NCBI GenBank assembly: GCA_958296245.1
Contig: OY282458.1
Location: forward strand, 62,001-126,000
From: an uncultured Dehalococcoidia bacterium
GTDB taxonomy: Bacteria; Chloroflexota; Dehalococcoidia; Lucifugimonadales; G958296245
Length of the DNA stretch: 64,000 nt
Direction of reading: 5' to 3'
The first letter of the stretch is position 1, and every line of letters begins with the position of its first letter. Positions 1 to 64,000 of the stretch are shown piece after piece. The translations under genes were made by a program, and so were the position numbers. A model generated the notes under the pieces. It was not told where the DNA came from, did no database searches, and saw nothing but the letters and a program-made list of their open reading frames with translations.

Positions 1-224
1 GTGTCGTTTCATTAGGACGGCGCTACACCCATCCGTTCTCTGGTGCAGGCCGGAATCTTAGGGGTGGCGCGGGCGAGCCCCCCGCGTTCCCAGGGAGGCT
101 CCTACTAATCTGGGACAGACTCCGCCTTCAATCCTGATTCAACTGAGACTAGCCGGGGACCGGTACGCGTCGAGCCCAGCGCCAAATCGAAGGGGCGCCC
201 TCCGCCGCCCGTCGAGCGGCGTGG

Positions 225-584
225 CTAGCTTGGCGTCTCACTGCTCACGAGGCCCACGCAGTTGCCCTCCGGGTCGGAGAACATCGCAAAAGTGACCATG
301 CCGGGGATACTGGTTACGGGCACCACTATCTCCCCGCCGCGCTCCTCTGCCTCCTTCAGCTTTGCGTCGATCTCCTCAACCTCGACGTAGAACGTGACCG
401 AGTTCGGCTCGCCGTTCGTCCCCGTGATACCGCCGCTGATCCCCTTGTCGGTATGGGTGTCGACCAAACCGTATCCCATCGGGTTCGACGCGTCGACGTG
501 CCACCCGAACAGGTCAGCGTAATACTTGTGCAGCTTCTCGGAGCCGCTCGACCGAATCTCGAAATGTACAACCGGGTTGGGCAT
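225..584 (-). CDS. VOC (glyoxalase/bleomycin-resistance fold) family protein
   Basis: 119 residues, one vicinal-oxygen-chelate domain. The beta-alpha-beta-beta-beta pattern is visible: VVHFEI at the start, AELF-type helix (YYADLFGW), and the closing 'FSDPEGN' with a following glycine-valine strand that is typical of the family. The start ATG at 584 has a GGAGGG ribosome site just upstream. VOC proteins include lyases, dioxygenases and drug-binding proteins; nothing here fixes the substrate. It is monocistronic and reads away from mutS. The family call is firm, the function is unknown. Confidence 0.85.
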   Translation of the reverse strand: MPNPVVHFEIRSSGSEKLHKYYADLFGWHVDASNPMGYGLVDTHTDKGISGGITGTNGEPNSVTFYVEVEEIDAKLKEAEERGGEIVVPVTSIPGMVTFAMFSDPEGNCVGLVSSETPS

Positions 585-834
585 GTCCCACCCTCCTACA
601 CATCAGATTTGCGCCTCGTCGCGTGGCGCTATGGGTAGGCTAGCACTGAAGAACGTTTGTGTCAAGATTCCGCTTGCTGACGTGTTGACGGTATCTGTTC
701 AGACCCTGTGAGACCCAACAAGGCTGCCCAATATAGGGGACCGCTGGATAGGGGCTGCATGATAGGGAGAATGCCCCCGTTCTTCCACCTCGGCCCGCGC
801 TCCAGTAGAATGGCCGTACCCCGCAAGATGGCTC

Positions 835-3417
835 ATGACTACCCCAGCAAGACGCCAATACCTCCGCATCAAGAAGGAGCATGAGGATGCCATCCTGCTG
901 TTCAGGATGGGGGACTTCTACGAGACCTTCGACGACGACGCGCGCGTCGTATCGCGGGAGCTCGAGATCGCCCTGACCGCGAGGGAGATGGGGCGCGGGC
1001 ACCGTGTGCCTCTCGCCGGGATCCCCTACCACTCCCTCGACTCCTACTTGGCGCGCCTGATAAAGAAGGGGTTCCGAGTCGCCATATGCGAGCAGACCAG
1101 CGACCCGGCGAAGTCTCGCGGTCTGGTCGACCGGGAGGTGGTGCGCGTCGTTACGCCCGGCACCGTCGTCGAGGACTCCATCTTGGAGCAGAAGGTCAAC
1201 AACTACCTCGCGGCCGCTCTGGTGGACGGCGCAACGGCCGGCCTTGCGTACGTCGACATCACTACAAGCGAGTTCTACACGACGCATCTGCCCGCCGTCG
1301 ACCTCCCCGCCGAACTGGGGAGACTTCTGCCCGCCGAGGTGCTGACGCCCGAGCTCGGGCAGGCCCCCGCCGAGCTGAGCGCCGCCGTAACTACGATGGA
1401 GGACCGCGCGTTTCACGTCGAGACCGCGCGCGAGGCGCTGCTCGACCACTTCGGCACGGCCTCCTTGGAGGCCTACGGATGCGAACATCTCCCCCTGGCA
1501 ACTGCCGCCGCAGGCGCAATTATCGACTACCTGGGACGCCATAACAGGGAGGCGCTGGCTCAACTCACCACCCTTCGGACCTATTCGACCGCCTCCTACA
1601 TGGTCTTGGACACTCAGACGAGGCGCAACCTGGATCTGTTCGAGAGCGGCCGGCAGGGCGACCGGAACGCGTCGCTATTCTCCGTTCTCGACCAGACCCG
1701 CACCTCCATGGGCGGGCGCCTACTCAGAACGTGGATCGGACAGCCGCTGCTGGACCTCGAAGACCTGCGGCGCAGGCAGGACGCGGTGGCGTGGTTCCAC
1801 CGCAGCACGCTGAGACGAGGTCGCGTCACGTCCATTCTGGACTCCGTTTCCGACGTGGAGCGGCTCATCAACAGGGTGAGGAGCAACAGCGCTTCCCCAA
1901 GGGACCTGATTGCTCTCAAGCGCAGCCTCGAAGCGGCCCCCGATCTTAGGCTTGTGCTGGAGGAAGACGATGACTCGGAGCAGGTCGAGTGGCTTTCGCG
2001 GCAGATAGGCCGGGAATGGGAATCCGCCTCGCTGATCGGGGACGCGGTCGTCGACGACCCGCCCCTGACGGTGGGAGAGGGGCGGGTCATCCGCAAGGGC
2101 CACTCCCCAGAGCTCGACGACCTGCTGGGATCGACCAGAGGAGCGCAGGCCTACATCGCGGGGCTTCAGACCAAGGAGCGCGAGCGCACCGGCATCAAGA
2201 CTCTTAAGGTCGGCTACAACAAGGTCTTCGGCTACTACATCGAGGTCAGCAAGTCCTACGTGGGCCAGGTTCCCGCCGAATACGTACGGCGGCAGACCCT
2301 CGTCGGCGGCGAGCGGTACATTACGCCCGAGATGAAGGAGTACGAGTCCCGGATACTGAACGCGCAGGAGAGCATAGAGGAACTCGAAGCGGCCCTGTTC
2401 CGGCAGGTGTGCCAGCAAGTTGCCCTCGAGGCGCCGGCGATCATCGAGACCGCCAAGGCATTCGCCATGATCGACGTCCTCGCCGGGATGGCCCAGGCCG
2501 CTGAGCTGAACAGCTACGTGAGGCCGGAGCTGAACGATGGGGATACGCTGGATATCGTCCAAGGCAGGCACCCTGTCGTGGAGAGGTCATTGCCGCCCGG
2601 CTCCTTCGTCCCAAACGATGCCCGGATGTCCACCACCGATGAGCAGATCATCGTCCTCACGGGCCCCAACATGGCCGGGAAGTCGACCTTCATACGCCAG
2701 GTGGCGGTCATCACGCTGATGGCGCAAACAGGCAGCTTCGTGCCCGCGGATTCGGCGGCGATAGGGTTGGTCGATAGGATATTCACGAGGGTGGGGCTGC
2801 AGGACGACCTCGCGGTTGGGCAGTCCACCTTCATGGTGGAGATGGTCGAGACGGCTGCCATACTCAACCACGCGACCACACGCTCCCTGGTCGTCCTCGA
2901 TGAGATCGGACGCGGCACCAGCACCTACGACGGCCTGGCAATCGCCCGCTCCGTGGCCGAGTACATCCACAGCAACCCCAGGATGGGATGCAAGACGCTG
3001 TTCGCGACACACTACCACGAGCTCACTGAGCTCGCCGACTTCCTGCCCCGAGTGAGAAACTACAACGTGGCCGTATCGGACACCGGCGGCGGCGTGGTGT
3101 TCCTCAGAAGGATCGTGCCCGGCGGCGCCGACAGGAGCTACGGCGTCCACGTCGCCCGGCTCGCGGGGCTCCCCGAGGCTGTCACTGCCCGCGCGTCCGA
3201 GGTGCTCGGCCAGCTTGAGAACGGCGCCGAAGAGGGGCGCCGGAGCGACAGCCGCCGCGTCGCCGGCCCCGCCCCCAAGCAGCTTCAGCTCATCCCCACA
3301 CACCCGGCCATCGACTCGCTGCTCAAGATGGACGTCGCTTCGATGACGCCCCTAGAGGCCATCAACAGACTCTTCGAGCTCCAAGAGCAGGCTAAGGAGT
3401 CCCGAGACATGCCCTAG
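835..3417 (+). CDS. mutS: DNA mismatch repair ATPase MutS
   Basis: 860 residues, normal MutS length. The N-terminal mismatch-recognition domain carries the Phe-X-Glu wedge (F28-Y29-E30 in 'GDFYETF'). The C-terminal ABC-type ATPase has Walker A 'GPNMAGKST' near residue 610, the signature/Walker B stretch 'DEIGRGTSTYDG' and the 'FATHYHEL' switch. MutS binds base mismatches and small loops as a dimer and recruits MutL. The ATG at 835 is chosen because the protein then begins at the usual 'TPARRQYLRIK' position. No mutL lies next to it. A copy of the CTGTTCAGAC repeat motif lies about 120 bp upstream (697-717). Confidence 0.98.
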   Translation: MTTPARRQYLRIKKEHEDAILLFRMGDFYETFDDDARVVSRELEIALTAREMGRGHRVPLAGIPYHSLDSYLARLIKKGFRVAICEQTSDPAKSRGLVDREVVRVVTPGTVVEDSILEQKVNNYLAAALVDGATAGLAYVDITTSEFYTTHLPAVDLPAELGRLLPAEVLTPELGQAPAELSAAVTTMEDRAFHVETAREALLDHFGTASLEAYGCEHLPLATAAAGAIIDYLGRHNREALAQLTTLRTYSTASYMVLDTQTRRNLDLFESGRQGDRNASLFSVLDQTRTSMGGRLLRTWIGQPLLDLEDLRRRQDAVAWFHRSTLRRGRVTSILDSVSDVERLINRVRSNSASPRDLIALKRSLEAAPDLRLVLEEDDDSEQVEWLSRQIGREWESASLIGDAVVDDPPLTVGEGRVIRKGHSPELDDLLGSTRGAQAYIAGLQTKERERTGIKTLKVGYNKVFGYYIEVSKSYVGQVPAEYVRRQTLVGGERYITPEMKEYESRILNAQESIEELEAALFRQVCQQVALEAPAIIETAKAFAMIDVLAGMAQAAELNSYVRPELNDGDTLDIVQGRHPVVERSLPPGSFVPNDARMSTTDEQIIVLTGPNMAGKSTFIRQVAVITLMAQTGSFVPADSAAIGLVDRIFTRVGLQDDLAVGQSTFMVEMVETAAILNHATTRSLVVLDEIGRGTSTYDGLAIARSVAEYIHSNPRMGCKTLFATHYHELTELADFLPRVRNYNVAVSDTGGGVVFLRRIVPGGADRSYGVHVARLAGLPEAVTARASEVLGQLENGAEEGRRSDSRRVAGPAPKQLQLIPTHPAIDSLLKMDVASMTPLEAINRLFELQEQAKESRDMP

Positions 3418-3587
3418 CAGCCTCCACCCCCAATACCAAACTCGCTCCATAGCGGCGGGCGGCGGGTCGCCCCCCCCGTCGGTCGTAGGACGCAAACCCA
3501 ATACTTATATATGGCCCTATCACGGCAATTCGGTATAAACTGCGGTGGAAACGGCGCCTCACCGAACAGCATCCAAAGGGGGATCGA

Positions 3588-5327
3588 ATGACTGCCAAAG
3601 AGATCTACGCGGACACCTGGCTTTCCGGACAGCCGATCTACCTGACGGACATGGATAGCTGCCAGCCCGCCAACGCCCTCTCGCGAGACGCGCAGGACGG
3701 CCGCTGGAGGCTGATCGAGTACGAGACCGAAAACCTGGCCGGGGTGATGCTGCTCGCCGGGGAAGAGACCGCCGCCCCGGACGTCACGTACCCGGTGGGC
3801 GTGTCCGGTTGGCATGCCGTCTCGGTGGGCATGATGCCGCACTACGGCGGCCCTTCCCAGGTGCTGATTCGGACCAGCGGAAGCGACACCTTCACCACCC
3901 TCAGGGCCGCTGAGGACGAGAACAGTTCCCCCCACGAGATCGAGGCGCAGGAGGTCTTCTGGAGGGCCGTCGACCTGACGGGCCAAGACCTCGTCATAGG
4001 CCAGGCGCAGTACCGCCTTGCGGACGGCGGCGCGGGCGCTTTCGGTTCCAACGATTCCCAGGTCGTCTACCTCAAGCTGGTCCCGATGACGGACGAGGAG
4101 GCGGCCGCCCTTCAAGCCGACCGCGCCCGCACCGAGACACGCCGGATGTTCGCCCACAACGACGCTCACGGAGTCCACTTCGCCAACCGGCCCACCACCC
4201 CGGAGCACGTCCGCAGGCACGTCGAAGGGTACAGAGACACCGACTTCGGGCGCCTATGCTGGGAGGCGGGAGGGGGTGATCTCCTCCAGTACTTCAGCAA
4301 CATCGGCAGGCGATCGACCTTCGACGGGCTGAACGACTTTGGGCGCCAAGGCTACCGCAAGCTGGCCGAGAGTTGGCGCGCGTTCCGTGACCAAGGGCTG
4401 GACCCTTTCCAAATCGCCCTCGACCACACCCACGAGATCGGTATGGAGTTCCACGCAGGCTATAGGGTGACCGGCTTCCACTACCCGCCTCCCCTGGACT
4501 ACTTCAACCACGGCTCGTCCTTCTTCAAGTACCATCCCGAGCTCAGGAGCGTCGCCAAGGACGGGAGCGTGGGCCCGCGCGTCTCCTTCGCCTATCCGGA
4601 GTTGCGAAGGTACGTCGTGTCGGTGCTGCGCGAGATAGCCGGCTACGACGTGGACGGCATCAGCCTACTCTACAACAGGCGTCCGCCGTTCATGGATTAC
4701 GAGCCGCCGCTCGTGGAAGGGTTCACGGCGGAGTTCGGCGAGGACCCGCGCCGGCTCGACGACGAGGACCCGCGATGGCTCGCCTTCCGGGCCCGCACGA
4801 TGACCCAGTTCATGCGCGAGGTGCGCGAGGCCATGAACGACGAGGCCCGGAGCCAGGGCCGCCGGAAGATCGAGGTGTCGGCCATAGTATCCGGCAGGCA
4901 GGACGAGAACGAGCTCTGGGGCCTGGACTTGAAGACGTGGATCGACGAGGGGCTCGCGGACATGATCATCCCATATACCGCGGCTCCCAACCTGGAGAGC
5001 CGCGAGGAGTCGTGGACCGCCGCCGCCGATCTCGAATACTTCGCCTCCATGACCAAGGGATCCTCGTGCAGGCTGGCGGCAAGCATACTGCCAAGGGAGC
5101 AGGCCCCCGAGGAATACCGGCGCATGGCCGAGCTCATCTACGGCGCCGGCGTCGAAGAGGTCTTCTGCTGGGACTGCGACCCCGGCCGTTCCGAGAGCTT
5201 CCGCCGGCTCGGCCACAAGGAAGACGTCGCCGCGTGGGGTAAGGACGGGGAGCGGAGCTTGACGCCGCCCAGGATGACCATGCGCAAGATAGGCGGGTGG
5301 GACTTGTCCTACCGGACCCCGGGCTAA
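3588..5327 (+). CDS. Glycosidase-like (GHL10-type) TIM-barrel protein
   Basis: 579 residues, starting at ATG after a GGGGG ribosome site. The first ~180 residues look like a beta-rich domain with no motif I recognise. The rest resembles the family-10-like glycosyl hydrolases (GHL10): a 'DGISLLYNRRPPF' strand near residues 355-370, then 'FRARTMTQFMREVREAM', then 'LKTWIDEGLADMIIPY'. The gene at 12126 shares the last two signatures, so these are distant paralogues. There is no signal peptide, so the protein should be cytoplasmic. The 3' end overlaps the convergent Gfo/Idh/MocA gene by 4 bp. The fold call is moderate and the substrate unknown. Confidence 0.7.
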   Translation: MTAKEIYADTWLSGQPIYLTDMDSCQPANALSRDAQDGRWRLIEYETENLAGVMLLAGEETAAPDVTYPVGVSGWHAVSVGMMPHYGGPSQVLIRTSGSDTFTTLRAAEDENSSPHEIEAQEVFWRAVDLTGQDLVIGQAQYRLADGGAGAFGSNDSQVVYLKLVPMTDEEAAALQADRARTETRRMFAHNDAHGVHFANRPTTPEHVRRHVEGYRDTDFGRLCWEAGGGDLLQYFSNIGRRSTFDGLNDFGRQGYRKLAESWRAFRDQGLDPFQIALDHTHEIGMEFHAGYRVTGFHYPPPLDYFNHGSSFFKYHPELRSVAKDGSVGPRVSFAYPELRRYVVSVLREIAGYDVDGISLLYNRRPPFMDYEPPLVEGFTAEFGEDPRRLDDEDPRWLAFRARTMTQFMREVREAMNDEARSQGRRKIEVSAIVSGRQDENELWGLDLKTWIDEGLADMIIPYTAAPNLESREESWTAAADLEYFASMTKGSSCRLAASILPREQAPEEYRRMAELIYGAGVEEVFCWDCDPGRSESFRRLGHKEDVAAWGKDGERSLTPPRMTMRKIGGWDLSYRTPG

Positions 5328-6397
5328 CCCGGCCCGGGCTGTTCCGCCTCTATCCCCCAGGGGCGCGCGTCGATCCGTAGGGTGCGGTTTGCAACCGGTA
5401 TGGAGACCCTGGCTCCCCCAAGGGCGTTGGATGCGTGGATGGCGAAGCCGATCTCCGTGGCCCTCCGCGTCTCCTCCACGTCGCAGGCGGTGCGCCCCCC
5501 GGTGCGGATCGCATTCACGAGATCGCGCACGATTGCGGGGCCCCTCGGCCAAGGCTCGTCGGATCTTGGCAGCTCGATCCTGCGCGGCTCATGGGTGAGC
5601 TCATTGGAACCCTCCCATAGGTAGGCTTCTTCGGCTTCATTGAGGATCTCCAACCGCCCTTCCGTGCCCAGCACGGTGAAGGCCCTGCGCCCTCCCTCCC
5701 GAATTATCGCCATGTTCACGCCGTTATCCAGGCCCACCCAGCCGCGCCCGTGCGGGTCTCCCTTCTGCCACTGCCAGTCTTGCCACTCCGACGGGTCGTC
5801 CACCAGCCCGCTTGCCCACACGGGCTCGGGGTCGCCCGCCATTGCCAGGGCAAGATCATAGAAGTGGCAGCCGTGATTGATCAGCTCGGTCACGCCGCAC
5901 GCCAGTACCGCCGTGACCTCGCCGACCGCCCCGCCCCGAAGCATCTCAAACAGCGTACGGTACTGTTCGGACCACCTCTGTTCCGTGCCGAACGCGAATG
6001 GCGCGCCGGCGCTCCTTATCGCGCCCAGCATCCGGTCGGCCTCCTCCAAAGTCGCCGTAAGCTGCTTGTCGCAGACGATGCCCTTGACCCCGGACTGCGC
6101 CGCGGCGACGCCCTCATCGGCGTGAGTGGACTGGTGCGTTGCGATGCATACGATGTCAGGCTTGGCCCGGTCGAGCATCTCCTGGTAGTCGTCAAAGGGC
6201 TCGATCTCGCCCCACGTGTCCTTCCAGCAGCTCCGGAACCGCTCCCGGACCTCCGCCTTGAGGTCGTAGACGGCCACGGCAGCAGTATCGGCCACGCGGC
6301 TGAACCCGGTCGCCCAGTTGTGGGACCCGGGGTCCTGGGTAAGCTGACGATGAACGCCCGCGAAGGCAACTCTAAGGGTATCGCTGCCGGATGACAT
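5324..6397 (-). CDS. Gfo/Idh/MocA family NAD(P)-dependent oxidoreductase
   Basis: 357 residues. The N-terminal Rossmann domain begins 'LRVAFAGVH', and 'PDIVCIATHQSTH' and 'GVKGIVCDKQL' stand where the family has its (E)KP catalytic-lysine motif; here it is D-K-Q, so the lysine is kept and the proline lost. 'NHGCHFYDLAL' matches the conserved H-x-x-D helix of the catalytic domain. These enzymes oxidise or reduce sugars, inositols and related compounds. ATG at 6397 follows a GGGAGG ribosome site. It converges with the glycosidase-like gene, suggesting a shared sugar-related theme (inference). Confidence 0.88.
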   Translation of the reverse strand: MSSGSDTLRVAFAGVHRQLTQDPGSHNWATGFSRVADTAAVAVYDLKAEVRERFRSCWKDTWGEIEPFDDYQEMLDRAKPDIVCIATHQSTHADEGVAAAQSGVKGIVCDKQLTATLEEADRMLGAIRSAGAPFAFGTEQRWSEQYRTLFEMLRGGAVGEVTAVLACGVTELINHGCHFYDLALAMAGDPEPVWASGLVDDPSEWQDWQWQKGDPHGRGWVGLDNGVNMAIIREGGRRAFTVLGTEGRLEILNEAEEAYLWEGSNELTHEPRRIELPRSDEPWPRGPAIVRDLVNAIRTGGRTACDVEETRRATEIGFAIHASNALGGARVSIPVANRTLRIDARPWGIEAEQPGPG

Positions 6398-6430
6398 GTG
6401 AAAACCTCCCTCGCGTGGAATCCCTCGCAG

Positions 6431-7708
6431 CTACCAGAGAGTCATGGAGGCCCGGAACAGTGCCCGCAACTCGTCGGCGCCGGTCGGACGCGGCGCCAAC
6501 TTGGTGACCCGGTGCTGCGGTAGGGTGCCCTCGACCAGCTTCTCGACGTCGTCCGGACCGTATCCCACGGCGCTCAGACCGTTGGGCGCGTCTAGGTGGC
6601 GGAGCAAGGCTACTATCGCGTCGGCCAGGACGTCCCCGGCATCCTCGGGGGTCGCGTCGGATACGTCGGCGCCCATCAGTTCCGCCGCGTACGCGTGCCG
6701 CTCGGGGCTCGCGGGGCCGGTGAAGCGGAAGACGGCCGGCGCGTTGAGAGCGACGGACATGCCGTGAGGAATTATGGGGAATGCGCCCGAGTACCCGGCC
6801 GGCGCGTAGGCGCGGACCATGCCGGACACCGGGTACGACATGCCGTGGGGCAGGTGGCAGCCGGCGTTGCCGAACCCGACGCCGGCGAACGTGGCGGCCA
6901 ACAGCATCTGCGAGCGCGCCTCTTCGTCGTCGGGGTCGTGTACCGCCCTAACGATGTTGCGGGCCACCATCTCGACCGCGCGCACCGCCCACACGTCGCT
7001 GATGGGATTCGCCCCCTGGTACGTGGGGCGAAGCGAGGGGTGCCCCGGAGCCTCGCGGTCGTGGAAGGGCATGGCGGTGTAGGACTCCAAGCCGTGGCAG
7101 AGCACGTCGAGACCGCTGCAGGCAGCCGCCATCTTAGGGAGCGTTCGAGTGTTTTCCGGGTCCACCAGCCCGACGTCGGGACGCAGCGCCCGGTGGGCGA
7201 TGCCTGTTTTGGCCTTCATCTCTAAGAGGTCGAAGATCGTCACGCCCGTAGTCTCGCTCCCCGTGCCGGCGGTGGTGGGGATGGCGATCAGCGGCGAAAG
7301 CGGCCCCGGTACAGGGCGCCCCTCCCCGATGGGTGCGTTGACGTAGGTTAGAAAGTCCGCAGGGTAGGTCGCGTAGAGGTTCGCTGCCTTGGCCGTGTCT
7401 ATGCTGGAGCCGCCGCCCACGGCGACGTAGCCCTCAAAGCCCCCGGCGGACGCGAAGTCTATGGCCTCCTTGAACGAGAGGTCCGTCGGCTCGATTCGCA
7501 CGCCCTCGAAGAGCACTGCGTCGATGCCCTCGGCTCGAAGGGCGGAGAGAGTCTTCTGAACAGGGTCGCCGGGCGCGAGGTTGGGATCGGTCACGACCAT
7601 GACCCGGCCCGCGCCGCGCCGCCGCATCTCGTACCCGACCTCCGAGGTTATCCCCGGCCCGAACTTGATGCTGGAGGTGTCTATGGAGAAGGCCGTCTCA
7701 CGATCCAT
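6431..7708 (-). CDS. Iron-containing alcohol dehydrogenase, hydroxyacid-oxoacid transhydrogenase type
   Basis: 425 residues. It has the group III alcohol dehydrogenase layout: 'VGGGSSIDTAK' NAD-binding loop, 'PTTAGTGSETT', and iron ligands within 'GLDVLCHGLESY' and 'GCHLPHGMSYPV'. The 'YQGANPISD' segment and the length match hydroxyacid-oxoacid transhydrogenase (ADHFE1-like), which couples 4-hydroxybutyrate oxidation to 2-oxoglutarate reduction. It lies 33 bp downstream of nothing else on this strand and is followed by the Gfo/Idh/MocA gene, probably as one transcript. The subfamily is well supported by motifs; the true substrate is inferred. Confidence 0.88.
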   Translation of the reverse strand: MDRETAFSIDTSSIKFGPGITSEVGYEMRRRGAGRVMVVTDPNLAPGDPVQKTLSALRAEGIDAVLFEGVRIEPTDLSFKEAIDFASAGGFEGYVAVGGGSSIDTAKAANLYATYPADFLTYVNAPIGEGRPVPGPLSPLIAIPTTAGTGSETTGVTIFDLLEMKAKTGIAHRALRPDVGLVDPENTRTLPKMAAACSGLDVLCHGLESYTAMPFHDREAPGHPSLRPTYQGANPISDVWAVRAVEMVARNIVRAVHDPDDEEARSQMLLAATFAGVGFGNAGCHLPHGMSYPVSGMVRAYAPAGYSGAFPIIPHGMSVALNAPAVFRFTGPASPERHAYAAELMGADVSDATPEDAGDVLADAIVALLRHLDAPNGLSAVGYGPDDVEKLVEGTLPQHRVTKLAPRPTGADELRALFRASMTLW

Positions 7709-7829
7709 GAGTCTTCATCTGCAAGAGGGTCGCCCGCCTGCTGCGGGGCCCGACAAATCGCGCTCTTCCCCATGGCGCTCTGATTCGAACGGAGTATGGT
7801 TCCCGAACCCGATGCGGAGATGCCGGCAG

Positions 7830-8063
7830 TTAGTTGCCAACCGAAAGACAGGTCACGGTGCGTTCCACACCGTCCAGCGTGTGGATCACGCTGGAGACCA
7901 AGTTCCCAACGGCGTTCAGGTCGGAGGCGCCTACCACGGCTATGATGTCGTAGGGACCCGTGACCGGATCGACGGTGTCGATACCCTCCACGTCCTTCAA
8001 GCGCGCCGCTACGGTCCGGGACTTGCCAACCGCCGTCTCGATAAGAATATAGGCTTTGGTCAC
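7830..8063 (-). CDS. Stand-alone Lrp/AsnC ligand-binding (RAM) domain protein
   Basis: 77 residues, GTG start at 8063 with a GAGGAGG ribosome site. The sequence 'AYILIETAVGKSRTVAARLKDVEGI', 'TGPYDIIAVV' and 'GVERTVTCL' is the alpha-beta sandwich of Lrp-family effector domains without the DNA-binding helix-turn-helix. Such small proteins form oligomers and bind amino acids or other small effectors; the ligand is unknown. It stands alone between the transhydrogenase gene and an R1 repeat. Confidence 0.85.
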   Translation of the reverse strand: MTKAYILIETAVGKSRTVAARLKDVEGIDTVDPVTGPYDIIAVVGASDLNAVGNLVSSVIHTLDGVERTVTCLSVGN

Positions 8064-8471
8064 TGCCTCGCCTCCTCTTGAGCTCCGCCTACAGCCCGCT
8101 CTACATCCTCATAGGTATGACGGAGCGATGGTATGTTATGGCCGTTCGGCATGTCAATTTTTACAATGTCAACGGTCTACGACGGCCCGGCGCGTGTGCA
8201 AGGGCTTATATTCCTTGGTCCAGCATGAGGGCGATGGGTGTGGCCGAGGAGCCGATTTGTCGTAACTGTTCAGACTCCGGCAGGGGGTCTGGGGGCTGTG
8301 CCCCCAGTTACCAAGGGGCGGACGGGTGGGGACCAAAGACGCCACCAAGTCGCGGCAGCGTCCGGCCCAATCCCCGCCCAGCGCGAATCTCGCCGGGTTT
8401 GTGATAGATTACCACTCGAACCCGATGGCCGGACCCTAGCCGTCGAGGGAAGCTTGGAGAGGTGGTTTGTC
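8064..8471. other. 408-bp intergenic stretch with one R1 repeat
   Basis: No convincing gene. It lies between the divergent Lrp-domain gene and the ABM monooxygenase. It holds one R1 repeat copy (8264-8350). The right part leads into the ribosome site GGAGAGG in front of the ATG at 8472. Confidence 0.6.
8264..8350 (+). repeat. R1 dispersed palindromic repeat, copy 1 (partial)
   Basis: Begins with AACTGTTCAGACTC, then CCGGCAGGGGG, then a perfect 8-bp hairpin CTGGGGGC-TGT-GCCCCCAG followed by TTACCAAGGGGCGG and a GGGGACCAAAGACG tail. The same order of blocks recurs near 18.9, 41.2, 48.4 and 55.3 kb. It has no coding sense. Confidence 0.85.
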
Positions 8472-8798
8472 ATGTCTGGGGAGTTCGCATTCTACGTCGA
8501 CGTCCAGGTGCTCCCGGAGCACCGCGAAGCATTCGACCGACACATGGTCAAGCACTCCCGGCGAACCCTCGCCGATGAGGAGGGCTGCCTCGTATTCGAG
8601 GTATACACGCACCGCCACGACCACAACAGGTACGCCCTCTATGAAGTCTACGCCGATGAGGCCGCTCTCAAGGAGCACCAATACTCCAACCGCCTATGGA
8701 AATTCAGGCAGGCCACCGACCACATGATCTCCGAGCGCACCATCTATACCCTAGGGGCCCGCGAGGATGTCGAAAACTTCCCGGGCAGCGAGACCTAG
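8472..8798 (+). CDS. Antibiotic biosynthesis monooxygenase (ABM) domain protein
   Basis: 108 residues. A single dimeric ferredoxin-like ABM domain: 'FYVDVQVLPEHREAFDRHM', 'EEGCLVFEVYTHRHDHNRYALYEVYADEAAL', 'EHQYSNRLWKF'. Relatives include quinol monooxygenases, LsrG-type isomerases and heme-degrading enzymes; the substrate cannot be read here. The ATG at 8472 is preferred over upstream in-frame codons because GGAGAGG sits at the right distance and because the upstream part is repeat DNA. The stop codon is directly followed by an R2 repeat. Confidence 0.88.
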   Translation: MSGEFAFYVDVQVLPEHREAFDRHMVKHSRRTLADEEGCLVFEVYTHRHDHNRYALYEVYADEAALKEHQYSNRLWKFRQATDHMISERTIYTLGAREDVENFPGSET

Positions 8799-11197
8799 GA
8801 GGCCGCGAATACGCGGGCGCAGAAGGGGAGTGGCCCTCTGAGGGCGTCCCTCAAGCTACAAATCTCTTCCCCTTCCCGTCCAGGGAAGGGGTCCGGGAAG
8901 GATGGTCGGAAAGGATTCTGACGCAGCGAGACCCTAGGAAGGACTGGGACGAGGAGGGCTATCCTGGCCGGAGCGGCCCCGGCGCGGCCAAGCCAGACCC
9001 CCTCGAAGGCCTCAACCCCAGGCAGCAGGAAGCAGTCGAAGCCACCGAAGGCCCCCTGCTCATAGTCGCCGGGCCGGGCAGCGGCAAGACCCGCGTCATC
9101 ACACACCGGATCGCCCACCTCGTGGACGATCACGGCGTCCCCCCTCACCGCATCGCCGCCGTCACCTTCACCAACAAGGCCGCGCGCGAGATGCAGACCC
9201 GCCTCTTCGGCCTCAGCCCTGAAGACTCATCGGCCCTGCTCGGCTGGAGCAGGCGAGGGCAGGGGCTCACCGTTAGCACCTTCCACGCCTTCTGCTCCAG
9301 GCTGCTCAGACACGACGGAGACCGCATAGGGCTGGATAGGAACTTCGCCATCTACGATGACGTCGACCAGATAGCCGCCGTCAAGCGCGCAATGGACGAG
9401 GTCGGCGTGGACGCCAAGACGCTAAAGCCCAGGGCGGCGCTGTCGGGCATCTCCGGCGCCAAGAGCAAACTCATAGGCGTCGAGGGGTTCGGCCTGAGAC
9501 GGGAGAGCTACGTTGAAGAGATCATCCACCGCGTCTACGAGCGGTACGAGGACATATTGTCTCAAGCGTCCGCGGTGGACTTCGACGACCTGCTGATGAA
9601 GACCTACGACCTGCTCCGCCGCTCCCCCGAAGTTGCGGCAATATACCAGGACCGCTACCTACACCTCATGATCGACGAGTTCCAGGACACCAACGTCGCC
9701 CAGTACGAAATAGCTAAGCTGATCGCCGACAGGCATAGGAACTTGTGCGTGGTCGGCGACCCGGACCAGTCCATCTACTCGTGGCGCAACGCCGACATCG
9801 GGAACATCCTCAGCTTCAGGAAAGACTTCCCGGACGGACGCCTGATCGCCCTGGAGGAAAACTACAGGTCCACCCAGACCATCTTGGACGCGGCCCAAGG
9901 GCTGATAGCCGCCAACCGCAACCGCGTAGAAAAGGATCTCTTCACCGAGAAGGGCCGCGGTAAGCCCATCGCCGTCGCCGAGGGATACAACGAGAGCGAA
10001 GAAGCCCGGCTGGTGGTCAATGAGGCCGCGAGGCTGGTCCGCGACGAGGGGTTCATGCAGCGGGACATGGCCGTCATGTACAGGGTGAACGCGCAGTCTA
10101 GGGCGATCGAGGAAGCCTGCGTGCGGCACGGGGTCCCGTACCAGCTTGTGGGCAGTACCCAGTTCTACCGGCGCCAGGAGATCAAGGACCTGACCGCATA
10201 TCTCCGGCTCGGCGCCAACCCCCACGACGACGTCAGCCTCGCCCGAGTGGTGAACGTACCGGCGCGGCGCATCGGCGCGAGGACCGTGGAGGATCTGACG
10301 CGGGCGGCCCGCGAGGCTGGCAGCTCGATCTACACCGTCATAGACGCCATCGCCGGCGGACAGCCGCCGGTTGCGGTACGGGCCCGGCAGGCGAGATCCC
10401 TGTCCGAATTCCATGATCTGATCGAGGGTCTGAGTAAGGCGGCCCGCGAAAAGAGCCTCGTCGATCTGATCGACCTCGTGCTAGAACGGACCGGGTACGA
10501 ACGCTATGCAGAGGAGCAGGACCGCGGCGAGGAACGCCTGGAGAACCTGCGCGAGTTCCGCAACTCGGCCCAGGATTTCCTGGACATGGAGGGCGGGGGA
10601 GACCTGACGGACTTCCTGGAAAGGATCAGCCTCGTCAGCGACGTGGACACCATGAACGAAGAATCTGACGCCATCACCCTGATCACCCTGCATCAGGCCA
10701 AGGGCCTCGAATATAGAGTGGTGTTCATGGTGGGCATGGAGGAGAACATCCTTCCCCACGTCCGGTCGATGGACGACGAGGAACAGATGGAGGAGGAACG
10801 CCGCCTCTGCTACGTCGGAATGACGCGCGCGAAGGAACGGCTATACCTTCTCAGAGCCTTCCGGCGAGCCTTCAGAGGCGGGCAGGGCCCCAGCGTACCC
10901 TCCCGCTTCTTGGGCGACGTCCCCAGGGAGCTCGTGACTCCCATGGACGTCGACTTTGCGCCGCCCCGTCCGACGGCGAAGAGCGCCCCGTCCGGGGAAC
11001 CGGCCCCTGTCCGGACGGAGGCTGAGCCGCCTCTGGCGGCGGGAGACAAGGTTGAGCACGCGAAATTCGGGCCGGGGATCGTGGTGCAAACGAAACCGTC
11101 AGGCGGCGACCTACAAGTCACCGTGGCCTTCAAGGACGGACACGGCGTCAAGCGCCTGCTGCTCAGCTTCGCGCCTCTCGAAAAGGTGGGCGCGTGA
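8696..11197 (+). CDS. UvrD/PcrA-type ATP-dependent DNA helicase with repeat-derived N terminus
   Basis: Superfamily 1A helicase: Walker A 'GPGSGKT' near residue 125, 'DEFQDTN', 'GDPDQSIYSWR', 'NYRST', 'LITLHQAKGLEYRVV' and 'VGMTRAKERLYL'. The last ~60 residues, after a Pro/Ala-rich linker, resemble the PcrA/UvrD C-terminal Tudor-like domain. The role is 3'-5' unwinding in repair and removal of bound proteins. The first ATG in frame, 8696, lies inside the ABM gene in another frame. The next ~45 codons read through an R2 repeat. No ATG, GTG or TTG follows before the helicase domain at about 8995, so the real start is uncertain. The stop overlaps the GTG of the next gene. Confidence 0.9.
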   Translation: MEIQAGHRPHDLRAHHLYPRGPRGCRKLPGQRDLGGREYAGAEGEWPSEGVPQATNLFPFPSREGVREGWSERILTQRDPRKDWDEEGYPGRSGPGAAKPDPLEGLNPRQQEAVEATEGPLLIVAGPGSGKTRVITHRIAHLVDDHGVPPHRIAAVTFTNKAAREMQTRLFGLSPEDSSALLGWSRRGQGLTVSTFHAFCSRLLRHDGDRIGLDRNFAIYDDVDQIAAVKRAMDEVGVDAKTLKPRAALSGISGAKSKLIGVEGFGLRRESYVEEIIHRVYERYEDILSQASAVDFDDLLMKTYDLLRRSPEVAAIYQDRYLHLMIDEFQDTNVAQYEIAKLIADRHRNLCVVGDPDQSIYSWRNADIGNILSFRKDFPDGRLIALEENYRSTQTILDAAQGLIAANRNRVEKDLFTEKGRGKPIAVAEGYNESEEARLVVNEAARLVRDEGFMQRDMAVMYRVNAQSRAIEEACVRHGVPYQLVGSTQFYRRQEIKDLTAYLRLGANPHDDVSLARVVNVPARRIGARTVEDLTRAAREAGSSIYTVIDAIAGGQPPVAVRARQARSLSEFHDLIEGLSKAAREKSLVDLIDLVLERTGYERYAEEQDRGEERLENLREFRNSAQDFLDMEGGGDLTDFLERISLVSDVDTMNEESDAITLITLHQAKGLEYRVVFMVGMEENILPHVRSMDDEEQMEEERRLCYVGMTRAKERLYLLRAFRRAFRGGQGPSVPSRFLGDVPRELVTPMDVDFAPPRPTAKSAPSGEPAPVRTEAEPPLAAGDKVEHAKFGPGIVVQTKPSGGDLQVTVAFKDGHGVKRLLLSFAPLEKVGA
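8799..8935 (+). repeat. R2 dispersed repeat, divergent copy fused to the helicase reading frame
   Basis: Starts right after the ABM stop codon. It shares the order 'gaatacgcgggcgcag', 'ggccctc', 'tacaaatct', 'ccccttcc..cagggaaggggtccggg' and 'ggattctgacgc' with the copy at 13319. Its right end matches the segment that precedes the glutaredoxin start at 13465. Confidence 0.7.
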
Positions 11198-12129
11198 CCA
11201 TCGAGTGCATGAGAGCCGCGCGCGGGGTCGAATCGGACCCGGCGCTCCACGACGTGGAACCGGGCGCGATTCGCCGGTTCGCCGAAGCGGTCGGCGACCC
11301 CAACCCGGTCTACAGGGACCGGAACGCGGCCCGCAGGGCCGGGTACGACGACATAATCGCGCCGCCGACCTTCCTGCGCTCGCTCACGCCCGACCCCGCC
11401 CGCAGGCCGTACTCGAGCCCGTACCCGGAAGTGCTCGACGGCGGGAGCGCGTGGCGATACCTCAAGCCGGTACAGGCCGGACAGCCCATCTCGGTAACGT
11501 CCAAGCTGGTCGACGTCAAAGAGCGCGAGGGACGCATCGGGCCGATGCTCATCGCTACAACCGAGCTGCGCTACACCGGGGCGGACGGCGGGTTGACGGC
11601 GGTGCAGCGCAGCACCCTCATCCACTACAAACCGGCAACGGAGGCTCCGGCCGGCGCAATCCCGCGGCGAGAGGGGCCTGCGGCGGTGGGCGCCCCTGGA
11701 AACGAGGCCATCGCCTTCGAGGAAGCCCAGGTTGGACAGCGGATCCCTCCCCTGGAGAAGACGCCCACCACCAGACAACTGGTCATGTACGCCGGGGCAT
11801 CGGGTGACTTCTACGAGGTGCATTACGATCTGGCTTTCGCCAAGGAGACGGGCTTGCCTAACGTCATCGTCCACGGCGCCCTCAAGAACGCCTTCTTGGC
11901 GCAGATGCTGACGGACTGGGCCGGCGCGGGCTCCATAGAGGAGATGTCGGTGCGCTACGAAGGGATGGATGAGCCCGGCGCGCGGCTCCGGTGCATGGGC
12001 ATGATCACCGGCAAGAAGGAGGGAGCGGCGGGGGGCCTCGTCAGTTGCCGCGTCTGGATCGAGAACGCGGCAGGCGGCGCCGCGACCAGCGGCTCCGCCG
12101 TCGTGAGGATGCCGAGGGGGGGATCGTGA
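11194..12129 (+). CDS. MaoC family two-domain hot-dog dehydratase/hydratase
   Basis: 311 residues with two hot-dog domains. The N-terminal one has the MaoC_dehydrat_N pattern 'FAEAVGDPNPVYRD..AA..AGY.DIIAPPTF'. The C-terminal one has the hydratase-2 motif 'YAGASGDFYEVHYD..FA', with the catalytic Asp and His, followed by 'NVIVHG'. Such proteins hydrate enoyl-CoA or dehydrate hydroxyacyl-CoA esters. The GTG start shares bases with the helicase TGA (GTGA), and the TGA overlaps the GTG of the next gene, so the three are translationally coupled. The acyl substrate is unknown. Confidence 0.88.
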   Translation: MTIECMRAARGVESDPALHDVEPGAIRRFAEAVGDPNPVYRDRNAARRAGYDDIIAPPTFLRSLTPDPARRPYSSPYPEVLDGGSAWRYLKPVQAGQPISVTSKLVDVKEREGRIGPMLIATTELRYTGADGGLTAVQRSTLIHYKPATEAPAGAIPRREGPAAVGAPGNEAIAFEEAQVGQRIPPLEKTPTTRQLVMYAGASGDFYEVHYDLAFAKETGLPNVIVHGALKNAFLAQMLTDWAGAGSIEEMSVRYEGMDEPGARLRCMGMITGKKEGAAGGLVSCRVWIENAAGGAATSGSAVVRMPRGGS

Positions 12130-13202
12130 CACTGGTCTTGTGGGGAAGCTCGGATAGCTTCATAGATCCGACCCGGCCCGCGCCGCGTCACGAGGCGGAC
12201 GAGGCATACGTATCCAAGGCGGCGGCGCACGGAGTGACGCGGCTGGCGCCCAGCGGCAGGCCGTCGGAACGGCTCGTAGAGGCCGCGCAGGAGCACGGGC
12301 TGGAGGTACACCCATACCTGGCGTTCAACTTCCACGGGGGGTTGGTGCTGTACCAGTGGTCCTTGGACTACATGACGCCCACGATGCACACCGCGGCCGC
12401 GCGCGCTGTGGCGGACGGCCACCGGCCCGTGTGGCGGACGCCCGCGCCTGTGGCCGCGAGCCAGTACGCAAACGAGCACCCCGACCAGTGGTCCCTGGGG
12501 CGCAACCGGAGCCGGGAGGCCCCTCCCGGCTGGCGTCTGACGATGAGTCTTGCGCACCCGGACGCGCGCGAGCACCTGGTCGGGCAGTACCTCGAGATGA
12601 CGGAGACGAAGGGAACTTTGGGGGTACAGGTGGAGTTCGTGGACGCCAACGTGGACGAGACCGGCGCCGCCGACTCAGGCTACGAAGACCGGATGCTGGC
12701 CGAGTTCGAGGCACACAGCCGCCGCCGGGCGTTGCATATACCCAACGACGACCCGGAGTGGCTGAGCTTCAGGGCGGAATACGTCACCAAGTTCATGCGC
12801 GAGCTCCGGGAGGCAGTCAAGGCGCGGGACGCGGCCGCCCCGGTGACGGCCACGATGCTGGCCCGCGAACGGGACGGCTACGTGAAGGTGCTGCTGGACT
12901 GGGAGACGTGGGTGGCCGAAGGGCTGCTGGACGAGATGTACGTCTGGTTCAGGGCCACGAGCGACCTCGACGAGGTGGAGAGGCTGACGCGTGAAGCGGT
13001 AGAGGCGGCTGGCGGGCGTCTTCCGGTCATTGCCGAGTTGTCCTGCTACCACCCCGGGAGCCTGCAATGGCCGGACCCGCTGGTAGAGGCCGCGCGCCGC
13101 GCCTTGGGCGTCGGGGCCTCCGCGGTCGGCGTCTACGGCAGCGACGCCGTAGAACAACTCGACCTGTGGGACGCCATCAAGCGCATATCCCGCCTGCGCT
13201 GA
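12126..13202 (+). CDS. Glycosidase-like TIM-barrel protein, paralogue of the 3588 gene
   Basis: 358 residues from a GTG that overlaps the MaoC stop. 'LSFRAEYVTKFMRELREAV', 'LLDWETWVAEGLLDEMYVWF' and the closing 'GASAVGVYGSDAV' correspond to segments of the larger gene at 3588. I read it as a shorter member of the GHL10-like barrel group that lacks the extra N-terminal domain. 'TRLAPSGRPSERLVEAAQEHGLEVHPYLAF' looks like the opening barrel strands. No signal peptide. The coupling with MaoC and helicase genes is tight but gives no functional clue. Confidence 0.65.
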   Translation: MTLVLWGSSDSFIDPTRPAPRHEADEAYVSKAAAHGVTRLAPSGRPSERLVEAAQEHGLEVHPYLAFNFHGGLVLYQWSLDYMTPTMHTAAARAVADGHRPVWRTPAPVAASQYANEHPDQWSLGRNRSREAPPGWRLTMSLAHPDAREHLVGQYLEMTETKGTLGVQVEFVDANVDETGAADSGYEDRMLAEFEAHSRRRALHIPNDDPEWLSFRAEYVTKFMRELREAVKARDAAAPVTATMLARERDGYVKVLLDWETWVAEGLLDEMYVWFRATSDLDEVERLTREAVEAAGGRLPVIAELSCYHPGSLQWPDPLVEAARRALGVGASAVGVYGSDAVEQLDLWDAIKRISRLR

Positions 13203-13318
13203 GATGGCCGCGGCTCTCCTCTGCGGAGCAGCGCCGCGGCAACATATCAGTCCCGCTCTGTGGCCTTCTTGCCTTATACTTGGAGAGGAGACGGCGCAGA
13301 GTAGCCGTCGGCCAATAG

Positions 13319-13450
13319 GAGGCTGCGGGAATACGGGGGCACAGCCCCCTTTGCCAGGTGGCGGAGGGTGGCCCTCGATACAATCCCCTTCCTTAACAGG
13401 AGAAAGTACGGAAGGGGTCCTTCCGCAGTCCGATAGGGAATCTAACGCTG
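13319..13450 (+). repeat. R2 dispersed repeat in the leader of the glutaredoxin-like gene
   Basis: Contains GAGGCTGCGGGAATACGGG, a GGGGGCACAGCCCCC hairpin, TTTGCCAGG, GGCCCTCGATACAATCCCC and CTTCCTTAACAGGA/GGAAGGGG. It ends about 15 bp before the start codon at 13465. It has the same orientation as the copies in front of the helicase and E1-alpha genes. Confidence 0.75.
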
Positions 13451-13464
13451 GGGAGGCGCCATCA

Positions 13465-13713
13465 ATGAAGGACTTAGATATCACCGTATACGGGGCACTC
13501 TGGTGCCCCGACTGCCGGAGGGCAAAGCAGCTCCTGGACAGGCAACAGACGCCCTACAAGTGGGTGGACGTCTCCCAGGACACCGAGGGCATGCAGCGCG
13601 TGGAACAACTCAACGACGGCAAGCAGATCATCCCTACCATCGTGTTCGGGGACGGATCAATACTGGTCGAGCCGACCAACGCCGAGTTGGCAGCCAAGCT
13701 GAGAGAAGAATAG
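13465..13713 (+). CDS. Glutaredoxin/mycoredoxin-like thiol-disulfide protein
   Basis: 82 residues, thioredoxin fold: beta strand 'DITVYGALW', redox motif C14-P-D-C17, and the cis-proline 'IIPTIVFGDG'. Length and the WCPDC motif fit the mycoredoxin/NrdH-like group that reduces disulfides or mixed disulfides in the cytoplasm. ATG at 13465 follows GGGGAGG. Longer in-frame versions would read through the R2 repeat and are rejected. Confidence 0.9.
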   Translation: MKDLDITVYGALWCPDCRRAKQLLDRQQTPYKWVDVSQDTEGMQRVEQLNDGKQIIPTIVFGDGSILVEPTNAELAAKLREE

Positions 13714-13790
13714 ACCGCTGGCCCCATCCCGGCCTCGTACTGACGACACCCGGGAGATGACAGGCGCGGCGCGTCCCCTTCCAACGAGGG

Positions 13791-14846
13791 CTAGCCGAAG
13801 TCCTCCTCGAACAGCTTGACTTGCAAGCTTCCCTGGAAGCTGGAGGTGATCCAGAGCTCGCCCGGGCGCCGCTCGAATATCCGAGGATATGAGACGCGGG
13901 TCTCCCTGTTCACAGCGAAGACCTGGGGCTCGCTCCACGTCAGGCCGTCATCCTCGGTGAAGGATATGGATAGCTCCTCCCGGTGGCTGCTGGCCGGTAC
14001 GTTGGAGGCTTGACCGGCTCGCCTGGTGAAGTAGGTCTTGCCGTGGGGATACAGCCGGTTCCAGACCAAGGCGATCCGGCCGCTCGCGAGCTTTGCAAGA
14101 TACCCGGGCGCAGTGCTGGCGTCGAGTTCGGTGGGCCTGATGGTGCGCCACGAACGCCCGCCGTCCTCCGACAGCGCCTCCCAGAACCGGTCCCAGTTCG
14201 TCCGGAGCAACATCAGGACGCGCCCATCGCTGAGCTCCGCCACGGTGCCCTCGTCTGCGCCGTCGTGGTGCCCGTGCCCGCCAAGGTCGATGATGTTGCT
14301 GCGGGCCCAAGTCCTGCCCTGATCCGCCGACACGTAAGAGGGTGTCTCGTGGCGGCCGGGGCCGTATAGCAGAATCGGCACGGGGACGACTATGCCTCCG
14401 TCGGAGGTTTCTATGATATTGATCAGCGCCCCGCAGTAGCCGTCCAGTATCTGCTGACGGTCTATCCACGTCTCGCCGCCGTCCAGGCTGCGTATGGTCC
14501 AGACGTCGGCGCGTACGTTGGCGACGGGTTCCCCGGCCTCATCCACCCACCCCCACTTGAAGGTGCTCATGTCCGTGTACACGAAGACGAGCACGCCTTC
14601 CCTGGTGTGTAGCAGGACGCCCGAGCTCGGGACGCCGGGGGGCGGGCCGTCGTACAGCTTGCGTGGGGGCGACCATGACTTGCCATCGTCACCGCTGACG
14701 ATGGCCGCGCCGTTCTCGACGGTCATGACCCGCTGCTCGTCCAGGTTCACGAACGGCCCAAGGAGATCCGGGGGCAGGTCGAGCGCCCCGCACTTGGGAT
14801 GTATCCAGCGCCGCTCCTTCGAGATGTTCATCGTCATCACGTCCAA
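13791..14846 (-). CDS. Sialidase-like BNR/Asp-box beta-propeller protein (third of operon)
   Basis: 351 residues, cytoplasmic (no signal peptide). Asp-box repeats S-x-D-x-G-x-x-W recur ('SGDDGKSW', 'SLDGGETW', 'SADQGRTW', 'SEDGGRSW', 'TEDDGLTW'), giving a six-bladed propeller. It also shares 'GYCGALINIIETSDGGIVVPVPI' and 'DLGGHGHHDG' with the two genes upstream, so the three are tandem paralogues. Related proteins are annotated exo-alpha-sialidase, but many are not true sialidases and the substrate is open. Only 4 bp separate it from the preceding gene of the operon. Confidence 0.82.
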   Translation of the reverse strand: MDVMTMNISKERRWIHPKCGALDLPPDLLGPFVNLDEQRVMTVENGAAIVSGDDGKSWSPPRKLYDGPPPGVPSSGVLLHTREGVLVFVYTDMSTFKWGWVDEAGEPVANVRADVWTIRSLDGGETWIDRQQILDGYCGALINIIETSDGGIVVPVPILLYGPGRHETPSYVSADQGRTWARSNIIDLGGHGHHDGADEGTVAELSDGRVLMLLRTNWDRFWEALSEDGGRSWRTIRPTELDASTAPGYLAKLASGRIALVWNRLYPHGKTYFTRRAGQASNVPASSHREELSISFTEDDGLTWSEPQVFAVNRETRVSYPRIFERRPGELWITSSFQGSLQVKLFEEDFG

Positions 14847-14850
14847 TCTA

Positions 14851-15879
14851 TCAGCCCGTGAAGTCGGATTCCTTCAGGCTGAATTTCATGGTCCCGGCGG
14901 CGACCCAGATCAGACCGGGGCTGTGCTCGAACATGGTTGGATAGCATGGGTGCGGGCGCACGTCCTTGGTGGCGACGATCTGCGGTTCCGTCCAAGACTG
15001 CGCTTCATCATCTGAGAAGGCGATGGACAGTTCGTCCCTGAACCAGCTTGCCTCGGCCTCCGAATACTGGCCGGACCTCCTGGGCGGCGGGGCGCCGTCG
15101 GAGGCTTGAAGCCGGTTCCAGACGAGGCACAGCCTGCCGCTGGCGAGGCGGAGTAGGTATCCCGGCGCGCTGCTGGCGTCCAGGGCCGTCTTTTGCAGGA
15201 TGCGCCAGGAGCGGCCCTGGTCCGTGGAGAATGACTCCCAGAAGTAGTCGAAGTTGGTCCGGATGAGCATCAGCAAGCTGCCATTGGTCAGCTCGGCGAT
15301 GGTGGCCTCCATAGCGCCGTCGTGGTGTCCGTTGCCCCCCATGTCGATGATGTTCGCGTGGGACCAGGTCAGGCCGTCGTCCTCGGACATGTACGACGTC
15401 ATGGCGTGGCGGTCGGGGTTCCGGAGCAGGATCTGGACAGGCGCGACGATTGTGCCGCGGCTCATCTGTATCATGGAGATCAACGCTCCGCAGTAGCCCT
15501 CCATGATCCGCTGGCGGTCGAGCCACGTCTTACCCCCATCCGGGCTGCGGATGGCCCAGACGTCCAGCTTTGCGTTCTGGTCGGCGCTCCTCGTCTCGTC
15601 GTTCCAGTTCCAGATGAACGAGCCCGTGTCGACGTAGATCATGACGATCCAGTCGTTCTGGGTGCGCAGCAGGAGGCCGCCGTCGGGAATTCCCGGCGGC
15701 GGCCCGGTGTAGACCGGGCCCTTCTCGCACCACGACTTCCCGTCGTCCTCGCTGACCATCACCGTGTTACCGGCGACGGTGAGGATATTGCCGTCAGCAA
15801 GGCGGACCATGCGGGCGTACACGTTTTCCGGCAGGTCCAGCCTCGAGCATCTCGGGTCCAGCGTACCGCTCGTTCCCAT
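14851..15879 (-). CDS. Sialidase-like BNR/Asp-box beta-propeller protein (second of operon)
   Basis: 342 residues. Asp boxes 'SEDDGKSW', 'SPDGGKTW', 'SEDDGLTW', 'STDQGRSW' and 'SDDEAQSW' are spread along the chain; the last one is degenerate. The central 'NIIDMGGNGHHDG' and 'DASSAPGYLLRLASGRLCLVWNR' segments are conserved among the three tandem copies. No signal peptide or membrane segment. It lies 19 bp after the first copy and 4 bp before the third, so it is surely co-transcribed. Substrate unknown. Confidence 0.82.
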   Translation of the reverse strand: MGTSGTLDPRCSRLDLPENVYARMVRLADGNILTVAGNTVMVSEDDGKSWCEKGPVYTGPPPGIPDGGLLLRTQNDWIVMIYVDTGSFIWNWNDETRSADQNAKLDVWAIRSPDGGKTWLDRQRIMEGYCGALISMIQMSRGTIVAPVQILLRNPDRHAMTSYMSEDDGLTWSHANIIDMGGNGHHDGAMEATIAELTNGSLLMLIRTNFDYFWESFSTDQGRSWRILQKTALDASSAPGYLLRLASGRLCLVWNRLQASDGAPPPRRSGQYSEAEASWFRDELSIAFSDDEAQSWTEPQIVATKDVRPHPCYPTMFEHSPGLIWVAAGTMKFSLKESDFTG

Positions 15880-15898
15880 ATGCGTCCCTCCTGCTAAT

Positions 15899-16933
15899 TC
15901 ACACGAAGTCCCGCTCTTGGATACTGGCTATAAAATTCCCCTGGTGTGTCGTGACCCATATCTCCCCCGGACGGCGCTCAAACACGCCTGGGTACGAAAG
16001 GCGGTAGGGGTCGCGGGCGATCACCTCGGGATCGGTCCAAGTCTTGCCGTCATCGTCGGAAAAGGCGACGGCAAGCTCCTGGCGGTGCCAGCTTGCCGGC
16101 ACGTCGGAGTAGTGCCAAGCCCTGCGCGGGCCATGGCTCTCGCCCTTGGGGTAGAGCCGGTTCCACGTCAGGAAGAGACGGCCGCTTGCGAGCCTCGTCA
16201 CGTAGCCCGGTGAGCTGCTGGCGTCGATGGTGGTGGGGCGAAACTCCAGCCAACTCAGGCCGTCATCCTCGGAGAATGCTTCCCAGAAGAAATCCCAGTT
16301 CGTGCGGATCAGCATCCAGAGTCGACCGTCCCGCAGTTCGACCAAGGTCGCCTCGTAAGAGCCGTCGTGGTGTCCGTCCCCGCCCAGGTCTATGACGTTG
16401 CTCACCCTCCACGTCACGCCGTCGTCTTTGGAGACATAGGTTGGGGTCACGTGGCGCCCGGGATCGTGCCACAGCTTCTGAACGGGGACGACGATGCTGC
16501 CGTTGCCGGTCTCTATCATGGTGATCAGGGCGCCGTTGAACCCTTCCATGATCATCTGGCGGTCGGTCCACGTCCGCCCCTCGTCGGTGCTCCTCGCGGT
16601 CCAAACGTTGCTGCGAACGTTCTCGGCCGGCCTGCGCGTACTGTCATCCCAGAACCAGAAGAAGTTGCTGTCGTCGACGTAGACCAAGACGATAACGCCG
16701 CTCTTAGTCCTGATAAGCAATCCCATAGAGGGCACGCCGGGCCCCGGCCCTTCGTAAATCGGATGCGGCGGCGACCACGTCTTGCCGTCGTCGTAGGATC
16801 TGCGTACCGCGCCATCCCTGACGGTCAGCAGGCCGCCGTCGCCCAACTCTACGAACGGGCCTATCAGCCCGTCCGGCATGTCCAGAACGGCGCACCTGGG
16901 GTCTACCCAACGGCTGGTCGGCGACCTATACAC
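15899..16933 (-). CDS. Sialidase-like BNR/Asp-box beta-propeller protein (first of tandem trio)
   Basis: 344 residues. Asp boxes 'SYDDGKTW', 'STDEGRTW', 'SKDDGVTW', 'SEDDGLSW' and 'SDDDGKTW' mark at least five blades. Conserved blocks shared with the next two genes are 'GALITMIETGNGSIVVPV', 'NVIDLGGDGHHDG' and 'DASSSPGYVTRLASGRL'. It follows the D-threonine-aldolase-like gene by 73 bp on the same strand. The high residue identity of central blocks combined with varied N termini suggests ancient duplication and divergence of specificity (inference). Confidence 0.83.
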   Translation of the reverse strand: MYRSPTSRWVDPRCAVLDMPDGLIGPFVELGDGGLLTVRDGAVRRSYDDGKTWSPPHPIYEGPGPGVPSMGLLIRTKSGVIVLVYVDDSNFFWFWDDSTRRPAENVRSNVWTARSTDEGRTWTDRQMIMEGFNGALITMIETGNGSIVVPVQKLWHDPGRHVTPTYVSKDDGVTWRVSNVIDLGGDGHHDGSYEATLVELRDGRLWMLIRTNWDFFWEAFSEDDGLSWLEFRPTTIDASSSPGYVTRLASGRLFLTWNRLYPKGESHGPRRAWHYSDVPASWHRQELAVAFSDDDGKTWTDPEVIARDPYRLSYPGVFERRPGEIWVTTHQGNFIASIQERDFV

Positions 16934-17006
16934 CTTCGGCCTCCTTCGGGCGACTGGGCTGCGATTAGGGGACGCCCCAGTCGGATTACTAAACGTCGCT
17001 GCGGCG

Positions 17007-18083
17007 TTAACGGTACCGACCGCGCGCTTGAACCTCCAGCACCACGTCGAGCCTATCGTTCCTGACGCCGTACATGTAATCGTAGAGATTGACGCAAGCG
17101 CCTATGTCCCACGGAGTGTACCAGACCGGGGCGCCGAGGGCAGTCGAGACAGGGCCGCCCACGTCGATGATGCCGTGCTCGGCGCTGAGGCTGCGAAGCT
17201 TCGCCCCGGGGATGTTGTCCACGGACGGCTCTCCTGTGTCGTTGCCGATCGCCTTGCGCCCGGTGTCGGTGATGATCACGCCCGGCTCGGGGAGACTGGA
17301 CACGGAGCCGAGGACCCTTGCGGCCGGCTCGAAGCGGTTGCGGTGGCGCAGGTCGCTCAGCGCATATGACCCCGCTCGTACCTCCGTGACGCCCTCCACG
17401 TTTGCGGGGACGTGGCCGCGCCCTCCGCCGGCGCTGGCGGTTTCCACCTCCAACCCGTTCCGCTCCAGCTCGCGGCGCGCGTCCAGCAGCCTCTCCAACG
17501 AGGAGTCATCCTCGCCCGGGCCTGCCTCTCCCTCCGCGTCGTGGGTCATGAGCCCGGCCAAGTGCAGGCCGGGTGCCCGGGCAACCTGCGACGCTAGGTC
17601 CACGGCGGCCCGGCCCGGTTGGACGCCAGACCATCCACGTCCTGAATCCACGTTGATGAGAACGTGGAGGGTGACTTTCTGGGAAGCCGCGGCCTCCGAG
17701 AGGGAGCGAACGTTGCCGGCGTTGTCTGCGGCCACGGAAACTTTGGCGCGGCGCGCGAGCGCGCAGAGCCGCCCGATCTTGGACGGCGTGACCACCATGG
17801 AAGCCACGAGCAGGTCAGTGATCCCGTTGGAGGCGAACACCTCGGCTTGACCGACGGTCGCCGCGCTGACGCCCCCGACCGTACCCCCCGCAGCGAGCTG
17901 CACGTGTGCGATGGCGGGGCATCGGTGGGACTCGACGCAGGGCCGCAGCTTGACGGCGCCATCTCGGAAGGACGAGTGCATCGATTCGACGTTTCGGCCC
18001 AGCGCTTCAAGGTCGACGACCAGCGCCGGGGTGTCAAGCTCCTCGACGTGGGACCCCACTGGCTTGAATATAGGCCGCTGCAT
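17007..18083 (-). CDS. D-threonine aldolase-like (alanine racemase N-domain fold) protein lacking the PLP lysine
   Basis: 358 residues. The family start 'VEELDTPALVVDLEALGRNV' and the middle barrel strands are clear, as is 'SAEHG' near the C terminus. In the family, PLP binds the first lysine of the motif HAKTHK; here residues 49-54 read CVESHR, so that lysine is Glu51. The C-terminal metal site P-N-H-V-C-x-x-V-N-L is changed to P-W-D-I-G-A-C-V-N-L, so the His and Cys ligands are also gone. It heads the operon with three sialidase-like genes. It may be a pseudoenzyme or a binding protein; frame and length are intact, so it is not a plain pseudogene. Confidence 0.85.
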   Translation of the reverse strand: MQRPIFKPVGSHVEELDTPALVVDLEALGRNVESMHSSFRDGAVKLRPCVESHRCPAIAHVQLAAGGTVGGVSAATVGQAEVFASNGITDLLVASMVVTPSKIGRLCALARRAKVSVAADNAGNVRSLSEAAASQKVTLHVLINVDSGRGWSGVQPGRAAVDLASQVARAPGLHLAGLMTHDAEGEAGPGEDDSSLERLLDARRELERNGLEVETASAGGGRGHVPANVEGVTEVRAGSYALSDLRHRNRFEPAARVLGSVSSLPEPGVIITDTGRKAIGNDTGEPSVDNIPGAKLRSLSAEHGIIDVGGPVSTALGAPVWYTPWDIGACVNLYDYMYGVRNDRLDVVLEVQARGRYR

Positions 18084-18243
18084 ACGGGAACCCTATCTGC
18101 TCCATCGCGGGAGTGAGGCCGGGGCGCCCCCTAGCTTTGAGGCAGCCCGGAGCATAGCATACGATCTGTTCGTAGTCCACGACTGGCCCCCCGGGAGGCG
18201 CCGGGGGGTGGTGCTCGGGTCGCTCTATCACGTGCCCCGACGC

Positions 18244-18249
18244 TATAAT
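18244..18249 (+). promoter_or_regulatory. Putative -10 box of the small membrane protein gene
   Basis: A consensus TATAAT stands about 50 bp before the TTG start at 18299. No good -35 hexamer is seen at 16-18 bp upstream, so this is only a likely promoter. Confidence 0.4.
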
Positions 18250-18298
18250 TGACGACCAGAACCCTTGTGGCAGGGCCGCCCTCCGGAGGAGGTTTGAT

Positions 18299-18811
18299 TT
18301 GAATCTGGAGAAGATGGAGCTTGGAGAGATCGGCTTGAGTGACGGCGAGAGCGTAGACAGCAGCGTCACCGACCGCGATCACAACGTCGTACTGCTGACC
18401 AACAAGCGAGTCGTCCAGGTCAGGGGCAAGAGCGGACGCCGGGAGGCTACGTTCATCTGCCTGGAAAACATCGATAGCGTCGATGTCTCCAGGGACCGCA
18501 AGGGCTATGGCGCCTACGTCTGGGGTGTAGCGGCGTTCTTGGTCGCAATTGGCATCTACGCCGTCTGGGACCATCCGGCTGGCAGGATAGCTGCCGCTCT
18601 GGCTGTCGCCGCCATGGGAGCCTTTCTGGTGGTCGACCACCTCATCACCCCCAAGAGCGTCACGACTACCTTCAGGGCCGGGTCGTCGATGCTCCAATGC
18701 TCCATGACGGGCTCGCGCGCACTGCGGGAAATGTACGTCCTAGTGAACAGCCTGTTCCGCCTCAAGCACCGCGAAGAGCCTGAGCCGCCCCGTATCTTCG
18801 CCCTCCGCTAG
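18299..18811 (+). CDS. Small PH-like/two-transmembrane protein of unknown function
   Basis: 170 residues from a TTG with a strong GGAGGAGG ribosome site. The N-terminal ~65 residues ('VVLLTNKRVVQVRG', 'TFICLENIDSVDVSR') resemble bacterial PH-like domains often found in membrane proteins. Two hydrophobic helices follow at about 72-90 and 95-113. The C-terminal ~50 residues are soluble. I do not recognise a named family. It reads away from the sialidase-like operon and is followed by repeats, so it is monocistronic. Confidence 0.75.
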   Translation: MNLEKMELGEIGLSDGESVDSSVTDRDHNVVLLTNKRVVQVRGKSGRREATFICLENIDSVDVSRDRKGYGAYVWGVAAFLVAIGIYAVWDHPAGRIAAALAVAAMGAFLVVDHLITPKSVTTTFRAGSSMLQCSMTGSRALREMYVLVNSLFRLKHREEPEPPRIFALR

Positions 18812-19450
18812 CAAGAGGGGTCCCTTGTCCGCGATTGATCGGCCAGGGCATCGCGTCCTGTCCCGGCAGGGGGGATGGGCGCTGTGCCCCCACTTACCAA
18901 GGGGCGGGCGGGGATCAAAAACGTCTGCCTTATCGCGGCTACGCCAGTCGAAAAGACCTCACGAAGTGAACTGTTCAGTCTCTGTGAGACCCGAAGGTAG
19001 GTTCTCCTGTCCGGCAGGGGGGATGGGGGCCGTGCCCCCACTTACCAAGGGGCGGGCGGGGATCAAAAACGTCTGCCTTATCGCGGCTACGCCAGTCGAA
19101 AAGACCTCACGAAGTGAACTGTTCAGTCTCTGTGAGACCCGAAGGTAGGTTCTCCTGTCCGGCAGGGGGGATGGGGGCCGTGCCCCCACTTACCAAGGGG
19201 CGGGCGGGGATCAAAAACGTCTGCCTTATCGCGGCTACGCCAGTCGAAAAGACCTCACGAAGTGAACTGTTCAGTCTCTGTGAGACCCGAAGGTAGGTTC
19301 TCCTGTCCCGGCAGGGGGGATGGGGGCCGTGCCCCCACTTACCAAGGGGCGGGCGGGGATCAAAAACGTCTGCCTCATCGCGGCCACGCCAGTTACAGCG
19401 AGTACAGTAGTTTGTCAAACGGTCACAAATGGTCATAGAATCAAAACGGG
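18812..19450. other. 639-bp intergenic stretch filled by a tandem R1 array
   Basis: No gene is credible here. Short open frames on both strands come from the R1 repeat and repeat themselves every 148 bp. The array is followed by about 55 bp of unique sequence and then tRNA-Pro. Confidence 0.8.
18849..19395 (+). repeat. Tandem array of R1 repeat, about 3.6 units of 148 bp
   Basis: The block CCGGCAGGGGGGATGGG starts at 18863, 19011, 19159 and 19308, i.e. periods of 148, 148 and 149 bp. Units two and three look identical at every position I compared; the first and last differ at a few bases. Each unit holds the GCCCCCA hairpin arm, GATCAAAAACGTCTGCC, TATCGCGGCTACGCCAG, CACGAAGTGAACTGTTCAG and TCTGTGAGACC. 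Confidence 0.92.
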
Positions 19451-19525
19451 CGGGGTGTGGCGCAGCGGAAGCGCGCCTGGTTTGGGACCAGGAGGTCGCC
19501 GGTTCGATCCCGGCCGCCCCGACCA
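19451..19525 (+). tRNA. tRNA-Pro (anticodon TGG)
   Basis: 75 nt including an encoded CCA. Acceptor CGGGGTG pairs with CGCCCCG (one G-U). D arm GCGC...GCGC, anticodon stem CCTGG/CCAGG with loop TTTGGGA, anticodon TGG, T arm GCCGG-TTCGATC-CCGGC. It reads proline CCN codons. It lies directly after the tandem repeat array and about 100 bp before a sialidase-like gene. Confidence 0.96.
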
Positions 19526-19622
19526 AGAGTAGCCGTCCGTCGCGGAGCGGGACATCAGACCACAGCTAATCGACCTTTCGAGCGAAACCCACCGGCGCGT
19601 CATCGTCGACCAGGTCGATGGC

Positions 19623-20648
19623 GTGTACTTGGGCCAACCCGACACCGTGCTGCTCAGGGATGGGAAGACCATGCTCGCGGCTTACCCCCTTGGACACGGC
19701 GGGCCCGACACGGTCTTGAAGAGGAGCGGCGACGGCGGCCTGACGTGGAGCGGCAGACTACCCGTCCCGGCTAACTTCCAAGGCAAACACAACGCGCCCT
19801 CCGTACACCGCGTTGTAGACCCTTCCGGCGTGGAGAGGCTGGTGCTGTTCGTCTCCCACCCCGCAATGGTCCGGTCTATCTCCGAGGACGACGGAGAGAC
19901 TTGGACGCCGTTGGAGCCTCTGTTCGGCAGCGAAATGCGCGGGACGCCGGGCTACAAGGGCCACGCGCCCCCGAAGTCCGTCATTCCCACCCTTGGAGGG
20001 ATGCGCTACGTTGCGGCCTACCATGACCACTACGAAGACGACGGCAAGCAGGTTGTGGAGACCATGCAGATAACGAGCGTCGACGGCGGCCTCAGTTGGT
20101 CGAAGCCGAGGGTGACGAGCAGGCACCCGGCGTACCCGGGCGCCGAGCCGTGCGAGCCGGCGCTCATCCACTCCCCCGACGGCGGCCAGATCCTCTGCCT
20201 CGCGCGAGAGAACTCACGCCGTTACAACTCCCTATGGATGGCGAGCAGCTACGAGGGAGAGACTTGGACGGAGATGCGGGAGCTCCCGTGGGAGCTGACG
20301 GGAGACCGGCACGTCGCCCGGTATGCGCCTGACGGCCGTTTGGTAGTGACCTTCCGAGACATGGCCCCCGGGAGCAGCACGTACGGAGATTTCGTGGCCT
20401 GGGTCGGGAGCTACGACGACGTAGCGGCAGGGAGGCTCGGACAATACCGCGTCCGGCTTCTCCAGAACCACGGGAGGCCCGGAGATACGGGATACGCGGG
20501 CCTCGATGTCCTGCCAGACGGTACGATGGTGTCCACCACCTACTGCGCCATCGAACCGGGGCAACAGCCCTTGGTCGTCAGCCTGAGGTTCACCTTGGAG
20601 GAAATAGACGAGGCAGCGAACCAGGGCTTTAGCTATGACGTTGGATGA
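19623..20648 (+). CDS. Sialidase-like BNR/Asp-box propeller protein
   Basis: 341 residues from GTG 19623. Asp boxes: 'SGDGGLTW', 'SEDDGETW', 'SVDGGLSW', plus 'SYEGETW'. 'HAPPKSVIPTLGG' and 'CEPALIHSPDGGQILCLARENSR' resemble annotated sialidase/neuraminidase-like proteins. This is a different subgroup from the tandem trio. Family-like sequence (DLSSETHRRVIVDQVDG) continues upstream to about 19560, but no ATG, GTG or TTG lies between the in-frame TAG at 19530 and GTG 19623. The 3' end overlaps the next gene by 14 bp, so the pair is coupled. No signal peptide. Confidence 0.8.
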   Translation: MYLGQPDTVLLRDGKTMLAAYPLGHGGPDTVLKRSGDGGLTWSGRLPVPANFQGKHNAPSVHRVVDPSGVERLVLFVSHPAMVRSISEDDGETWTPLEPLFGSEMRGTPGYKGHAPPKSVIPTLGGMRYVAAYHDHYEDDGKQVVETMQITSVDGGLSWSKPRVTSRHPAYPGAEPCEPALIHSPDGGQILCLARENSRRYNSLWMASSYEGETWTEMRELPWELTGDRHVARYAPDGRLVVTFRDMAPGSSTYGDFVAWVGSYDDVAAGRLGQYRVRLLQNHGRPGDTGYAGLDVLPDGTMVSTTYCAIEPGQQPLVVSLRFTLEEIDEAANQGFSYDVG

Positions 20649-21747
20649 GGTGATGAATCACAAGCGGCACGGCATTATGTTCCCCACGATGGTCGTCGGG
20701 AGTCTTCCGCGCCCTCAGTGGGTGCGCGACCTGATAGAGGACCGCAAGGCCGGACGAGTGAGCGAGGCCGAAGCGGACCGCCTCTTGGACGACGCGGTGC
20801 CGTCCGCCGTCCACATGCAGGAGCGGGCCGGGCTGGACTTCGTATCCGACGGCGAATGGCGCAGGGAGAGCTACGTCAAGGTGTTCGCCGACGCGGTGCG
20901 CGGCTTCGCCCACGACCTCATCGAGATCGATACCCCGCGCGGCAGCGGGCTGGCGTACCCTGCGGTCGTGTCGAAGCTCGAAGCCCGGCGCCCCATAGCG
21001 GCAGACGAGGCCCGCTTCCTGCGGGCCCGCACGGAACGCAAGGTCCTCGTAGCCGTACCATCTCCCTATACGATCGGGCGCCGGATGTGGAGCCCGTACC
21101 ACTCGAGGCGGGCCTACCCCACCCCCGAGGCATTCATGGAGGCGTGCATCCCCATCATTCGCGGCGAGATCATGAAGCTGGCGAGTATCGGGGTGGACGC
21201 CATTCAGTTGGACGATCCCTGGCTGGCCCTCTTGGTGGACCCCGCCTACCGGGAGCGCGAGGGAATCACGGACGTGGATAGGGAGCTCGAACTCTCCGTC
21301 AGATGCGTGAACGAAGCCGTCAAGGGTGTCGCGGACGTGCATCTCTCGGTGCACGTGTGCCACGCGCACTACAACCGCCGGCACGCGACGCAGGGGCCGT
21401 ATGATCTGATCATCGGCGCACTGGCCGGCATGAACGTCGACCGGTTCGCTATGGAGTACGCCACCCCCGACGCCGGCGGCGTCGAGTCCTTGAAGGGGTT
21501 CCCACCCGACAAGACGCTGGGGTTGGGCGTCATCGACCACACGGATCGGAATATCGAAGAGCCCGAAGATGTCGTCTCGCGTGTCGAGCGTGCGATGGAG
21601 TACGTGCCCAAAGAGCGCGTCACGCTCAACCCGGACTGCGGGTTCTCGCCGTCCAGCTCGAACCCGATGGACTTCGACGAAGCTTACCTGAAGCTTAGCA
21701 ACATGTGCCGAGGCGCTTCCCTGCTCCGCGACAAGTACGGCGCGTGA
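20635..21747 (+). CDS. Cobalamin-independent methionine synthase-like (MetE C-domain) protein
   Basis: 370 residues, a single catalytic barrel rather than the ~750-residue two-barrel MetE. The zinc ligands of the family are visible: H240-x-C242 in 'VHVCHAHYN', E274 and C335 in 'NPDCGF'. 'VGSLPRP' and 'SDGEWRRESY' are typical N-terminal blocks. Short MetE-like proteins transfer methyl groups between diverse thiols or act on other C1 donors. Its coupling to a sialidase-like gene argues for a catabolic or demethylation role rather than methionine synthesis (inference). ATG 20653 is an alternative start. Confidence 0.82.
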   Translation: MTLDEVMNHKRHGIMFPTMVVGSLPRPQWVRDLIEDRKAGRVSEAEADRLLDDAVPSAVHMQERAGLDFVSDGEWRRESYVKVFADAVRGFAHDLIEIDTPRGSGLAYPAVVSKLEARRPIAADEARFLRARTERKVLVAVPSPYTIGRRMWSPYHSRRAYPTPEAFMEACIPIIRGEIMKLASIGVDAIQLDDPWLALLVDPAYREREGITDVDRELELSVRCVNEAVKGVADVHLSVHVCHAHYNRRHATQGPYDLIIGALAGMNVDRFAMEYATPDAGGVESLKGFPPDKTLGLGVIDHTDRNIEEPEDVVSRVERAMEYVPKERVTLNPDCGFSPSSSNPMDFDEAYLKLSNMCRGASLLRDKYGA

Positions 21748-21789
21748 GTACCCCGGCAGGCGGCGCCCTATGGTGCGCTAGGCCGACTG

Positions 21790-22074
21790 CTAATAGACGT
21801 CGAGCGTGAAGCCGCGTCCCTGCGGCGACTCTTTGAAGTCGAACACCGATTTTGAGAGCTGCTCGGCGAGCGCCTCGTCGATAAGCAGTACCGGCCTGTC
21901 CTCGTGCCTGACGACGTAGTCGTTGGTACGTTCGCCGTCGGTCACGATACCGAAGTCGCCGGCGCCCTGCCACAGCGGAGGCGTCGCCAATCTGAGATAT
22001 TGCTGAGGCCCTAGGCGTGTGACGCTTGCGACCCTTATGAGCTCCTCGATAGCGGCGTCGGTTACAGTGACCAT
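21790..22074 (-). CDS. HesB/IscA-fold protein without cysteines
   Basis: 94 residues. 'VTVTDAAIEELIRV' at the start, 'RPVLLIDEALAEQLSKSVFDFKES' and the end 'GRGFTLDVY' line up with the A-type Fe-S carrier fold (IscA, SufA, HesB). All three cluster-binding cysteines of that family are missing, and the chain has no cysteine at all; it ends before the C-terminal CGCG segment. It is therefore unlikely to carry Fe-S clusters. Convergent with the MetE-like gene and 27 bp beyond the 3-hydroxyacyl-CoA dehydrogenase stop. Confidence 0.75.
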   Translation of the reverse strand: MVTVTDAAIEELIRVASVTRLGPQQYLRLATPPLWQGAGDFGIVTDGERTNDYVVRHEDRPVLLIDEALAEQLSKSVFDFKESPQGRGFTLDVY

Positions 22075-22101
22075 GACCCTCCGTTCATGGACACCCTCCG
22101 C

Positions 22102-23052
22102 CTACGCATCGCCTCGGGAAAGTCCCTCCAGCGTGGCAAGGGCTCGGGCAATACGCTGCCTCACCGACGCGGCTGACTCCTCGGTCCAGGAATAGAAGCC
22201 CTTACCGGACTTCAAGCCAAGGTCGCCCCGATCCACCATCTCTCGGAGGACGTCCGGCGTCCTTGCAGAACGATCGATCTCGGGGAATAGCTGATCGACT
22301 ATGGCCGTAATCGTGTCCCACCCGGCGACGTCGAACACCTCCAAGGGGCCGGCGACCGAAAGCCGCCTCCCGAAGCTCGTCTTGACCACGGTATCGACGT
22401 CCTCGGCGCTGGCGATCCCCTGCTCCACGATGGAAACGGCCTCGCGCAGCAAGGCGAACTGCATCCGGTTGCCTATGAACCCCAACGACTCCTTGCGAAG
22501 CACGACTGGGCTCTTGCCAATCGCCGACAGTATGCCGCAGAGCGTATCGACGGTCTGTCCCGCCGTTTCGGGACCCGGAACAACCTCCACTAGGGGGAGG
22601 AGGTATGGGGGGTTCCACCAGTTGGCCACGACGATCTTGTCAGGCCGCTTCGTTCCCGGGGCAAGCTGGCTCGTCATGAACGATGACGTGTTGCTAGCCA
22701 GAATGGAGGAGCCCGCCGAAATCGCGTCCAACTGCTTGAATACGCCGCGCTTGAGCGAGAGGTCTTCGAAGACGGCCTCGATTACGAGGCCTGCCCCTGA
22801 CACGGCCTTGTCGAGCGAGGACTCGGTATGAATCCGATCCATTGCCCGCTCCGCAGCATCGCTGCCGACTAGGCCCACGGTCTGGAGCATACCCAAGCTG
22901 GTCCGGATGTTTGCCGCCGCCCGGCGGAGCGCCTCCTCAGTCAGGTCGTTGAGCCAGACCTCGCGTCCGCCCAACGCAAACTGCAACGCGATGCCGTGCC
23001 CCATGAGGCCCGCCCCCACGACGGCGACCCGGCCTTTGTCCTCTGGCTGCAT
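22102..23052 (-). CDS. 3-hydroxyacyl-CoA dehydrogenase
   Basis: 316 residues. The Rossmann motif 'VAVVGAGLMGHGIA' is at the start. 'ASNTSSF' holds the catalytic region, 'NWWNPPYLLPLVEVV' matches the family's H/N-W-x-P block (His replaced by Asn here), and 'KESLGFIGNRMQFALLREAV' with 'GLKSGKGFYSW' mark the C-terminal domain. It would oxidise 3-hydroxyacyl-CoA or a short 3-hydroxy acid with NAD. The ATG at 23052 is chosen over an upstream GTG/ATG because AAGGAG lies just before it. The Asn in place of the usual catalytic His is worth noting. Confidence 0.87.
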   Translation of the reverse strand: MQPEDKGRVAVVGAGLMGHGIALQFALGGREVWLNDLTEEALRRAAANIRTSLGMLQTVGLVGSDAAERAMDRIHTESSLDKAVSGAGLVIEAVFEDLSLKRGVFKQLDAISAGSSILASNTSSFMTSQLAPGTKRPDKIVVANWWNPPYLLPLVEVVPGPETAGQTVDTLCGILSAIGKSPVVLRKESLGFIGNRMQFALLREAVSIVEQGIASAEDVDTVVKTSFGRRLSVAGPLEVFDVAGWDTITAIVDQLFPEIDRSARTPDVLREMVDRGDLGLKSGKGFYSWTEESAASVRQRIARALATLEGLSRGDA

Positions 23053-23152
23053 GAGATCTCCTTCCAAGCGGCCTTGCAATAGCACCATATCACACCGGCG
23101 AGGCGGGACGGCGCCCGCCCTCGCCGCAACGTGGCGGAGGCGGCGCCGATGC

Positions 23153-23158
23153 TATAAT
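23153..23158 (+). promoter_or_regulatory. Putative -10 box for the GyrI-like gene
   Basis: TATAAT lies about 55 bp before the ATG at 23214. No consensus -35 is visible. Because the first in-frame ATG (23157) overlaps this box, the downstream start is preferred. Confidence 0.4.
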
Positions 23159-23213
23159 GAAGGCGCCGCGGCCGGCTGGCTCGCGGCCAGCGAAAGACGG
23201 CGAGGAACAGCGG

Positions 23214-23675
23214 ATGAAACAGGAATTCGAGACCATGCAGATCCAAGCGCAGCCCATCCTGAGTATCCGCACTGCGGCCGCTAAGGACAGGCTCGGGGAA
23301 ATCATGGGGCCTCTGTTCGGGGAAGTGTACGAATACATTCAACAGAGTGGGCAGACGCCGAGCGGTATGCCCTTCTCTATCTACTACTCCATGGACGGCG
23401 ACTCGGTCGACCTCGAATGCGGGATGCCCGTAGCCCAGCCGATGGAGGGCATGGGCCGCATCGAGGCGGGCGAGCTCCCCGGCGGGACCGTGGCGGCAGT
23501 CACCCACGCGGGACCGTACGACGCCCTCCCGCAGACGTGGGCGGCGCTGACGGAGTGGATGTCCTCGCAGGGCCTCCAAGCTGCGGGAGCGCCCTGGGAG
23601 GTGTACGTTACCGACCCGACCGCTGAGCCCGATCAGTCCAAGTGGCGCACGGACATCTTCTTCCCCGTATGCTGA
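23214..23675 (+). CDS. GyrI-like / AraC effector-binding domain protein
   Basis: 153 residues, one SHS2-type GyrI-like domain: 'PILSIRTAAAKDRLGEIMGPLFGEVYEYI', 'SIYYSMDGDSVDLECGMPV', 'GGTVAAVTHAGPYDAL', and 'WEVYVTDPTAEPDQSKWRTDIFFPV'. Such stand-alone domains bind small, often aromatic or amphipathic, ligands. There is no DNA-binding part. Monocistronic, divergent from the dehydrogenase gene. Confidence 0.85.
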   Translation: MKQEFETMQIQAQPILSIRTAAAKDRLGEIMGPLFGEVYEYIQQSGQTPSGMPFSIYYSMDGDSVDLECGMPVAQPMEGMGRIEAGELPGGTVAAVTHAGPYDALPQTWAALTEWMSSQGLQAAGAPWEVYVTDPTAEPDQSKWRTDIFFPVC

Positions 23676-23789
23676 TCGGCGTTTCCGGCCCTGGTCTTGA
23701 CGAGACCGAATAACCCGGCGCCATGCGGCAAGCGCCGCCGCGTTCGCGGCGCATCTGCCGGATCACGCCGGTCAGGGCGGTTGATGGCC

Positions 23790-23795
23790 TATAAT
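23790..23795 (+). promoter_or_regulatory. Putative -10 box of the LOG-like/enolase operon
   Basis: TATAAT about 36 bp before the ATG at 23831; no clear -35 element. Confidence 0.4.
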
Positions 23796-23830
23796 TCAGG
23801 CCGATACTGGACGGTGCGTGGGAAGCGGGA

Positions 23831-24334
23831 ATGATAATTGCCGTCATAGGGGCCGGCAGTCCCTCCGAAGAGGTCTCCAGAATGGCCGAACAGGTCGGCG
23901 CGGAGCTTGCCATGCGCGGCGCTACGGTGATCTGCGGAGGTCTGGGCGGCGTCATGGAGGCGGTGTGCCGAGGCGCCAAGTCCAAGGGCGGCGCCACCGT
24001 CGGAGTACTGCCCGGCAGCGATCCGAACGAGGCCAACCCGTGGGTGGACGTCCCCATCTGCACGGGTCTGGGGCACGCTCGGAACGTCATCATCGTGAAG
24101 ACCGGCAGGGCGGTGATCGCAGTGGGCGGCGCCTACGGCACGCTCTCGGAGATCGGCCACGCCCTCGCCGAACAGACGCCCGTCGTCGGCCTGAATACCT
24201 GGGAGCTCTCCCGAGGCGGCGTCGCCGAGTCGTCCATCCTCATGGCTGACGACCCTGCGGACGCCGTTGACAAGGCCATGAACGCCGCCCGCAGCCGGGC
24301 GGGAACCTCACCCGAAACCGGGCCAGGGTCATGA
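23831..24334 (+). CDS. TIGR00725/LOG-like Rossmann (SLOG) protein
   Basis: 167 residues. 'IAVIGAGSPSEEV', 'VICGGLGGVMEAVCRGAKSKGG', 'LGHARNVIIVKTGRAVIAVGGAYGTLSEIGHAL' follow the TIGR00725 pattern of the SLOG superfamily, related to cytokinin-releasing LOG phosphoribohydrolases and nucleotide-binding proteins. The strict LOG motif PGGxGTxxE appears here as V-GGAYGT-LSE. The stop overlaps the enolase ATG (ATGA), so the two are coupled. Substrate unknown. Confidence 0.85.
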   Translation: MIIAVIGAGSPSEEVSRMAEQVGAELAMRGATVICGGLGGVMEAVCRGAKSKGGATVGVLPGSDPNEANPWVDVPICTGLGHARNVIIVKTGRAVIAVGGAYGTLSEIGHALAEQTPVVGLNTWELSRGGVAESSILMADDPADAVDKAMNAARSRAGTSPETGPGS

Positions 24335-25608
24335 GCGGGATCGCCAACGTGGCCGCCCGCGAAGTCCTGGACTCGCGCGGGAACCCCACCGTGGAGGCCG
24401 AGGTGCTCCTTAGCGACGGCACGCGGGCGAGAGGCATCGCGCCCTCCGGCGCAAGCACCGGGGCGAACGAGGCCGTGGAGCTGCGGGACGGCGACCCTTC
24501 CCGATTCGGCGGGCGCGGCGTGCTCAGGGCCGTTGAGAACGTGCGCGACAGGATCGGCCCCGCATTGGCGGGGTTGTCGGTGCTGGACCAGGCCGCCGTC
24601 GACGGCGCCATGATCGATCTGGACGGCACGCCGGACAGATCCGGCCTGGGCGGCAACGCGATGGTCGCCGTGTCGATAGCAGCGGCGCGGGCGGCCTCGC
24701 GCAGCCGGCGAATGCCGCTCTACCGCTGCTTGGGCGACGGCCCGCCCACCCTGCCCATGCCGATGTTCAACGTGCTCAACGGCGGTAAGCACGCCGCCAG
24801 GTCCACGGACGTCCAGGAGTTCATGGTAGTCCCGAGCGGGCTGAGCTCGTTCAGGCATGCGCTCCGGGCCGGCGCGGAGATATATCACGCCTTGGGCAGC
24901 CTGCTGAAGGGCATGGGCCACGCCGGCACCGTAGGAGACGAGGGCGGCTTCGCGCCCAGCGGCATCTCGAACCGCGAGGCGCTGGAGATGGTCCTGCAGG
25001 CCATCGAAGACGCCGGTTACAGGCCCGGGGAGGACTGCTGGATAGCGGTCGACGTGGCCGCCTCGGAGCTGGTCGCCGAACCGGGCCGGTACGAGCTGCC
25101 GAGAGAGGGCAGCGCCTTCACCCCCGACGAACTGATCGAGACCTACGAGCGCTGGCGCCGCGACTTCCCCATCTCCAGCATCGAGGACGGGCTGGACGAA
25201 AGCGACTGGGCCGGCTGGGGCCGCATGACCGCACGGCTCGGAGAGAGCGTCCAGATAGTCGGCGACGATATATACGCGACGTCCCCCAACCTGATACGGA
25301 AGGGCATCCGCAACGGCTCCAGCAACGCCGTCTTGGTCAAGATGAACCAGATCGGAACAGTCACCGAGACCCTGGAGGCCATACGCCTCGCCAAGTCCGC
25401 CGGGTGGGGCGCCGTGATCAGCCACCGCTCCGGCGAGACCGAGGACACCACCGTGGCCGACCTCGCCGTCGGCGCCGCCGCCGGCCAGATCAAGGCGGGC
25501 GCACCCTCGCGCGGCGAGCGCACCGCCAAGTACAACCGCCTGCTGCGCATCGAAGAAGAGCTGGGCGGCGCCGGCCACGAAGCCTACGCCAAGCAGGGCG
25601 GGGCATAG
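24331..25608 (+). CDS. eno: Enolase (phosphopyruvate hydratase)
   Basis: 425 residues, normal length. 'LDSRGNPTVEAEV' opens the N-terminal domain. 'GASTG' is the flexible loop, 'VGDEGGFAPS' and 'SIEDGLDESDW' are in the barrel, 'LVKMNQIGTVTETLEA' carries the catalytic lysine and 'SHRSGETEDTT' the signature. It makes phosphoenolpyruvate from 2-phosphoglycerate in glycolysis. Coupled by ATGA to the upstream LOG-like gene. Confidence 0.98.
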   Translation: MSGIANVAAREVLDSRGNPTVEAEVLLSDGTRARGIAPSGASTGANEAVELRDGDPSRFGGRGVLRAVENVRDRIGPALAGLSVLDQAAVDGAMIDLDGTPDRSGLGGNAMVAVSIAAARAASRSRRMPLYRCLGDGPPTLPMPMFNVLNGGKHAARSTDVQEFMVVPSGLSSFRHALRAGAEIYHALGSLLKGMGHAGTVGDEGGFAPSGISNREALEMVLQAIEDAGYRPGEDCWIAVDVAASELVAEPGRYELPREGSAFTPDELIETYERWRRDFPISSIEDGLDESDWAGWGRMTARLGESVQIVGDDIYATSPNLIRKGIRNGSSNAVLVKMNQIGTVTETLEAIRLAKSAGWGAVISHRSGETEDTTVADLAVGAAAGQIKAGAPSRGERTAKYNRLLRIEEELGGAGHEAYAKQGGA

Positions 25609-25701
25609 CTCCATCAGGCGCTTGATTTTTGAGGTCTATGGAATCTGCCAATCTCTGACCCATCCAACGGCGAAGTGAACGGAACGGGCTGGCAGTTGCT
25701 A

Positions 25702-25730
25702 TTGACCGCCAAACTGGCTATGTGTACACT
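25702..25730 (+). promoter_or_regulatory. Promoter of the NYN-domain gene
   Basis: TTGACC (25702-25707), exactly 17 bp, then TACACT (25725-25730). It predicts a leader of about 105 nt that contains the hairpin at 25794-25823. Confidence 0.6.
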
Positions 25731-25793
25731 CGGAATGTGGATATTCCCTGGTGTCCGTCCTTGAGGCGCACTCCAGGTGAGCATATATCTGTA

Positions 25794-25823
25794 AAACGGG
25801 ATGCCTCTAGGGGCATCCCGTTT
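25794..25823 (+). promoter_or_regulatory. Perfect 12-bp hairpin in the leader of the NYN gene (attenuator or terminator)
   Basis: AAACGGGATGCC and its exact complement GGCATCCCGTTT are separated by a 6-nt loop, followed by only CCCTG rather than a T run. It ends 21 bp before the TTG start, so it can act as a leader attenuator, a protein-binding site, or a terminator of upstream transcription. Confidence 0.6.
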
Positions 25824-25843
25824 CCCTGCCTGGAGACAGGCCG

Positions 25844-26401
25844 TTGGCTAACCGCGTAGCGATCTTCATAGACGGCGCCTACCTCGACTACCTGCTCAAG
25901 GACGAGTTCGGTGGGGTTCGCATTGACTACAGCGCCCTGTCCCAGCATATGGCCGGTGATTCGGACATCCTGAGGACCTATTACTACCACTGCCCGCCGT
26001 ATCAGGGCAACCCGCCCACGCAGGATGAGAGTGAACGGTACTCGACCCAACGTAGATTCTTCAACACATTGGATAAGCTGCCTCGGTACTCGGTGCGGCT
26101 AGGCCGTTTGGCCCGTCGACTCGATCATCGGGGAAGGCCGAGGTACGAACAGAAACGTGTAGACATTCTCCTAGGTGTGGACATGGTGCAGCTTGCTGCT
26201 AAGCAGAATATCCAAGAGGCTATACTGCTAGCAGGCGACAGTGACTTCATTCCCGCCGTGGCCGCAGCGAAGTCAGAGGGTGTGGTAATCAAATTGTTCC
26301 ATGGGGAGCGACCCCACTCGGATCTGTGGCAGGAGACGGACGAAAGAACCCGGATCACTCAGGGCTTCATCGACTCTATCTTGCTACGTTCAGATTCGTA
26401 G
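25844..26401 (+). CDS. NYN-domain (LabA/DUF88-like) putative ribonuclease
   Basis: 185 residues from TTG with GGAGAC upstream. 'RVAIFIDGAYLDYL' has the first acidic residue (D10); 'KRVDILLGVDMVQLA' gives D107 and D113; 'AILLAGDSDFIPAV' gives D132 and D134. These are the conserved acidic residues of PIN-like NYN domains, which act as metal-dependent ribonucleases. Codon use is less GC-rich than in neighbours. It has its own promoter and a strong leader hairpin. RNA target unknown. Confidence 0.85.
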   Translation: MANRVAIFIDGAYLDYLLKDEFGGVRIDYSALSQHMAGDSDILRTYYYHCPPYQGNPPTQDESERYSTQRRFFNTLDKLPRYSVRLGRLARRLDHRGRPRYEQKRVDILLGVDMVQLAAKQNIQEAILLAGDSDFIPAVAAAKSEGVVIKLFHGERPHSDLWQETDERTRITQGFIDSILLRSDS

Positions 26402-26703
26402 ACGCAAAGACCAGTCCGGCGGTCTGGTCCCTCTAGTGGCTACTGTGTATGTCGGCGCCCGCCTCGGCGCGCCTGCTGTATAATCGCATCGGCCATACAT
26501 CCCTCTTGCGCAGGGGAGACATTAGCAGCCTGAGGGAAAATACGGGGGTGTGCGGAGGGGCGCAGCCCCTTTGCCGGGAGCCTGAGAGCCGCCCTGAGCC
26601 TGCTGCCGAAGGGCTGCCCTCAGATATAATCTATTCCCTTCCTGGACCAGGAAGGGAGGCTGCAAGGGAGCCGGAAGCGTTTCCCACCGCCTGCTGTTGG
26701 GCC
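26402..26703. other. 302-bp gap with TATAAT and an R2 repeat
   Basis: No separate gene. A TATAAT at 26479-26484 probably starts the E1-alpha operon. A full-length R2 repeat follows and fills most of the leader. An in-frame extension of E1-alpha through this repeat is rejected. Confidence 0.6.
26539..26667 (+). repeat. R2 dispersed repeat, full-length copy in the E1-alpha leader
   Basis: Order: ATACGGGGGTGTGCGGAGGGG, CGCAGCCCCTTTGCCGGGAG, CCTGAGAGCCGCCCTGAGCC, TGCCGAAGGG, CCCTCAGATATAATCTATTC, CCTTCCTGGACCAGGAAGGG, AGGCTGCAAGG. Its reverse complement is found at 49920-50048 with the same block order. Confidence 0.88.
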
Positions 26704-27711
26704 ATGAATGAGAGCCAACCACATATAGCCCCCAAGGGTCTCAGCAGCGAGAAGCTTCTGGACGTCTACCGTCGCATGGTGCTTTGCCGCACCTGCGACG
26801 AGAGGGTGTGGCTGCTCAACCGGCAGGGCAAGGCGGCCATCGTGGCCTCCTCCCAGGGGCACGAGGCGGCCCAGATCGGCAGCGTCGAGGCGATGCGGAA
26901 GGGCCGCGACCAGTTCTATACATACTACCGCGACCTGGGGGTGCTCTTCGCCCTCGGCATGACCCCCATGGACGTCATGCTGGGATTCACCGCCAGGGCC
27001 GGCGAGCCCCTGAGCGGAGCGCGGCAGTTCCCGGCCCACGGCGCCAGCCCGGAGTTGGGGATATTCAACCTGTCCAACGTCGTCGCCACCCAGATCCCCC
27101 AGGCGGTAGGCGCAGCCCTCGCGTTCAAGATGAGGGGCGAGGACGCGGTCGTCATCGTCTACTTCGGCGACGGCGCCTCCAGCGTTGGCGACTGCCACGA
27201 GGGGATGAACTTCGCCGCTATCCACAGGCTCCCGGTGATCTTCTTTTGCGAGAACAACAAGTACGCCATCTCCGTGCCGCTCGCCAAGCAGATGGCGGTG
27301 GACAGCGTCGCCGGCAGGGCCGAGGGCTACGGTATGCCCGGCATCGCCATCGACGGCTCGGACGTCGCGGCCGTCTACGAGGCCGCCTCGGAGGCCGCCG
27401 CCCGCGCGCGCCGTGGAGACGGCCCCACCGTGGTCGAGGCCATGGTTGAGCGATACCTTCCACACACCAGCGACGACGACGACTCCCGCTACAGGCCCGG
27501 GCCGGAGCTGGAGGAGGCGCGGAAACGCGACCCGCTCCCGCTGCTGAGGCAGAAGCTGATGGACTTGGGCGGCCTGACCGACGAGATGGACCGGAGCATC
27601 CGCGCCGACGCCGCGCGCCAGGTCGACGAAGCCACCGACTACGTGGAGTCCGCCCCGTACCCCGAGGCCGACGGCTTCCACGACCACGTATACGCGGAGG
27701 GACCGACATAG
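26704..27711 (+). CDS. Pyruvate/branched-chain 2-oxoacid dehydrogenase E1 component, alpha subunit
   Basis: 335 residues. Thiamine-diphosphate motif from 'YFGDGASSVGDCHEGMNFAA' (residues 153-172) to 'CENNKYAIS' (N185-N186). 'SSQGHEAAQIG' and 'YYRDLG' are typical E1-alpha blocks. With E1-beta and E2 it forms the complex that decarboxylates a 2-oxo acid to acyl-CoA. Motifs 'HTSDDDDSRYR' and the closing region fit the 2-oxoisovalerate/pyruvate-type alpha subunit, but substrate choice is not decided by sequence alone. ATG 26704 lies after the R2 repeat; longer frames read the repeat. Stop abuts E1-beta. Confidence 0.93.
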   Translation: MNESQPHIAPKGLSSEKLLDVYRRMVLCRTCDERVWLLNRQGKAAIVASSQGHEAAQIGSVEAMRKGRDQFYTYYRDLGVLFALGMTPMDVMLGFTARAGEPLSGARQFPAHGASPELGIFNLSNVVATQIPQAVGAALAFKMRGEDAVVIVYFGDGASSVGDCHEGMNFAAIHRLPVIFFCENNKYAISVPLAKQMAVDSVAGRAEGYGMPGIAIDGSDVAAVYEAASEAAARARRGDGPTVVEAMVERYLPHTSDDDDSRYRPGPELEEARKRDPLPLLRQKLMDLGGLTDEMDRSIRADAARQVDEATDYVESAPYPEADGFHDHVYAEGPT

Positions 27712-27746
27712 CGCTCAAGACGGTACTCGAGGCGGTACGCGACGCG

Positions 27747-28691
27747 ATGCGCGAGGAGATAGCCCGCGACTCGCGGGTCTTCGTCATGGGCGAGGACATC
27801 GGCGCCAGGGGCGGCGTATTCCTCGCGACCGACGGCTTCGAGGCCGAGTTCGGAGAGGACAGGGTCATAGATACGCCGCTGGCCGAGTCGTCCATCGTCG
27901 GCATCGCGTTGGGCGCGGCCATGAACGGCATGAGGCCCATCGCCGAGATCCAGTTCGCCGACTTCATATTCCCCACCTTCAACCAGCTCCTCGGGGAGGC
28001 CGCCAGGGCGCGGTACGGGACCGAAGGCTCGGTCTCCGTCCCCATGGTGGTGCGCTCTCCTTACGGCGGCGGCGTACGCGGCGGCCTGTACCACTCCCAG
28101 AGCCCCGAGGCCTACTTCGCGCACACCCCCGGCCTGAAGGTCGTGACGCCGGCCACCCCATACGACGCCAAGGGGCTGCTCAAGAGCGCCATCCGCGACC
28201 GCGACCCGGTCGTATTCCTGGAGCACAAGCGCACCTACCGGCTCGTGCGCGGCGAGGTGCCGGAAGCGGAGTACACACTCCCCATCGGAAAGGCGGACGT
28301 AAAGCTGGAAGGCCGGGACCTCAGCGTAATAACCTACGGGCTGGTGCTGCACCATTGCATAGAGGCCGCCAGGGAACTGGCATCCGAGGGTATCCACGCC
28401 GAGGTCGTCGACCTCAGGTCGCTGCGACCGCTTGACGCCGCGGCCATCCTGGATTCGGCCAAGAAGACCGGCAAAGCCCTCATCGTGCACGAGGACACCC
28501 GGTTGGGCGGGATCGGCGGCGAGGTGGCGGCGATAATCGCCGAGGAGGCGTTCGACTACTTGGACGCGCCCATCATGCGGCTGACGGGCCCCGAGGTGCC
28601 GGCGATGCCATTCAGCCCCACTCTGGAAGCGGAGTTCATGCTGGACACCGCCAGGATCGCGGACGCCATGCGCCGCCTTGCGCGGTACTGA
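27747..28691 (+). CDS. 2-oxoacid dehydrogenase E1 component, beta subunit
   Basis: 314 residues from ATG 27747. 'FVMGEDIGARGGVF', 'RVIDTPLAESSIVGIALGAA', 'ADFIFPTFNQL', 'RSPYGGGVRGGLYHSQSPEAYFAHTPGLKVV' and 'HEDTRLGGIGGEVAA' are the classic beta-subunit blocks. The frame upstream of the ATG reads ALKTVLEAVRDA, which is the conserved N terminus of the family, and begins at an ATA (27708) that overlaps the TAG of E1-alpha. So translation may start 39 bp earlier at a non-standard codon. It pairs with E1-alpha in a tetramer. Confidence 0.93.
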   Translation: MREEIARDSRVFVMGEDIGARGGVFLATDGFEAEFGEDRVIDTPLAESSIVGIALGAAMNGMRPIAEIQFADFIFPTFNQLLGEAARARYGTEGSVSVPMVVRSPYGGGVRGGLYHSQSPEAYFAHTPGLKVVTPATPYDAKGLLKSAIRDRDPVVFLEHKRTYRLVRGEVPEAEYTLPIGKADVKLEGRDLSVITYGLVLHHCIEAARELASEGIHAEVVDLRSLRPLDAAAILDSAKKTGKALIVHEDTRLGGIGGEVAAIIAEEAFDYLDAPIMRLTGPEVPAMPFSPTLEAEFMLDTARIADAMRRLARY

Positions 28692-28693
28692 CC

Positions 28694-29932
28694 ATGAAGG
28701 TAGAGCTCCCCCACGTAGGAGAGTCCGTTACGGAAGCCATCATCGACCGGTGGCTGAAGAAGGTCGGCGACCGGGTGGAAAAGTACGACCCGCTGGCAGA
28801 GGTCGTTACCGATAAGGTGAACATGGAGATGCCGTCCCCGGCGTCGGGCGTCCTCACCCGAATACTGATAGAGGCCGGGCGGACCGTGCCGATGGGCACA
28901 GTCGTCGCCGAGATCGCGGCGGACGGTGAGCACGACCAAGCACCCGAGCCCGAAGCCCAAGCCGCCGCCCCGCTCGACACGACCGGCACCCTGCTCAAGG
29001 ACGTCGCCCCCGTGGGTCCCACGGGATCCGGCGGGCCCGCGGCCGCCCCCGAGACGGCTCGGAAGCCGTCGGGGGCCAGGTACTCCCCCGCCGTCCGCCG
29101 CCTGGCAGCCGAGCACGGCGTCGAACTCGATCAGGTCGCCGGCACCGGGATGGCCGGCCGCGTCACCCGGAAGGACGTGCAGGACTTCATCGCGGCGCGC
29201 GGCTCTACGGCAGAAGCAGTCGAAGAGGCCCACCCGCCGGACGAGGAGCGCATCGCCCTTACGCCCATACGGCGAATGATCGCGGACAACATGGTCAGGA
29301 GCGCATCGGAGATCCCGGAGGCGTGGAGCGCCGTAGAGGCCGACGTTACCGGTCTCGTGCGCCTCAGAGAAGCAATCAAAGACAGCTTCAGAGAGCGCGA
29401 GGGCGTGGGTATGACGTACTTGCCGTTCATGCTGAAGGCCGTCGCCGAGTCGCTGAGGGCCAACCGGCTCGTCAATTCGACCTGGAGCGGCGACGCCATC
29501 ATCCTGAAGCGGCGGGTTAACCTTGGCGTCGCCACCGCAACCACTGACGGGCTGCTGGTGCCGGTGGTCCACGACGCCGACAAGATGACGGTCGCCGATC
29601 TCGCCAGGTCCCTGGACGACCTGGCCGGAAGAGCCAGACGGGGGAAGCTCACGGTCCAAGACGTAGAGGGAGGCACGTTCACCGTCAACAACACCGGAGC
29701 GCTGGGATCGGTCATAGGCAAGGCCATCATCTTCCCGAAGCAGGCGGCCATACTGAACACCGAAGCCATCGTCAAGCGGCCGGTGGTCGTCGCCGACGCA
29801 ATCGCCATCCGCTCCGTCATGAACCTCAGCCTCACCTTCGACCACCGCATCCTCGACGGCGCAGAGGCCGGCGCATTCCTGGCGGACGTCAAGCGCCGTC
29901 TGGAGGCCATCGGCCCGGATACCGGCGTGTGA
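28694..29932 (+). CDS. Dihydrolipoamide acyltransferase (E2) of the 2-oxoacid dehydrogenase complex
   Basis: 412 residues. N-terminal lipoyl domain with lysine K41 in 'TDKVNME', Pro/Ala linker, peripheral-subunit-binding domain 'YSPAVRRLAAEHGV...GRVTRKDV' (about 129-165), second linker, and a catalytic domain ending in 'DHRILDG' (H384, D388). One lipoyl domain only. It takes the acyl group from E1 and passes it to CoA. It starts 2 bp after E1-beta and its TGA overlaps the GTG of lipB. E3 (lpd) is not in the window. Confidence 0.95.
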   Translation: MKVELPHVGESVTEAIIDRWLKKVGDRVEKYDPLAEVVTDKVNMEMPSPASGVLTRILIEAGRTVPMGTVVAEIAADGEHDQAPEPEAQAAAPLDTTGTLLKDVAPVGPTGSGGPAAAPETARKPSGARYSPAVRRLAAEHGVELDQVAGTGMAGRVTRKDVQDFIAARGSTAEAVEEAHPPDEERIALTPIRRMIADNMVRSASEIPEAWSAVEADVTGLVRLREAIKDSFREREGVGMTYLPFMLKAVAESLRANRLVNSTWSGDAIILKRRVNLGVATATTDGLLVPVVHDADKMTVADLARSLDDLAGRARRGKLTVQDVEGGTFTVNNTGALGSVIGKAIIFPKQAAILNTEAIVKRPVVVADAIAIRSVMNLSLTFDHRILDGAEAGAFLADVKRRLEAIGPDTGV

Positions 29933-30666
29933 TCGGGACAGCCAGAAATCGCCCGGGGGGAAGCTCCATACCTCGCCGCCCCGACGTGCGTTCCGGATTC
30001 GCGCATCTGCTGCGGCTCGGACTGACCGACTACCCGGATGCGCTCGCTCTCCAACAGCGGCTGCACGCGCGCGTCGCGGACGGCGCCCTGGAGGGCGTGC
30101 TGATGCTCTTGGAACACCCCCACGTATACACGCTGGGGCGCAGGGGCCCCGACGAGCATATTCTGGCGCCGCCCGCGGAGCTCGACCGCCTTTCGGCGCA
30201 GGTCTACAGGACCAACCGCGGCGGCGAGGCTACCTACCACGGCCCCGGCCAGCTCGTCGGCTACCCCATCCTGAACCTGCGGTCCTGGGGAAGCGGCCCG
30301 CTGGAGTACGTCCGCACCCTGGAGCGGACGATCTCCGCCACGCTGGCGGACTTCGGGATCGCCGCCGAGAGCGAGGGCCGCCCGACAGGCGTCTGGACGG
30401 ACGGGGCCAAGATCGCCGCCATCGGCGTGCGCGTCAGCAGAGGCGTCACCACCCACGGCTTCGCCCTAAACGTGTCGCCTGACCTGAGCTACTTCGATCA
30501 CGTCATCCCGTGCGGCATCGAGGGGTGCAGGGTAACGTCGATGGCCGCCGAGGGCGCGGCGGCGGACGTCGACGCCGTGGCGTCCAGGCTGGCCGGCCGG
30601 TTCCGGCAATCCTTCGGAATCAGCCTAGCCCCCGCCCGCCTCGATCATCTCTCCGAAACGCTCTGA
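29929..30666 (+). CDS. lipB: Octanoyl-[acyl-carrier protein]:protein N-octanoyltransferase LipB
   Basis: 245 residues from GTG 29929, or 226 from GTG 29986, which matches usual family starts better. 'LLLEHPHVYTLGRRG', 'RGGEATYHGPGQLVGYPIL', the lysine in 'TDGAKIAAIGVRVSRGVTTHG' and the cysteine in 'FDHVIPCGIEG' are the conserved active-site blocks. LipB attaches octanoate to the lipoyl lysine of E2, so its place right behind E2 makes functional sense. lipA is not in the window. GTG/TGA overlap shows translational coupling with E2. Confidence 0.95.
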   Translation: MIGTARNRPGGSSIPRRPDVRSGFAHLLRLGLTDYPDALALQQRLHARVADGALEGVLMLLEHPHVYTLGRRGPDEHILAPPAELDRLSAQVYRTNRGGEATYHGPGQLVGYPILNLRSWGSGPLEYVRTLERTISATLADFGIAAESEGRPTGVWTDGAKIAAIGVRVSRGVTTHGFALNVSPDLSYFDHVIPCGIEGCRVTSMAAEGAAADVDAVASRLAGRFRQSFGISLAPARLDHLSETL

Positions 30667-30671
30667 GCGCT

Positions 30672-31418
30672 CTAAGAGCCGGCCCTTCTAAGTAACTGGT
30701 CTATCAGCCTGCGGAAGATCATCTCCGAGCGCGCGCCGGACAGCTTGGAGCCGTTGATCATGAAGAACGGCGTACCCTTTGCCCCCGCGTCTACAGCGGC
30801 CTGAATGTGCTCCTGCACCAGCGAACGCTTGGAGCCGGACTCCAGACATTCACCGAACAGGTCGGTGTCGAGCTCCAACGCCTCCGCGTGCGCGAGCAGG
30901 CTGGGCGGGCCTATGGCGGACTGGTCCGCGTGCAGCGTGTTGTGGTACTCCCAGAACTTACCCTGGTCAGCGGCGCACTCCGCCGCTTCTGCCGCCTTGG
31001 GCGCCTGGGGGTGTATCGAGGCCAACGGGAAATGCAGTACGACAAAACGGAGCCTGTCCCCGTAGTGCTCCCGGAGCTTGCCGGCGGTCATGGCGTTGTG
31101 ACGCGCGCAGAAAAGGCATTGATAGTCGGTGAACTCGACGAGTGTAACCGGAGCGTCGGCAGGGCCCAGCGCGGGACGCCCTTCGAGCGGCAGGCGCGCC
31201 ATGGCCCGCTCCTCCAAGGAAGGAGCGTCCGAGTCCGTGGTAGGGACAGGGACGGGCGTTGCCGTAGGTAGTGACCCGCCCACGGTTGCGCCTGTCTCCG
31301 AGCCGGCCCCGGACGCCTGCTCCTCGTCTGGTGCGGTGTCGGCAGACCGTCCTGCGCACGCCGCCAGGAAGGTAACGACAATCATCAAACATATGCCGAC
31401 TGAGACTTGCTTCAACAT
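30672..31418 (-). CDS. DsbA-like thioredoxin-fold lipoprotein
   Basis: 248 residues. Signal peptide with lipobox 'FLAAC' (lipidated C21), then a Thr/Pro/Ser-rich linker to about residue 70, then a DsbA_2-type domain with redox motif C101-L-F-C104 and the cis-proline loop 'GTPFFMING'. It would sit outside the cytoplasmic membrane and form or isomerise disulfides. Convergent with lipB, 5 bp apart. No VKOR or DsbB partner is nearby. Confidence 0.9.
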   Translation of the reverse strand: MLKQVSVGICLMIVVTFLAACAGRSADTAPDEEQASGAGSETGATVGGSLPTATPVPVPTTDSDAPSLEERAMARLPLEGRPALGPADAPVTLVEFTDYQCLFCARHNAMTAGKLREHYGDRLRFVVLHFPLASIHPQAPKAAEAAECAADQGKFWEYHNTLHADQSAIGPPSLLAHAEALELDTDLFGECLESGSKRSLVQEHIQAAVDAGAKGTPFFMINGSKLSGARSEMIFRRLIDQLLRRAGS

Positions 31419-31497
31419 AGCATCCTAAACCATCCAACTGAGAGGAGCGGCGGTAGAAACGGCTCAGTTCATACGCGGCCCCGCCGCAGGCAGGCCG

Positions 31498-31734
31498 TCA
31501 TCCACACGGCGCCTCCTTCAGAGTGTAGCAATAGACCGGCTCCTCCGACAACACCCCTCCCCGGCAGTCTCCCAGAGTAGGCGGGGCATTCGCCGCGTGT
31601 GGCGTGGGCAACAACTCTGGAGTCGGTGTGGGTGTCGGGTCGTCCGCGTGAGCGGGCGGAGCCGAATAAACAACGGTCAGGCCGGCTCCTCTACTTGGCA
31701 CGGCATAAGTCTGTCCTACTAAGCAAAGCCTCAT
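31498..31734 (-). pseudogene. Fragment of a Thr/Pro-repeat secreted protein (or unrecognised small ORF)
   Basis: A 78-codon frame whose first part overlaps the PIN gene. The middle reads 'APPAHADDPTPTPTPELLPTP' style linker and the end has 'LGDCRGGVLSEEPVYCYTLKEAPC'. It looks like a secreted-protein segment with two Cys pairs, cut off at both ends. Start and function are not supported, hence the pseudogene/fragment label. Confidence 0.3.
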
Positions 31735-32158
31735 GAGCAGGTGAGATGTCTTTGCTCTTGCGCGTTGAATAAACCTTGCCCCGCGGATTGCTGATCAACT
31801 GCGGGTCCTTGAAGTCTTCCTGTAGTTCTCCATCGTTGGAATACAGGAGCCGTGCGCCGCTGACCTGGGCCAATGCTACAACATGCTCATCGTCTGATCT
31901 GCATGCTCCCCGGCTCTGCAAGTTCTCTGTTGCCCCGCTGACCTTTTCTTCATCCACTACTCTCAACCTCTCTGCAAGCATTGCTTCCCGCGCCCATTCC
32001 GAGAACCTGCCTACTCCAGAGAGTTCCTTACTCAGCCTGCCGCCGACGACCAGCCGGCCCTTTCCTGTGTTGATCCAGTCAAAGAACCTCTTCCCTGCCG
32101 GCGGTCTGTTGAGACCGAACACCTCGCCGGAGACGTTCGCGTCAACGATTGCGCACAT
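31691..32158 (-). CDS. PIN-domain nuclease-like partner of an AAA ATPase
   Basis: 155 residues. The PIN acidic residues stand in order: D6 ('CAIVDAN'), E45 ('LSKEL'), D89/D90 ('SDDEHVVALA') and D109 ('LLYSNDGEL'). PIN domains are metal-dependent ribonucleases used in toxin-antitoxin and defence systems. It begins 21 bp after the stop of the ATPase gene, in the same direction, and both are lower in GC than the surroundings. A two-gene defence or toxin cassette is likely (inference). No small antitoxin gene of a VapB type is visible. Confidence 0.8.
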   Translation of the reverse strand: MCAIVDANVSGEVFGLNRPPAGKRFFDWINTGKGRLVVGGRLSKELSGVGRFSEWAREAMLAERLRVVDEEKVSGATENLQSRGACRSDDEHVVALAQVSGARLLYSNDGELQEDFKDPQLISNPRGKVYSTRKSKDISPAHEALLSRTDLCRAK

Positions 32159-32179
32159 TCTGTCTATAGTTGCCGGTTC

Positions 32180-33526
32180 TTACGGCTTCCACAGGGATCT
32201 GGCCACCTCTTCCATGAAAAAGCTGCGATAACCTTCGGGGGCGCCCACTATGTTCCCTTCCCCGTCTATTTTGAGCGAGTGAATCCGGACGTCCAAGTCG
32301 CCGCGCTCGAAATAGAGGATCGAAACGTCGTCAGGCTTCAACGGGGACTCTCCGTCGCGGACGTCCATGCGCACGCGGTCGATCAGGTGGTCGCTGTGCG
32401 TCTCGACCACCAGTTGGCGGGAACCGGCCACCTGGCAGAACAGGCTGCCGAGGGCGGCCTGCGCGCTGGGATGCAGATGTACCTCCGGTTGCTGAAGCAA
32501 GAATATATCCTGCCCGCTATCGCGCAGCAGTTCGGTTATCAAAGGCAGCGCCTGGCTGACCCCGTATCCCACGTCGATCAAGTTGCGTGCCGGCCCCTTC
32601 TTCCCACCTCCGAACTTTCTGATCTGCACTTGAAAAGGCTCGCTGCCTTTCCTCCCCAGCCGCTTGATGGATATCTCGTCGAAGAGGCCGGCCGACTTTC
32701 CAAAATCTTCGAGCCGCTTCTTGAGATCAGGCCATTCCTTACTCTTGGAAGACATTTCGGCTAGATACATGGGTACGTAGTCGCCTTCCGAGTCGAGCAT
32801 GGGCGAGGAAGGATCGTAAGTGCGGCGAGGCTTGGAGCGGACCGGTGCGCTTGCGAAGGAGCGTACTGCACGAATGGAATGAGAAAGCTCTCGCAACGAC
32901 TCACGATCCTTTGAGCTGAAGGCTGGAGAATCTTCAACAGGCACAAACCCAATCTCATGCGTCTGATCGTTCCCTTGAGTTTGGAATTCTTGCAGCAGAG
33001 AATAAAGATAGTATATTTCGACCTCATCTTCATCGATGAGCGGGACTCTGGTTCTTAGCGGAGCTTGTGCTTTCCAAGACCCTCTGGCGGTTCCGACTTC
33101 AATCACATATGTTTTATCAGATGCATACGATACGCCGACCCGCGTCTGCCCGTGGGAAATGCGGTGTGCCATGGGAACAGGCGCAGTGCCGCTCTGTCCG
33201 AAAACGAATTCAAGGTTGATAAGACGTCCACCTTCGGGGTTTAGGCTGAAGCTGAACCCTGCTTCGAACGTGTCCGCTCTGCCAACCCGGCCGCCTCTGT
33301 GGTGCGCAATCTCGTCGAAGCTTCCGAGATCGTAGGGAGCTTTCTTGAAGTCTGGATTCCTGAGGCTGTAGGTGAGTCCCGAGAGCACACGGATCATTGC
33401 CATGAAGGACGTCTTGCCGGTGCTGTTCTCGCCGACGAGCAGGGTAAGAGGCGCGAGGCGGGCGGTCTGTTTCTCGCGGAAGCACCGGTAGTTCTCGAGC
33501 GTAATCGAGTCCATTGCGGGGTTCAC
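32180..33526 (-). CDS. OLD/DUF3696-like AAA family ATPase
   Basis: 448 residues. Walker A 'VGENSTGKTS' (31-40), ABC-type signature-like 'GYGVSQALPLI' (320-330), Walker B with 'LLQQPEVHLHP' (343-353) and switch 'VETHSDHLIDRV' (374-385). The C-terminal tail 'SILYFERGDLDV' to 'FFMEEVARSLWK' matches the DUF3696-type end. This ATPase class powers or controls partner nucleases in several phage-defence systems. Here the partner is the PIN gene just downstream. No TOPRIM domain is fused. GC content is below the window norm, a sign of transfer. Confidence 0.85.
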   Translation of the reverse strand: MNPAMDSITLENYRCFREKQTARLAPLTLLVGENSTGKTSFMAMIRVLSGLTYSLRNPDFKKAPYDLGSFDEIAHHRGGRVGRADTFEAGFSFSLNPEGGRLINLEFVFGQSGTAPVPMAHRISHGQTRVGVSYASDKTYVIEVGTARGSWKAQAPLRTRVPLIDEDEVEIYYLYSLLQEFQTQGNDQTHEIGFVPVEDSPAFSSKDRESLRELSHSIRAVRSFASAPVRSKPRRTYDPSSPMLDSEGDYVPMYLAEMSSKSKEWPDLKKRLEDFGKSAGLFDEISIKRLGRKGSEPFQVQIRKFGGGKKGPARNLIDVGYGVSQALPLITELLRDSGQDIFLLQQPEVHLHPSAQAALGSLFCQVAGSRQLVVETHSDHLIDRVRMDVRDGESPLKPDDVSILYFERGDLDVRIHSLKIDGEGNIVGAPEGYRSFFMEEVARSLWKP

Positions 33527-33644
33527 TCACCTACGTACATTGCCGGCAGGATAACACACGCCGCCGCATTCCGGCACAGGAGCCATTGTGCCGTGGGCCG
33601 CGTCATCTTCTCCCGGAAGGGCTATGACGACTCCATGACGGGCG

Positions 33645-35051
33645 TTAGCCGCCCACGCTGAACGAGTACAGCTTTGCCGACTGCAGGTAGAACTTGAGCC
33701 GTATCCTGCGGCCGCGGAGCTCGTCCAGAGAGATATTCCGACGCCAGGTGACCTTGTGCCTCACCGAGTCGCCGTCGAACAGGGCGCAATCCGGCCTGGA
33801 GAACCCGTCGTACTGAACGCCCGCCTCGTCGAGCACGGCGACCCGTACCGCGCCCCCGCGCGCCGCCGCGTTGATGCGGAGCGCCCCCCCGTCGCACCGG
33901 AACGGCTTGGTGAGCATGTACCCGACCTCATCGCCGCCGTCCAAGGATACGAAGCCGTCCAACCTGAGCTTGGCAAGGGCTATGGAGCCGCTGCGGCCGG
34001 TGATGCCGTGCTCGACCGCGCAGGTCGCGTAGTAGAACCACAGCTCGTCCCCGACCTGAACGGGCCCCCTGGCCGTGTAGACCTCGCCCGCGTCGATGCT
34101 GCCGGGAGGGCCGTTCGGTATGAACGGCTTCCTGCCCCCTATCCGCTCCCACGAGATGCCGTCGCGGCTGGCGGCGAGCTGGACGTCTATCGTGCCGTAG
34201 AACCTGATCTGCGGCTCCTCCACGGACGTGCGGTAGATGAATAGCTGGCCCAGATAGTGGCCCTCGTACTGGAACACCGGCATCCCGTAGAACTCCGTGC
34301 CGGGCGGGTCCTCCTCGTCCGGTACCAGCACGTCCTCGGGGTCGGTCCAGTTCACGAAGTCGTCGCTGACCGCCCGGCCTATGCGCCTGGTCCTGTTTCC
34401 CTCGTGCACCGACGGGCGGGCGTACGCTACGTACTTGTCGTGGTTCTCATCCCATCCCAACAGCATGTGCGAGTCGCTGGACCTCTGGATAACCGGGTTG
34501 CCCTCGTACTTCGTCCAGCGCAGCCCGTCGGGCGAGAACGCCACCGACACGCCGTCGCCCATGTTCGGGGTGCCCGACGGGTCGCGCGCCTCGAAGAACA
34601 GCGCTTTGTACAGCCGGGCCGGATCGGGGTCGCGTTCGTCTCTGATGACGTTGCCGAAGGCGGCATCTCTCAGCACGATGTTATTGTCCCTCGAGCCCTT
34701 GAACTCGACGAGGCCCAGGTTCGAGCGCTCCCAGAAGATGCCGTCCCTCGACGTGGCGTAGCCGATCGTGTACAGCAGGTTTGCGGCGTCGAATCCCGCC
34801 CACGGCCCGCTGTCAGCCGAGCCTATGGCCGGGATCCCCATGCCGGCGTAGCCCTGGTACCACATCCTGAACAGCCCGTCCCCGGGGTCGCGGGTCACCG
34901 TACCGTACAGGGTGACCCTGCCCTCCCAGGGGTAGATCGGGTCCAGTATGGGGTTGCCGGCGTACTTGGTCGGCTGGTTCAGCGTGCGGCAGAGGCCCCT
35001 CTTCTCCTCGATTATCCGGTCGTCTATGAATAGTTGCTTCTGTCCAGTCAT
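33645..35051 (-). CDS. GH32/GH43-like five-bladed propeller glycosidase-like protein
   Basis: 468 residues, no signal peptide. 'KQLFIDDRIIEEKRGL' then repeated propeller blocks such as 'GNPILDP', 'RMWYQGY', 'YATSRDGIFWER', 'FSPDGLRWTKYEGNPV', 'SRDGISWERIGGRKPF' and 'LWFYYATC' resemble the GH32/62/43/68 superfamily. The last ~100 residues are a beta-sandwich. It is the last gene of a leftward run that includes a Gfo/Idh/MocA oxidoreductase, a sialidase-like protein and a PhyH-like dioxygenase. Catalytic residues are not assigned; it may not be a hydrolase. Confidence 0.75.
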   Translation of the reverse strand: MTGQKQLFIDDRIIEEKRGLCRTLNQPTKYAGNPILDPIYPWEGRVTLYGTVTRDPGDGLFRMWYQGYAGMGIPAIGSADSGPWAGFDAANLLYTIGYATSRDGIFWERSNLGLVEFKGSRDNNIVLRDAAFGNVIRDERDPDPARLYKALFFEARDPSGTPNMGDGVSVAFSPDGLRWTKYEGNPVIQRSSDSHMLLGWDENHDKYVAYARPSVHEGNRTRRIGRAVSDDFVNWTDPEDVLVPDEEDPPGTEFYGMPVFQYEGHYLGQLFIYRTSVEEPQIRFYGTIDVQLAASRDGISWERIGGRKPFIPNGPPGSIDAGEVYTARGPVQVGDELWFYYATCAVEHGITGRSGSIALAKLRLDGFVSLDGGDEVGYMLTKPFRCDGGALRINAAARGGAVRVAVLDEAGVQYDGFSRPDCALFDGDSVRHKVTWRRNISLDELRGRRIRLKFYLQSAKLYSFSVGG

Positions 35052-35084
35052 TCTTTGACGCTCCCTTTCAGTTCCTGGGCCGGG

Positions 35085-36149
35085 TTACAAAGGCAGAGGT
35101 ATCGTCCGCCGCTCTTGGGCGCTCCTGATCACGGCCTCGGTGAACTCCATGTACCTGACGCCGTCCTCGAAGGTCGTCTCGCCGACTGGGCGCTCGCCCC
35201 GTATCGCCCCGACGAAGTCCGCCGCCGCCCGGACGGGCTGCCACTTCTCCCGTGGTATGACCACCTCGGACATCGCGTCGTCCCCCCGGCGGCCCAACCA
35301 CACCCCGGAGGATTCCGGCGTGCCGGGCGGGCTGAGCACGCATCGCACCGTTCCCTCCGACCCGAACACCCAAAGCTCGCTGGCCGGCGCGAACCCGGCC
35401 ACCGTGCTCAACCGCATGTGCATCGTGGCCCGACCCGACAGCTCGGCGGTGATCTCCACGTGGTCCGGTACGTCGGTGACCATGCGCCTGCCCGAAGGGT
35501 CGTTCAGCAGCGGGTAGAACACCCTCGTAACCGCGGTCACGCTCGTGGCCGGGCCGAAGATACGCAACATGTCCTCGTACCGCATGGCGACCATCATGAT
35601 GTTGAACCCGCTCATGCTCCTGTCGTAGCGCCACGGATAGGCAGGCGTCAGGTTGGCGAACCCCGACGCCTGCGTGAAGTCGGCGGCCAGGACCTCGCCT
35701 ATCGAGCCGCCGACCAGATCGGCCAGCGTCTTTATGACGGCGGGGCTCGCCATGTAGCCGGGGTTGACCTGAGCGACCAGATCGGGCTTCCGTAGACTGG
35801 CCGCCAGCATCTCCCGCGCCTGGTCCGCGCTCATCGCCATGCGCGCCTCGGTCAGCACGTGCTTGCCCTTCTCCAGCGCCTGGAGGGTGATAGGGTGGTG
35901 CATGTAGGGCCACGTGCCTATCACCACGGCGTCTATGTCGGGGTCGTCGAGAAGCTGCGGCCACTTGTCGTAGACCCGTGGGATCCCATGCTCGCGCGCG
36001 GCGCGCTCGCTCGAATGACGGGTCCTGTTGGCAACGCCGAGTATCGAAACGCCCTCGATGTCCCTGAGACGCGGTATGTGGGAGTTCGCCGCGTTTGCGC
36101 CGGCCCCAATGAAACCCACCCTTACTCTATGTCGGGACAATCTCCTCAC
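35085..36149 (-). CDS. Gfo/Idh/MocA family oxidoreductase
   Basis: 354 residues, GTG start. Rossmann opening 'RVGFIGAGANAANSHIPRLRDI', 'DAVVIGTWPYMHHPI', and 'KGKHVLTEARMAMS' in place of the usual E-K-P, so the catalytic lysine is replaced by alanine-arginine. The C-terminal domain carries a GFO/IDH/MocA beta-sheet with 'GSEGTVRCVL'. It would be NAD(P)-linked, but loss of the EKP lysine means dehydrogenase activity is doubtful. It lies 33 bp before the propeller gene and 59 bp after the sialidase-like gene. Confidence 0.85.
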   Translation of the reverse strand: MRRLSRHRVRVGFIGAGANAANSHIPRLRDIEGVSILGVANRTRHSSERAAREHGIPRVYDKWPQLLDDPDIDAVVIGTWPYMHHPITLQALEKGKHVLTEARMAMSADQAREMLAASLRKPDLVAQVNPGYMASPAVIKTLADLVGGSIGEVLAADFTQASGFANLTPAYPWRYDRSMSGFNIMMVAMRYEDMLRIFGPATSVTAVTRVFYPLLNDPSGRRMVTDVPDHVEITAELSGRATMHMRLSTVAGFAPASELWVFGSEGTVRCVLSPPGTPESSGVWLGRRGDDAMSEVVIPREKWQPVRAAADFVGAIRGERPVGETTFEDGVRYMEFTEAVIRSAQERRTIPLPL

Positions 36150-36208
36150 CTCCGGCAGCCGTCGTTGCGGGCGGCGGCGTGTTTCGCTCTACGCAGGCGG
36201 CGCGCGGC

Positions 36209-37333
36209 TCAGGCGGCCAAGTCGCTCTCTGAGTACGTGCTGCCTGCTATGTATCGGACGCCGTCGGCGTCGTGGAAGTAGTAGACGGTCAGTATTCGCC
36301 CGTCTCCGAGCTGGACGGACGCGGGATAGCCGAGGTCGTAGTGCAGGCCGTCATCCCTGATCACCAACTCGCGCTCCAGGTCCCACGTCTCGCCGTCGTC
36401 GCTGCTCATCACGGCCCTAACGCCGAACGGCTCGCGCCGGTAGCCGTAGGAGCACAGCAGCCGGCAGCTGCTCAACCTGAGCAGGTGGCACGGGAACCCC
36501 CAGACGGGAGACCGCCTCAAGCCGCTCCACGTCCAGCCCCCGTCCGAGGACGACGCCTGGAACAGAAAGCCATCGGCGTCCGGCGTGCGCATCATCGTCA
36601 GCAACCGGCCGCCGCCCAGGTCCAGTACGGGAGGCTCATGGAAGCCGATACGGTCGTGCGGGTCGCGCGCAACCGTGGTCGGCTCTCCCCATGAGCGCCC
36701 GCCGTCGCGGGACCTGAGGACGTGGTACGAGGCTGCGGCCTCACCCTGGAAGGCGCCGTAGATCGGCATGAGCCACGCGCCGTCGTCCAGCTCGACTATG
36801 GCCGTCTTCCCAACTAACGCCGCAAAGCCGAAGGATGGCAGCGTGACCGGCTCAGGCGCACTCCACGTACGGCCGTCGTCCGAGGAGCGAAACATGTACA
36901 TACTGTCGAACAGCTCGGAGCCGAAGGGCTTGCCGGGCAGCATGGGACGTAGGAACCTGCTGCCGTTCAGCGCCGTGATCTGCTCGCCGGACTTTCCGAG
37001 GTCCCAACGGTGATTGAGAGCTATAAGCTCCCCCGACCTGAGCCGCGTTATCACCGGCATGTTGAGGTCCTGAGAGCCGTTCGAGGAGTCGATAACCGCG
37101 GGCGTGGACCAGGTGGCGCCGTCGTCACCGGAGCGGACGGCGACTACCCGCGACCCGGGGTCGAGGTGGTAGTGGCGCAGCGCCTCGTCCCGCCTGTGAG
37201 CAGGATCGCCGTGGCCGGGCCTCGCCGGGGCCTGCCGGAAGAGCGTGAGGAGGTCGCCGTTAGCCAGCCGGACGATGTCCGGGAAGGCGCTCTGGTAGTC
37301 CGTGCCCCTGAAAAGGGTGAAGTGCTCCAGCAC
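36209..37333 (-). CDS. Sialidase-like BNR/Asp-box propeller protein
   Basis: 374 residues, GTG start. Asp boxes 'SGDDGATW', 'SSDDGRTW', 'SRDGGRSW', 'SSDGGWTW' and 'SSDDGETW' give five clear blades. 'FRGTDYQSAFPDIVRLANGDLLTLFRQAPAR' is the common opening of these proteins. No signal peptide. One base separates it from the PhyH-like gene upstream, so the two are coupled. Substrate unknown. Confidence 0.83.
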   Translation of the reverse strand: MLEHFTLFRGTDYQSAFPDIVRLANGDLLTLFRQAPARPGHGDPAHRRDEALRHYHLDPGSRVVAVRSGDDGATWSTPAVIDSSNGSQDLNMPVITRLRSGELIALNHRWDLGKSGEQITALNGSRFLRPMLPGKPFGSELFDSMYMFRSSDDGRTWSAPEPVTLPSFGFAALVGKTAIVELDDGAWLMPIYGAFQGEAAASYHVLRSRDGGRSWGEPTTVARDPHDRIGFHEPPVLDLGGGRLLTMMRTPDADGFLFQASSSDGGWTWSGLRRSPVWGFPCHLLRLSSCRLLCSYGYRREPFGVRAVMSSDDGETWDLERELVIRDDGLHYDLGYPASVQLGDGRILTVYYFHDADGVRYIAGSTYSESDLAA

Positions 37334-37334
37334 G

Positions 37335-38138
37335 TCAGGCCTCTATCGTCTCGAAGCCAAGGGCGAGCAACGGCTCGATCATGCCCCTGATCCGGGGGTT
37401 CTCATGGCCCACCCACTTGTCGGAGGGGCGCAGGCTGAACGTCATCCGCTCGTAGGCCCGCCTCAGGAAGGCGACTTGCTCCTCACTCCTCGGCGCGGGC
37501 ATCAGGGACAGCGCCAGCATCCGACGGCCCGCACCGCCGCCGAACGACGCGTGAGCCATCCCCTGGCTGAAGAATACGACGTCCCCCGGATCGGACTCGA
37601 GCGCCGCGCAAGGCACGTCCTCGGGGTCCAGGCCGAACGGCTTGGCCCGGCGGGGCCCGCCGAGCCTCCACATGAACTCCAAGCGGTCGCCCATCTCCTG
37701 CCGCTGCGACCCCGGTATGACGCGCAGGCATCCGGTGTCCGCCCGCACGGGGTCGAAGTAGAAGACCACCTTGATCGACTCGTAGTCCCAGGGCAGATGG
37801 TCGCCGTCCGTGCCTTGGAACCGGTCGCCGTGCCACTCCGTATCTCCGACGTACAAGTTCCCGTCGGAGCCTACCCAAACGAAGCCCTCGCCCAGAAGCT
37901 GCTGCAAGGGTAGGTAGATGCGATCGTCCGCCACGACGTCGGTGAGCAGCTTGCGCCTCTCTACGAACGGCTGCACCGACTGCCGCTGCCTGCCGTCGAA
38001 CGGCTCGTACCCGCGGGCCTCCGCCAACACGTCGTCGAACTCGCCGGTGAGCCCCGCCATGTCGTCCGCCGAAAATATCTGCCGGCGCACCACGAACCCG
38101 AACGTCCTGAAATGCTCAACCTCATCCTGAGTCAGCAT
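37335..38138 (-). CDS. Phytanoyl-CoA dioxygenase (PhyH) family 2-oxoglutarate/Fe(II) oxygenase
   Basis: 267 residues from ATG 38138, which has AAGGAG eight bases upstream; a longer frame lacks this. Iron ligands H103-x-D105 ('EWHGD') and H195 ('GMAHASF'), and the 2-oxoglutarate arginine near 204-205, are in place. 'YFDPVRADTGCLRVIPGSQ' is the family block. It hydroxylates an unactivated carbon using oxygen and 2-oxoglutarate. First gene of the leftward cluster to 33645. Confidence 0.9.
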   Translation of the reverse strand: MLTQDEVEHFRTFGFVVRRQIFSADDMAGLTGEFDDVLAEARGYEPFDGRQRQSVQPFVERRKLLTDVVADDRIYLPLQQLLGEGFVWVGSDGNLYVGDTEWHGDRFQGTDGDHLPWDYESIKVVFYFDPVRADTGCLRVIPGSQRQEMGDRLEFMWRLGGPRRAKPFGLDPEDVPCAALESDPGDVVFFSQGMAHASFGGGAGRRMLALSLMPAPRSEEQVAFLRRAYERMTFSLRPSDKWVGHENPRIRGMIEPLLALGFETIEA

Positions 38139-38174
38139 CCAATCATCTCCTTGCTCTAAGCTGTGTTGATTTTC

Positions 38175-38389
38175 CATGTAATGCCGAGTGCAGCGAGGAA
38201 TCTAGTAGTCCAACATCATTGTGTTGATGAGATTCCCGCCCACCCGCCCTATGTGGAGGTGGGGGACGCCCCCACGCCCCCGGCGAGGGGATGCGCCCCT
38301 CTGCACACCCCGAGGGAGATTCCTCCTAGCCTTGTGAACGGAGCGCACCTCCGCGCTGTCATTCCGAACGGAGCGCAATATGAGTCGCT
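38175..38389. repeat. Composite repeat: R3-like ends flanking an R2-like core
   Basis: Left edge has CATGTAATGCCGAGTGCAGCGAGGAATC, right edge has TGTCATTCCGAACGGAGCGC, which are degenerate inverted ends of R3. In between is a GGGGATGCGCCCCTCTGCACACCCC block like the reversed R2 element. It looks like one mobile repeat inserted into another. Confidence 0.6.
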
Positions 38390-38391
38390 GT

Positions 38392-39060
38392 TCACTCATC
38401 CTCCATCACCACACCGGTAACCGTTGCCCTCAGCCAGAGGCCAAAGCCCACAGCCCCTCCCATAACCAATACAGGGAGAAGCAACAGAAATCCCTCAGCG
38501 CCGACTTGGGACAAGCCGACCAACACTAATCCACCAATTGCTCCGCCACATAACAAGCTGCCAGAGACGACCTTCTCGCGGCGGGTAATAAAACGTGTTC
38601 TTCTGAAATGTTCAACATTCGAAGCCTGCCGCGTGCGCTGTGTCTCTGCCTTGAACTGGGCCTGCGACACAGGCCGAGATGGTGGCTTTCGCTGTCTCGT
38701 CGAAATAAGTCGAGCATATCGCGCCCTGAACTCGCTATCGGTCTGCAATCCCTTGCGCTGGTTACAAGGTCGGCAGATCACTTGGAGGTTGTCAGTATCG
38801 TTGGACCCGCCGCGGACAATCGGAACCATATGGTCTATGTCAAGAGTACGCGCAGTCCGGCGGTACCCACAGTAGACGCAGGTATTGTCTTGACGCTTCA
38901 TCAACTGCCGTTTCAGTCCCTTCGGCCACGCCATTCGCTTGGTAGGACGTATCCTGCGTTCATTGGATCGAGTGATAAGCATCAGCCAAATGAGCCAATC
39001 TGCTATCAGCAGCGAAACCAGCACAATCCACGTCCACACCTTTGCCAACGTGGAATTCAT
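38392..39060 (-). CDS. Membrane-anchored HNH endonuclease-like protein
   Basis: 222 residues. One N-terminal membrane helix (about 9-29), a central HNH domain (60-104) with zinc cysteines C61/C64 and C96/C99, catalytic D76-H77 in 'DIDHMVP', N91 and 'RPCNQRKG', then two C-terminal membrane helices (about 165-183, 189-211). HNH domains cut DNA. ATG at 39060 is preferred; its leader (GAGGAACGAAGT) follows a TATAAT on this strand. AT content is higher than in neighbours. The function of a nuclease fixed to the membrane is unknown. Confidence 0.82.
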   Translation of the reverse strand: MNSTLAKVWTWIVLVSLLIADWLIWLMLITRSNERRIRPTKRMAWPKGLKRQLMKRQDNTCVYCGYRRTARTLDIDHMVPIVRGGSNDTDNLQVICRPCNQRKGLQTDSEFRARYARLISTRQRKPPSRPVSQAQFKAETQRTRQASNVEHFRRTRFITRREKVVSGSLLCGGAIGGLVLVGLSQVGAEGFLLLLPVLVMGGAVGFGLWLRATVTGVVMEDE

Positions 39061-39075
39061 ACTTCGTTCCTCGAT

Positions 39076-39104
39076 ATTATATGGCCCTGTCATGGCAATT
39101 CGTT
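39076..39104 (-). promoter_or_regulatory. TATAAT-containing motif upstream of the HNH gene, near-duplicate of one at 3505
   Basis: On the minus strand it reads GAATTGCCATGACAGGGCC followed by ATATAAT. A nearly identical 25-mer (GAATTGCCGTGATAGGGCC then ATATA) lies at about 3507-3532. The -10 box is good; a -35 box is not clear. Confidence 0.4.
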
Positions 39105-39114
39105 ATTAGTTCGG

Positions 39115-39948
39115 CTACGCCTTAGGCGCGAATGTACCCACTGAGGTCAGGTGATCGTACGCCGCTCCGGCGCAGTGCTCTATGCTTTCGCCCTCCAACG
39201 GCGACTGATGCACGGCGACTACCCCGTCGTAGCGCACCTCCGACAGCGCGGCCAGTATCTCCCCGAAGTCTATGGCGCCCGGCTCTCCGAACTGCGCGTC
39301 GTCGTACCTCACCCAGCCGGGATGCCAGCGCAGCGTGCGCTTGCCCCCGCCGTCCCACATCCTCGTGTTCTTCAGGTAGACGTAGCAGAGGTAAGGGGCG
39401 ACCCGCCTGATAGTCTTCGGGCCGATGTCCTGGCGGCACCATACCCAATTGGTCGTCTCATACGTAAGGGCGAAGTTGCGCCGGTTGACCCGGCGGACGT
39501 ACTCGATGGAGCCGTCCACGGTCTCGAACATGCTCTGACCGTGGGCCATGTGCGTGAGGGTGATCCCCCGCTCCAGCGCCTCGTCCGCCGCCCGCTGCAC
39601 CCACTTCAGGTCGGACCAACTCAGTATGCAGACGCGCACCAGCTTGCAGCCGAAGTCATCCGCCACGTCGAGATGAGGGCCAATCTCGCGCAGCGCGAGC
39701 GGGCCCTGCGCGTTGTTCAACGGGACGTCGAAGTTGGCCGTGACCATCGTGGCCCGCAGCCCCAGGCGGTCCATGTGACGCTTGACCTCGAGCCGCTCGC
39801 CCCTCTCCGTATGAGTCCCTGCGATCGAGGCTCTCATGCAGACGCCGTGATAGCCGAGGTCAGCCGCCATCTCCAGAAACCGATCGGCGTCCATCAGCGG
39901 CTTCTTATCCGGTCCCTCCATCACCACCGCCGACAACGAGATGTCCAT
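39115..39948 (-). CDS. Sugar phosphate isomerase/epimerase (xylose isomerase-like barrel)
   Basis: 277 residues. AP-endonuclease-2/xylose-isomerase-like TIM barrel: 'FLEMAADLGYHGVCMRAS', 'LREIGPHLDVADDFGCKLVRV', 'ITLTHMAHGQ', 'ALTYETTNWVWCRQ', 'YVYLKNTRMW' and 'IDFGEILAALSEVRYDGVVAVH', which carry the usual metal-binding Glu/Asp/His. These enzymes interconvert ketoses or epimerise sugar acids. It follows the MDR dehydrogenase gene on the same strand by 56 bp, so they may act on the same substrate. Confidence 0.85.
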   Translation of the reverse strand: MDISLSAVVMEGPDKKPLMDADRFLEMAADLGYHGVCMRASIAGTHTERGERLEVKRHMDRLGLRATMVTANFDVPLNNAQGPLALREIGPHLDVADDFGCKLVRVCILSWSDLKWVQRAADEALERGITLTHMAHGQSMFETVDGSIEYVRRVNRRNFALTYETTNWVWCRQDIGPKTIRRVAPYLCYVYLKNTRMWDGGGKRTLRWHPGWVRYDDAQFGEPGAIDFGEILAALSEVRYDGVVAVHQSPLEGESIEHCAGAAYDHLTSVGTFAPKA

Positions 39949-40004
39949 GCGCGCGCTCTAGCTGGCCCTCCTGATCCTGAGCCCCAAACCCTTGATTCGG
40001 ACGC

Positions 40005-41024
40005 TCAGTCCCACGGATTCACCACCATCTGAAGCTGTGTGGTGGGTACGACCAGCGCCTCGAACGCCTGCTGTATGTCGTCCAGCGGCACGAAGCTGGC
40101 CTGGTTGACCATCGGCCCTATGTCGGCCTTCCCCGACGCGAGGAGGCCGAGCGCCGTCCTCCAGTCCTCGGAGTCGGTGCTGAACGTCGTGTTGAGACAC
40201 ACTTCACGCGCCATCCACTCCGAGGGCAGGACGGCGACCGGCTCCCACGCGATGGCCACCAACATCACCTGCCCCGATCTCCTGACCATGTTCAGGGCTT
40301 GGTCCAGGGTCGGCTTTGCAGCCGCAGCCTCGAACACCACGTCAGGGCCATGACCGGCGGTCAGGGCGACCATACGCTCGACGACGTCCTCGGAGGCGGG
40401 GTCTACGACCTCGTCCGCGCCCATCTCCAACGCGGCTTGTCTGCGCGCCTCGGTCGGCTCCGAGACGAACACCTTGCCCGCGCCGGCGGCCCTGGCCGCC
40501 TGCACGCACATCAGCCCGATGGGTCCGGCGCCCAACACGGCCACCAAGTCCCCGACCCTCATCGCCGACCGGCGCACCGCGCGCACGGCCACCGCCAGAG
40601 GCTCCGCCAGCGCCGCCTCCTGGTCGTTCACACCGTCCGGAACGGCCAGCGGCTCCCACTCCGGCATCAACACGTATTGGGCGTATCCGCGTCTGCGCTC
40701 GGAGGCGAAACCCGCCTTGGGGAAATTGAAACGCGGCTCTTGGCGCAGCGGAAAAGGCGACCCCGGAGGCGGCGGCCCCCCGCCTATCACACGGTCCCCC
40801 TCGCGCCAGCGAGATACGCCGCGGCCCACAGCCGAGATGACCCCGCTGTACTCGTGTCCCATCACCGTGCCCGGCTCGGCGACGTCGTACAGGAAAGCGT
40901 GTACGTCCGTACCGCAGATGGCGCAGTGCTTAACCCTGACAACGACCTCGCCGGCGCCCGGCTCGGGCGTCGGAATCTCCTCGACCTCGAGCCTCTGCTT
41001 CCCCCTGTAGACCGCTGCCCTCAA
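40005..41024 (-). CDS. Zinc-dependent MDR alcohol/polyol dehydrogenase lacking the structural zinc site
   Basis: 339 residues, TTG start. Catalytic zinc site: 'HCAICGTDVHAF', 'GHEYSG'. NAD-binding 'VLGAGPIGLMCVQAARAAGA'. In most of this family four cysteines bind a structural zinc at about residues 90-115; here that loop reads GGGPPPPGSPFPLRQEP with no cysteine. Threonine-dehydrogenase-like members oxidise polyols or hydroxy acids. Leads the leftward pair with the epimerase gene. Confidence 0.87.
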   Translation of the reverse strand: MRAAVYRGKQRLEVEEIPTPEPGAGEVVVRVKHCAICGTDVHAFLYDVAEPGTVMGHEYSGVISAVGRGVSRWREGDRVIGGGPPPPGSPFPLRQEPRFNFPKAGFASERRRGYAQYVLMPEWEPLAVPDGVNDQEAALAEPLAVAVRAVRRSAMRVGDLVAVLGAGPIGLMCVQAARAAGAGKVFVSEPTEARRQAALEMGADEVVDPASEDVVERMVALTAGHGPDVVFEAAAAKPTLDQALNMVRRSGQVMLVAIAWEPVAVLPSEWMAREVCLNTTFSTDSEDWRTALGLLASGKADIGPMVNQASFVPLDDIQQAFEALVVPTTQLQMVVNPWD

Positions 41025-41172
41025 TGTCGCTGACCTACCCCGGGCCCTCTACGGTGCGGACCCCGCTGTGGCGTTGCGAAACCTGTCCTCTCGCCTTCCG
41101 TTGCGCCAAGATACCATGAACACAGGCAGTTTGCGAACACACGCGCCGATGTCCCAGACCCGGACAGGGAAG

Positions 41173-41293
41173 TCCGGAGAGGTTCTCCCCTCAGGCAGGG
41201 GGTCTGGGGGCTGTGCCCCCAGTTACCAGCGGGCGGGTGGGGATCAAAAACGCCTGCTTTATCGGGGCTGCGCCAGTCGAAAGGACCTCCCCG
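41173..41293 (+). repeat. R1 dispersed repeat, copy 3
   Basis: GAGAGGTTCTCCCCTCAGGC, CTGGGGGC-TGT-GCCCCCAG hairpin, TTACCAGCGGGCGGG, GATCAAAAACGCCTGC, TATCGGGGCTGCGCCAG and TCGAAAGGACCTC, in the R1 order. Confidence 0.88.
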
Positions 41294-41306
41294 GGTGTCC
41301 ACGCCA

Positions 41307-41335
41307 TTGACCGAGGTCCTTCGCCTCCATATAAT
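41307..41335 (+). promoter_or_regulatory. Sigma-70-type promoter of the aldolase-SDR pair
   Basis: TTGACC (41307-41312), a 17-bp spacer, and a perfect TATAAT (41330-41335), 51 bp before the TTG start at 41386. Its left edge is about 14 bp from the R1 repeat. Confidence 0.75.
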
Positions 41336-41385
41336 TGCGCCCGCGTAGGGACGGTCCCGAAAGCCGCAGCCGGTAGGAGGGTGCG

Positions 41386-42141
41386 TTGGCAGAGCTCAGA
41401 CCGAACAGGGTAAAGAACAAGATCCACAGCGGCCAAGTCGCTACCGTAGTCGGCGGGTATCAGACCCCTGACATCATCGACTTCATGGGGCCGATAGGCT
41501 TCGATGGCGTCTGGTTCGAGGGGGAACACGGCGGCGTCGACTACGGCGACATAGCCGACCTGACCAGGGCCTGCGACCTCTGGGGCATGACCTCCGTAGC
41601 GCGTGTCAACCTGAACCTGCCCGGCGTCATATACAGGACCCTCGACTGCGGCGCGCAGTCGATCTGCGTGCCGCACGTGAACACGGCGGCGGAAGCGCGG
41701 GCCGTGGTCGACGCGGGCAAGTTCGCGCCGATCGGGCACAGAGGGATGTTCGCCAGCCGCCAGGGCATCGGCATGGACGACTTCATTAGCGTTGCCAACG
41801 AACAGTCCATGCTCATCATTCTGATCGAGGACATCATCGCAATCGACAACTTGGACGAGATCCTGGAGGTCGATCACGTCGACGTCTTCTTCGTCGCGAC
41901 CGGCGACCTCGCTCAGAGCATGGGACACCCGGGTCGGGTCGACCATCCTGAGGTCCTGGCGACCGCCAGGAAGGCAAACAGGAAGATCGTGGATGCGGGG
42001 AAGGTCGCCGGCGCTACGGTGAGCGAGGCCAACCTTCAGGCCGCCCTCGACATGGGCTGCCGTTTCCTCCTCGCCCAGTGGCCTTCATGGGTCGCCTCGG
42101 GCGGGGGCGCCTTCTTGGAGAAGGTCTCCGCAGCCCAGTAG
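41386..42141 (+). CDS. HpcH/HpaI-type aldolase
   Basis: 251 residues, TTG start with GGAGGG. 'FDGVWFEGEHGGVDY' matches the D-x-E-H-G block, 'TSVARVNLNLPGVIYRTLDCGAQSICVPHV' the R and pyruvate-binding part, and 'IILIEDIIAIDNLDEIL' and 'VDVFFVATGDLAQSMG' the metal-ligand Glu and Asp. Class II aldolases of this family cleave 2-keto-3-deoxy sugar acids or aromatic breakdown products to pyruvate plus an aldehyde. Followed at 44 bp by an SDR. Confidence 0.88.
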   Translation: MAELRPNRVKNKIHSGQVATVVGGYQTPDIIDFMGPIGFDGVWFEGEHGGVDYGDIADLTRACDLWGMTSVARVNLNLPGVIYRTLDCGAQSICVPHVNTAAEARAVVDAGKFAPIGHRGMFASRQGIGMDDFISVANEQSMLIILIEDIIAIDNLDEILEVDHVDVFFVATGDLAQSMGHPGRVDHPEVLATARKANRKIVDAGKVAGATVSEANLQAALDMGCRFLLAQWPSWVASGGGAFLEKVSAAQ

Positions 42142-42184
42142 CAGTCACAGACCCCGCGCTCAAGGGAAGGGGCCGCTGACCGAC

Positions 42185-42934
42185 ATGCAAAGGTTCGACG
42201 GTAGAGTCGCCATCGTCACGGGCGCCGCTAGGGGCATAGGCCGCGGCGTGGCTCAGCTCCTGGGCGCCGAGGGCGCACGGATACTCATCGTCGATCAGGA
42301 CGGCGCGACCGGGGAGGACGCGGCGGCTGAGCTAGCCGCACAGGGGATCGAGGTGCGGCTGGAGGTCGGCGACGTGGGCGACGACGACGCGGCGCCCCAC
42401 AGCGTCGAACGGGCCCTCGATGCGTGGGGGAGGGTGGACATCCTGGTCAACAATGCCGGCATAGCCGGAATCGCAGCGCCGATTTGGGAGCAGTCCGCCG
42501 AGGAGATGGACCGCGTCTACAGGACCAACCTCAGGGGCGTATACCTGTTCACGCGCGCCGTAATACCGCACATGATGGAGCGGGGCTATGGCCGGATCGT
42601 CAACATCGCGTCCATCGCAGGCAAGGAGGGGAACCCGAACATGGTCCCCTACTCCTCCACCAAAGCCGGGGTCATCGGGCTGACGAAGTCGGTCGGCAAA
42701 GAGCTCGCCGGGACCGGTGTCAGAATCAACGCGGTAACCCCGGCGGTCATCATGACCCCTATCTTGGAGCAACTCACCCCGGAGCAGGTACAGTACCTGG
42801 TGCAGCGAATCCCCATGGGCCGTACCGGCGACGTCCGCGAGGTGGCGGCGCTGGTGGCCTGGCTCGCCTCGCCGGAGTGCTCGTTCAGCACGGGAGCCGT
42901 CTTCGACATCAGCGGCGGCCGGGCCACCTACTGA
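42185..42934 (+). CDS. Short-chain dehydrogenase/reductase (SDR)
   Basis: 249 residues, classical SDR. Cofactor motif 'TGAARGIGRG', 'NNAGIAG', catalytic Ser in 'IVNIASIAG' and Y-S-S-T-K. 'GGRATY' ends the protein. Same operon as the HpaI-type aldolase, so it probably oxidises or reduces an intermediate of the same route, for example a sugar acid or the product aldehyde. Substrate not readable. Confidence 0.88.
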   Translation: MQRFDGRVAIVTGAARGIGRGVAQLLGAEGARILIVDQDGATGEDAAAELAAQGIEVRLEVGDVGDDDAAPHSVERALDAWGRVDILVNNAGIAGIAAPIWEQSAEEMDRVYRTNLRGVYLFTRAVIPHMMERGYGRIVNIASIAGKEGNPNMVPYSSTKAGVIGLTKSVGKELAGTGVRINAVTPAVIMTPILEQLTPEQVQYLVQRIPMGRTGDVREVAALVAWLASPECSFSTGAVFDISGGRATY

Positions 42935-42983
42935 CTCGGAAGGCGCCCCTATGCGGGCGGCGCCCCGCTCGATCCCGCGATAA

Positions 42984-44156
42984 TCACCCGGCCCGCTCGG
43001 CTGCCTGAGACGGAGCGCTCCTCCGTCGTAGACCGAAGAGGCGGCGCAGATCCCCCGATTCCCAGGCCACCAGGGCATTGGTGGCGATGCCTATCGAGCT
43101 ATACGTCCCGACCACCACGCCGATAATCAGGACCCAGAGGAAGACCCGGATCGTAGGCCCTCCGAACAGCAGCAGCGCCAACAACGTGAAGAGCAGAGTT
43201 AGGCTGGTGTTGATGGACCTTCCAAGGCTTTCTGAAATGCTGAGGTTGGCGTTCGCCGCCAGCGTCCTGTTGGGATGGAGAACGATATTCTCCCGTATCC
43301 GGTCGAATATCACGATGGTGTCGTTGACGCTATACCCGATAACGGTCAGCAACGCTATCAGGAACATCGTGTTCACCTCGACGTCGAGGAGCACCCCCAA
43401 CGCGGCGAATATCCCTATCACGACCATGGAGTCGTGCGCCAAGGCCAATACTGCCGCTGCGCCGTACCGGAACGGGCTCGGGACGTTTCTGAACGCCCAC
43501 CATAGATATAGGAAAACGCCCAGGGCTGCCATCACTACCGCCCAGAAGGCCGCGACCACGGTCTCCCTTGCCACCGCAGGCGAGACGAGGTCGAACGAGA
43601 GCACCTTGATCGGGTCTCCCAGGGCCTCGATCAGGTCCGCCGCCAGGGCGTCCCTTTCGGCGTCCGGCAGCGTCCTGGTCAGAATGAGGTAGCTGTCCTC
43701 GATGGGCGTCGCCGTGGCGTCCGAGTGTCCGAGCCGCTCCAATTGGCCGGCGACGTCCTCTGGGGTCACCTCCTGAGTGAACCGCAGCGAGATCGCGCTT
43801 CTGCCGTCCGGTTCCACCTCGGGAGCCACCGACTCCGCGCCCGGAGGCAAGGAGAGATCAGCGACAAGCCCATCGATCAGCAGGTTCTTAGCCTCCTCCT
43901 GAAGCTCCTTGGTGCGCACGAAGAAGACGCTGCCGCCCATCCTCTGGACTATCGAATCGGGTTGGCCCAGACTCGCTAGACTCAGCCTGAGGTCCTCCTG
44001 CTCCACCGGCGCGCTGAAGCTCAACGTCAGGGTCGAGCCGCCCGTGAAGTCGATACCCGGCTTTAGGCCGGGTGCTGTCGCCAGGAAACCGATCCCGGGC
44101 AGTATCACCAGCACAGACACGGCGAAGAACCAGAGCCTATGTCTAACGTAATTCAC
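42984..44156 (-). CDS. secF: Protein translocase subunit SecF
   Basis: 390 residues, somewhat longer than usual SecF. N-terminal membrane helix, periplasmic domain with 'GIDFTGGSTLTLSF', then five C-terminal helices with 'ALAHDSMVVIGIFAALG', 'VIGYSVNDTIVIFDRIREN' and 'RSINTSLTLLFTLLALLLFGG', which are the SecF marks. It works with SecD and SecYEG to drive export using the proton gradient. 12 bp behind secD in one operon. Confidence 0.95.
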   Translation of the reverse strand: MNYVRHRLWFFAVSVLVILPGIGFLATAPGLKPGIDFTGGSTLTLSFSAPVEQEDLRLSLASLGQPDSIVQRMGGSVFFVRTKELQEEAKNLLIDGLVADLSLPPGAESVAPEVEPDGRSAISLRFTQEVTPEDVAGQLERLGHSDATATPIEDSYLILTRTLPDAERDALAADLIEALGDPIKVLSFDLVSPAVARETVVAAFWAVVMAALGVFLYLWWAFRNVPSPFRYGAAAVLALAHDSMVVIGIFAALGVLLDVEVNTMFLIALLTVIGYSVNDTIVIFDRIRENIVLHPNRTLAANANLSISESLGRSINTSLTLLFTLLALLLFGGPTIRVFLWVLIIGVVVGTYSSIGIATNALVAWESGDLRRLFGLRRRSAPSQAAERAG

Positions 44157-44168
44157 GATTCGGGCTCC

Positions 44169-46256
44169 TCAGGAAACGCTGCCCTCGGACGCCTGTTTAG
44201 GCAGGTCCGCACGGCCTCCGGGGACGAATATCGATAGCCTGCGCGCGAGGGGAGTGGCCGCCAACAGACGCAGCAGGGTGCGGCTGACCGTAATGGCGGA
44301 GAACAGGCTCACCGCCACTCCGATGGACAGGGTTATGGCGAAGCTCTGTACGACCGGCGCTCCGAGCGTGTCGGCGAACCAGAACAGGATGGCGCACGTG
44401 ATGAGGGTAGACACGTTGCTGTCGCGGATGGCAGGCCACGCCCGGTTGAATCCGATGTTGACTGCGGACAAGAGCGTGCGGCCGCTGCGCAACTCCTCTT
44501 TCATCCGCTCGAAGATCAATATGTTCGCATCGACAGCCATGCCGATGGATAGGATGGCCGCCGAGATGCCGGCGAGGCGCAGCGTGACCGGCAGCCCCTT
44601 GAAGATAGCCAGCAGCATCATCGCGTAGAGTATCAAGGCCGTGGCGGCCACCACGCCCGCTGCGCGGTAGTACAACGCCATGAATAGAAGCACGAGGGCA
44701 AGCCCGATAAGGCCCGCTACGACGCTCTTGGAGAGCGAATCCGACCCGAGGATCGCATCGATGCTCTCCTCCTTGATGAGGGTGATTGGGATGGGCAGGC
44801 GGCCCGATTCGAGCAGCAGCGATATTTCGCGCACGCGCTCGAACGTGAAGTCCCGGCCCTCTATGAGGGCTGTACCGCCCAGGATGGGCTCGTTAACCGT
44901 CGGGGCGATCAACTCCTGATCATCGAGCACGATGGCGAGCAGGTCGGGGGTCCCGGCGATCTCGGACGTAAGCTCGCCGAATTTCCTGGTGCCCTCAGAG
45001 TTGAACTCGACGTTGACTATGGGCAATCCGGTGCCGTACCGTTGCCCTGGGTAGGCCCTCGCCAGGTCGTCGCCAGTCAGCCCAATATCCTCGTCGACCC
45101 TCCCCTGCACCTCCACGACGTTGACCTCCGTGCCGGGGGCGAATCTGGCCTGAGCATCCTCAGCCGTCAATGCCCCCAGACTGATTCTAAAGGTCGCGCT
45201 GTCACCCAAACGTTCGACGTACGGATCCTCGCCCAGCTGGATGACCTGCCCCCCCGGCAGCAGCGCTATAGGGACGTAGGGAACGAGGAGAGGAGCCTCG
45301 GCACTCCCCACCTCCGATATCCGTAGGTAATTGGGATACGGGGCGTCTGACCCTTCGATCGGATCCATGCTGACGCGCTGCCGGTCCAATACCTCGACGA
45401 ACTTCCCTGCCGCCTCTTCGGTGAGTTCGAGCACCAGTACCGGCGCGGCGGCCTCGTCAGGCGTGGGCGTCTCGTCGGGCGCGGCGGTCTCGTCGGGCGT
45501 GGGCGTCTCGTCGGGCGCGGCGGTCTCGTCTGGCGTGGGCGTTGCGTCGGGCGCGACGGTCTCGTCAGGCGTGGGCGTTGCGTCGGGCGCGGCGGTCTCG
45601 TCGGGCGTGGGCGTTGCGTCGGGCGCGGGCGTTGCGTCGGGCGCGGCGGTCTCGTCGGGCGTGGGCGTTGCGTCGGGCGCGGCGGTCTCGTCGGGTGTGG
45701 GCGATGCGTCGGGCGCGGCGGTCTCGTCGGGTGTGGGCGATGCGTCAGGCGCGGCGGTCTCGTCGGGCGTGGGCGTCGGGGGTGCCTCCAACTCTATCTC
45801 CGCACTGACTATAGCGCCGTCCGATGTGCCGAATGTCTCGCCTTCGACATTCAGCATTCGATGCTTGAACTCCAGGGTAGCTGTCTCGCCGATCACGCGC
45901 TTGGCTCGCTCAAGGTCGTCTACGCCCGGCAACTGCACGAGTATCCTGTCTTCACCAATCTGTTGGATGATCGGCTCGCCCAATCCCGAGTTGTTAACAC
46001 GCCTCTGGATCGTCCTTAGGAGCGCGTCCATCTGGTCGGCGGTCGGGGGCAGCCGTTCCCCCGTGTCGCGATCTTCCAGCGCTGCTTCGTACTCGAGATG
46101 GCTCCCTCCCTGGAGGTCCAAGCCAAGGCTCAGCCCCAGCAGGGTATCGCCTCCGCGTTGAAAGCCTCCTACCGAGATGGGGTTGACCGCCAGCATGGCG
46201 GCTGACACGACGGTCAGCACCACGATCACGATCAGGGTTCTGGCATACCTACGCAA
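44169..46256 (-). CDS. secD: Protein translocase subunit SecD with an acidic Pro/Thr repeat insertion
   Basis: 695 residues, longer than usual SecD. 'GLDLQGGSHLEYE' in P1, then 'GEDRILVQLPGVDDLERAKRVIG', a repeat insertion of about nine 12-residue units (TPTPDETAAPDA type), P1 head, and 'GMAVDANILIFERMKEELRSG' in TM4-5, the SecD signature. The start overlaps the end of the cca-like gene. SecD pulls exported proteins on the outside of the membrane. The insertion faces the outside and would be a flexible acidic linker. Confidence 0.95.
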   Translation of the reverse strand: MRRYARTLIVIVVLTVVSAAMLAVNPISVGGFQRGGDTLLGLSLGLDLQGGSHLEYEAALEDRDTGERLPPTADQMDALLRTIQRRVNNSGLGEPIIQQIGEDRILVQLPGVDDLERAKRVIGETATLEFKHRMLNVEGETFGTSDGAIVSAEIELEAPPTPTPDETAAPDASPTPDETAAPDASPTPDETAAPDATPTPDETAAPDATPAPDATPTPDETAAPDATPTPDETVAPDATPTPDETAAPDETPTPDETAAPDETPTPDEAAAPVLVLELTEEAAGKFVEVLDRQRVSMDPIEGSDAPYPNYLRISEVGSAEAPLLVPYVPIALLPGGQVIQLGEDPYVERLGDSATFRISLGALTAEDAQARFAPGTEVNVVEVQGRVDEDIGLTGDDLARAYPGQRYGTGLPIVNVEFNSEGTRKFGELTSEIAGTPDLLAIVLDDQELIAPTVNEPILGGTALIEGRDFTFERVREISLLLESGRLPIPITLIKEESIDAILGSDSLSKSVVAGLIGLALVLLFMALYYRAAGVVAATALILYAMMLLAIFKGLPVTLRLAGISAAILSIGMAVDANILIFERMKEELRSGRTLLSAVNIGFNRAWPAIRDSNVSTLITCAILFWFADTLGAPVVQSFAITLSIGVAVSLFSAITVSRTLLRLLAATPLARRLSIFVPGGRADLPKQASEGSVS
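45441..45783 (-). repeat. In-frame 36-bp tandem repeat in secD
   Basis: About nine units of 36 bp plus one half unit (TPAPDA), coding for TPTPDETAAPDA variants. Unit-to-unit differences are few, so it is likely to change length by slippage or recombination. Confidence 0.9.
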
Positions 46257-47751
46257 TGCAGGCCCCCTTACTCAGCCGGGAGCGCACCAGATCCAAGGCC
46301 TCTTCCCGCGACGATACCAGACGCTCTGCCTGGGCCTCGGACACGGCCTCCAGCAACTCGCCGAGCAATGGGCCAGGCTCCAAGCCGAACGCCTCCATGA
46401 GGTGGTTCCCGTCGATCAGCTTGGGAAGCTCGTTCACCTCCCCGGGTACGGTCCTGCCGGTGAGGACGTGGCCGACCACCCGGCAATGCTCTTGCCAGGC
46501 TGCCATGTCCAGATCAGGACCCCTTGCGCCCAGGTAGTCCGCCAAGTTCAGGTATAGCGTGCCCAAAGCTGCTTCGTCCAGGTCCCTATAGTACCTGTAG
46601 AGGGCGCGCCTCGAGGGGAGCTCACCGGGCGCGGCCATCTGGCTCGGCCTCAAATGATGCTCCACCAACGCCTTGACGTAGTCGGCGGTGCGCCGACTGA
46701 GGCGGAACCTTTCGGATATGCGGCCCGCAATCTCAGCTCCAGTCCTATGGTGGCCGAGGAACCTGATGCGCCCGGAGGGGTCCACCGTCTTGGTCGCGGG
46801 CTTGGCGACGTCGTGCAAGAGGGCGGCGAGCTTGAGCATCGTCAGCCGCCCCGTTCCGTCGCCGATTTCCTCGGCAAAGTAGGCGCCCATCCCGTCGAAC
46901 CTTGGGACGGCGCATACGTCAGCCTCCGACGGCACGGGATCGCTCTGGAGGATACGCTCCAACTGGGCGACTGTTTCGATGCTGTGGTCGAAAACATCCC
47001 AGTGGTGCTCTTCGGGTTGGGTTACGCCCTTGGCGGCGGCGAGCTCCGGGACGATGCGGCACAGAAGGCCCAGGTCGTCGAGGAGTCGGAGGGAGGAGGC
47101 GGCGCCGGGTTCGGCCAGCATCTTCAGAAACTCATCTCGGACCCGCTCGGCGGCGACCCTTCCGACGAGGTGGGCATTGGCTCGAATCGCCCGCCGGGTT
47201 GCATCCTCGATGACGAACCCCAGCTGGGCGGCCAGCCTGGGAGCGCGCATCAGGCGCGCCGGGTCGGCGTCGAACACCGCGGGGGACACGGCGCGGACCA
47301 CCCCGGCCGTCGTGTCGGCCATCCCGTCCAGCGGATCGATCACAGTCAGAGCGCTATCCGTGGGATGGAGCGCAACGGCCATTGCGTCCAAGGTGAAGTC
47401 GCGCCGTCTCAGATCGTCCTCGATCCCGCCCTCGATGGGGGCGACGTCTATCAGGGCTAGGTTGCCTCCCAGCGGCCGGACGACCCGAACGACGTCCCTC
47501 CGTTCGTCCAGGACGACGAGGCTCCCGCCGAGCCTACGGGCGAGCGCCGAGCCGGCAGCCCGGCTGTCGCCATGGACGGCGATGTCCAAGTCTCGAGTCT
47601 CCCTGCCGAGGATGGCGTCTCTCACGGCGCCCCCAACGAGGTACGCGCGGCCTCCCGCGTCAGCGAGGCTCTCCCGTAGAACGTGCACTGTTCGGAATAT
47701 CTGGCGAGGTGCAAGCGTTTGCGCCGGCGGGTCGTCAGTCAGGGGGATCAT
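46249..47751 (-). CDS. CCA-adding enzyme / poly(A) polymerase family with HD domain
   Basis: 500 residues from ATG 47751. Nucleotidyltransferase head: 'YLVGGAVRDAILGRETRDLDIAVHGD' with the metal Asp-x-Asp. Then the RNA-binding 'RRRDFTLDAMAVAL' and 'DADPARLMRAPRLAAQLGF', and a C-terminal HD domain with 'KLAALLHDVAKP' and 'HHRTGAEI'. The family adds or repairs the tRNA CCA end or adds A tails. The tRNA-Pro here already carries CCA, so repair is likely. Overlaps def by 17 bp and secD by 8 bp. Confidence 0.88.
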   Translation of the reverse strand: MIPLTDDPPAQTLAPRQIFRTVHVLRESLADAGGRAYLVGGAVRDAILGRETRDLDIAVHGDSRAAGSALARRLGGSLVVLDERRDVVRVVRPLGGNLALIDVAPIEGGIEDDLRRRDFTLDAMAVALHPTDSALTVIDPLDGMADTTAGVVRAVSPAVFDADPARLMRAPRLAAQLGFVIEDATRRAIRANAHLVGRVAAERVRDEFLKMLAEPGAASSLRLLDDLGLLCRIVPELAAAKGVTQPEEHHWDVFDHSIETVAQLERILQSDPVPSEADVCAVPRFDGMGAYFAEEIGDGTGRLTMLKLAALLHDVAKPATKTVDPSGRIRFLGHHRTGAEIAGRISERFRLSRRTADYVKALVEHHLRPSQMAAPGELPSRRALYRYYRDLDEAALGTLYLNLADYLGARGPDLDMAAWQEHCRVVGHVLTGRTVPGEVNELPKLIDGNHLMEAFGLEPGPLLGELLEAVSEAQAERLVSSREEALDLVRSRLSKGACIA

Positions 47752-48280
47752 GGGCAAGCACGTGCGGGCGCCAACCGGCCACCGCTGCGGCTTGTCGCAA
47801 ATCAGGCTCCGGTTCGAGCTCGACAAGCTTTTGGTGACTCTTGAGGTGGTCAATGTACAGTATTCCATTGAGATGGTCGATCTCGTGCTCGAGCGCCTGG
47901 GCAAGCAGCCCATCCGCTCGGAAGTGGAAGGTACCTGAACGTCTGTCCAAGCCCTTCGCCCTTATCCATAGCGACCTGGTTATCCGGGCCATGTATCCGG
48001 GTATGCTCAGGCAGCCTTCCTCCACTTCCCTGTATCCCTCCCTATGCACTATCTTGGGATTGACGTATACCCTGGCGCCGGCCTCGTCCGGCAGCTGTAT
48101 TACGATCACGCGCTGAAGGGCGCCTACCTGATTGGCAGCCAGTCCCACACCCCTAGCGCTCCTCAACGTTTCTACCATGTCGTCAGCCAGCCGTTGGACG
48201 CGCCTATCGATCAGGCGTACCCTCTTGGCCCTTCGGCGCAGGACGGTATGAGGGTACTCGATGATGGGTAATACGGCCAA
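47735..48280 (-). CDS. def: Peptide deformylase
   Basis: 181 residues. The three motifs are clear: G44-V-G-L-A-A-N-Q51, E88-G-C90-L-S with the metal cysteine, and H132-E-I-D-H136 with two metal histidines and the catalytic Glu. It removes the formyl group from new proteins. First gene of the def-cca-secD-secF operon, with a promoter about 65 bp upstream. Confidence 0.97.
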   Translation of the reverse strand: MAVLPIIEYPHTVLRRRAKRVRLIDRRVQRLADDMVETLRSARGVGLAANQVGALQRVIVIQLPDEAGARVYVNPKIVHREGYREVEEGCLSIPGYMARITRSLWIRAKGLDRRSGTFHFRADGLLAQALEHEIDHLNGILYIDHLKSHQKLVELEPEPDLRQAAAVAGWRPHVLAHDPPD

Positions 48281-48345
48281 TTGAACCCTCGTCGCCTGCG
48301 CGGCCTGCGCGCGGCTGCGGGGGCGTGCTGCTCATTCTCCGTGAG

Positions 48346-48374
48346 ATTATAGCCAGCGCCCGGTGAGGTGTAAA
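48346..48374 (-). promoter_or_regulatory. Promoter of the def-cca-secD-secF operon
   Basis: On the minus strand TTTACA (48374-48369), 17-bp spacer, TATAAT (48351-48346). Near-consensus sigma-70 form, about 65 bp before the def start. Confidence 0.8.
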
Positions 48375-48394
48375 GGAAAATGTACACGTCGTAA

Positions 48395-48527
48395 GTGTTC
48401 AGACTCCGTGAGATCCTTTCCGGCTGGCGTAGCCCCGATAAGGCAGACGTCTTTGATCCCCAACCCGCCCGCCCCTTGATGACTGGGGGCACAGCCCCCA
48501 GACCCCCTGCCAGAGGGGAGAACCTCT
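48395..48527 (-). repeat. R1 dispersed repeat, copy 4 (inverted)
   Basis: Read on the minus strand it has GGTTCTCCCCTCTGGCAGGG, CTGGGGGC-TGT-GCCCCCAG, a GGGGCGGGCGGGTTGGGGATC block, AAAGACGTCTGCC, TATCGGGGCTACGCCAG and ends in the CTGAACA-type motif; inverted to the copies at 41173 and 55301. Confidence 0.88.
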
Positions 48528-48871
48528 CTGGACTTTCCCCTTCAGACTTCGTGGGTTCCCAACGATTGCGGCGTCCGGGCTCTGCCTGATATCCTTCCGC
48601 CGGTAGTCGGATCGGGCATGGGGGCGGTCTGCCGGCCCGAGTGGCAGCCGACCCGGCGAAGGTGGTTCGCCCATATCCGGCATCAACGGCGCAGCACGCC
48701 CGCCGCGGGTGGTCGTCAGGACGGGAAGCATCCCCGTATCCGCCGCTTAGATTATAGACGGAACGACGTAATGGCCGTTTCGTGGATTTGCAGCCGCGCC
48801 GCATTCCGAATGGCCCCGCACGGCGCGGCGTATCCTCAGCGCGAAAGCTCGCGGTTCGCCGGGAGGCCGAC

Positions 48872-49369
48872 GTGAACATGTGGGAGGATACCCAGCCCCC
48901 CGGTCGCCTCCCGAGGATGAGCGCCAACGACAGCCCAATCCTCGGCGTCGCCGGCGGCTTGGCGGCGCACTACGGGGTCAGCGCCGCCCTCGTGAGGCTG
49001 GCGTTCGTCCTTGGGGCCTTCCTGTTCCTGGCGGGGCTGCTCGCGTACGTGGCGCTGGCGTTCGCAATGCCCTGGCCCGCCACGACGCCGCGCCCGGCGA
49101 GGGCTGCGTTCCTCATCGCGTCGGCGCCCATCGCGGCCCTGAGTCTGGCGAGCACCCTAGCCGCCGTCGTGGACGTGGAGGGGTTCTCCCTCTACTACCT
49201 GTGGGCGGCGGGCGCCATGTGGTGGGTCGCGTTGGGCTTCGTGCTGGCTGTGCTGTTCTTGGTGTCGAGGATGGACCTGTTCACGGGCGCCATGTCCGCC
49301 CTTGGCCTGGGCATAGTATGCCTGGCGGCCACGGGGGCGCTGAACCTTCTGACGGGGGTGGTGCTGTGA
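48872..49369 (+). CDS. PspC-domain membrane protein
   Basis: 165 residues, GTG start with GGGAGG. 'RLPRMSANDSPILGVAGGLAAHYGVSAALVRLAFVLGAFL' with a proline end 'AFAMPW' is a PspC domain with its own membrane helix. Three more hydrophobic helices follow. PspC proteins sense or respond to membrane stress. A longer frame starts 90 bp upstream but has no ribosome site. Confidence 0.88.
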   Translation: MNMWEDTQPPGRLPRMSANDSPILGVAGGLAAHYGVSAALVRLAFVLGAFLFLAGLLAYVALAFAMPWPATTPRPARAAFLIASAPIAALSLASTLAAVVDVEGFSLYYLWAAGAMWWVALGFVLAVLFLVSRMDLFTGAMSALGLGIVCLAATGALNLLTGVVL

Positions 49370-49468
49370 GCGCGTCGGAGGAACGGGGATCAGGGGCCGC
49401 CGCCTATTCGAGACGGGGGGCGGCAGATTCGCTTCCGGCGCAGCTTGCGCAGGCGGTCGCGCCGCCCG

Positions 49469-49651
49469 TTATCGCTGTTTGTAGTGGGTTCTCAGGCAGC
49501 GGGTGCAGACTCTGACCTTCTTCGACGTGCGCCCTTCGTAGAGGGTCATGTTCTGAACGTTTGCCGCCCACCGCCTCTTAGTGCGGCGTTTCGAGTAGCT
49601 AACGTTGTTGCCGGACTGCCCAGCCTTTTGACAAATCTCGCATCTTGCCAT
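49469..49651 (-). CDS. rpmB: 50S ribosomal protein L28
   Basis: 60 residues. 'CEICQKAGQSGNNVSYSKRRTKRRWAANVQ' and 'KVRVCTRCLRT' are typical, with C4-x-x-C7 and C49-x-x-C52 that form a zinc ribbon (C+ type). Monocistronic, transcribed away from fakA. Confidence 0.96.
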   Translation of the reverse strand: MARCEICQKAGQSGNNVSYSKRRTKRRWAANVQNMTLYEGRTSKKVRVCTRCLRTHYKQR

Positions 49652-50126
49652 CGAAGCTTGACCTTGACTGAGAAATTGTAGCTTGGGTAGAATCGGTTGG
49701 CGCGCTGCTTGTGGGCACAGGCCCCAGCGTCCTCACCTTGGGGGCCAAGCAACAATATACCATATGGAGAGTTGGGGTCGCAACGCCGTTCCAACCATCC
49801 GGCGCCCTGTCGACAACCCTCCGGGTCGTAGCTGTTCGGACTTGGTGAGAAAATGCGGGGAATCGCCCTCCCTGTTGTCATTGCCATGAATATAGGTTGC
49901 GGGGAAGCTCTTCCGGCTGCCTTGCAGCCCTCCTTCCTGGTCAGGAATGGGGATAGACTTGTATCTGAGGGACACCCCTTCGGCAGGCTCAGGGCGGGGC
50001 TCTCAGACACCCGGCAGAGGGGCGGGTCCCCTCTGCACACCCCATACTCCGCCGGCGATGAGCAAGGCCGGAGCGGCGGCGGGCGGCGTATTCCGTCCGC
50101 GCCGCGCGTTTGGAAGGTGAAGACCG
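49652..50126. other. 475-bp intergenic stretch with an inverted R2 repeat
   Basis: No gene. It contains a full-length R2 element (49920-50048, inverted) and a CTGTTCGGACTTGGTGAGAAA fragment of the R1 end at about 49831. The rest is the shared leader of rpmB and fakA. Confidence 0.7.
49920..50048 (-). repeat. R2 dispersed repeat, full-length inverted copy
   Basis: Reverse complement shares the same order of blocks as 26539-26667: TATGGGGTGTGCAGAGGGG, CCTCTGCCGGGTGTCTGAG, AGCCCCGCCCTGAGCCTGCC, GAAGGGGTGTCCCTCAGATA, CAAGTCTATCCCCATTCC, TGACCAGGAAGGAGGGCTGC. Confidence 0.88.
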
Positions 50127-51776
50127 TTGCCCATCGGTGACAATATCGGCGGCGGGGACCTCAAGGCCATGTTCTCCGAGGCCGCGCGCCTGTTGTCCGC
50201 CAACGTCGACCCCGTGAACGCGCTGAACGTATTCCCCGTTCCCGACGGCGACACCGGCACCAACATGCACCTGACCATGGAGGCGGTCGTGGAGGCGGCC
50301 GGGCAGGTCGGCAGCGACTCTGCCGGGGAGGTGGCGTCCGCTATGGCGCGGGGCGCTCTCATGGGGGCCAGGGGCAACAGCGGCGTCATCCTTTCCCAAT
50401 TCTTCAAGGGCCTTGGCTCCGGCCTGGGAACGGCTGCCGCGCTGGACGGGGATCGGCTGGCCGCCGCCCTGGAGGCGGGCCGCGAACAGGCCTACAAGGC
50501 CGTGGGTGAGCCGGTCGAAGGTACGATGCTGACGGTCATCAGGGCCGCCGCCCAAGCCGCTCGGAAGACGGCCAATTCCGGGGGCTCCCTCATCGAGGTC
50601 CTCGATTCCGTCAGCGCCGCGTCGCGGGAATCCGTAGCGTTGACTCCGACGATGCTCCCCGTTCTGCGGCAGGCGGGGGTGGTCGACGCAGGCGGGCACG
50701 GCTTGGCCATCATCCTAGAAGGGCTCAGGCGGGCAGCGGCTGGGGATGACGCTTCGCCCGATGAGGTGCCTCCGCCGGAGCCCGTCGGCGTGGGCGAGCA
50801 CGAGGGGATGGTGAGCGGCGATTTCTTGGAGGCCGCCGAAGAGGAGATCTATGGGTATTGCACCCAGATCGTGGTGGAGGGGGAAAGCCTGGACGTCGAC
50901 GGCATCAGGGAACGCGTCAGCGCCATGGGGCGGTCGGTGGTGGTGGTGGGCGACGACGCGATCGCAAACGTCCACGTCCACGCCGAGGACCCGGGGGCCG
51001 TGGTGAGCCTTGGCGTCTCTCTGGGGGTGTTGAGCCGCGTCAAGATCGAGAACATGGACTCTCAGCATACCGAGTACTCCGCCGCGCGTCGTTCCGAGCT
51101 GGAGGCGGGGCCGGCGGCCGGCCGGGTAGAGGTGCTGGCGGTATCATCGGGCGACGGCCTCCGGCACGTCTTCGAAAGCCTGGGAGCCGCCGCGGTCCTC
51201 GAGGGCGGCGATACTATGAATCCGAGTGTTCAGGACCTCGCCGACGCCGTGGAGGAGCTTGAGTCCTCGGCTGTCGTCCTGCTGCCCAACAACAAGAACA
51301 TCGTGCCTGCGGCCAGGCAGGCAGCCGAGCTTGCCTCGAAGGACGTGGGCATCGTCCCGACGCAGTCCGTTCCGCACGGCATCGCCGCAATGCTGGCGTT
51401 CGACGCGCAGTCCGGCGTCGAGTCGAACGTCGAGCGGATGTCCGCAGCTACCGAGTCCGTACGATGCGGCAGTATTACTACTGCCGTGCGCGCCGCCACT
51501 CTCGATGGCCTCACCTTCGGGCAGGGTGATAAGATAGGGCTGCTGGACGGCAAACTGGTCGCCGCCGGGGATGACCTCTACAGGGTCCTCACGGCGACGG
51601 TGGCGAGGGCCGATCCGGAGAAGGACGGGATGGTTACGCTCTATTTCGGGGAATCTGTCTCCGAGGAGGCCGCCCGGGCGGCGGCGGACGTGCTGGAGGA
51701 GGAAATTAGCGGGGTGGAGGTGGATCTCGTAAGAGGAGGTCAACCCCACTACCACTTCCTGTTCTCGGTGGAGTAA
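50127..51776 (+). CDS. fakA: DAK2-domain fatty acid kinase subunit FakA-like
   Basis: 549 residues, TTG start with GGAAGG upstream. N-terminal DAK2 kinase domain with Mg-binding D40-G-D42-T-G-T-N ('PVPDGDTGTNMHL') and 'GARGNSGVILSQ'. The middle ('YCTQIVVEG') and C-terminal ('DDLYRVLTATV', ending in 'HYHFLFSVE') match the YloV/FakA layout. FakA phosphorylates fatty acids held by FakB (DegV) proteins. The DegV gene follows directly, then recG, a gene order like yloV-recG of Firmicutes. The asp23/YloU gene that often precedes it is absent. Confidence 0.9.
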   Translation: MPIGDNIGGGDLKAMFSEAARLLSANVDPVNALNVFPVPDGDTGTNMHLTMEAVVEAAGQVGSDSAGEVASAMARGALMGARGNSGVILSQFFKGLGSGLGTAAALDGDRLAAALEAGREQAYKAVGEPVEGTMLTVIRAAAQAARKTANSGGSLIEVLDSVSAASRESVALTPTMLPVLRQAGVVDAGGHGLAIILEGLRRAAAGDDASPDEVPPPEPVGVGEHEGMVSGDFLEAAEEEIYGYCTQIVVEGESLDVDGIRERVSAMGRSVVVVGDDAIANVHVHAEDPGAVVSLGVSLGVLSRVKIENMDSQHTEYSAARRSELEAGPAAGRVEVLAVSSGDGLRHVFESLGAAAVLEGGDTMNPSVQDLADAVEELESSAVVLLPNNKNIVPAARQAAELASKDVGIVPTQSVPHGIAAMLAFDAQSGVESNVERMSAATESVRCGSITTAVRAATLDGLTFGQGDKIGLLDGKLVAAGDDLYRVLTATVARADPEKDGMVTLYFGESVSEEAARAAADVLEEEISGVEVDLVRGGQPHYHFLFSVE

Positions 51777-51785
51777 CAAGCTACG

Positions 51786-51825
51786 GAGATACAGGGTGCG
51801 CAAGGGGCGGAGTCCCTTTGCCGTG
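51786..51825 (+). repeat. Short R2-like remnant before the DegV gene
   Basis: GAGATACAGGGTGCGCAAGGGGCGGAGTCCCTTTGCCG matches the left part of R2 (ATACGGGGGTGTGCGGAGGGGCGCAGCCCCTTTGCCG) with gaps. It lies directly before the start codon. Confidence 0.6.
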
Positions 51826-51835
51826 GAGGAGAATC

Positions 51836-52681
51836 ATGACAGTCAAGGTAATCACCGACAGCACGTCAGACCTGCCCTCAGACCTAGCCGAGCGCCTCGG
51901 CATAGAACTCGTGCCCGCCAACGTCCACTTCGGGGACGAGACCTTCAAGGACGGCAGGGACTTGTCAGCGGATGAGTTCTACGAGCGTCTGGCCCACGGC
52001 GATACGTTCCCCAGAACGTCGCAACCGTCCCCGGGTGAGTTCATGGAGATCTACAAGAGGTTTGGCAAGGATGCCGACGCCATAGTCTCCATCCACGTCT
52101 CCTCCAAGCTGAGCGGCACCTACAATTCGGCTGTGCAGGGAGCGCAGGAGGCCGGCGACGGCTGTCCGATCGAGGTCGTCGACAGCCAACAAGCCTCGAT
52201 GGGGCTCGGGATGGCGGCCATCGCGGCGGCGCGGGCCGCCAACGACGGCAGCCCGGTCGACGAGGTGGCCGCGACGGCGCGGGATGCGTCCAAACGCTCC
52301 GTATGCTTCCCTGCCCTCGACACCCTGGAGTACCTGGAGAAGGGGGGCCGCATCGGCAAGGCGCGCGCGATGCTCGGCGCGCTGCTCAGGGTCAAGCCCA
52401 TCATAATAATCCGCGATGGGGAGGTGCAGGAGCTCGGTAAGGAGAGGACCTTGTCCAAGGCTCTTGCGCGTCTGGAACAGACCGCCCGGGACCTCGCGCC
52501 GGTAGAGGATCTGTCCGTCTTGTACAGCACGGCACAGGACGACGCCCTACGGTTGGCCCAGAACCTACAAGACCTGCTGCCGGACGGCAAAGAGCCCGTG
52601 ATCGCCAGGATCGGCCCCGCCATAGGCGCCCACGTCGGCCCCGGGGCGGTCGGAATAGGCCTTCTCCGAGCCTCCCCTTGA
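51836..52681 (+). CDS. DegV family fatty acid-binding protein, FakB-like
   Basis: 281 residues from ATG 51836 (GGAGGAG site). 'VKVITDSTSDLPSDLAERLGIELVPANVHF', 'PRTSQPSPGEF', 'SKLSGTYNSA', 'VVDSQQASMGLG' and 'GRIGKARAMLGALLRVKPII' are the DegV blocks. FakB presents the bound fatty acid to FakA. Its ORF stop overlaps the TTG of recG by TGA/TTGA, so the three genes are coupled. Confidence 0.92.
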   Translation: MTVKVITDSTSDLPSDLAERLGIELVPANVHFGDETFKDGRDLSADEFYERLAHGDTFPRTSQPSPGEFMEIYKRFGKDADAIVSIHVSSKLSGTYNSAVQGAQEAGDGCPIEVVDSQQASMGLGMAAIAAARAANDGSPVDEVAATARDASKRSVCFPALDTLEYLEKGGRIGKARAMLGALLRVKPIIIIRDGEVQELGKERTLSKALARLEQTARDLAPVEDLSVLYSTAQDDALRLAQNLQDLLPDGKEPVIARIGPAIGAHVGPGAVGIGLLRASP

Positions 52682-55155
52682 CGCCGGGACGCGGCGGCGG
52701 CGCGGGGTCGGGCTCGGACATTGCCCGCGGTCCCAGGGTCGCCAACGACGTCGACCCGCTGGACAGCCTTCGGAAGATCCTGCGGATGGAGGCAAACCAA
52801 GGCTTCCCGGACAAGACGGTTACCGGGGGCCTTGACAGCTTCCTAAGCCGGCGCGGCGCGGACTTAGCTCCGACGCTGGGCGCCCCTACCTCATACTCCA
52901 GTCTCACCCCGCCCCAGCGCGAGGAGTGGGCCAGCGGCGTCATGGCGCGCCTGGACGCCAAGCCGAACCAGGCCCAAACGCCCGCGCCCCGAAGGAAGAG
53001 CCTGAGACCGGCTTCCATCGGTTTGGGGGACAGCGTATACCGGCTGAAGTGGGTCACTGAGCGGACGCTTCCCCGCGCCAAGCTCGATCGGCTCGGCGTG
53101 AGTACCGTCAGCGATCTGATCTACCATCTGCCGAGCAGGCACCAAGACTTCGCCAACGTCCGCAAGGCGGCGGACCTGAAACCGGGCGAGGAACAGACCA
53201 TCGTGGCGGAGGTGTGGGACGTCTCGGCCAACCGCGTCAGGCCGGACATGTGGTCGGTGCACGCCATTCTAAGCGACGATACGGGCAACATCAGGGCGAC
53301 GTGGTTCCGGCGGGGGTATCGGAACAGGGAACCTATGATGGCGCACTCCCTCCGGCGCGGCGTCAAGATGGTGTTCAGCGGCAAGGTGGGATTCTTCAGA
53401 GGCGAGCGGGTGCTGGACGACCCGGAGTATGAGCCGCTGAAGGGTCAGGAATATCTGGTGCATACGGGCCGCCTCGTGCCCGTCTATCCCTCGGTAGAGA
53501 AGCTTCCCGTCCGCACGCTCAGGCGCGCCGTCAAGCAGGCGCTGGACGTGGGCCTTCCCCAGGTCGTCGACCACTTGCCTAAGGGCCGCAAAGACCGCAT
53601 TGGGTTGATGGGCTTGGGGGCCGCGCTCGCGCAGGCGCACTATCCGGACTCCGAGGTTGACAGAATGGCCGCCCTGCGCCGGCTCGCGTTCGACGAGCTG
53701 CTGACCCTCCAATTAGCGGTGCTCCGCCGCAAGAGGGATTGGCAGCGTGAAGACCAGGGCGTGCCGCTCAGACCGAGCAGGGGGCATCTCGAGGCGTTCT
53801 TCGGGTCCCTACCGTTCGAGCTTACGCAGGCTCAGCGGAGGGTAATCGCGGACATCCTCGGCGACTTGGAGCAGTCCCGGCCCATGAGCCGCTTGCTCCA
53901 AGGGGACGTTGGGAGCGGCAAGACCGTCGTTGCGGCAGCGGCCCTGCTTTCGGCGGTGTTCGAGGGCTATCAGGGAGCGATTATCGCGCCCACCGAGATA
54001 CTGGCCGAGCAGCACTACCTGACGCTGTCGCGTCTGCTCTCCGGAGGGGCCGACCCAGGCTTGGACGATGAGACGGTGTCGGTCCGAGTGGGCGATTTCC
54101 CCGCGCCGGTCACGATGGGGTTGTTGGTGGGCAGCCTCCCAGGTCGGCGCAAGGAGGAGATGCGCCGGCGCCTGGCTGACGGCGGCGTGGATTTGGTCGT
54201 CGGCACCCACGCGCTCATCCAAGAGGGGGTGGAGGCGCCCAGGCTGGCCGCGGCGGTCGTAGACGAGCAGCACCGGTTCGGCGTCATGCAGAGGGCGGCC
54301 CTGCGGAGCAAGGGGCGCCTTCCCCACGTGCTGGCGATGTCTGCTACGCCCATACCGAGGTCGTTGGCCCTCACTCTGTACGGTGAGCTGGACGTGTCGG
54401 TCCTCAACGAGATGCCACCCGGCAGACAACCGATCAGGACCAGGTGGATTCCGCCGGAGCAGCGCGCCGACACCTACGACTTCATCGCCCGGCATGTCGA
54501 AAGGGGCAGACAGGCGTTCGTCATCTGTCCCTTGGTGGAGGAGTCGGAGGTGATCCAGACGCGCGCGGCCATCGCCGAGCATGAGCGTCTTTCCCAGGAA
54601 GTCTTTCCGAAGCTGCGTCTTGGCCTGCTGCATGGAAGGATGGCGCTGCGCGAGAAGGAGATGGCGATGGAGGAGTTTCAGAATGGAGAGACGGACATCC
54701 TCGTGTCCACGCCGGTTGTGGAGGTTGGGATAGACGTGCCCAATGCTACGGTCATGCTAATCGACGGCGCCGATCGGTTCGGCCTCGCGCAGTTGCACCA
54801 GTTCAGGGGCAGAGTCGGGCGCGGGGAGCATCTGAGCCATTGCCTTCTACTGGCGGACGACGCGGGCGAAGACGCCCGCGAGCGGCTGAAGATCGTGGAG
54901 CGTGTGGGCGACGGCTTCGAGTTGGCCGAGGAGGACCTGCGCATACGGGGGCCGGGCGACTATCTGGGCACGCGCCAAAGCGGGCTCCCCGACCTCAAGG
55001 TGGCAAGTATTACGGACCACGACCTGCTTTTGCTGGCCCGTCAGGAGGCTGCAAGCATTTTGGACGCAGACCCCGAGCTGAGCGAGGACGAGCACGCGGC
55101 GCTTGCAAACCACCTCGCCGAGTCTACAAAGGGCCTCGTCGGCGAGATGAGCTAG
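52678..55155 (+). CDS. recG: ATP-dependent DNA helicase RecG
   Basis: 825 residues, about 130 more than usual RecG because of an N-terminal extension of about 120 residues, partly coiled-coil-like, before the wedge domain. 'LIYHLPSRHQD' opens the wedge; Walker A 'GDVGSGKT' near 410, 'DEQHRFGV' near 528, 'SATPIPRSLALTLYGELD', 'TPVVEVGIDVPNATVM', 'QLHQFRGRVGRG' and the end 'EDLRIRGPGDYLGTRQSGLPD'. RecG rescues stalled forks by branch migration. TTG start overlaps the DegV stop. Confidence 0.95.
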   Translation: MTPGRGGGAGSGSDIARGPRVANDVDPLDSLRKILRMEANQGFPDKTVTGGLDSFLSRRGADLAPTLGAPTSYSSLTPPQREEWASGVMARLDAKPNQAQTPAPRRKSLRPASIGLGDSVYRLKWVTERTLPRAKLDRLGVSTVSDLIYHLPSRHQDFANVRKAADLKPGEEQTIVAEVWDVSANRVRPDMWSVHAILSDDTGNIRATWFRRGYRNREPMMAHSLRRGVKMVFSGKVGFFRGERVLDDPEYEPLKGQEYLVHTGRLVPVYPSVEKLPVRTLRRAVKQALDVGLPQVVDHLPKGRKDRIGLMGLGAALAQAHYPDSEVDRMAALRRLAFDELLTLQLAVLRRKRDWQREDQGVPLRPSRGHLEAFFGSLPFELTQAQRRVIADILGDLEQSRPMSRLLQGDVGSGKTVVAAAALLSAVFEGYQGAIIAPTEILAEQHYLTLSRLLSGGADPGLDDETVSVRVGDFPAPVTMGLLVGSLPGRRKEEMRRRLADGGVDLVVGTHALIQEGVEAPRLAAAVVDEQHRFGVMQRAALRSKGRLPHVLAMSATPIPRSLALTLYGELDVSVLNEMPPGRQPIRTRWIPPEQRADTYDFIARHVERGRQAFVICPLVEESEVIQTRAAIAEHERLSQEVFPKLRLGLLHGRMALREKEMAMEEFQNGETDILVSTPVVEVGIDVPNATVMLIDGADRFGLAQLHQFRGRVGRGEHLSHCLLLADDAGEDARERLKIVERVGDGFELAEEDLRIRGPGDYLGTRQSGLPDLKVASITDHDLLLLARQEAASILDADPELSEDEHAALANHLAESTKGLVGEMS

Positions 55156-55520
55156 TGTTCCCCTCGGCGCGGCGTTCTTGGGGCTATGGCTCTGTTGGCT
55201 TTGCGTTGAGCACGGCAGGTTGGGGGAAGTCTCAAACATCCGCGGGTTCTCCCTCTGGCAGGGTCTGCTGAGCAGCCCGACCAAGTGGTCGGCGGCGTGA
55301 GGTTCTCCCCTCTGGCAGGGGGTCTGGGGGCTGTGCCCCCAGTTACAAAGGGGCGGGCGGGCGGGATCAAAAACGTCTGCTCTGTCGGGGCTACGCCAGT
55401 CAAAGGCCCTCACGAAGTCTGAACAGTTACCATCCGCATAGACACTCTCAGGGGTTATAATCCTGTTGTCGGGCGCCTCTTAGGCCGGCCAAGTAAAATC
55501 AATGAGCCGCAGGAGGAGAG
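55156..55520. other. 365-bp intergenic stretch with an R1 repeat
   Basis: No gene or RNA gene recognised. It has an R1 copy (55301-55430) and a TATAAT at 55456-55461, about 60 bp before the CPBP start. The part before the repeat carries no clear structure. Confidence 0.7.
55301..55430 (+). repeat. R1 dispersed repeat, copy 5
   Basis: GGTTCTCCCCTCTGGCAGGG, CTGGGGGC-TGT-GCCCCCAG, TTACAAAGGGGCGGGCGGGC, GATCAAAAACGTCTGCTC, CGGGGCTACGCCAGTC, CACGAAGTCTGAACAGTTAC. Ends in the CTGAACAGTT motif. Confidence 0.9.
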
Positions 55521-56240
55521 ATGCGCGGGGCCGAGACGGTGAGTGAAGAAAGAGGACGCACCCGGGTGCGGCGCGTCCCGTGGGCCTTCGCGGACACCGC
55601 TCAGGCCTTCGCCCTGGTTGTCGCGGGCATGGTGATTTTGGTCTTTGGGGTCGTGATCATCCGAGGCGATAGGCCGGTGGGAGAGGCGCAAGCCGTAAAC
55701 TCGCTGATGCTATTCATGGGCCCCGGACTTCTCGTGTTGGCCGTGTGGCTGTTTGGCGTCCGGCGGCACCGCGCGCCCTGGAGTTCCTTGGGCTTCGCAC
55801 TACCCGGATCTCGTCGGAGCTACGTCTTCTCCGTGCTTGCGCTGCTGCTCAGCCTCGGCTTCGCCATGGTCTACACGGCGACGGTCACAGCCCTCGGCTT
55901 CGACGCGCTGATACCGCCCGCCATCCCCCCGGGTACGCTGGGAGACGGCGTATACCGCATCATCAACACGATGTCCGTCGGCATCCTGGGTCCCATAGCA
56001 GAGGAGACGTTCTTCCGGGGTTTCCTGCTGCCCGCCGGCGTCCCGTACGTAGGCGTCATCGCGGCGGTGATAGCCACGTCGGCGCTGTTCGCCGTCAGCC
56101 ACCTGATGGTTGGCGTATTGATCCCGGTATTCGTGAGCGGGCTGCTCCTGTCTTGGCTGTACGTGAAAACGGGGTCCATCGTCCCTCCCGTCATCGCCCA
56201 TTCTGCCCAGAATCTCCTGTTTCTAGCGGTCACTCCGTAG
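55521..56240 (+). CDS. CPBP-family intramembrane glutamic (CAAX-like) protease
   Basis: 239 residues with about seven membrane helices. Motif 1 E161-E162-x-x-x-R166 ('EETFFRG'), motif 2 F190-x-x-x-H194, motif 3 'HSAQN' near 225. The family includes Rce1-like prenyl proteases and bacteriocin-immunity proteins. Monocistronic or read into trpA, which starts 15 bp downstream. Substrate unknown. Confidence 0.9.
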   Translation: MRGAETVSEERGRTRVRRVPWAFADTAQAFALVVAGMVILVFGVVIIRGDRPVGEAQAVNSLMLFMGPGLLVLAVWLFGVRRHRAPWSSLGFALPGSRRSYVFSVLALLLSLGFAMVYTATVTALGFDALIPPAIPPGTLGDGVYRIINTMSVGILGPIAEETFFRGFLLPAGVPYVGVIAAVIATSALFAVSHLMVGVLIPVFVSGLLLSWLYVKTGSIVPPVIAHSAQNLLFLAVTP

Positions 56241-56255
56241 CCTTCGAGGGGGAAC

Positions 56256-57071
56256 ATGCCGAACCGGATCGACACGGGGTTGGGACTGGCGAGGTCAACG
56301 GGAAAGACGATCTTGGCGCCGTTCGTCACAGTCGGGTACCCGGACGTCGAGACGTCGGTAGAGGTGGCCGCCTCGGTGCTTCGCGCAGGGGCGGACCTGC
56401 TCGAGCTGGGCGTCCCCTTCAGCGACCCGCTGGCGGAGGGCCCTACGATCCAGAAGACGAGCCTCCGCGCGCTTCAGAACGGTGTGGACGTCGGGACCTG
56501 CTTGGAGGTGGTGCGCCGCCTTCGGGAGCAGTATCCAGAGGCGCCGATCGTCCTGATGGGGTACTACAACCCGTTCCTGCGGTACGGACTCTCGCGTTTC
56601 GCCTCCGACGCCGCCAGGGCAGGGGCCGACGGAGTAATCGTGCCCGATCTTCCCACCGAGGAGTCGCCCGACATGCGGGGGCGCTGCAAAGGGCAAGATA
56701 TGCACTTGATACCCCTGCTTGCGCCCACCAGCACCGACCGGCGCATCGCGCTTGCGTGTACACACGCGGGGGGCTTCATATACTGCGTCAGCGTGACGGG
56801 GGTAACCGGGGCGCGCTCAGAGCTTCAAGAAGGAGTGAAGCAGTTGGTCGAGCGCATACGCCGCCACACCGGCCTACCGGTGCTGGTCGGCTTCGGGGTC
56901 TCGCGCCCGGAACATCTCCGCGAGATCGGCGGCTTCGCCGATGGCGCGGTCGTGGGGAGCGCGCTGATGGACGCCGTTGGCAGCGCGGCGCCGGATCGGG
57001 CCGCGGAGGCCGCGGCGGATTTCGTCCTGAGCCTGCGCGGCGGACCCGCTGCCCCGGCGCGGGCATCCTGA
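56256..57071 (+). CDS. trpA: Tryptophan synthase alpha subunit
   Basis: 271 residues. 'PFVTVGYPD', catalytic Glu50 in 'LLELGVPFSDPLAEGPTIQ', 'GYYNPFLRYG', 'IVPDLP' and 'GFGVSRPEHL'. The catalytic Asp60 of the classical enzyme is a Glu (E61) here. It cleaves indole-glycerol phosphate to indole and glyceraldehyde 3-phosphate. No trpB is next to it; aroH follows 16 bp downstream. The Asp-to-Glu change may be normal for this lineage. Confidence 0.93.
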   Translation: MPNRIDTGLGLARSTGKTILAPFVTVGYPDVETSVEVAASVLRAGADLLELGVPFSDPLAEGPTIQKTSLRALQNGVDVGTCLEVVRRLREQYPEAPIVLMGYYNPFLRYGLSRFASDAARAGADGVIVPDLPTEESPDMRGRCKGQDMHLIPLLAPTSTDRRIALACTHAGGFIYCVSVTGVTGARSELQEGVKQLVERIRRHTGLPVLVGFGVSRPEHLREIGGFADGAVVGSALMDAVGSAAPDRAAEAAADFVLSLRGGPAAPARAS

Positions 57072-57087
57072 TTCACGGAGCAGGTGT

Positions 57088-57456
57088 ATGAGCATCCGCG
57101 GCATCAGAGGGGCCACGACGGCGGACACGAATACCAAGGAATCGATCTTGGAGGCGACTCAGGACCTGTTGGAGAAGCTGGTGGAGGCCAACGCCATCGA
57201 CGTCGACGACGTCGCGTCGGCGCTCTTCACCACCACGGAAGACCTCAACGCCGGCTTCCCGGCGGAGGCCGCCCGCAGAATGGGATGGGAGTACGCGGCG
57301 CTCTTGGGCGCCCGCGAGGTGAGCGTCCCAGGAGCGCCGGAGCGTTGCATCCGCGTGCTTCTCTTGGTGAACACGGACAAACCGCCCCGCGACCTGAAGT
57401 TCGTCTACGCCCGGGGCGCCGCCGGCCTCCGCGCCATGAGTCCCGAAACGGGATGA
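57088..57456 (+). CDS. aroH: Chorismate mutase, AroH type
   Basis: 122 residues. 'IRGIRGATTADTNTKESILEATQDLLEKLV', 'SALFTTTEDLNAGFPAEAARRMGW', 'ERCIRVLLLVNTDKP' match the trimeric Bacillus AroH enzyme, including the Arg and Cys of the active site. It turns chorismate into prephenate. Pairing with trpA puts both ends of aromatic amino-acid synthesis into one transcript. Confidence 0.92.
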   Translation: MSIRGIRGATTADTNTKESILEATQDLLEKLVEANAIDVDDVASALFTTTEDLNAGFPAEAARRMGWEYAALLGAREVSVPGAPERCIRVLLLVNTDKPPRDLKFVYARGAAGLRAMSPETG

Positions 57457-57589
57457 TGCCTGCGAGTGCGGCTGCGCCGCGCTCGCCTTGACGCTTCAAA
57501 ACACGCCGTGCTAGTCTCTTCCCCGCGCCCGCCGACGGCATGACGCGCAGGGGTGGTGAAGACTGCCAGGAGTAACCGACAGAGGCGAG

Positions 57590-58531
57590 ATGAGGATCCA
57601 GGCAGAGCTAGGCCAAACCCCGCCCGGCAGAGGCTCGGCGTTGACGGTAGGCGTGTTCGACGGGGTGCATCTTGGGCACCGGCGCCTGCTTTCCGAGCTG
57701 GTCGCCGAGGCGAGTAGGTCTGGCTTGGCGGCAGGCGTACTGACCTTCCGGAACCATCCGACCTCCGTGTTGAGGCCCGACTTCGACCTGAGGTACCTGA
57801 CGACCCTGGAATCTCGCGTCCGGTTGCTGGAGTCGACGGGGGTCGACTACGTCATACCGGTCACCTTCGACGCCGAGCTTTCGAGGATGGGCGCGCCGTC
57901 GTTCATCTCGATGCTGCGAGAGCGGCTCGACATGAAGGCGCTTGTCGTGGGGCCGGACTTCGCGATGGGCCATAGGCGTGGAGGGACCACGGCGGCGCTG
58001 TCCGCTCTCGCGCCGGAGGCGGGCTTCGAGTTGAAGATCGTAGAGCCGCTTCACGACGCTTCCGGGCATCCCGTCAGAAGCTCGTCCGTCCGCGGCGCCC
58101 TGGCGGCGGGAGAGGTTCGCAGGGTCTCGGATCTTCTTGGGCGGCGGCTTGCGTTGAAGGGCAAGGTGGTTGCCGGGTACGGCCGCGGCGCTTCCCTGGG
58201 CTACCCCACCGCCAACCTGGAGACGCTCTCATGCCTTGCGCTCCCCGGCGACGGCGTCTATGCGGCGTGGGCAAGCATCGCCGGCCGGCGGTACATGTCG
58301 GCTACGAGCATCGGCGCGCGTCCCACCTTTGGGGAGGGCGGCAGGGCGGTGGAGGCGTTCATCCTCGACTACAACGAGGACATCTACGGGGGCGACGTCG
58401 AACTCGAGTTCGTCGACCGGCTCCGGGGCCAGATCGCGTTCGACTCCGTCGAGGCGCTTCAAGACCAGATGCGCGATGACGTGAACAGGGTCAGAGCCAT
58501 TCTCACCGTCGGATGTGCGCTGCCGGTCTGA
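57590..58531 (+). CDS. ribF: Bifunctional riboflavin kinase/FAD synthetase RibF
   Basis: 313 residues. N-terminal adenylyltransferase: 'VGVFDGVHLGHRRLL' (H-x-G-H) and 'FRNHPTSVL', with 'SSVRGALAAGEV'. C-terminal kinase: 'GRGASLGYPTANLE', 'GARPTFGE', 'FDSVEALQDQMRDDV'. It makes FMN and FAD from riboflavin. The adenylyltransferase and kinase domains are both complete. Separate from aroH by 133 bp. Confidence 0.95.
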   Translation: MRIQAELGQTPPGRGSALTVGVFDGVHLGHRRLLSELVAEASRSGLAAGVLTFRNHPTSVLRPDFDLRYLTTLESRVRLLESTGVDYVIPVTFDAELSRMGAPSFISMLRERLDMKALVVGPDFAMGHRRGGTTAALSALAPEAGFELKIVEPLHDASGHPVRSSSVRGALAAGEVRRVSDLLGRRLALKGKVVAGYGRGASLGYPTANLETLSCLALPGDGVYAAWASIAGRRYMSATSIGARPTFGEGGRAVEAFILDYNEDIYGGDVELEFVDRLRGQIAFDSVEALQDQMRDDVNRVRAILTVGCALPV

Positions 58532-58711
58532 GACCTTGCGGCCATGACGGCGCCGACCGTCGGTTCGTGCGGCGCGTAGCCCCGGTTGACGAGAATGGCC
58601 TCCCCGAGGATCGGGGGGTAGGTCCACCTTGGCAACGGTATCTGAATCAGGGCATTTGGCGGGGCGGCTTTGACCCCGACGACAGGCAGCGGTTCCCGTC
58701 TTCCCGTCTGC

Positions 58712-58717
58712 TATAAT
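58712..58717 (+). promoter_or_regulatory. Putative -10 box for tyrS
   Basis: TATAAT about 83 bp before the tyrS ATG; no clear -35. I checked the leader for a T-box AGGGTGGNACCGCG motif and did not find one. Confidence 0.45.
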
Positions 58718-58799
58718 GGCGTCGCCTGTACACGTGGGCGGCGGATCGTTCCGCCCATGACGTCGAGAGCCTCATCATACGCCGCATGATCGCTGCAAG

Positions 58800-59999
58800 A
58801 TGACTGCACCAGACGGGGCCGCGCTGGAAGAGATTCTCAGGCGCGGCGTGGTCGAGATCATAGTCGAATCGGAGCTGGCCGAGCGCCTGCAGGAGGGCAA
58901 GCCTCTCCGGTTGAAGATGGGCTTCGACCCCAGCGCCCCCGATCTACACATGGGGCACGCGGTGGGCTTGCGGAAGCTCCGCCAGCTACAGGAGCTCGGC
59001 CACAAGGTCGTGGTCATCGTGGGGGACTGGACGGCGCAGATAGGGGACCCCAGCGGACAGTCCGTCATGCGCCCCATGCTCACCGCCGAGCAGGTCCAGC
59101 GCAACGCGGAGACCTACCTTGCCCAGTTCTCGAAGGTTGTCGACCTCGACCGCACCGAGATACGGATGCAGAGCGACTGGTTCGGGCCGTTCACTCTGAC
59201 CGACGTCGTTGGTCTGACGAGCCGCTTCACGGTGGCCCAATTCCTGGCGCGCGACGACTTCGCGCAGCGGTTCAAGGCCAACCGACCCATAGCAATCACC
59301 GAGTTTCTCTATCCGCTGCTTCAGGCGTACGACTCGGTCGCCATCGAGTCGGACGTCGAGTTCGGGGGGACCGACCAGAAATTCAATCTGCTGGTAGGGC
59401 GGGACCTTCAAGAGAAGATGGGGCAACGTCCCCAGCAGTGCTTCCTAGTTCCGTTGATAGTCGGCACCGACGGGGTCCAGAAGATGAGCAGTAGCTTGGG
59501 CAACTACATCGGGATAGATGAGCCGCCCGGCGACATGTACGGCAAGGTCATGTCGCTTCCTGACAAGGTGACCTTGACGTACATGGAGAACCTGACCGAC
59601 ACCCCTGACCACGAGATGGAAGAGATCCGCCGGGGGGTGGACGAAGGCTCGGTGAATCCCATGGAGGTCAAGAAACGCCTAGCCCGCGAGCTTGTGACCC
59701 AGTTCCACGACGGGAAAGCCGCGCTGGCTGCGGAGCGACGCTTCGAGAGCACTGTGCAACGGCGCGAGGCCCCGGACGACATGGACGCCTTCAAGGCGTC
59801 AAGGCTTCGCGGCCGGGTCGCCGACTTCTTGGTCGATGCCAAGCTGGCCGCCAGCTCGGGCGAGGCGAAGAGATTGATCAACCAGAACGCGGTCCACAAG
59901 AACGGCGAGACCATCACGTCCAATATCGACGCCGCGGCCGCGCTGGCGATAGGCGACGTCGTACGGGTCGGAAGACGCCGTTACGTACGGGTCGTCTAG
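58800..59999 (+). CDS. tyrS: Tyrosyl-tRNA synthetase
   Basis: 399 residues. Class I signatures: 'HMGH' near 49 (HIGH-like), 'KMSSS' near 227 (the TyrZ type rather than KFGKS). 'DPSAPDLHMGHAVGLRKL', 'DPSGQS' and 'DVEFGGTDQKFNLLVGRDLQ' match the tyrosine pocket. A C-terminal S4-like RNA-binding domain ends the protein. It charges tRNA-Tyr with tyrosine. Confidence 0.96.
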   Translation: MTAPDGAALEEILRRGVVEIIVESELAERLQEGKPLRLKMGFDPSAPDLHMGHAVGLRKLRQLQELGHKVVVIVGDWTAQIGDPSGQSVMRPMLTAEQVQRNAETYLAQFSKVVDLDRTEIRMQSDWFGPFTLTDVVGLTSRFTVAQFLARDDFAQRFKANRPIAITEFLYPLLQAYDSVAIESDVEFGGTDQKFNLLVGRDLQEKMGQRPQQCFLVPLIVGTDGVQKMSSSLGNYIGIDEPPGDMYGKVMSLPDKVTLTYMENLTDTPDHEMEEIRRGVDEGSVNPMEVKKRLARELVTQFHDGKAALAAERRFESTVQRREAPDDMDAFKASRLRGRVADFLVDAKLAASSGEAKRLINQNAVHKNGETITSNIDAAAALAIGDVVRVGRRRYVRVV

Positions 60000-60028
60000 C
60001 TCGGCGAGCCCCGGGGACTGCCCCGGCT

Positions 60029-60682
60029 CTACGGCATTGCCGCCAGGGGGGCGCCCCTGTCCTGCATCAGATAGAAGGTCATCGACTGGAGCGACAGGAC
60101 GGGATCAACGTTCCTGATCACGGTATCCGCCGGGACCTGGGGCGCGACGGGGGCATAGTTCAGGATTCCATGCACGCCGGCCTTGACGAGGCGGCCAATG
60201 ACGGACTGCGCCTGAGCGGACGGTACGGCCACGATGCCGATGGAGATGCCCTTGGCCGCGACCGTTTCGTCTAAGCAGGACATCGGCTGGACAGCCAGCC
60301 CCCCCACGGTGGTGCCCATCTGCTCCGGGTCGCTGTCGAAGGCGGCGAGGATGTCGAAGCCTTCCGGGACGAATCCCGGGTAGTTTATGATGGCCTGGCC
60401 CAGCCTGCCAACGCCGACCAGGCAGGTGGGCCACTTCAGGTCGAGTCCTAGAATCCCTCGGAGCTTCTCCCGCAGGAACTTGACGTCGTAGCCGCGCCCC
60501 TGCTTGCCGAACCTGCCGAAGTAGCTCAGATCTTTCCTGATCTGCGCCGGGGTCATCTGAAGCAGAGCGCCGAGCTGATCGGAGCTGACCACGTTGTCGC
60601 CCCGGTGTAGGAGCTGGGAAAGCACTCGGACGTAGAGGGGGAGCCTTAGGACGACTACATCGGGGACCTCACCGGAGTTCAC
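60029..60682 (-). CDS. rex: Redox-sensing transcriptional repressor Rex
   Basis: 217 residues. N-terminal winged helix 'SSDQLGALLQMTPAQIRKDLSYFGRFGKQGRGYDV' and Rossmann motif 'GVGRLGQAI' near residue 91. Rex senses the NADH/NAD ratio and represses fermentative and respiratory genes. Its C terminus lies 29 bp from the tyrS stop (convergent). No clear Rex operator (TTGTGA-N6-TCACAA) was found by eye in the window. Confidence 0.95.
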   Translation of the reverse strand: MNSGEVPDVVVLRLPLYVRVLSQLLHRGDNVVSSDQLGALLQMTPAQIRKDLSYFGRFGKQGRGYDVKFLREKLRGILGLDLKWPTCLVGVGRLGQAIINYPGFVPEGFDILAAFDSDPEQMGTTVGGLAVQPMSCLDETVAAKGISIGIVAVPSAQAQSVIGRLVKAGVHGILNYAPVAPQVPADTVIRNVDPVLSLQSMTFYLMQDRGAPLAAMP

Positions 60683-61050
60683 GTCGACTCCTTGGGCCTG
60701 AGCGGGACAACAGCGTTGCCGGCTCCTTAAGGCGGGGCCATTCTACCGGTCACGGCTTGGACCAGTCAACGGCCCGTACCGGTTGGGGACTGTTCAGGGT
60801 GATGAGGGCGAATGCCCTGCGGGTAACTGTTCAGGAGTGGAGGGGACCGCCCTCCCCTGTTTGTCATTCTGAGGAGCGCAGCTACGAAGAATCCAGAGCC
60901 CTTGCACCCGCGCCGGGCCGTCTGGGAATGAATCTCCCCAATAGCCGGCCTCAGATTCCTCACTCCGCTGGCGCTGCGTCCGGAATGACATGGGGGATGG
61001 CTGACGCTGCAGGGGACTGGGGAGGCTCTCACGGTTCAGCTGACTGGGCG
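60683..61050. other. 368-bp intergenic stretch with an R3 repeat
   Basis: No gene. It holds a full R3 element (60862-60991) and two ACTGTTCAGG motifs (60788 and 60823) of the R1 type. The rest is unique DNA upstream of rex and downstream of ligA. Confidence 0.7.
60862..60991. repeat. R3 dispersed repeat (MITE-like), about 130 bp
   Basis: Left end TGTCATTCTGAGGAGCGC, right end GCGCTGCGTCCGGAATGACA, which form imperfect terminal inverted repeats. GAAGAATCCAGAG and CTCAGATTCCTCA form a second inverted pair inside. No open frame. Degenerate ends are also seen at 38175-38389. Confidence 0.85.
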
Positions 61051-63072
61051 CTAGTGTGGTGCGGCGGTCTGCGCCAGCTTGATGAAGCCCGCCTCGTCGA
61101 GCGTCTTGACGCCCAGTTTCAGGGCTTCTGACAGCTTCGACCCCGCGCCTTCACCAGCGATGAGGTAGTCGGTCTTCCGGCTGACGCTGCCGCTGACGGA
61201 GGCGCCCAGCTCCTTGAGCCTGTCTTCGACCTCCGACCGGCTAAATCTCTCCAACCGTCCGGTCACGACGAACCGCAAGCCGGTCAGGGGCTGCCCCGTC
61301 GGCTCGGCCGCGGCCTCGTCCATCAGGCGCACCCCGGCCTCCCGGAGCTTCTCTATGACTCTTCGGTTGGCCTCGTTGGCAAGGTAGTCGGCAACGCTGG
61401 AAGCGATCTTCGGCCCCACGGACGGGACCGCTAACAGGTCAGCCTCCGCAGCGTCGATGAGCGCGTCGACACTGCGGAATTGGCGCGACAGCGCCTCTGC
61501 CACCTCGCTGCCCACGTGGGTTATCCCCAGCCCAACCAGCACCCGGGACAGCGGCCTATCCTTGGATGCCTCGATTGCCTCCAGCAGATTCGAGACGCTC
61601 TTTTCTCCCATCCGCTCTATCTCAAGCATCTCCGCCCTCTTCGACGCCAGGCCGTACAGGTCCGCTACGTCTTGGATCAGCCCCTTCTCCAGCAGAGCGG
61701 CCACCTGCATGACGCCCAGGCCGTCGACGTCCATGGCGCCCCGGCTGATGAAGTGCTCCATGAGGCGCACCAGTTGCGCCGGGCATCCAGGGTTGCGGCA
61801 ATACGACATCGCCTCGTCCTCGGGCTTGACTACCGGCCTCCCGCAGCTTGGACAGTCGGACGGCATGACGAAGGGCTGTTCGCCGCCTGTGCGCCTGCAG
61901 GCGAGCACCTTCACCACCTGCGGGATGACCTCCCCCGCGCGTTCCACCACCACCCAATCGCCGGTTCTTATATCCTTCGACCTGATGTAATCCTCGTTAT
62001 GGAGCGTCGCCTGCTTGACCACCGCCCCCCCGACGTTCACAGGCTCCAGCGACGCGAACGGGTTCATGGTGCCGGTGCGTCCCACGTTCACGCTGATGCC
62101 GCGGACCTGCGTAATCTCCTGGGTCGCCGGGAACTTGTAGGCGATGGCCCAGCGAGGCTCACGTCCCACGACGCCCAGGTGCTGTTGATAGTCGAGGCGA
62201 TCAACCTTGATTACCACGCCGTCGCATCCGTAGTCGAGGCCTTCCGCGCCCTCCACCCAATGGCGGTAGTAGTACATGGCCTCCTCGATCGAATGCACGA
62301 GGCGGTTGTTGGGATTGACCTTGAAACCCATGCTCTCAAGGTCGGAGAGTGTGTCCCAGTGCGTCTCGGGGGCAGGGCCGCCGGTATGGCCCAGGGAGTA
62401 TATGAAGATGTCCAGCGGCCTCTTCGCAGTCTCCCTTGGGTCGAGCTGCCGAACCGAGCCGGCTGCCGTATTTCTTGGGTTCGCATATGCCGGCAGGCCT
62501 GCCGCCGCGCGCTGCTCATTGAAGCGATGGAACGCAGATTTAGGGAACAGCACCTCGCCGCGCGCCTCGAACTGCTCCGGCGCCCTGCCCATGACCCTTA
62601 GCGGCACGGACTTGATCGTTCGCAGGTTCCGGGTCACGTCCTCACCGACGGCGCCGTTGCCGCGTGTGGCGCCCCTGATCAGTACGCCGCTCTCGTAGGT
62701 GAGAGCGACGGCGAGGCCGTCGTACTTGAGCTCGCAGACCATGTCGAACCTGTCGGTCTCCAGTAGGCCCGCTACCCGCCGGTGCCAGGCTACCAACTCA
62801 CCCTCGTTGAATGCATTGCCCAAGCTGAGCATCGGCGCGGGGTGGCGGACCTGTACGAAGCCCTCGGCGGGTTCGGCCCCGACTCGTTGGGTCGGGGAGT
62901 CCGGCGTGACGAGATCCGGGTGCGCATCCTCGATTTCGCGCAACTGACGGAACAGGGCGTCGTACCGGGCGTCGCTTATCTCCGGCCGGTCCAATACGTG
63001 GTAGAGGTGGTTGTGGCGGTTCAGCGCGTCGCGCAGCGACGCCGCTTCCGACTCTGTACAGGTATCAGCCAT
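61051..63072 (-). CDS. ligA: NAD-dependent DNA ligase LigA
   Basis: 673 residues. 'YHVLDRPEISDARYDALF' (Ia domain), adenylation lysine K116 in 'CELKYDGL', OB-fold 'GATRGNGAVGEDVTRNLRT', zinc finger with 'CPSCGRPVVK' and 'YCRNPGCPAQL', helix-hairpin-helix region and a C-terminal BRCT domain ('LTGLRFVVTGRLERFSRSEVED'). It seals nicks in DNA replication and repair using NAD. Full length. Confidence 0.97.
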   Translation of the reverse strand: MADTCTESEAASLRDALNRHNHLYHVLDRPEISDARYDALFRQLREIEDAHPDLVTPDSPTQRVGAEPAEGFVQVRHPAPMLSLGNAFNEGELVAWHRRVAGLLETDRFDMVCELKYDGLAVALTYESGVLIRGATRGNGAVGEDVTRNLRTIKSVPLRVMGRAPEQFEARGEVLFPKSAFHRFNEQRAAAGLPAYANPRNTAAGSVRQLDPRETAKRPLDIFIYSLGHTGGPAPETHWDTLSDLESMGFKVNPNNRLVHSIEEAMYYYRHWVEGAEGLDYGCDGVVIKVDRLDYQQHLGVVGREPRWAIAYKFPATQEITQVRGISVNVGRTGTMNPFASLEPVNVGGAVVKQATLHNEDYIRSKDIRTGDWVVVERAGEVIPQVVKVLACRRTGGEQPFVMPSDCPSCGRPVVKPEDEAMSYCRNPGCPAQLVRLMEHFISRGAMDVDGLGVMQVAALLEKGLIQDVADLYGLASKRAEMLEIERMGEKSVSNLLEAIEASKDRPLSRVLVGLGITHVGSEVAEALSRQFRSVDALIDAAEADLLAVPSVGPKIASSVADYLANEANRRVIEKLREAGVRLMDEAAAEPTGQPLTGLRFVVTGRLERFSRSEVEDRLKELGASVSGSVSRKTDYLIAGEGAGSKLSEALKLGVKTLDEAGFIKLAQTAAPH

Positions 63073-63261
63073 GCTCTATCCCAGTGGACCGAACATAGTA
63101 TAAGGGAATAGGGATCGAATCGCGCCCGCCAAGGACTGTTTGACCGTGAAGCCCTCGTGTAGACGATTCATCCGAAGTGTAGATATACTCTTAAAGGCCC
63201 TGCGACACCTGCGGCGCGTGCGGGCGCACGCCGAAAACAGTTCCAGGACACGAGGAGAAGG

Positions 63262-64000
63262 TTGGCGCGTTCCGACGAATTCCTAGACTTTCTGGCGCTG
63301 CACCCGGCTCTGCAGGTCATCGGCAACACCCCTCTGACACGGCTGGACCTGCCGTTGGAAACGGGGGGCGCGGAGATCTACGCCAAGTGTGAGCATCTGA
63401 ACCCTGGCGGCTCCATCAAGGACCGGCCCGTGCTGCGAATGCTGGCGGAGGCCATCCTATCGGGCGAGCTGACCAGGGACAAGGTAATCCTCGACGCCAC
63501 GTCCGGAAACGCCGGAATCGCCTACGCCATGATAGGCGCGGTGCTGGGATACCAAGTCCAGCTTGTCATGCCCTCCAACGCCAGCGAGGAGCGCAAGAAG
63601 CGCCTGCGGGCGCACGGCGCGGAGATCGTCTTCACCGACCCGATGCTCGGCTATGACGAGACCCTGCGGGAGGTCCAGCGCAGATACGAGGCGGACCCGG
63701 AGCGGTACTTCTGGTGCGACCAGTACCGCAACCAGAACAACCCTCTGGCCCACTATGACACCACGGCCGCTGAGATCCTCGATCAGCTATCCGGGATTAC
63801 GCACTTCGTCGCCGGGGTAGGCACCGGGGGCACGATTACGGGAGTGGGCCGCCGCCTCAAAGAGGCCGACCCGTCCATCCGAATCGTAGCAATCACCTTC
63901 GACGAGTGGCCGGGGGTCGAGGGCCTCAAGCCCCTTGGGGAGGGCCACTTCATCCCCCATACCTTCGATGAGAGCGTCGTAGACCGGACTGTTCACGTGG
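63262..64000 (+). CDS. PLP-dependent cysteine synthase/cystathionine beta-synthase family protein (truncated by window end)
   Basis: 246 codons to the window end, TTG start with GAGGAG. 'LQVIGNTPLTRL' opens the family; PLP lysine K53 in 'GGSIKDR'; 'TSGNAGIAYAM' (80-90) is the substrate loop; 'GVGTGGTITGVGRRLKE' binds the phosphate. These enzymes make cysteine from O-acetylserine or a related donor. 'EHLNPGGSIKDRP' and the NAGIA variant of the usual GNTG/GIA region may hint at a subfamily. The C terminus lies outside the window. Confidence 0.88.
   Translation, partial: MARSDEFLDFLALHPALQVIGNTPLTRLDLPLETGGAEIYAKCEHLNPGGSIKDRPVLRMLAEAILSGELTRDKVILDATSGNAGIAYAMIGAVLGYQVQLVMPSNASEERKKRLRAHGAEIVFTDPMLGYDETLREVQRRYEADPERYFWCDQYRNQNNPLAHYDTTAAEILDQLSGITHFVAGVGTGGTITGVGRRLKEADPSIRIVAITFDEWPGVEGLKPLGEGHFIPHTFDESVVDRTVHV

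Follow-up and report, generated by a model that had tools for sequence, protein, structure and literature searches.

A DUF3696-type ATPase and a PIN nuclease as a two-gene candidate defence cassette, and its relation to HEC-03

Among the described systems that combine an ATPase with a nuclease, PARIS is close in plan to the locus studied here, as it also consists of two genes, namely those for an OLD-like ATPase (AriA) and a separate nuclease (AriB); AriA is reported to restrain AriB, which is a Toprim nuclease (PMC12409363), whereas the effector of our locus is a PIN protein. Septu, retron Ec78 PtuAB and Gabija GajA share the ATPase head fold with our pair but have HNH or Toprim/helicase partners, and their sequence similarity to it is low. 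Further relatives in plan come from Hma, itself a candidate system (PMC8565338): the HEC systems (i.e. Hma-embedded candidates) were defined by their embedding in Hma, and several of them were antiviral in assays (PMC12988326). One of these, HEC-01 (an AAA_21 ATPase with DUF4276), likewise joins an ATPase to a small partner within the same Hma operons, but its ATPase belongs to another family and its partner is DUF4276. Another, HEC-03, has the layout of our locus, namely a DUF3696 ATPase (HEC-03B) followed by a protein of ~160-177 aa (HEC-03A) with a PIN-like D...E...D...D pattern.

Here we describe an operon in which such an ATPase precedes a PIN protein, and which very probably represents an undescribed variant of the ATPase-plus-nuclease defence systems. 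It would add an uncatalogued and widespread ATPase-PIN family to these systems. We found no paper on DUF3696 together with PIN, although the coverage of the literature was incomplete and an earlier mention of the pairing is possible.

The operon and its two products

The 64-kb stretch of DNA that was analysed (hereafter the window) carries on its minus strand an intact two-gene operon. The first gene (32180-33514) encodes a DUF3696-type ABC ATPase of 444 aa, as judged by the open reading frame, Pfam, motifs and an alignment of homologues, and the second (31691-32158) encodes a predicted PIN-domain nuclease of 155 aa, as judged by the open reading frame, the acidic residues, Pfam matches among the homologues and the predicted fold. 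The spacer from ATPase stop to PIN start, given as 21 bp in an earlier sequence-only reading of this DNA, indeed measures 21 nt (32159-32179, minus strand). The ATPase likely starts at ATG 33514 and not at GTG 33526, four codons early, because its homologues begin at residue 5. Neither a promoter nor a convincing terminator was found at the pair.

The sequence-only reading had also stated that the pair is less GC-rich than its surroundings, and this holds: its GC content is 56.3%, versus 65% for the window, and none of 622 equally long windows along the 64 kb is as low. Upstream lie genes for a GH32-like protein and an oxidoreductase and downstream those for a DsbA-like thioredoxin and a LipB(-like) protein; one of the flanking genes belongs to a multi-copy family. 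No direct repeats that would mark insertion ends flank the pair, and no defence genes flank it within the window, where it stands alone among metabolic/housekeeping genes. The window has two further stretches of low GC, which hold a gene for an NYN-domain RNase-like protein (25844-26401, plus strand) and one for an HNH_5 endonuclease (38392-39093, minus strand), respectively.

In the case of the ATPase, Pfam AAA_15, AAA_21 and DUF3696 all score above cut-off, and the motifs recognised earlier (Walker A, QPEVHLHP and THSDH) are all present, i.e. a Walker A GENSTGKT, a signature VGYGVSQ and an H-loop ETHSDH, together with a degenerate Walker B, LLQQPEVHLHP. The family keeps Walker A, signature and H-loop but departs at Walker B from the full ABC/OLD catalytic set: in the alignment Gln takes the place of the acidic residue in 35 of 35 ATPases, the motif reading QQPE in 33 homologues (of which one has QQSE) and in both members of a divergent Binatia subfamily. 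ABC ATPases that lack the metal-binding acidic residue of Walker B should be weakened in hydrolysis while ATP binding is still allowed. The ATPases of the window family should thus have weakened hydrolysis with ATP binding retained, and, given the Gln throughout the family, they may turn over ATP weakly or not at all. Structure comparison relates the fold to the heads of SMC/Rad50, GajA and PtuA, i.e. to the ABC-ATPase head fold.

The small protein matches Pfam PIN weakly (E = 0.013), and 23 of 27 homologues match it as well, the best at 4e-7. Of the acidic residues named earlier, D6, E45, D90 and D109 are conserved across the full-length homologues; the third in order, left as D89/90 in that reading, is D90, because position 89 varies between D and N. 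A C-terminal LLxRxDLC motif is conserved in addition. The AlphaFold2 model made with 27 sequences has a pLDDT of 95.3 and a pTM of 0.90; its top structural matches are VapC chains (Z 8-9.8) and other PIN proteins, with the sarcin-ricin-loop cutter VapC20 among the best and the Cas9-associated PcrIIC1 among the PIN-like folds listed. A search of the PIN profile against the sequences in the PDB gave nothing meaningful. By its conserved acidic residues and predicted fold, the protein is a predicted PIN-domain nuclease with an intact active site. In four other loci (L012, L028, L029 and L030) the PIN gene is frameshifted or truncated while the ATPase upstream is still recognisable, as if the nuclease had been lost first.

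Pairing, distribution and genomic context

The sequence-only reading had proposed to check whether the pairing of the two genes persists in other genomes, and had named PIN genes usually without the ATPase, or ATPase genes beside unrelated ones, as observations that would make it chance; what we found favours the pairing. Searched by pattern, 84,980 genomes yielded 29 PIN loci, each with the ATPase directly upstream (in two of them merely the end of the ATPase, at a contig edge), and Chloroflexota genomes contribute three further distinct loci (L034 was left out as a repeat of L024). Besides the window, there are thus 32 distinct PIN loci, in all of which the ATPase gene immediately precedes that of the PIN, the gap ranging from -1 to 43 nt, and the pairing exceeds chance by far. 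A profile search of 301 Chloroflexota genomes found PIN and ATPase in the identical five genomes and none with one alone; the ATPases of the clade score 652-694 bits in these five, the next ATPase 115 bits. For 13 further genomes reached via the loci, copies of PIN and ATPase correspond one to one, except for a PIN at a contig end (L018). The patristic distances of the two proteins correlate (Spearman 0.76), a value that 0 of 5000 permutations reach. ATPase and PIN form an obligate unit.

By record titles the carriers comprise about ten phyla with a patchy spread, and some of these titles may be wrong because most carriers are metagenome bins, while several are single-contig chromosomes. Sponge symbionts account for several of the carriers (jk18x bins; PMC9531527). 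No PIN relatives were found in plasmids, phages or IMG/VR contigs, although a defence gene that is mobile might be expected there; a pattern search of IMG/VR did not find the ATPase clade, and on plasmids the ATPase is represented by distant DUF3696 relatives only. Two Binatia carry, as a second pair and in the same genomic place, a divergent subfamily of the same layout (L080:7608-9389 and L081:7969-9750), with ATPase identities of 32-36% and a PIN of 137 aa.

As regards the genomic context, a defence-island setting had been suggested, and this applies to part of the family. In six loci (L003, L007, L011, L013, L019 and L021) the pair has the methylase gene hmaB on one side and the ATPase gene hmaC on the other, in L029 a partial hmaB precedes it, and in L009 the DISARM genes DrmB/DrmA are found about 2.5 kb downstream of it; HEC-01 genes share the operon region with the pair in L003, L007 and L013. 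The pair of the window itself is not in a defence island, and in most loci of Chloroflexota and Binatia the pair is alone among housekeeping genes.

Two of the Hma operons, both of Rhodothermales (L011 and L021), hold two tandem ATPase-PIN pairs each. The genome of the window has an Hma locus elsewhere (G000:C1, about 1.244-1.255 Mb) that lacks the pair; there (L082, G000:C1:1243000-1261000) two other genes, of 887 and 414 aa, lie between hmaB and hmaC, the latter AlbA/Schlafen-like by eye.

Proposed function and its alternatives

Defence is the likely function of the pair. For the way in which it may act we take PARIS AriA/AriB as a model of restraint and release: the ABC-type ATPase, which probably forms a dimer or a larger scaffold, would bind ATP, sense infection and hold the PIN nuclease inactive; a phage trigger would release or activate the PIN RNase, and the freed PIN would cut cellular or phage RNA (tRNA, rRNA or mRNA), by which translation and phage would be stopped. 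We infer the physical contact, the restraint by the ATPase, the trigger, the RNA substrate and the abortive outcome; ATPase and PIN folded as one read-through chain gave a pTM of 0.63 and thus no confident interface. Taken as a whole, the reading as an antiviral cassette, in which the ATPase restrains a PIN that a phage trigger frees to cleave RNA, is moderately probable. For it speak the constant pairing and the correlated distances of the two proteins, the Hma and DISARM settings, the folds of PIN and ATPase, the precedent of PARIS and the patchy spread; against it speak the solitary place of the pair in the window and in most loci of Chloroflexota and Binatia, its absence from plasmids, phages and IMG/VR contigs, the low confidence of the read-through model and the Gln in Walker B. 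A more specific version, which we put forward tentatively, is that in this uncatalogued Hma-associated family the ATPase, devoid of the Walker B acidic residue, might be an ATP-locked, non-hydrolysing cage that holds the PIN RNase until a phage signal, and not ATP turnover, opens it. The Walker B substitution across the family in this way offers a testable idea of nuclease control by such ATPases.

The strongest competitor to the antiviral reading is a module of the toxin-antitoxin (addiction) type, in which the ATPase would be a mere antitoxin to a PIN toxin and the pair would serve maintenance or stress without sensing phages. The VapC-like PIN fold fits this, as do the label of AAA_21 in Pfam as a putative AbiEii-type toxin-antitoxin family, the place of the ATPase as the first gene of the operon in every case and the lack of a small antitoxin gene. 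We nevertheless consider it unlikely, since an ABC ATPase of 444 aa that has kept Walker A, signature and H-loop exceeds what an antitoxin needs, and since the pair is embedded in Hma and found near DISARM and is absent from plasmids, where addiction modules are common. It is less likely still that PIN acts on DNA or phage transcripts directly, loaded on DNA by the ATPase as in OLD/Gabija and without abortive cleavage of tRNA or rRNA: the likeness of the ATPase fold to SMC/Rad50 and GajA heads and the listing of PcrIIC1 among the PIN-like folds speak for such a role, but the best fold matches of the PIN are VapC RNases, including VapC20, and neither protein shows a DNA-binding domain. That the pair does housekeeping quality control of RNA or DNA, unrelated to phages, is highly improbable, for despite its stable single locus beside an ion-channel-like gene in one Chloroflexota genus and its place in two Binatia with an SRAP-like gene on one side and a RidA-like gene on the other (neighbours named by sequence appearance), it is rare and patchy (5/301 Chloroflexota genomes), associated with Hma/DISARM and low in GC, duplicated in tandem in L011/L021, and truncated or frameshifted in its PIN in L012 and L028-L030.

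Relation to Menshen and HEC-03

The comparison with PADLOC profiles, which had been proposed for both proteins, was productive for one of them: the ATPase matches NsnB of Menshen best (152 bits), with PDC-M55A and HEC-03B also among its best matches, whereas none of the 27 PIN members has a match with E up to 1, be it to HEC-03A, NsnC, AriB or any other profile. PDC-M55 was dropped as a relative, its M55B being a 315-position model unlike the 155-aa PIN. The relatives on plasmids show two main arrangements, i.e. DUF262-DUF3696-NsnC (Menshen) and DUF3696-HEC-03A, the latter often followed by an RNA ligase. On a Planktothrix plasmid, a gene for a putative DNA methylase is accompanied by those for a DUF3696-like ATPase, for a protein of 232 aa whose motifs VIDTNV and TND are PIN-like, and for a protein of 941-codon scale at the position of hmaC.

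Although NsnB is the best PADLOC match of the window ATPase, the Menshen loci (NsnABC) consist of DUF262, a DUF3696 ATPase and an NsnC of ~315 aa, whereas our pair lacks DUF262 and has a PIN; in addition the Walker B of NsnB is mostly DSPE, versus QQPE in the window family.

HEC-03 is closer in layout. The sequence-only reading could name no PIN partner for such ATPases; that a partner of this kind is without precedent is not supported, as HEC-03 is a PADLOC candidate made up of a DUF3696 ATPase and a small PIN-like protein. HEC-03A is barely recognised by Pfam as PIN; in its alignment (L054-L076) D9, E55 and D116 are invariant and D137 is near-invariant, which is the PIN pattern. An hhalign comparison of the window PIN with three HEC-03A sequences found nothing, and that with 17 sequences gave a weak N-terminal match (probability 54%). 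The conserved motifs and this weak profile match suggest that HEC-03A, unannotated in Pfam, may also be a PIN. In four loci an RNA-ligase-family gene directly follows the ATPase and PIN-like genes (L054:5998-8616, L055:5998-8626, L056:5941-8503 and L063:1727-4187), and the plasmid HEC-03 operons with an RNA ligase suggest that RNA cleavage and repair may be combined in one operon.

With respect to the window family, an RNA ligase, as found in some plasmid HEC-03 loci, was not seen beside the pair, and the genome of the window holds no match to HEC-03A. The window ATPase scores 92 bits against HEC-03B, versus 440 for the HEC-03B of Azotobacter; in the ATPase tree its clade stands apart from HEC-03B and NsnB (support 95/97), on long branches that leave the sister order uncertain, and its Walker B is QQPE versus mostly EQPE in HEC-03B. 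By the missing HEC-03A match, the separate ATPase clade and the Gln in Walker B, the window family is distinct from HEC-03. Its novelty is reduced because an ATPase with a PIN is a recurrent plan, HEC-03 included; if HEC-03A is a PIN, PIN RNases would be a recurrent partner of DUF3696 ATPases.
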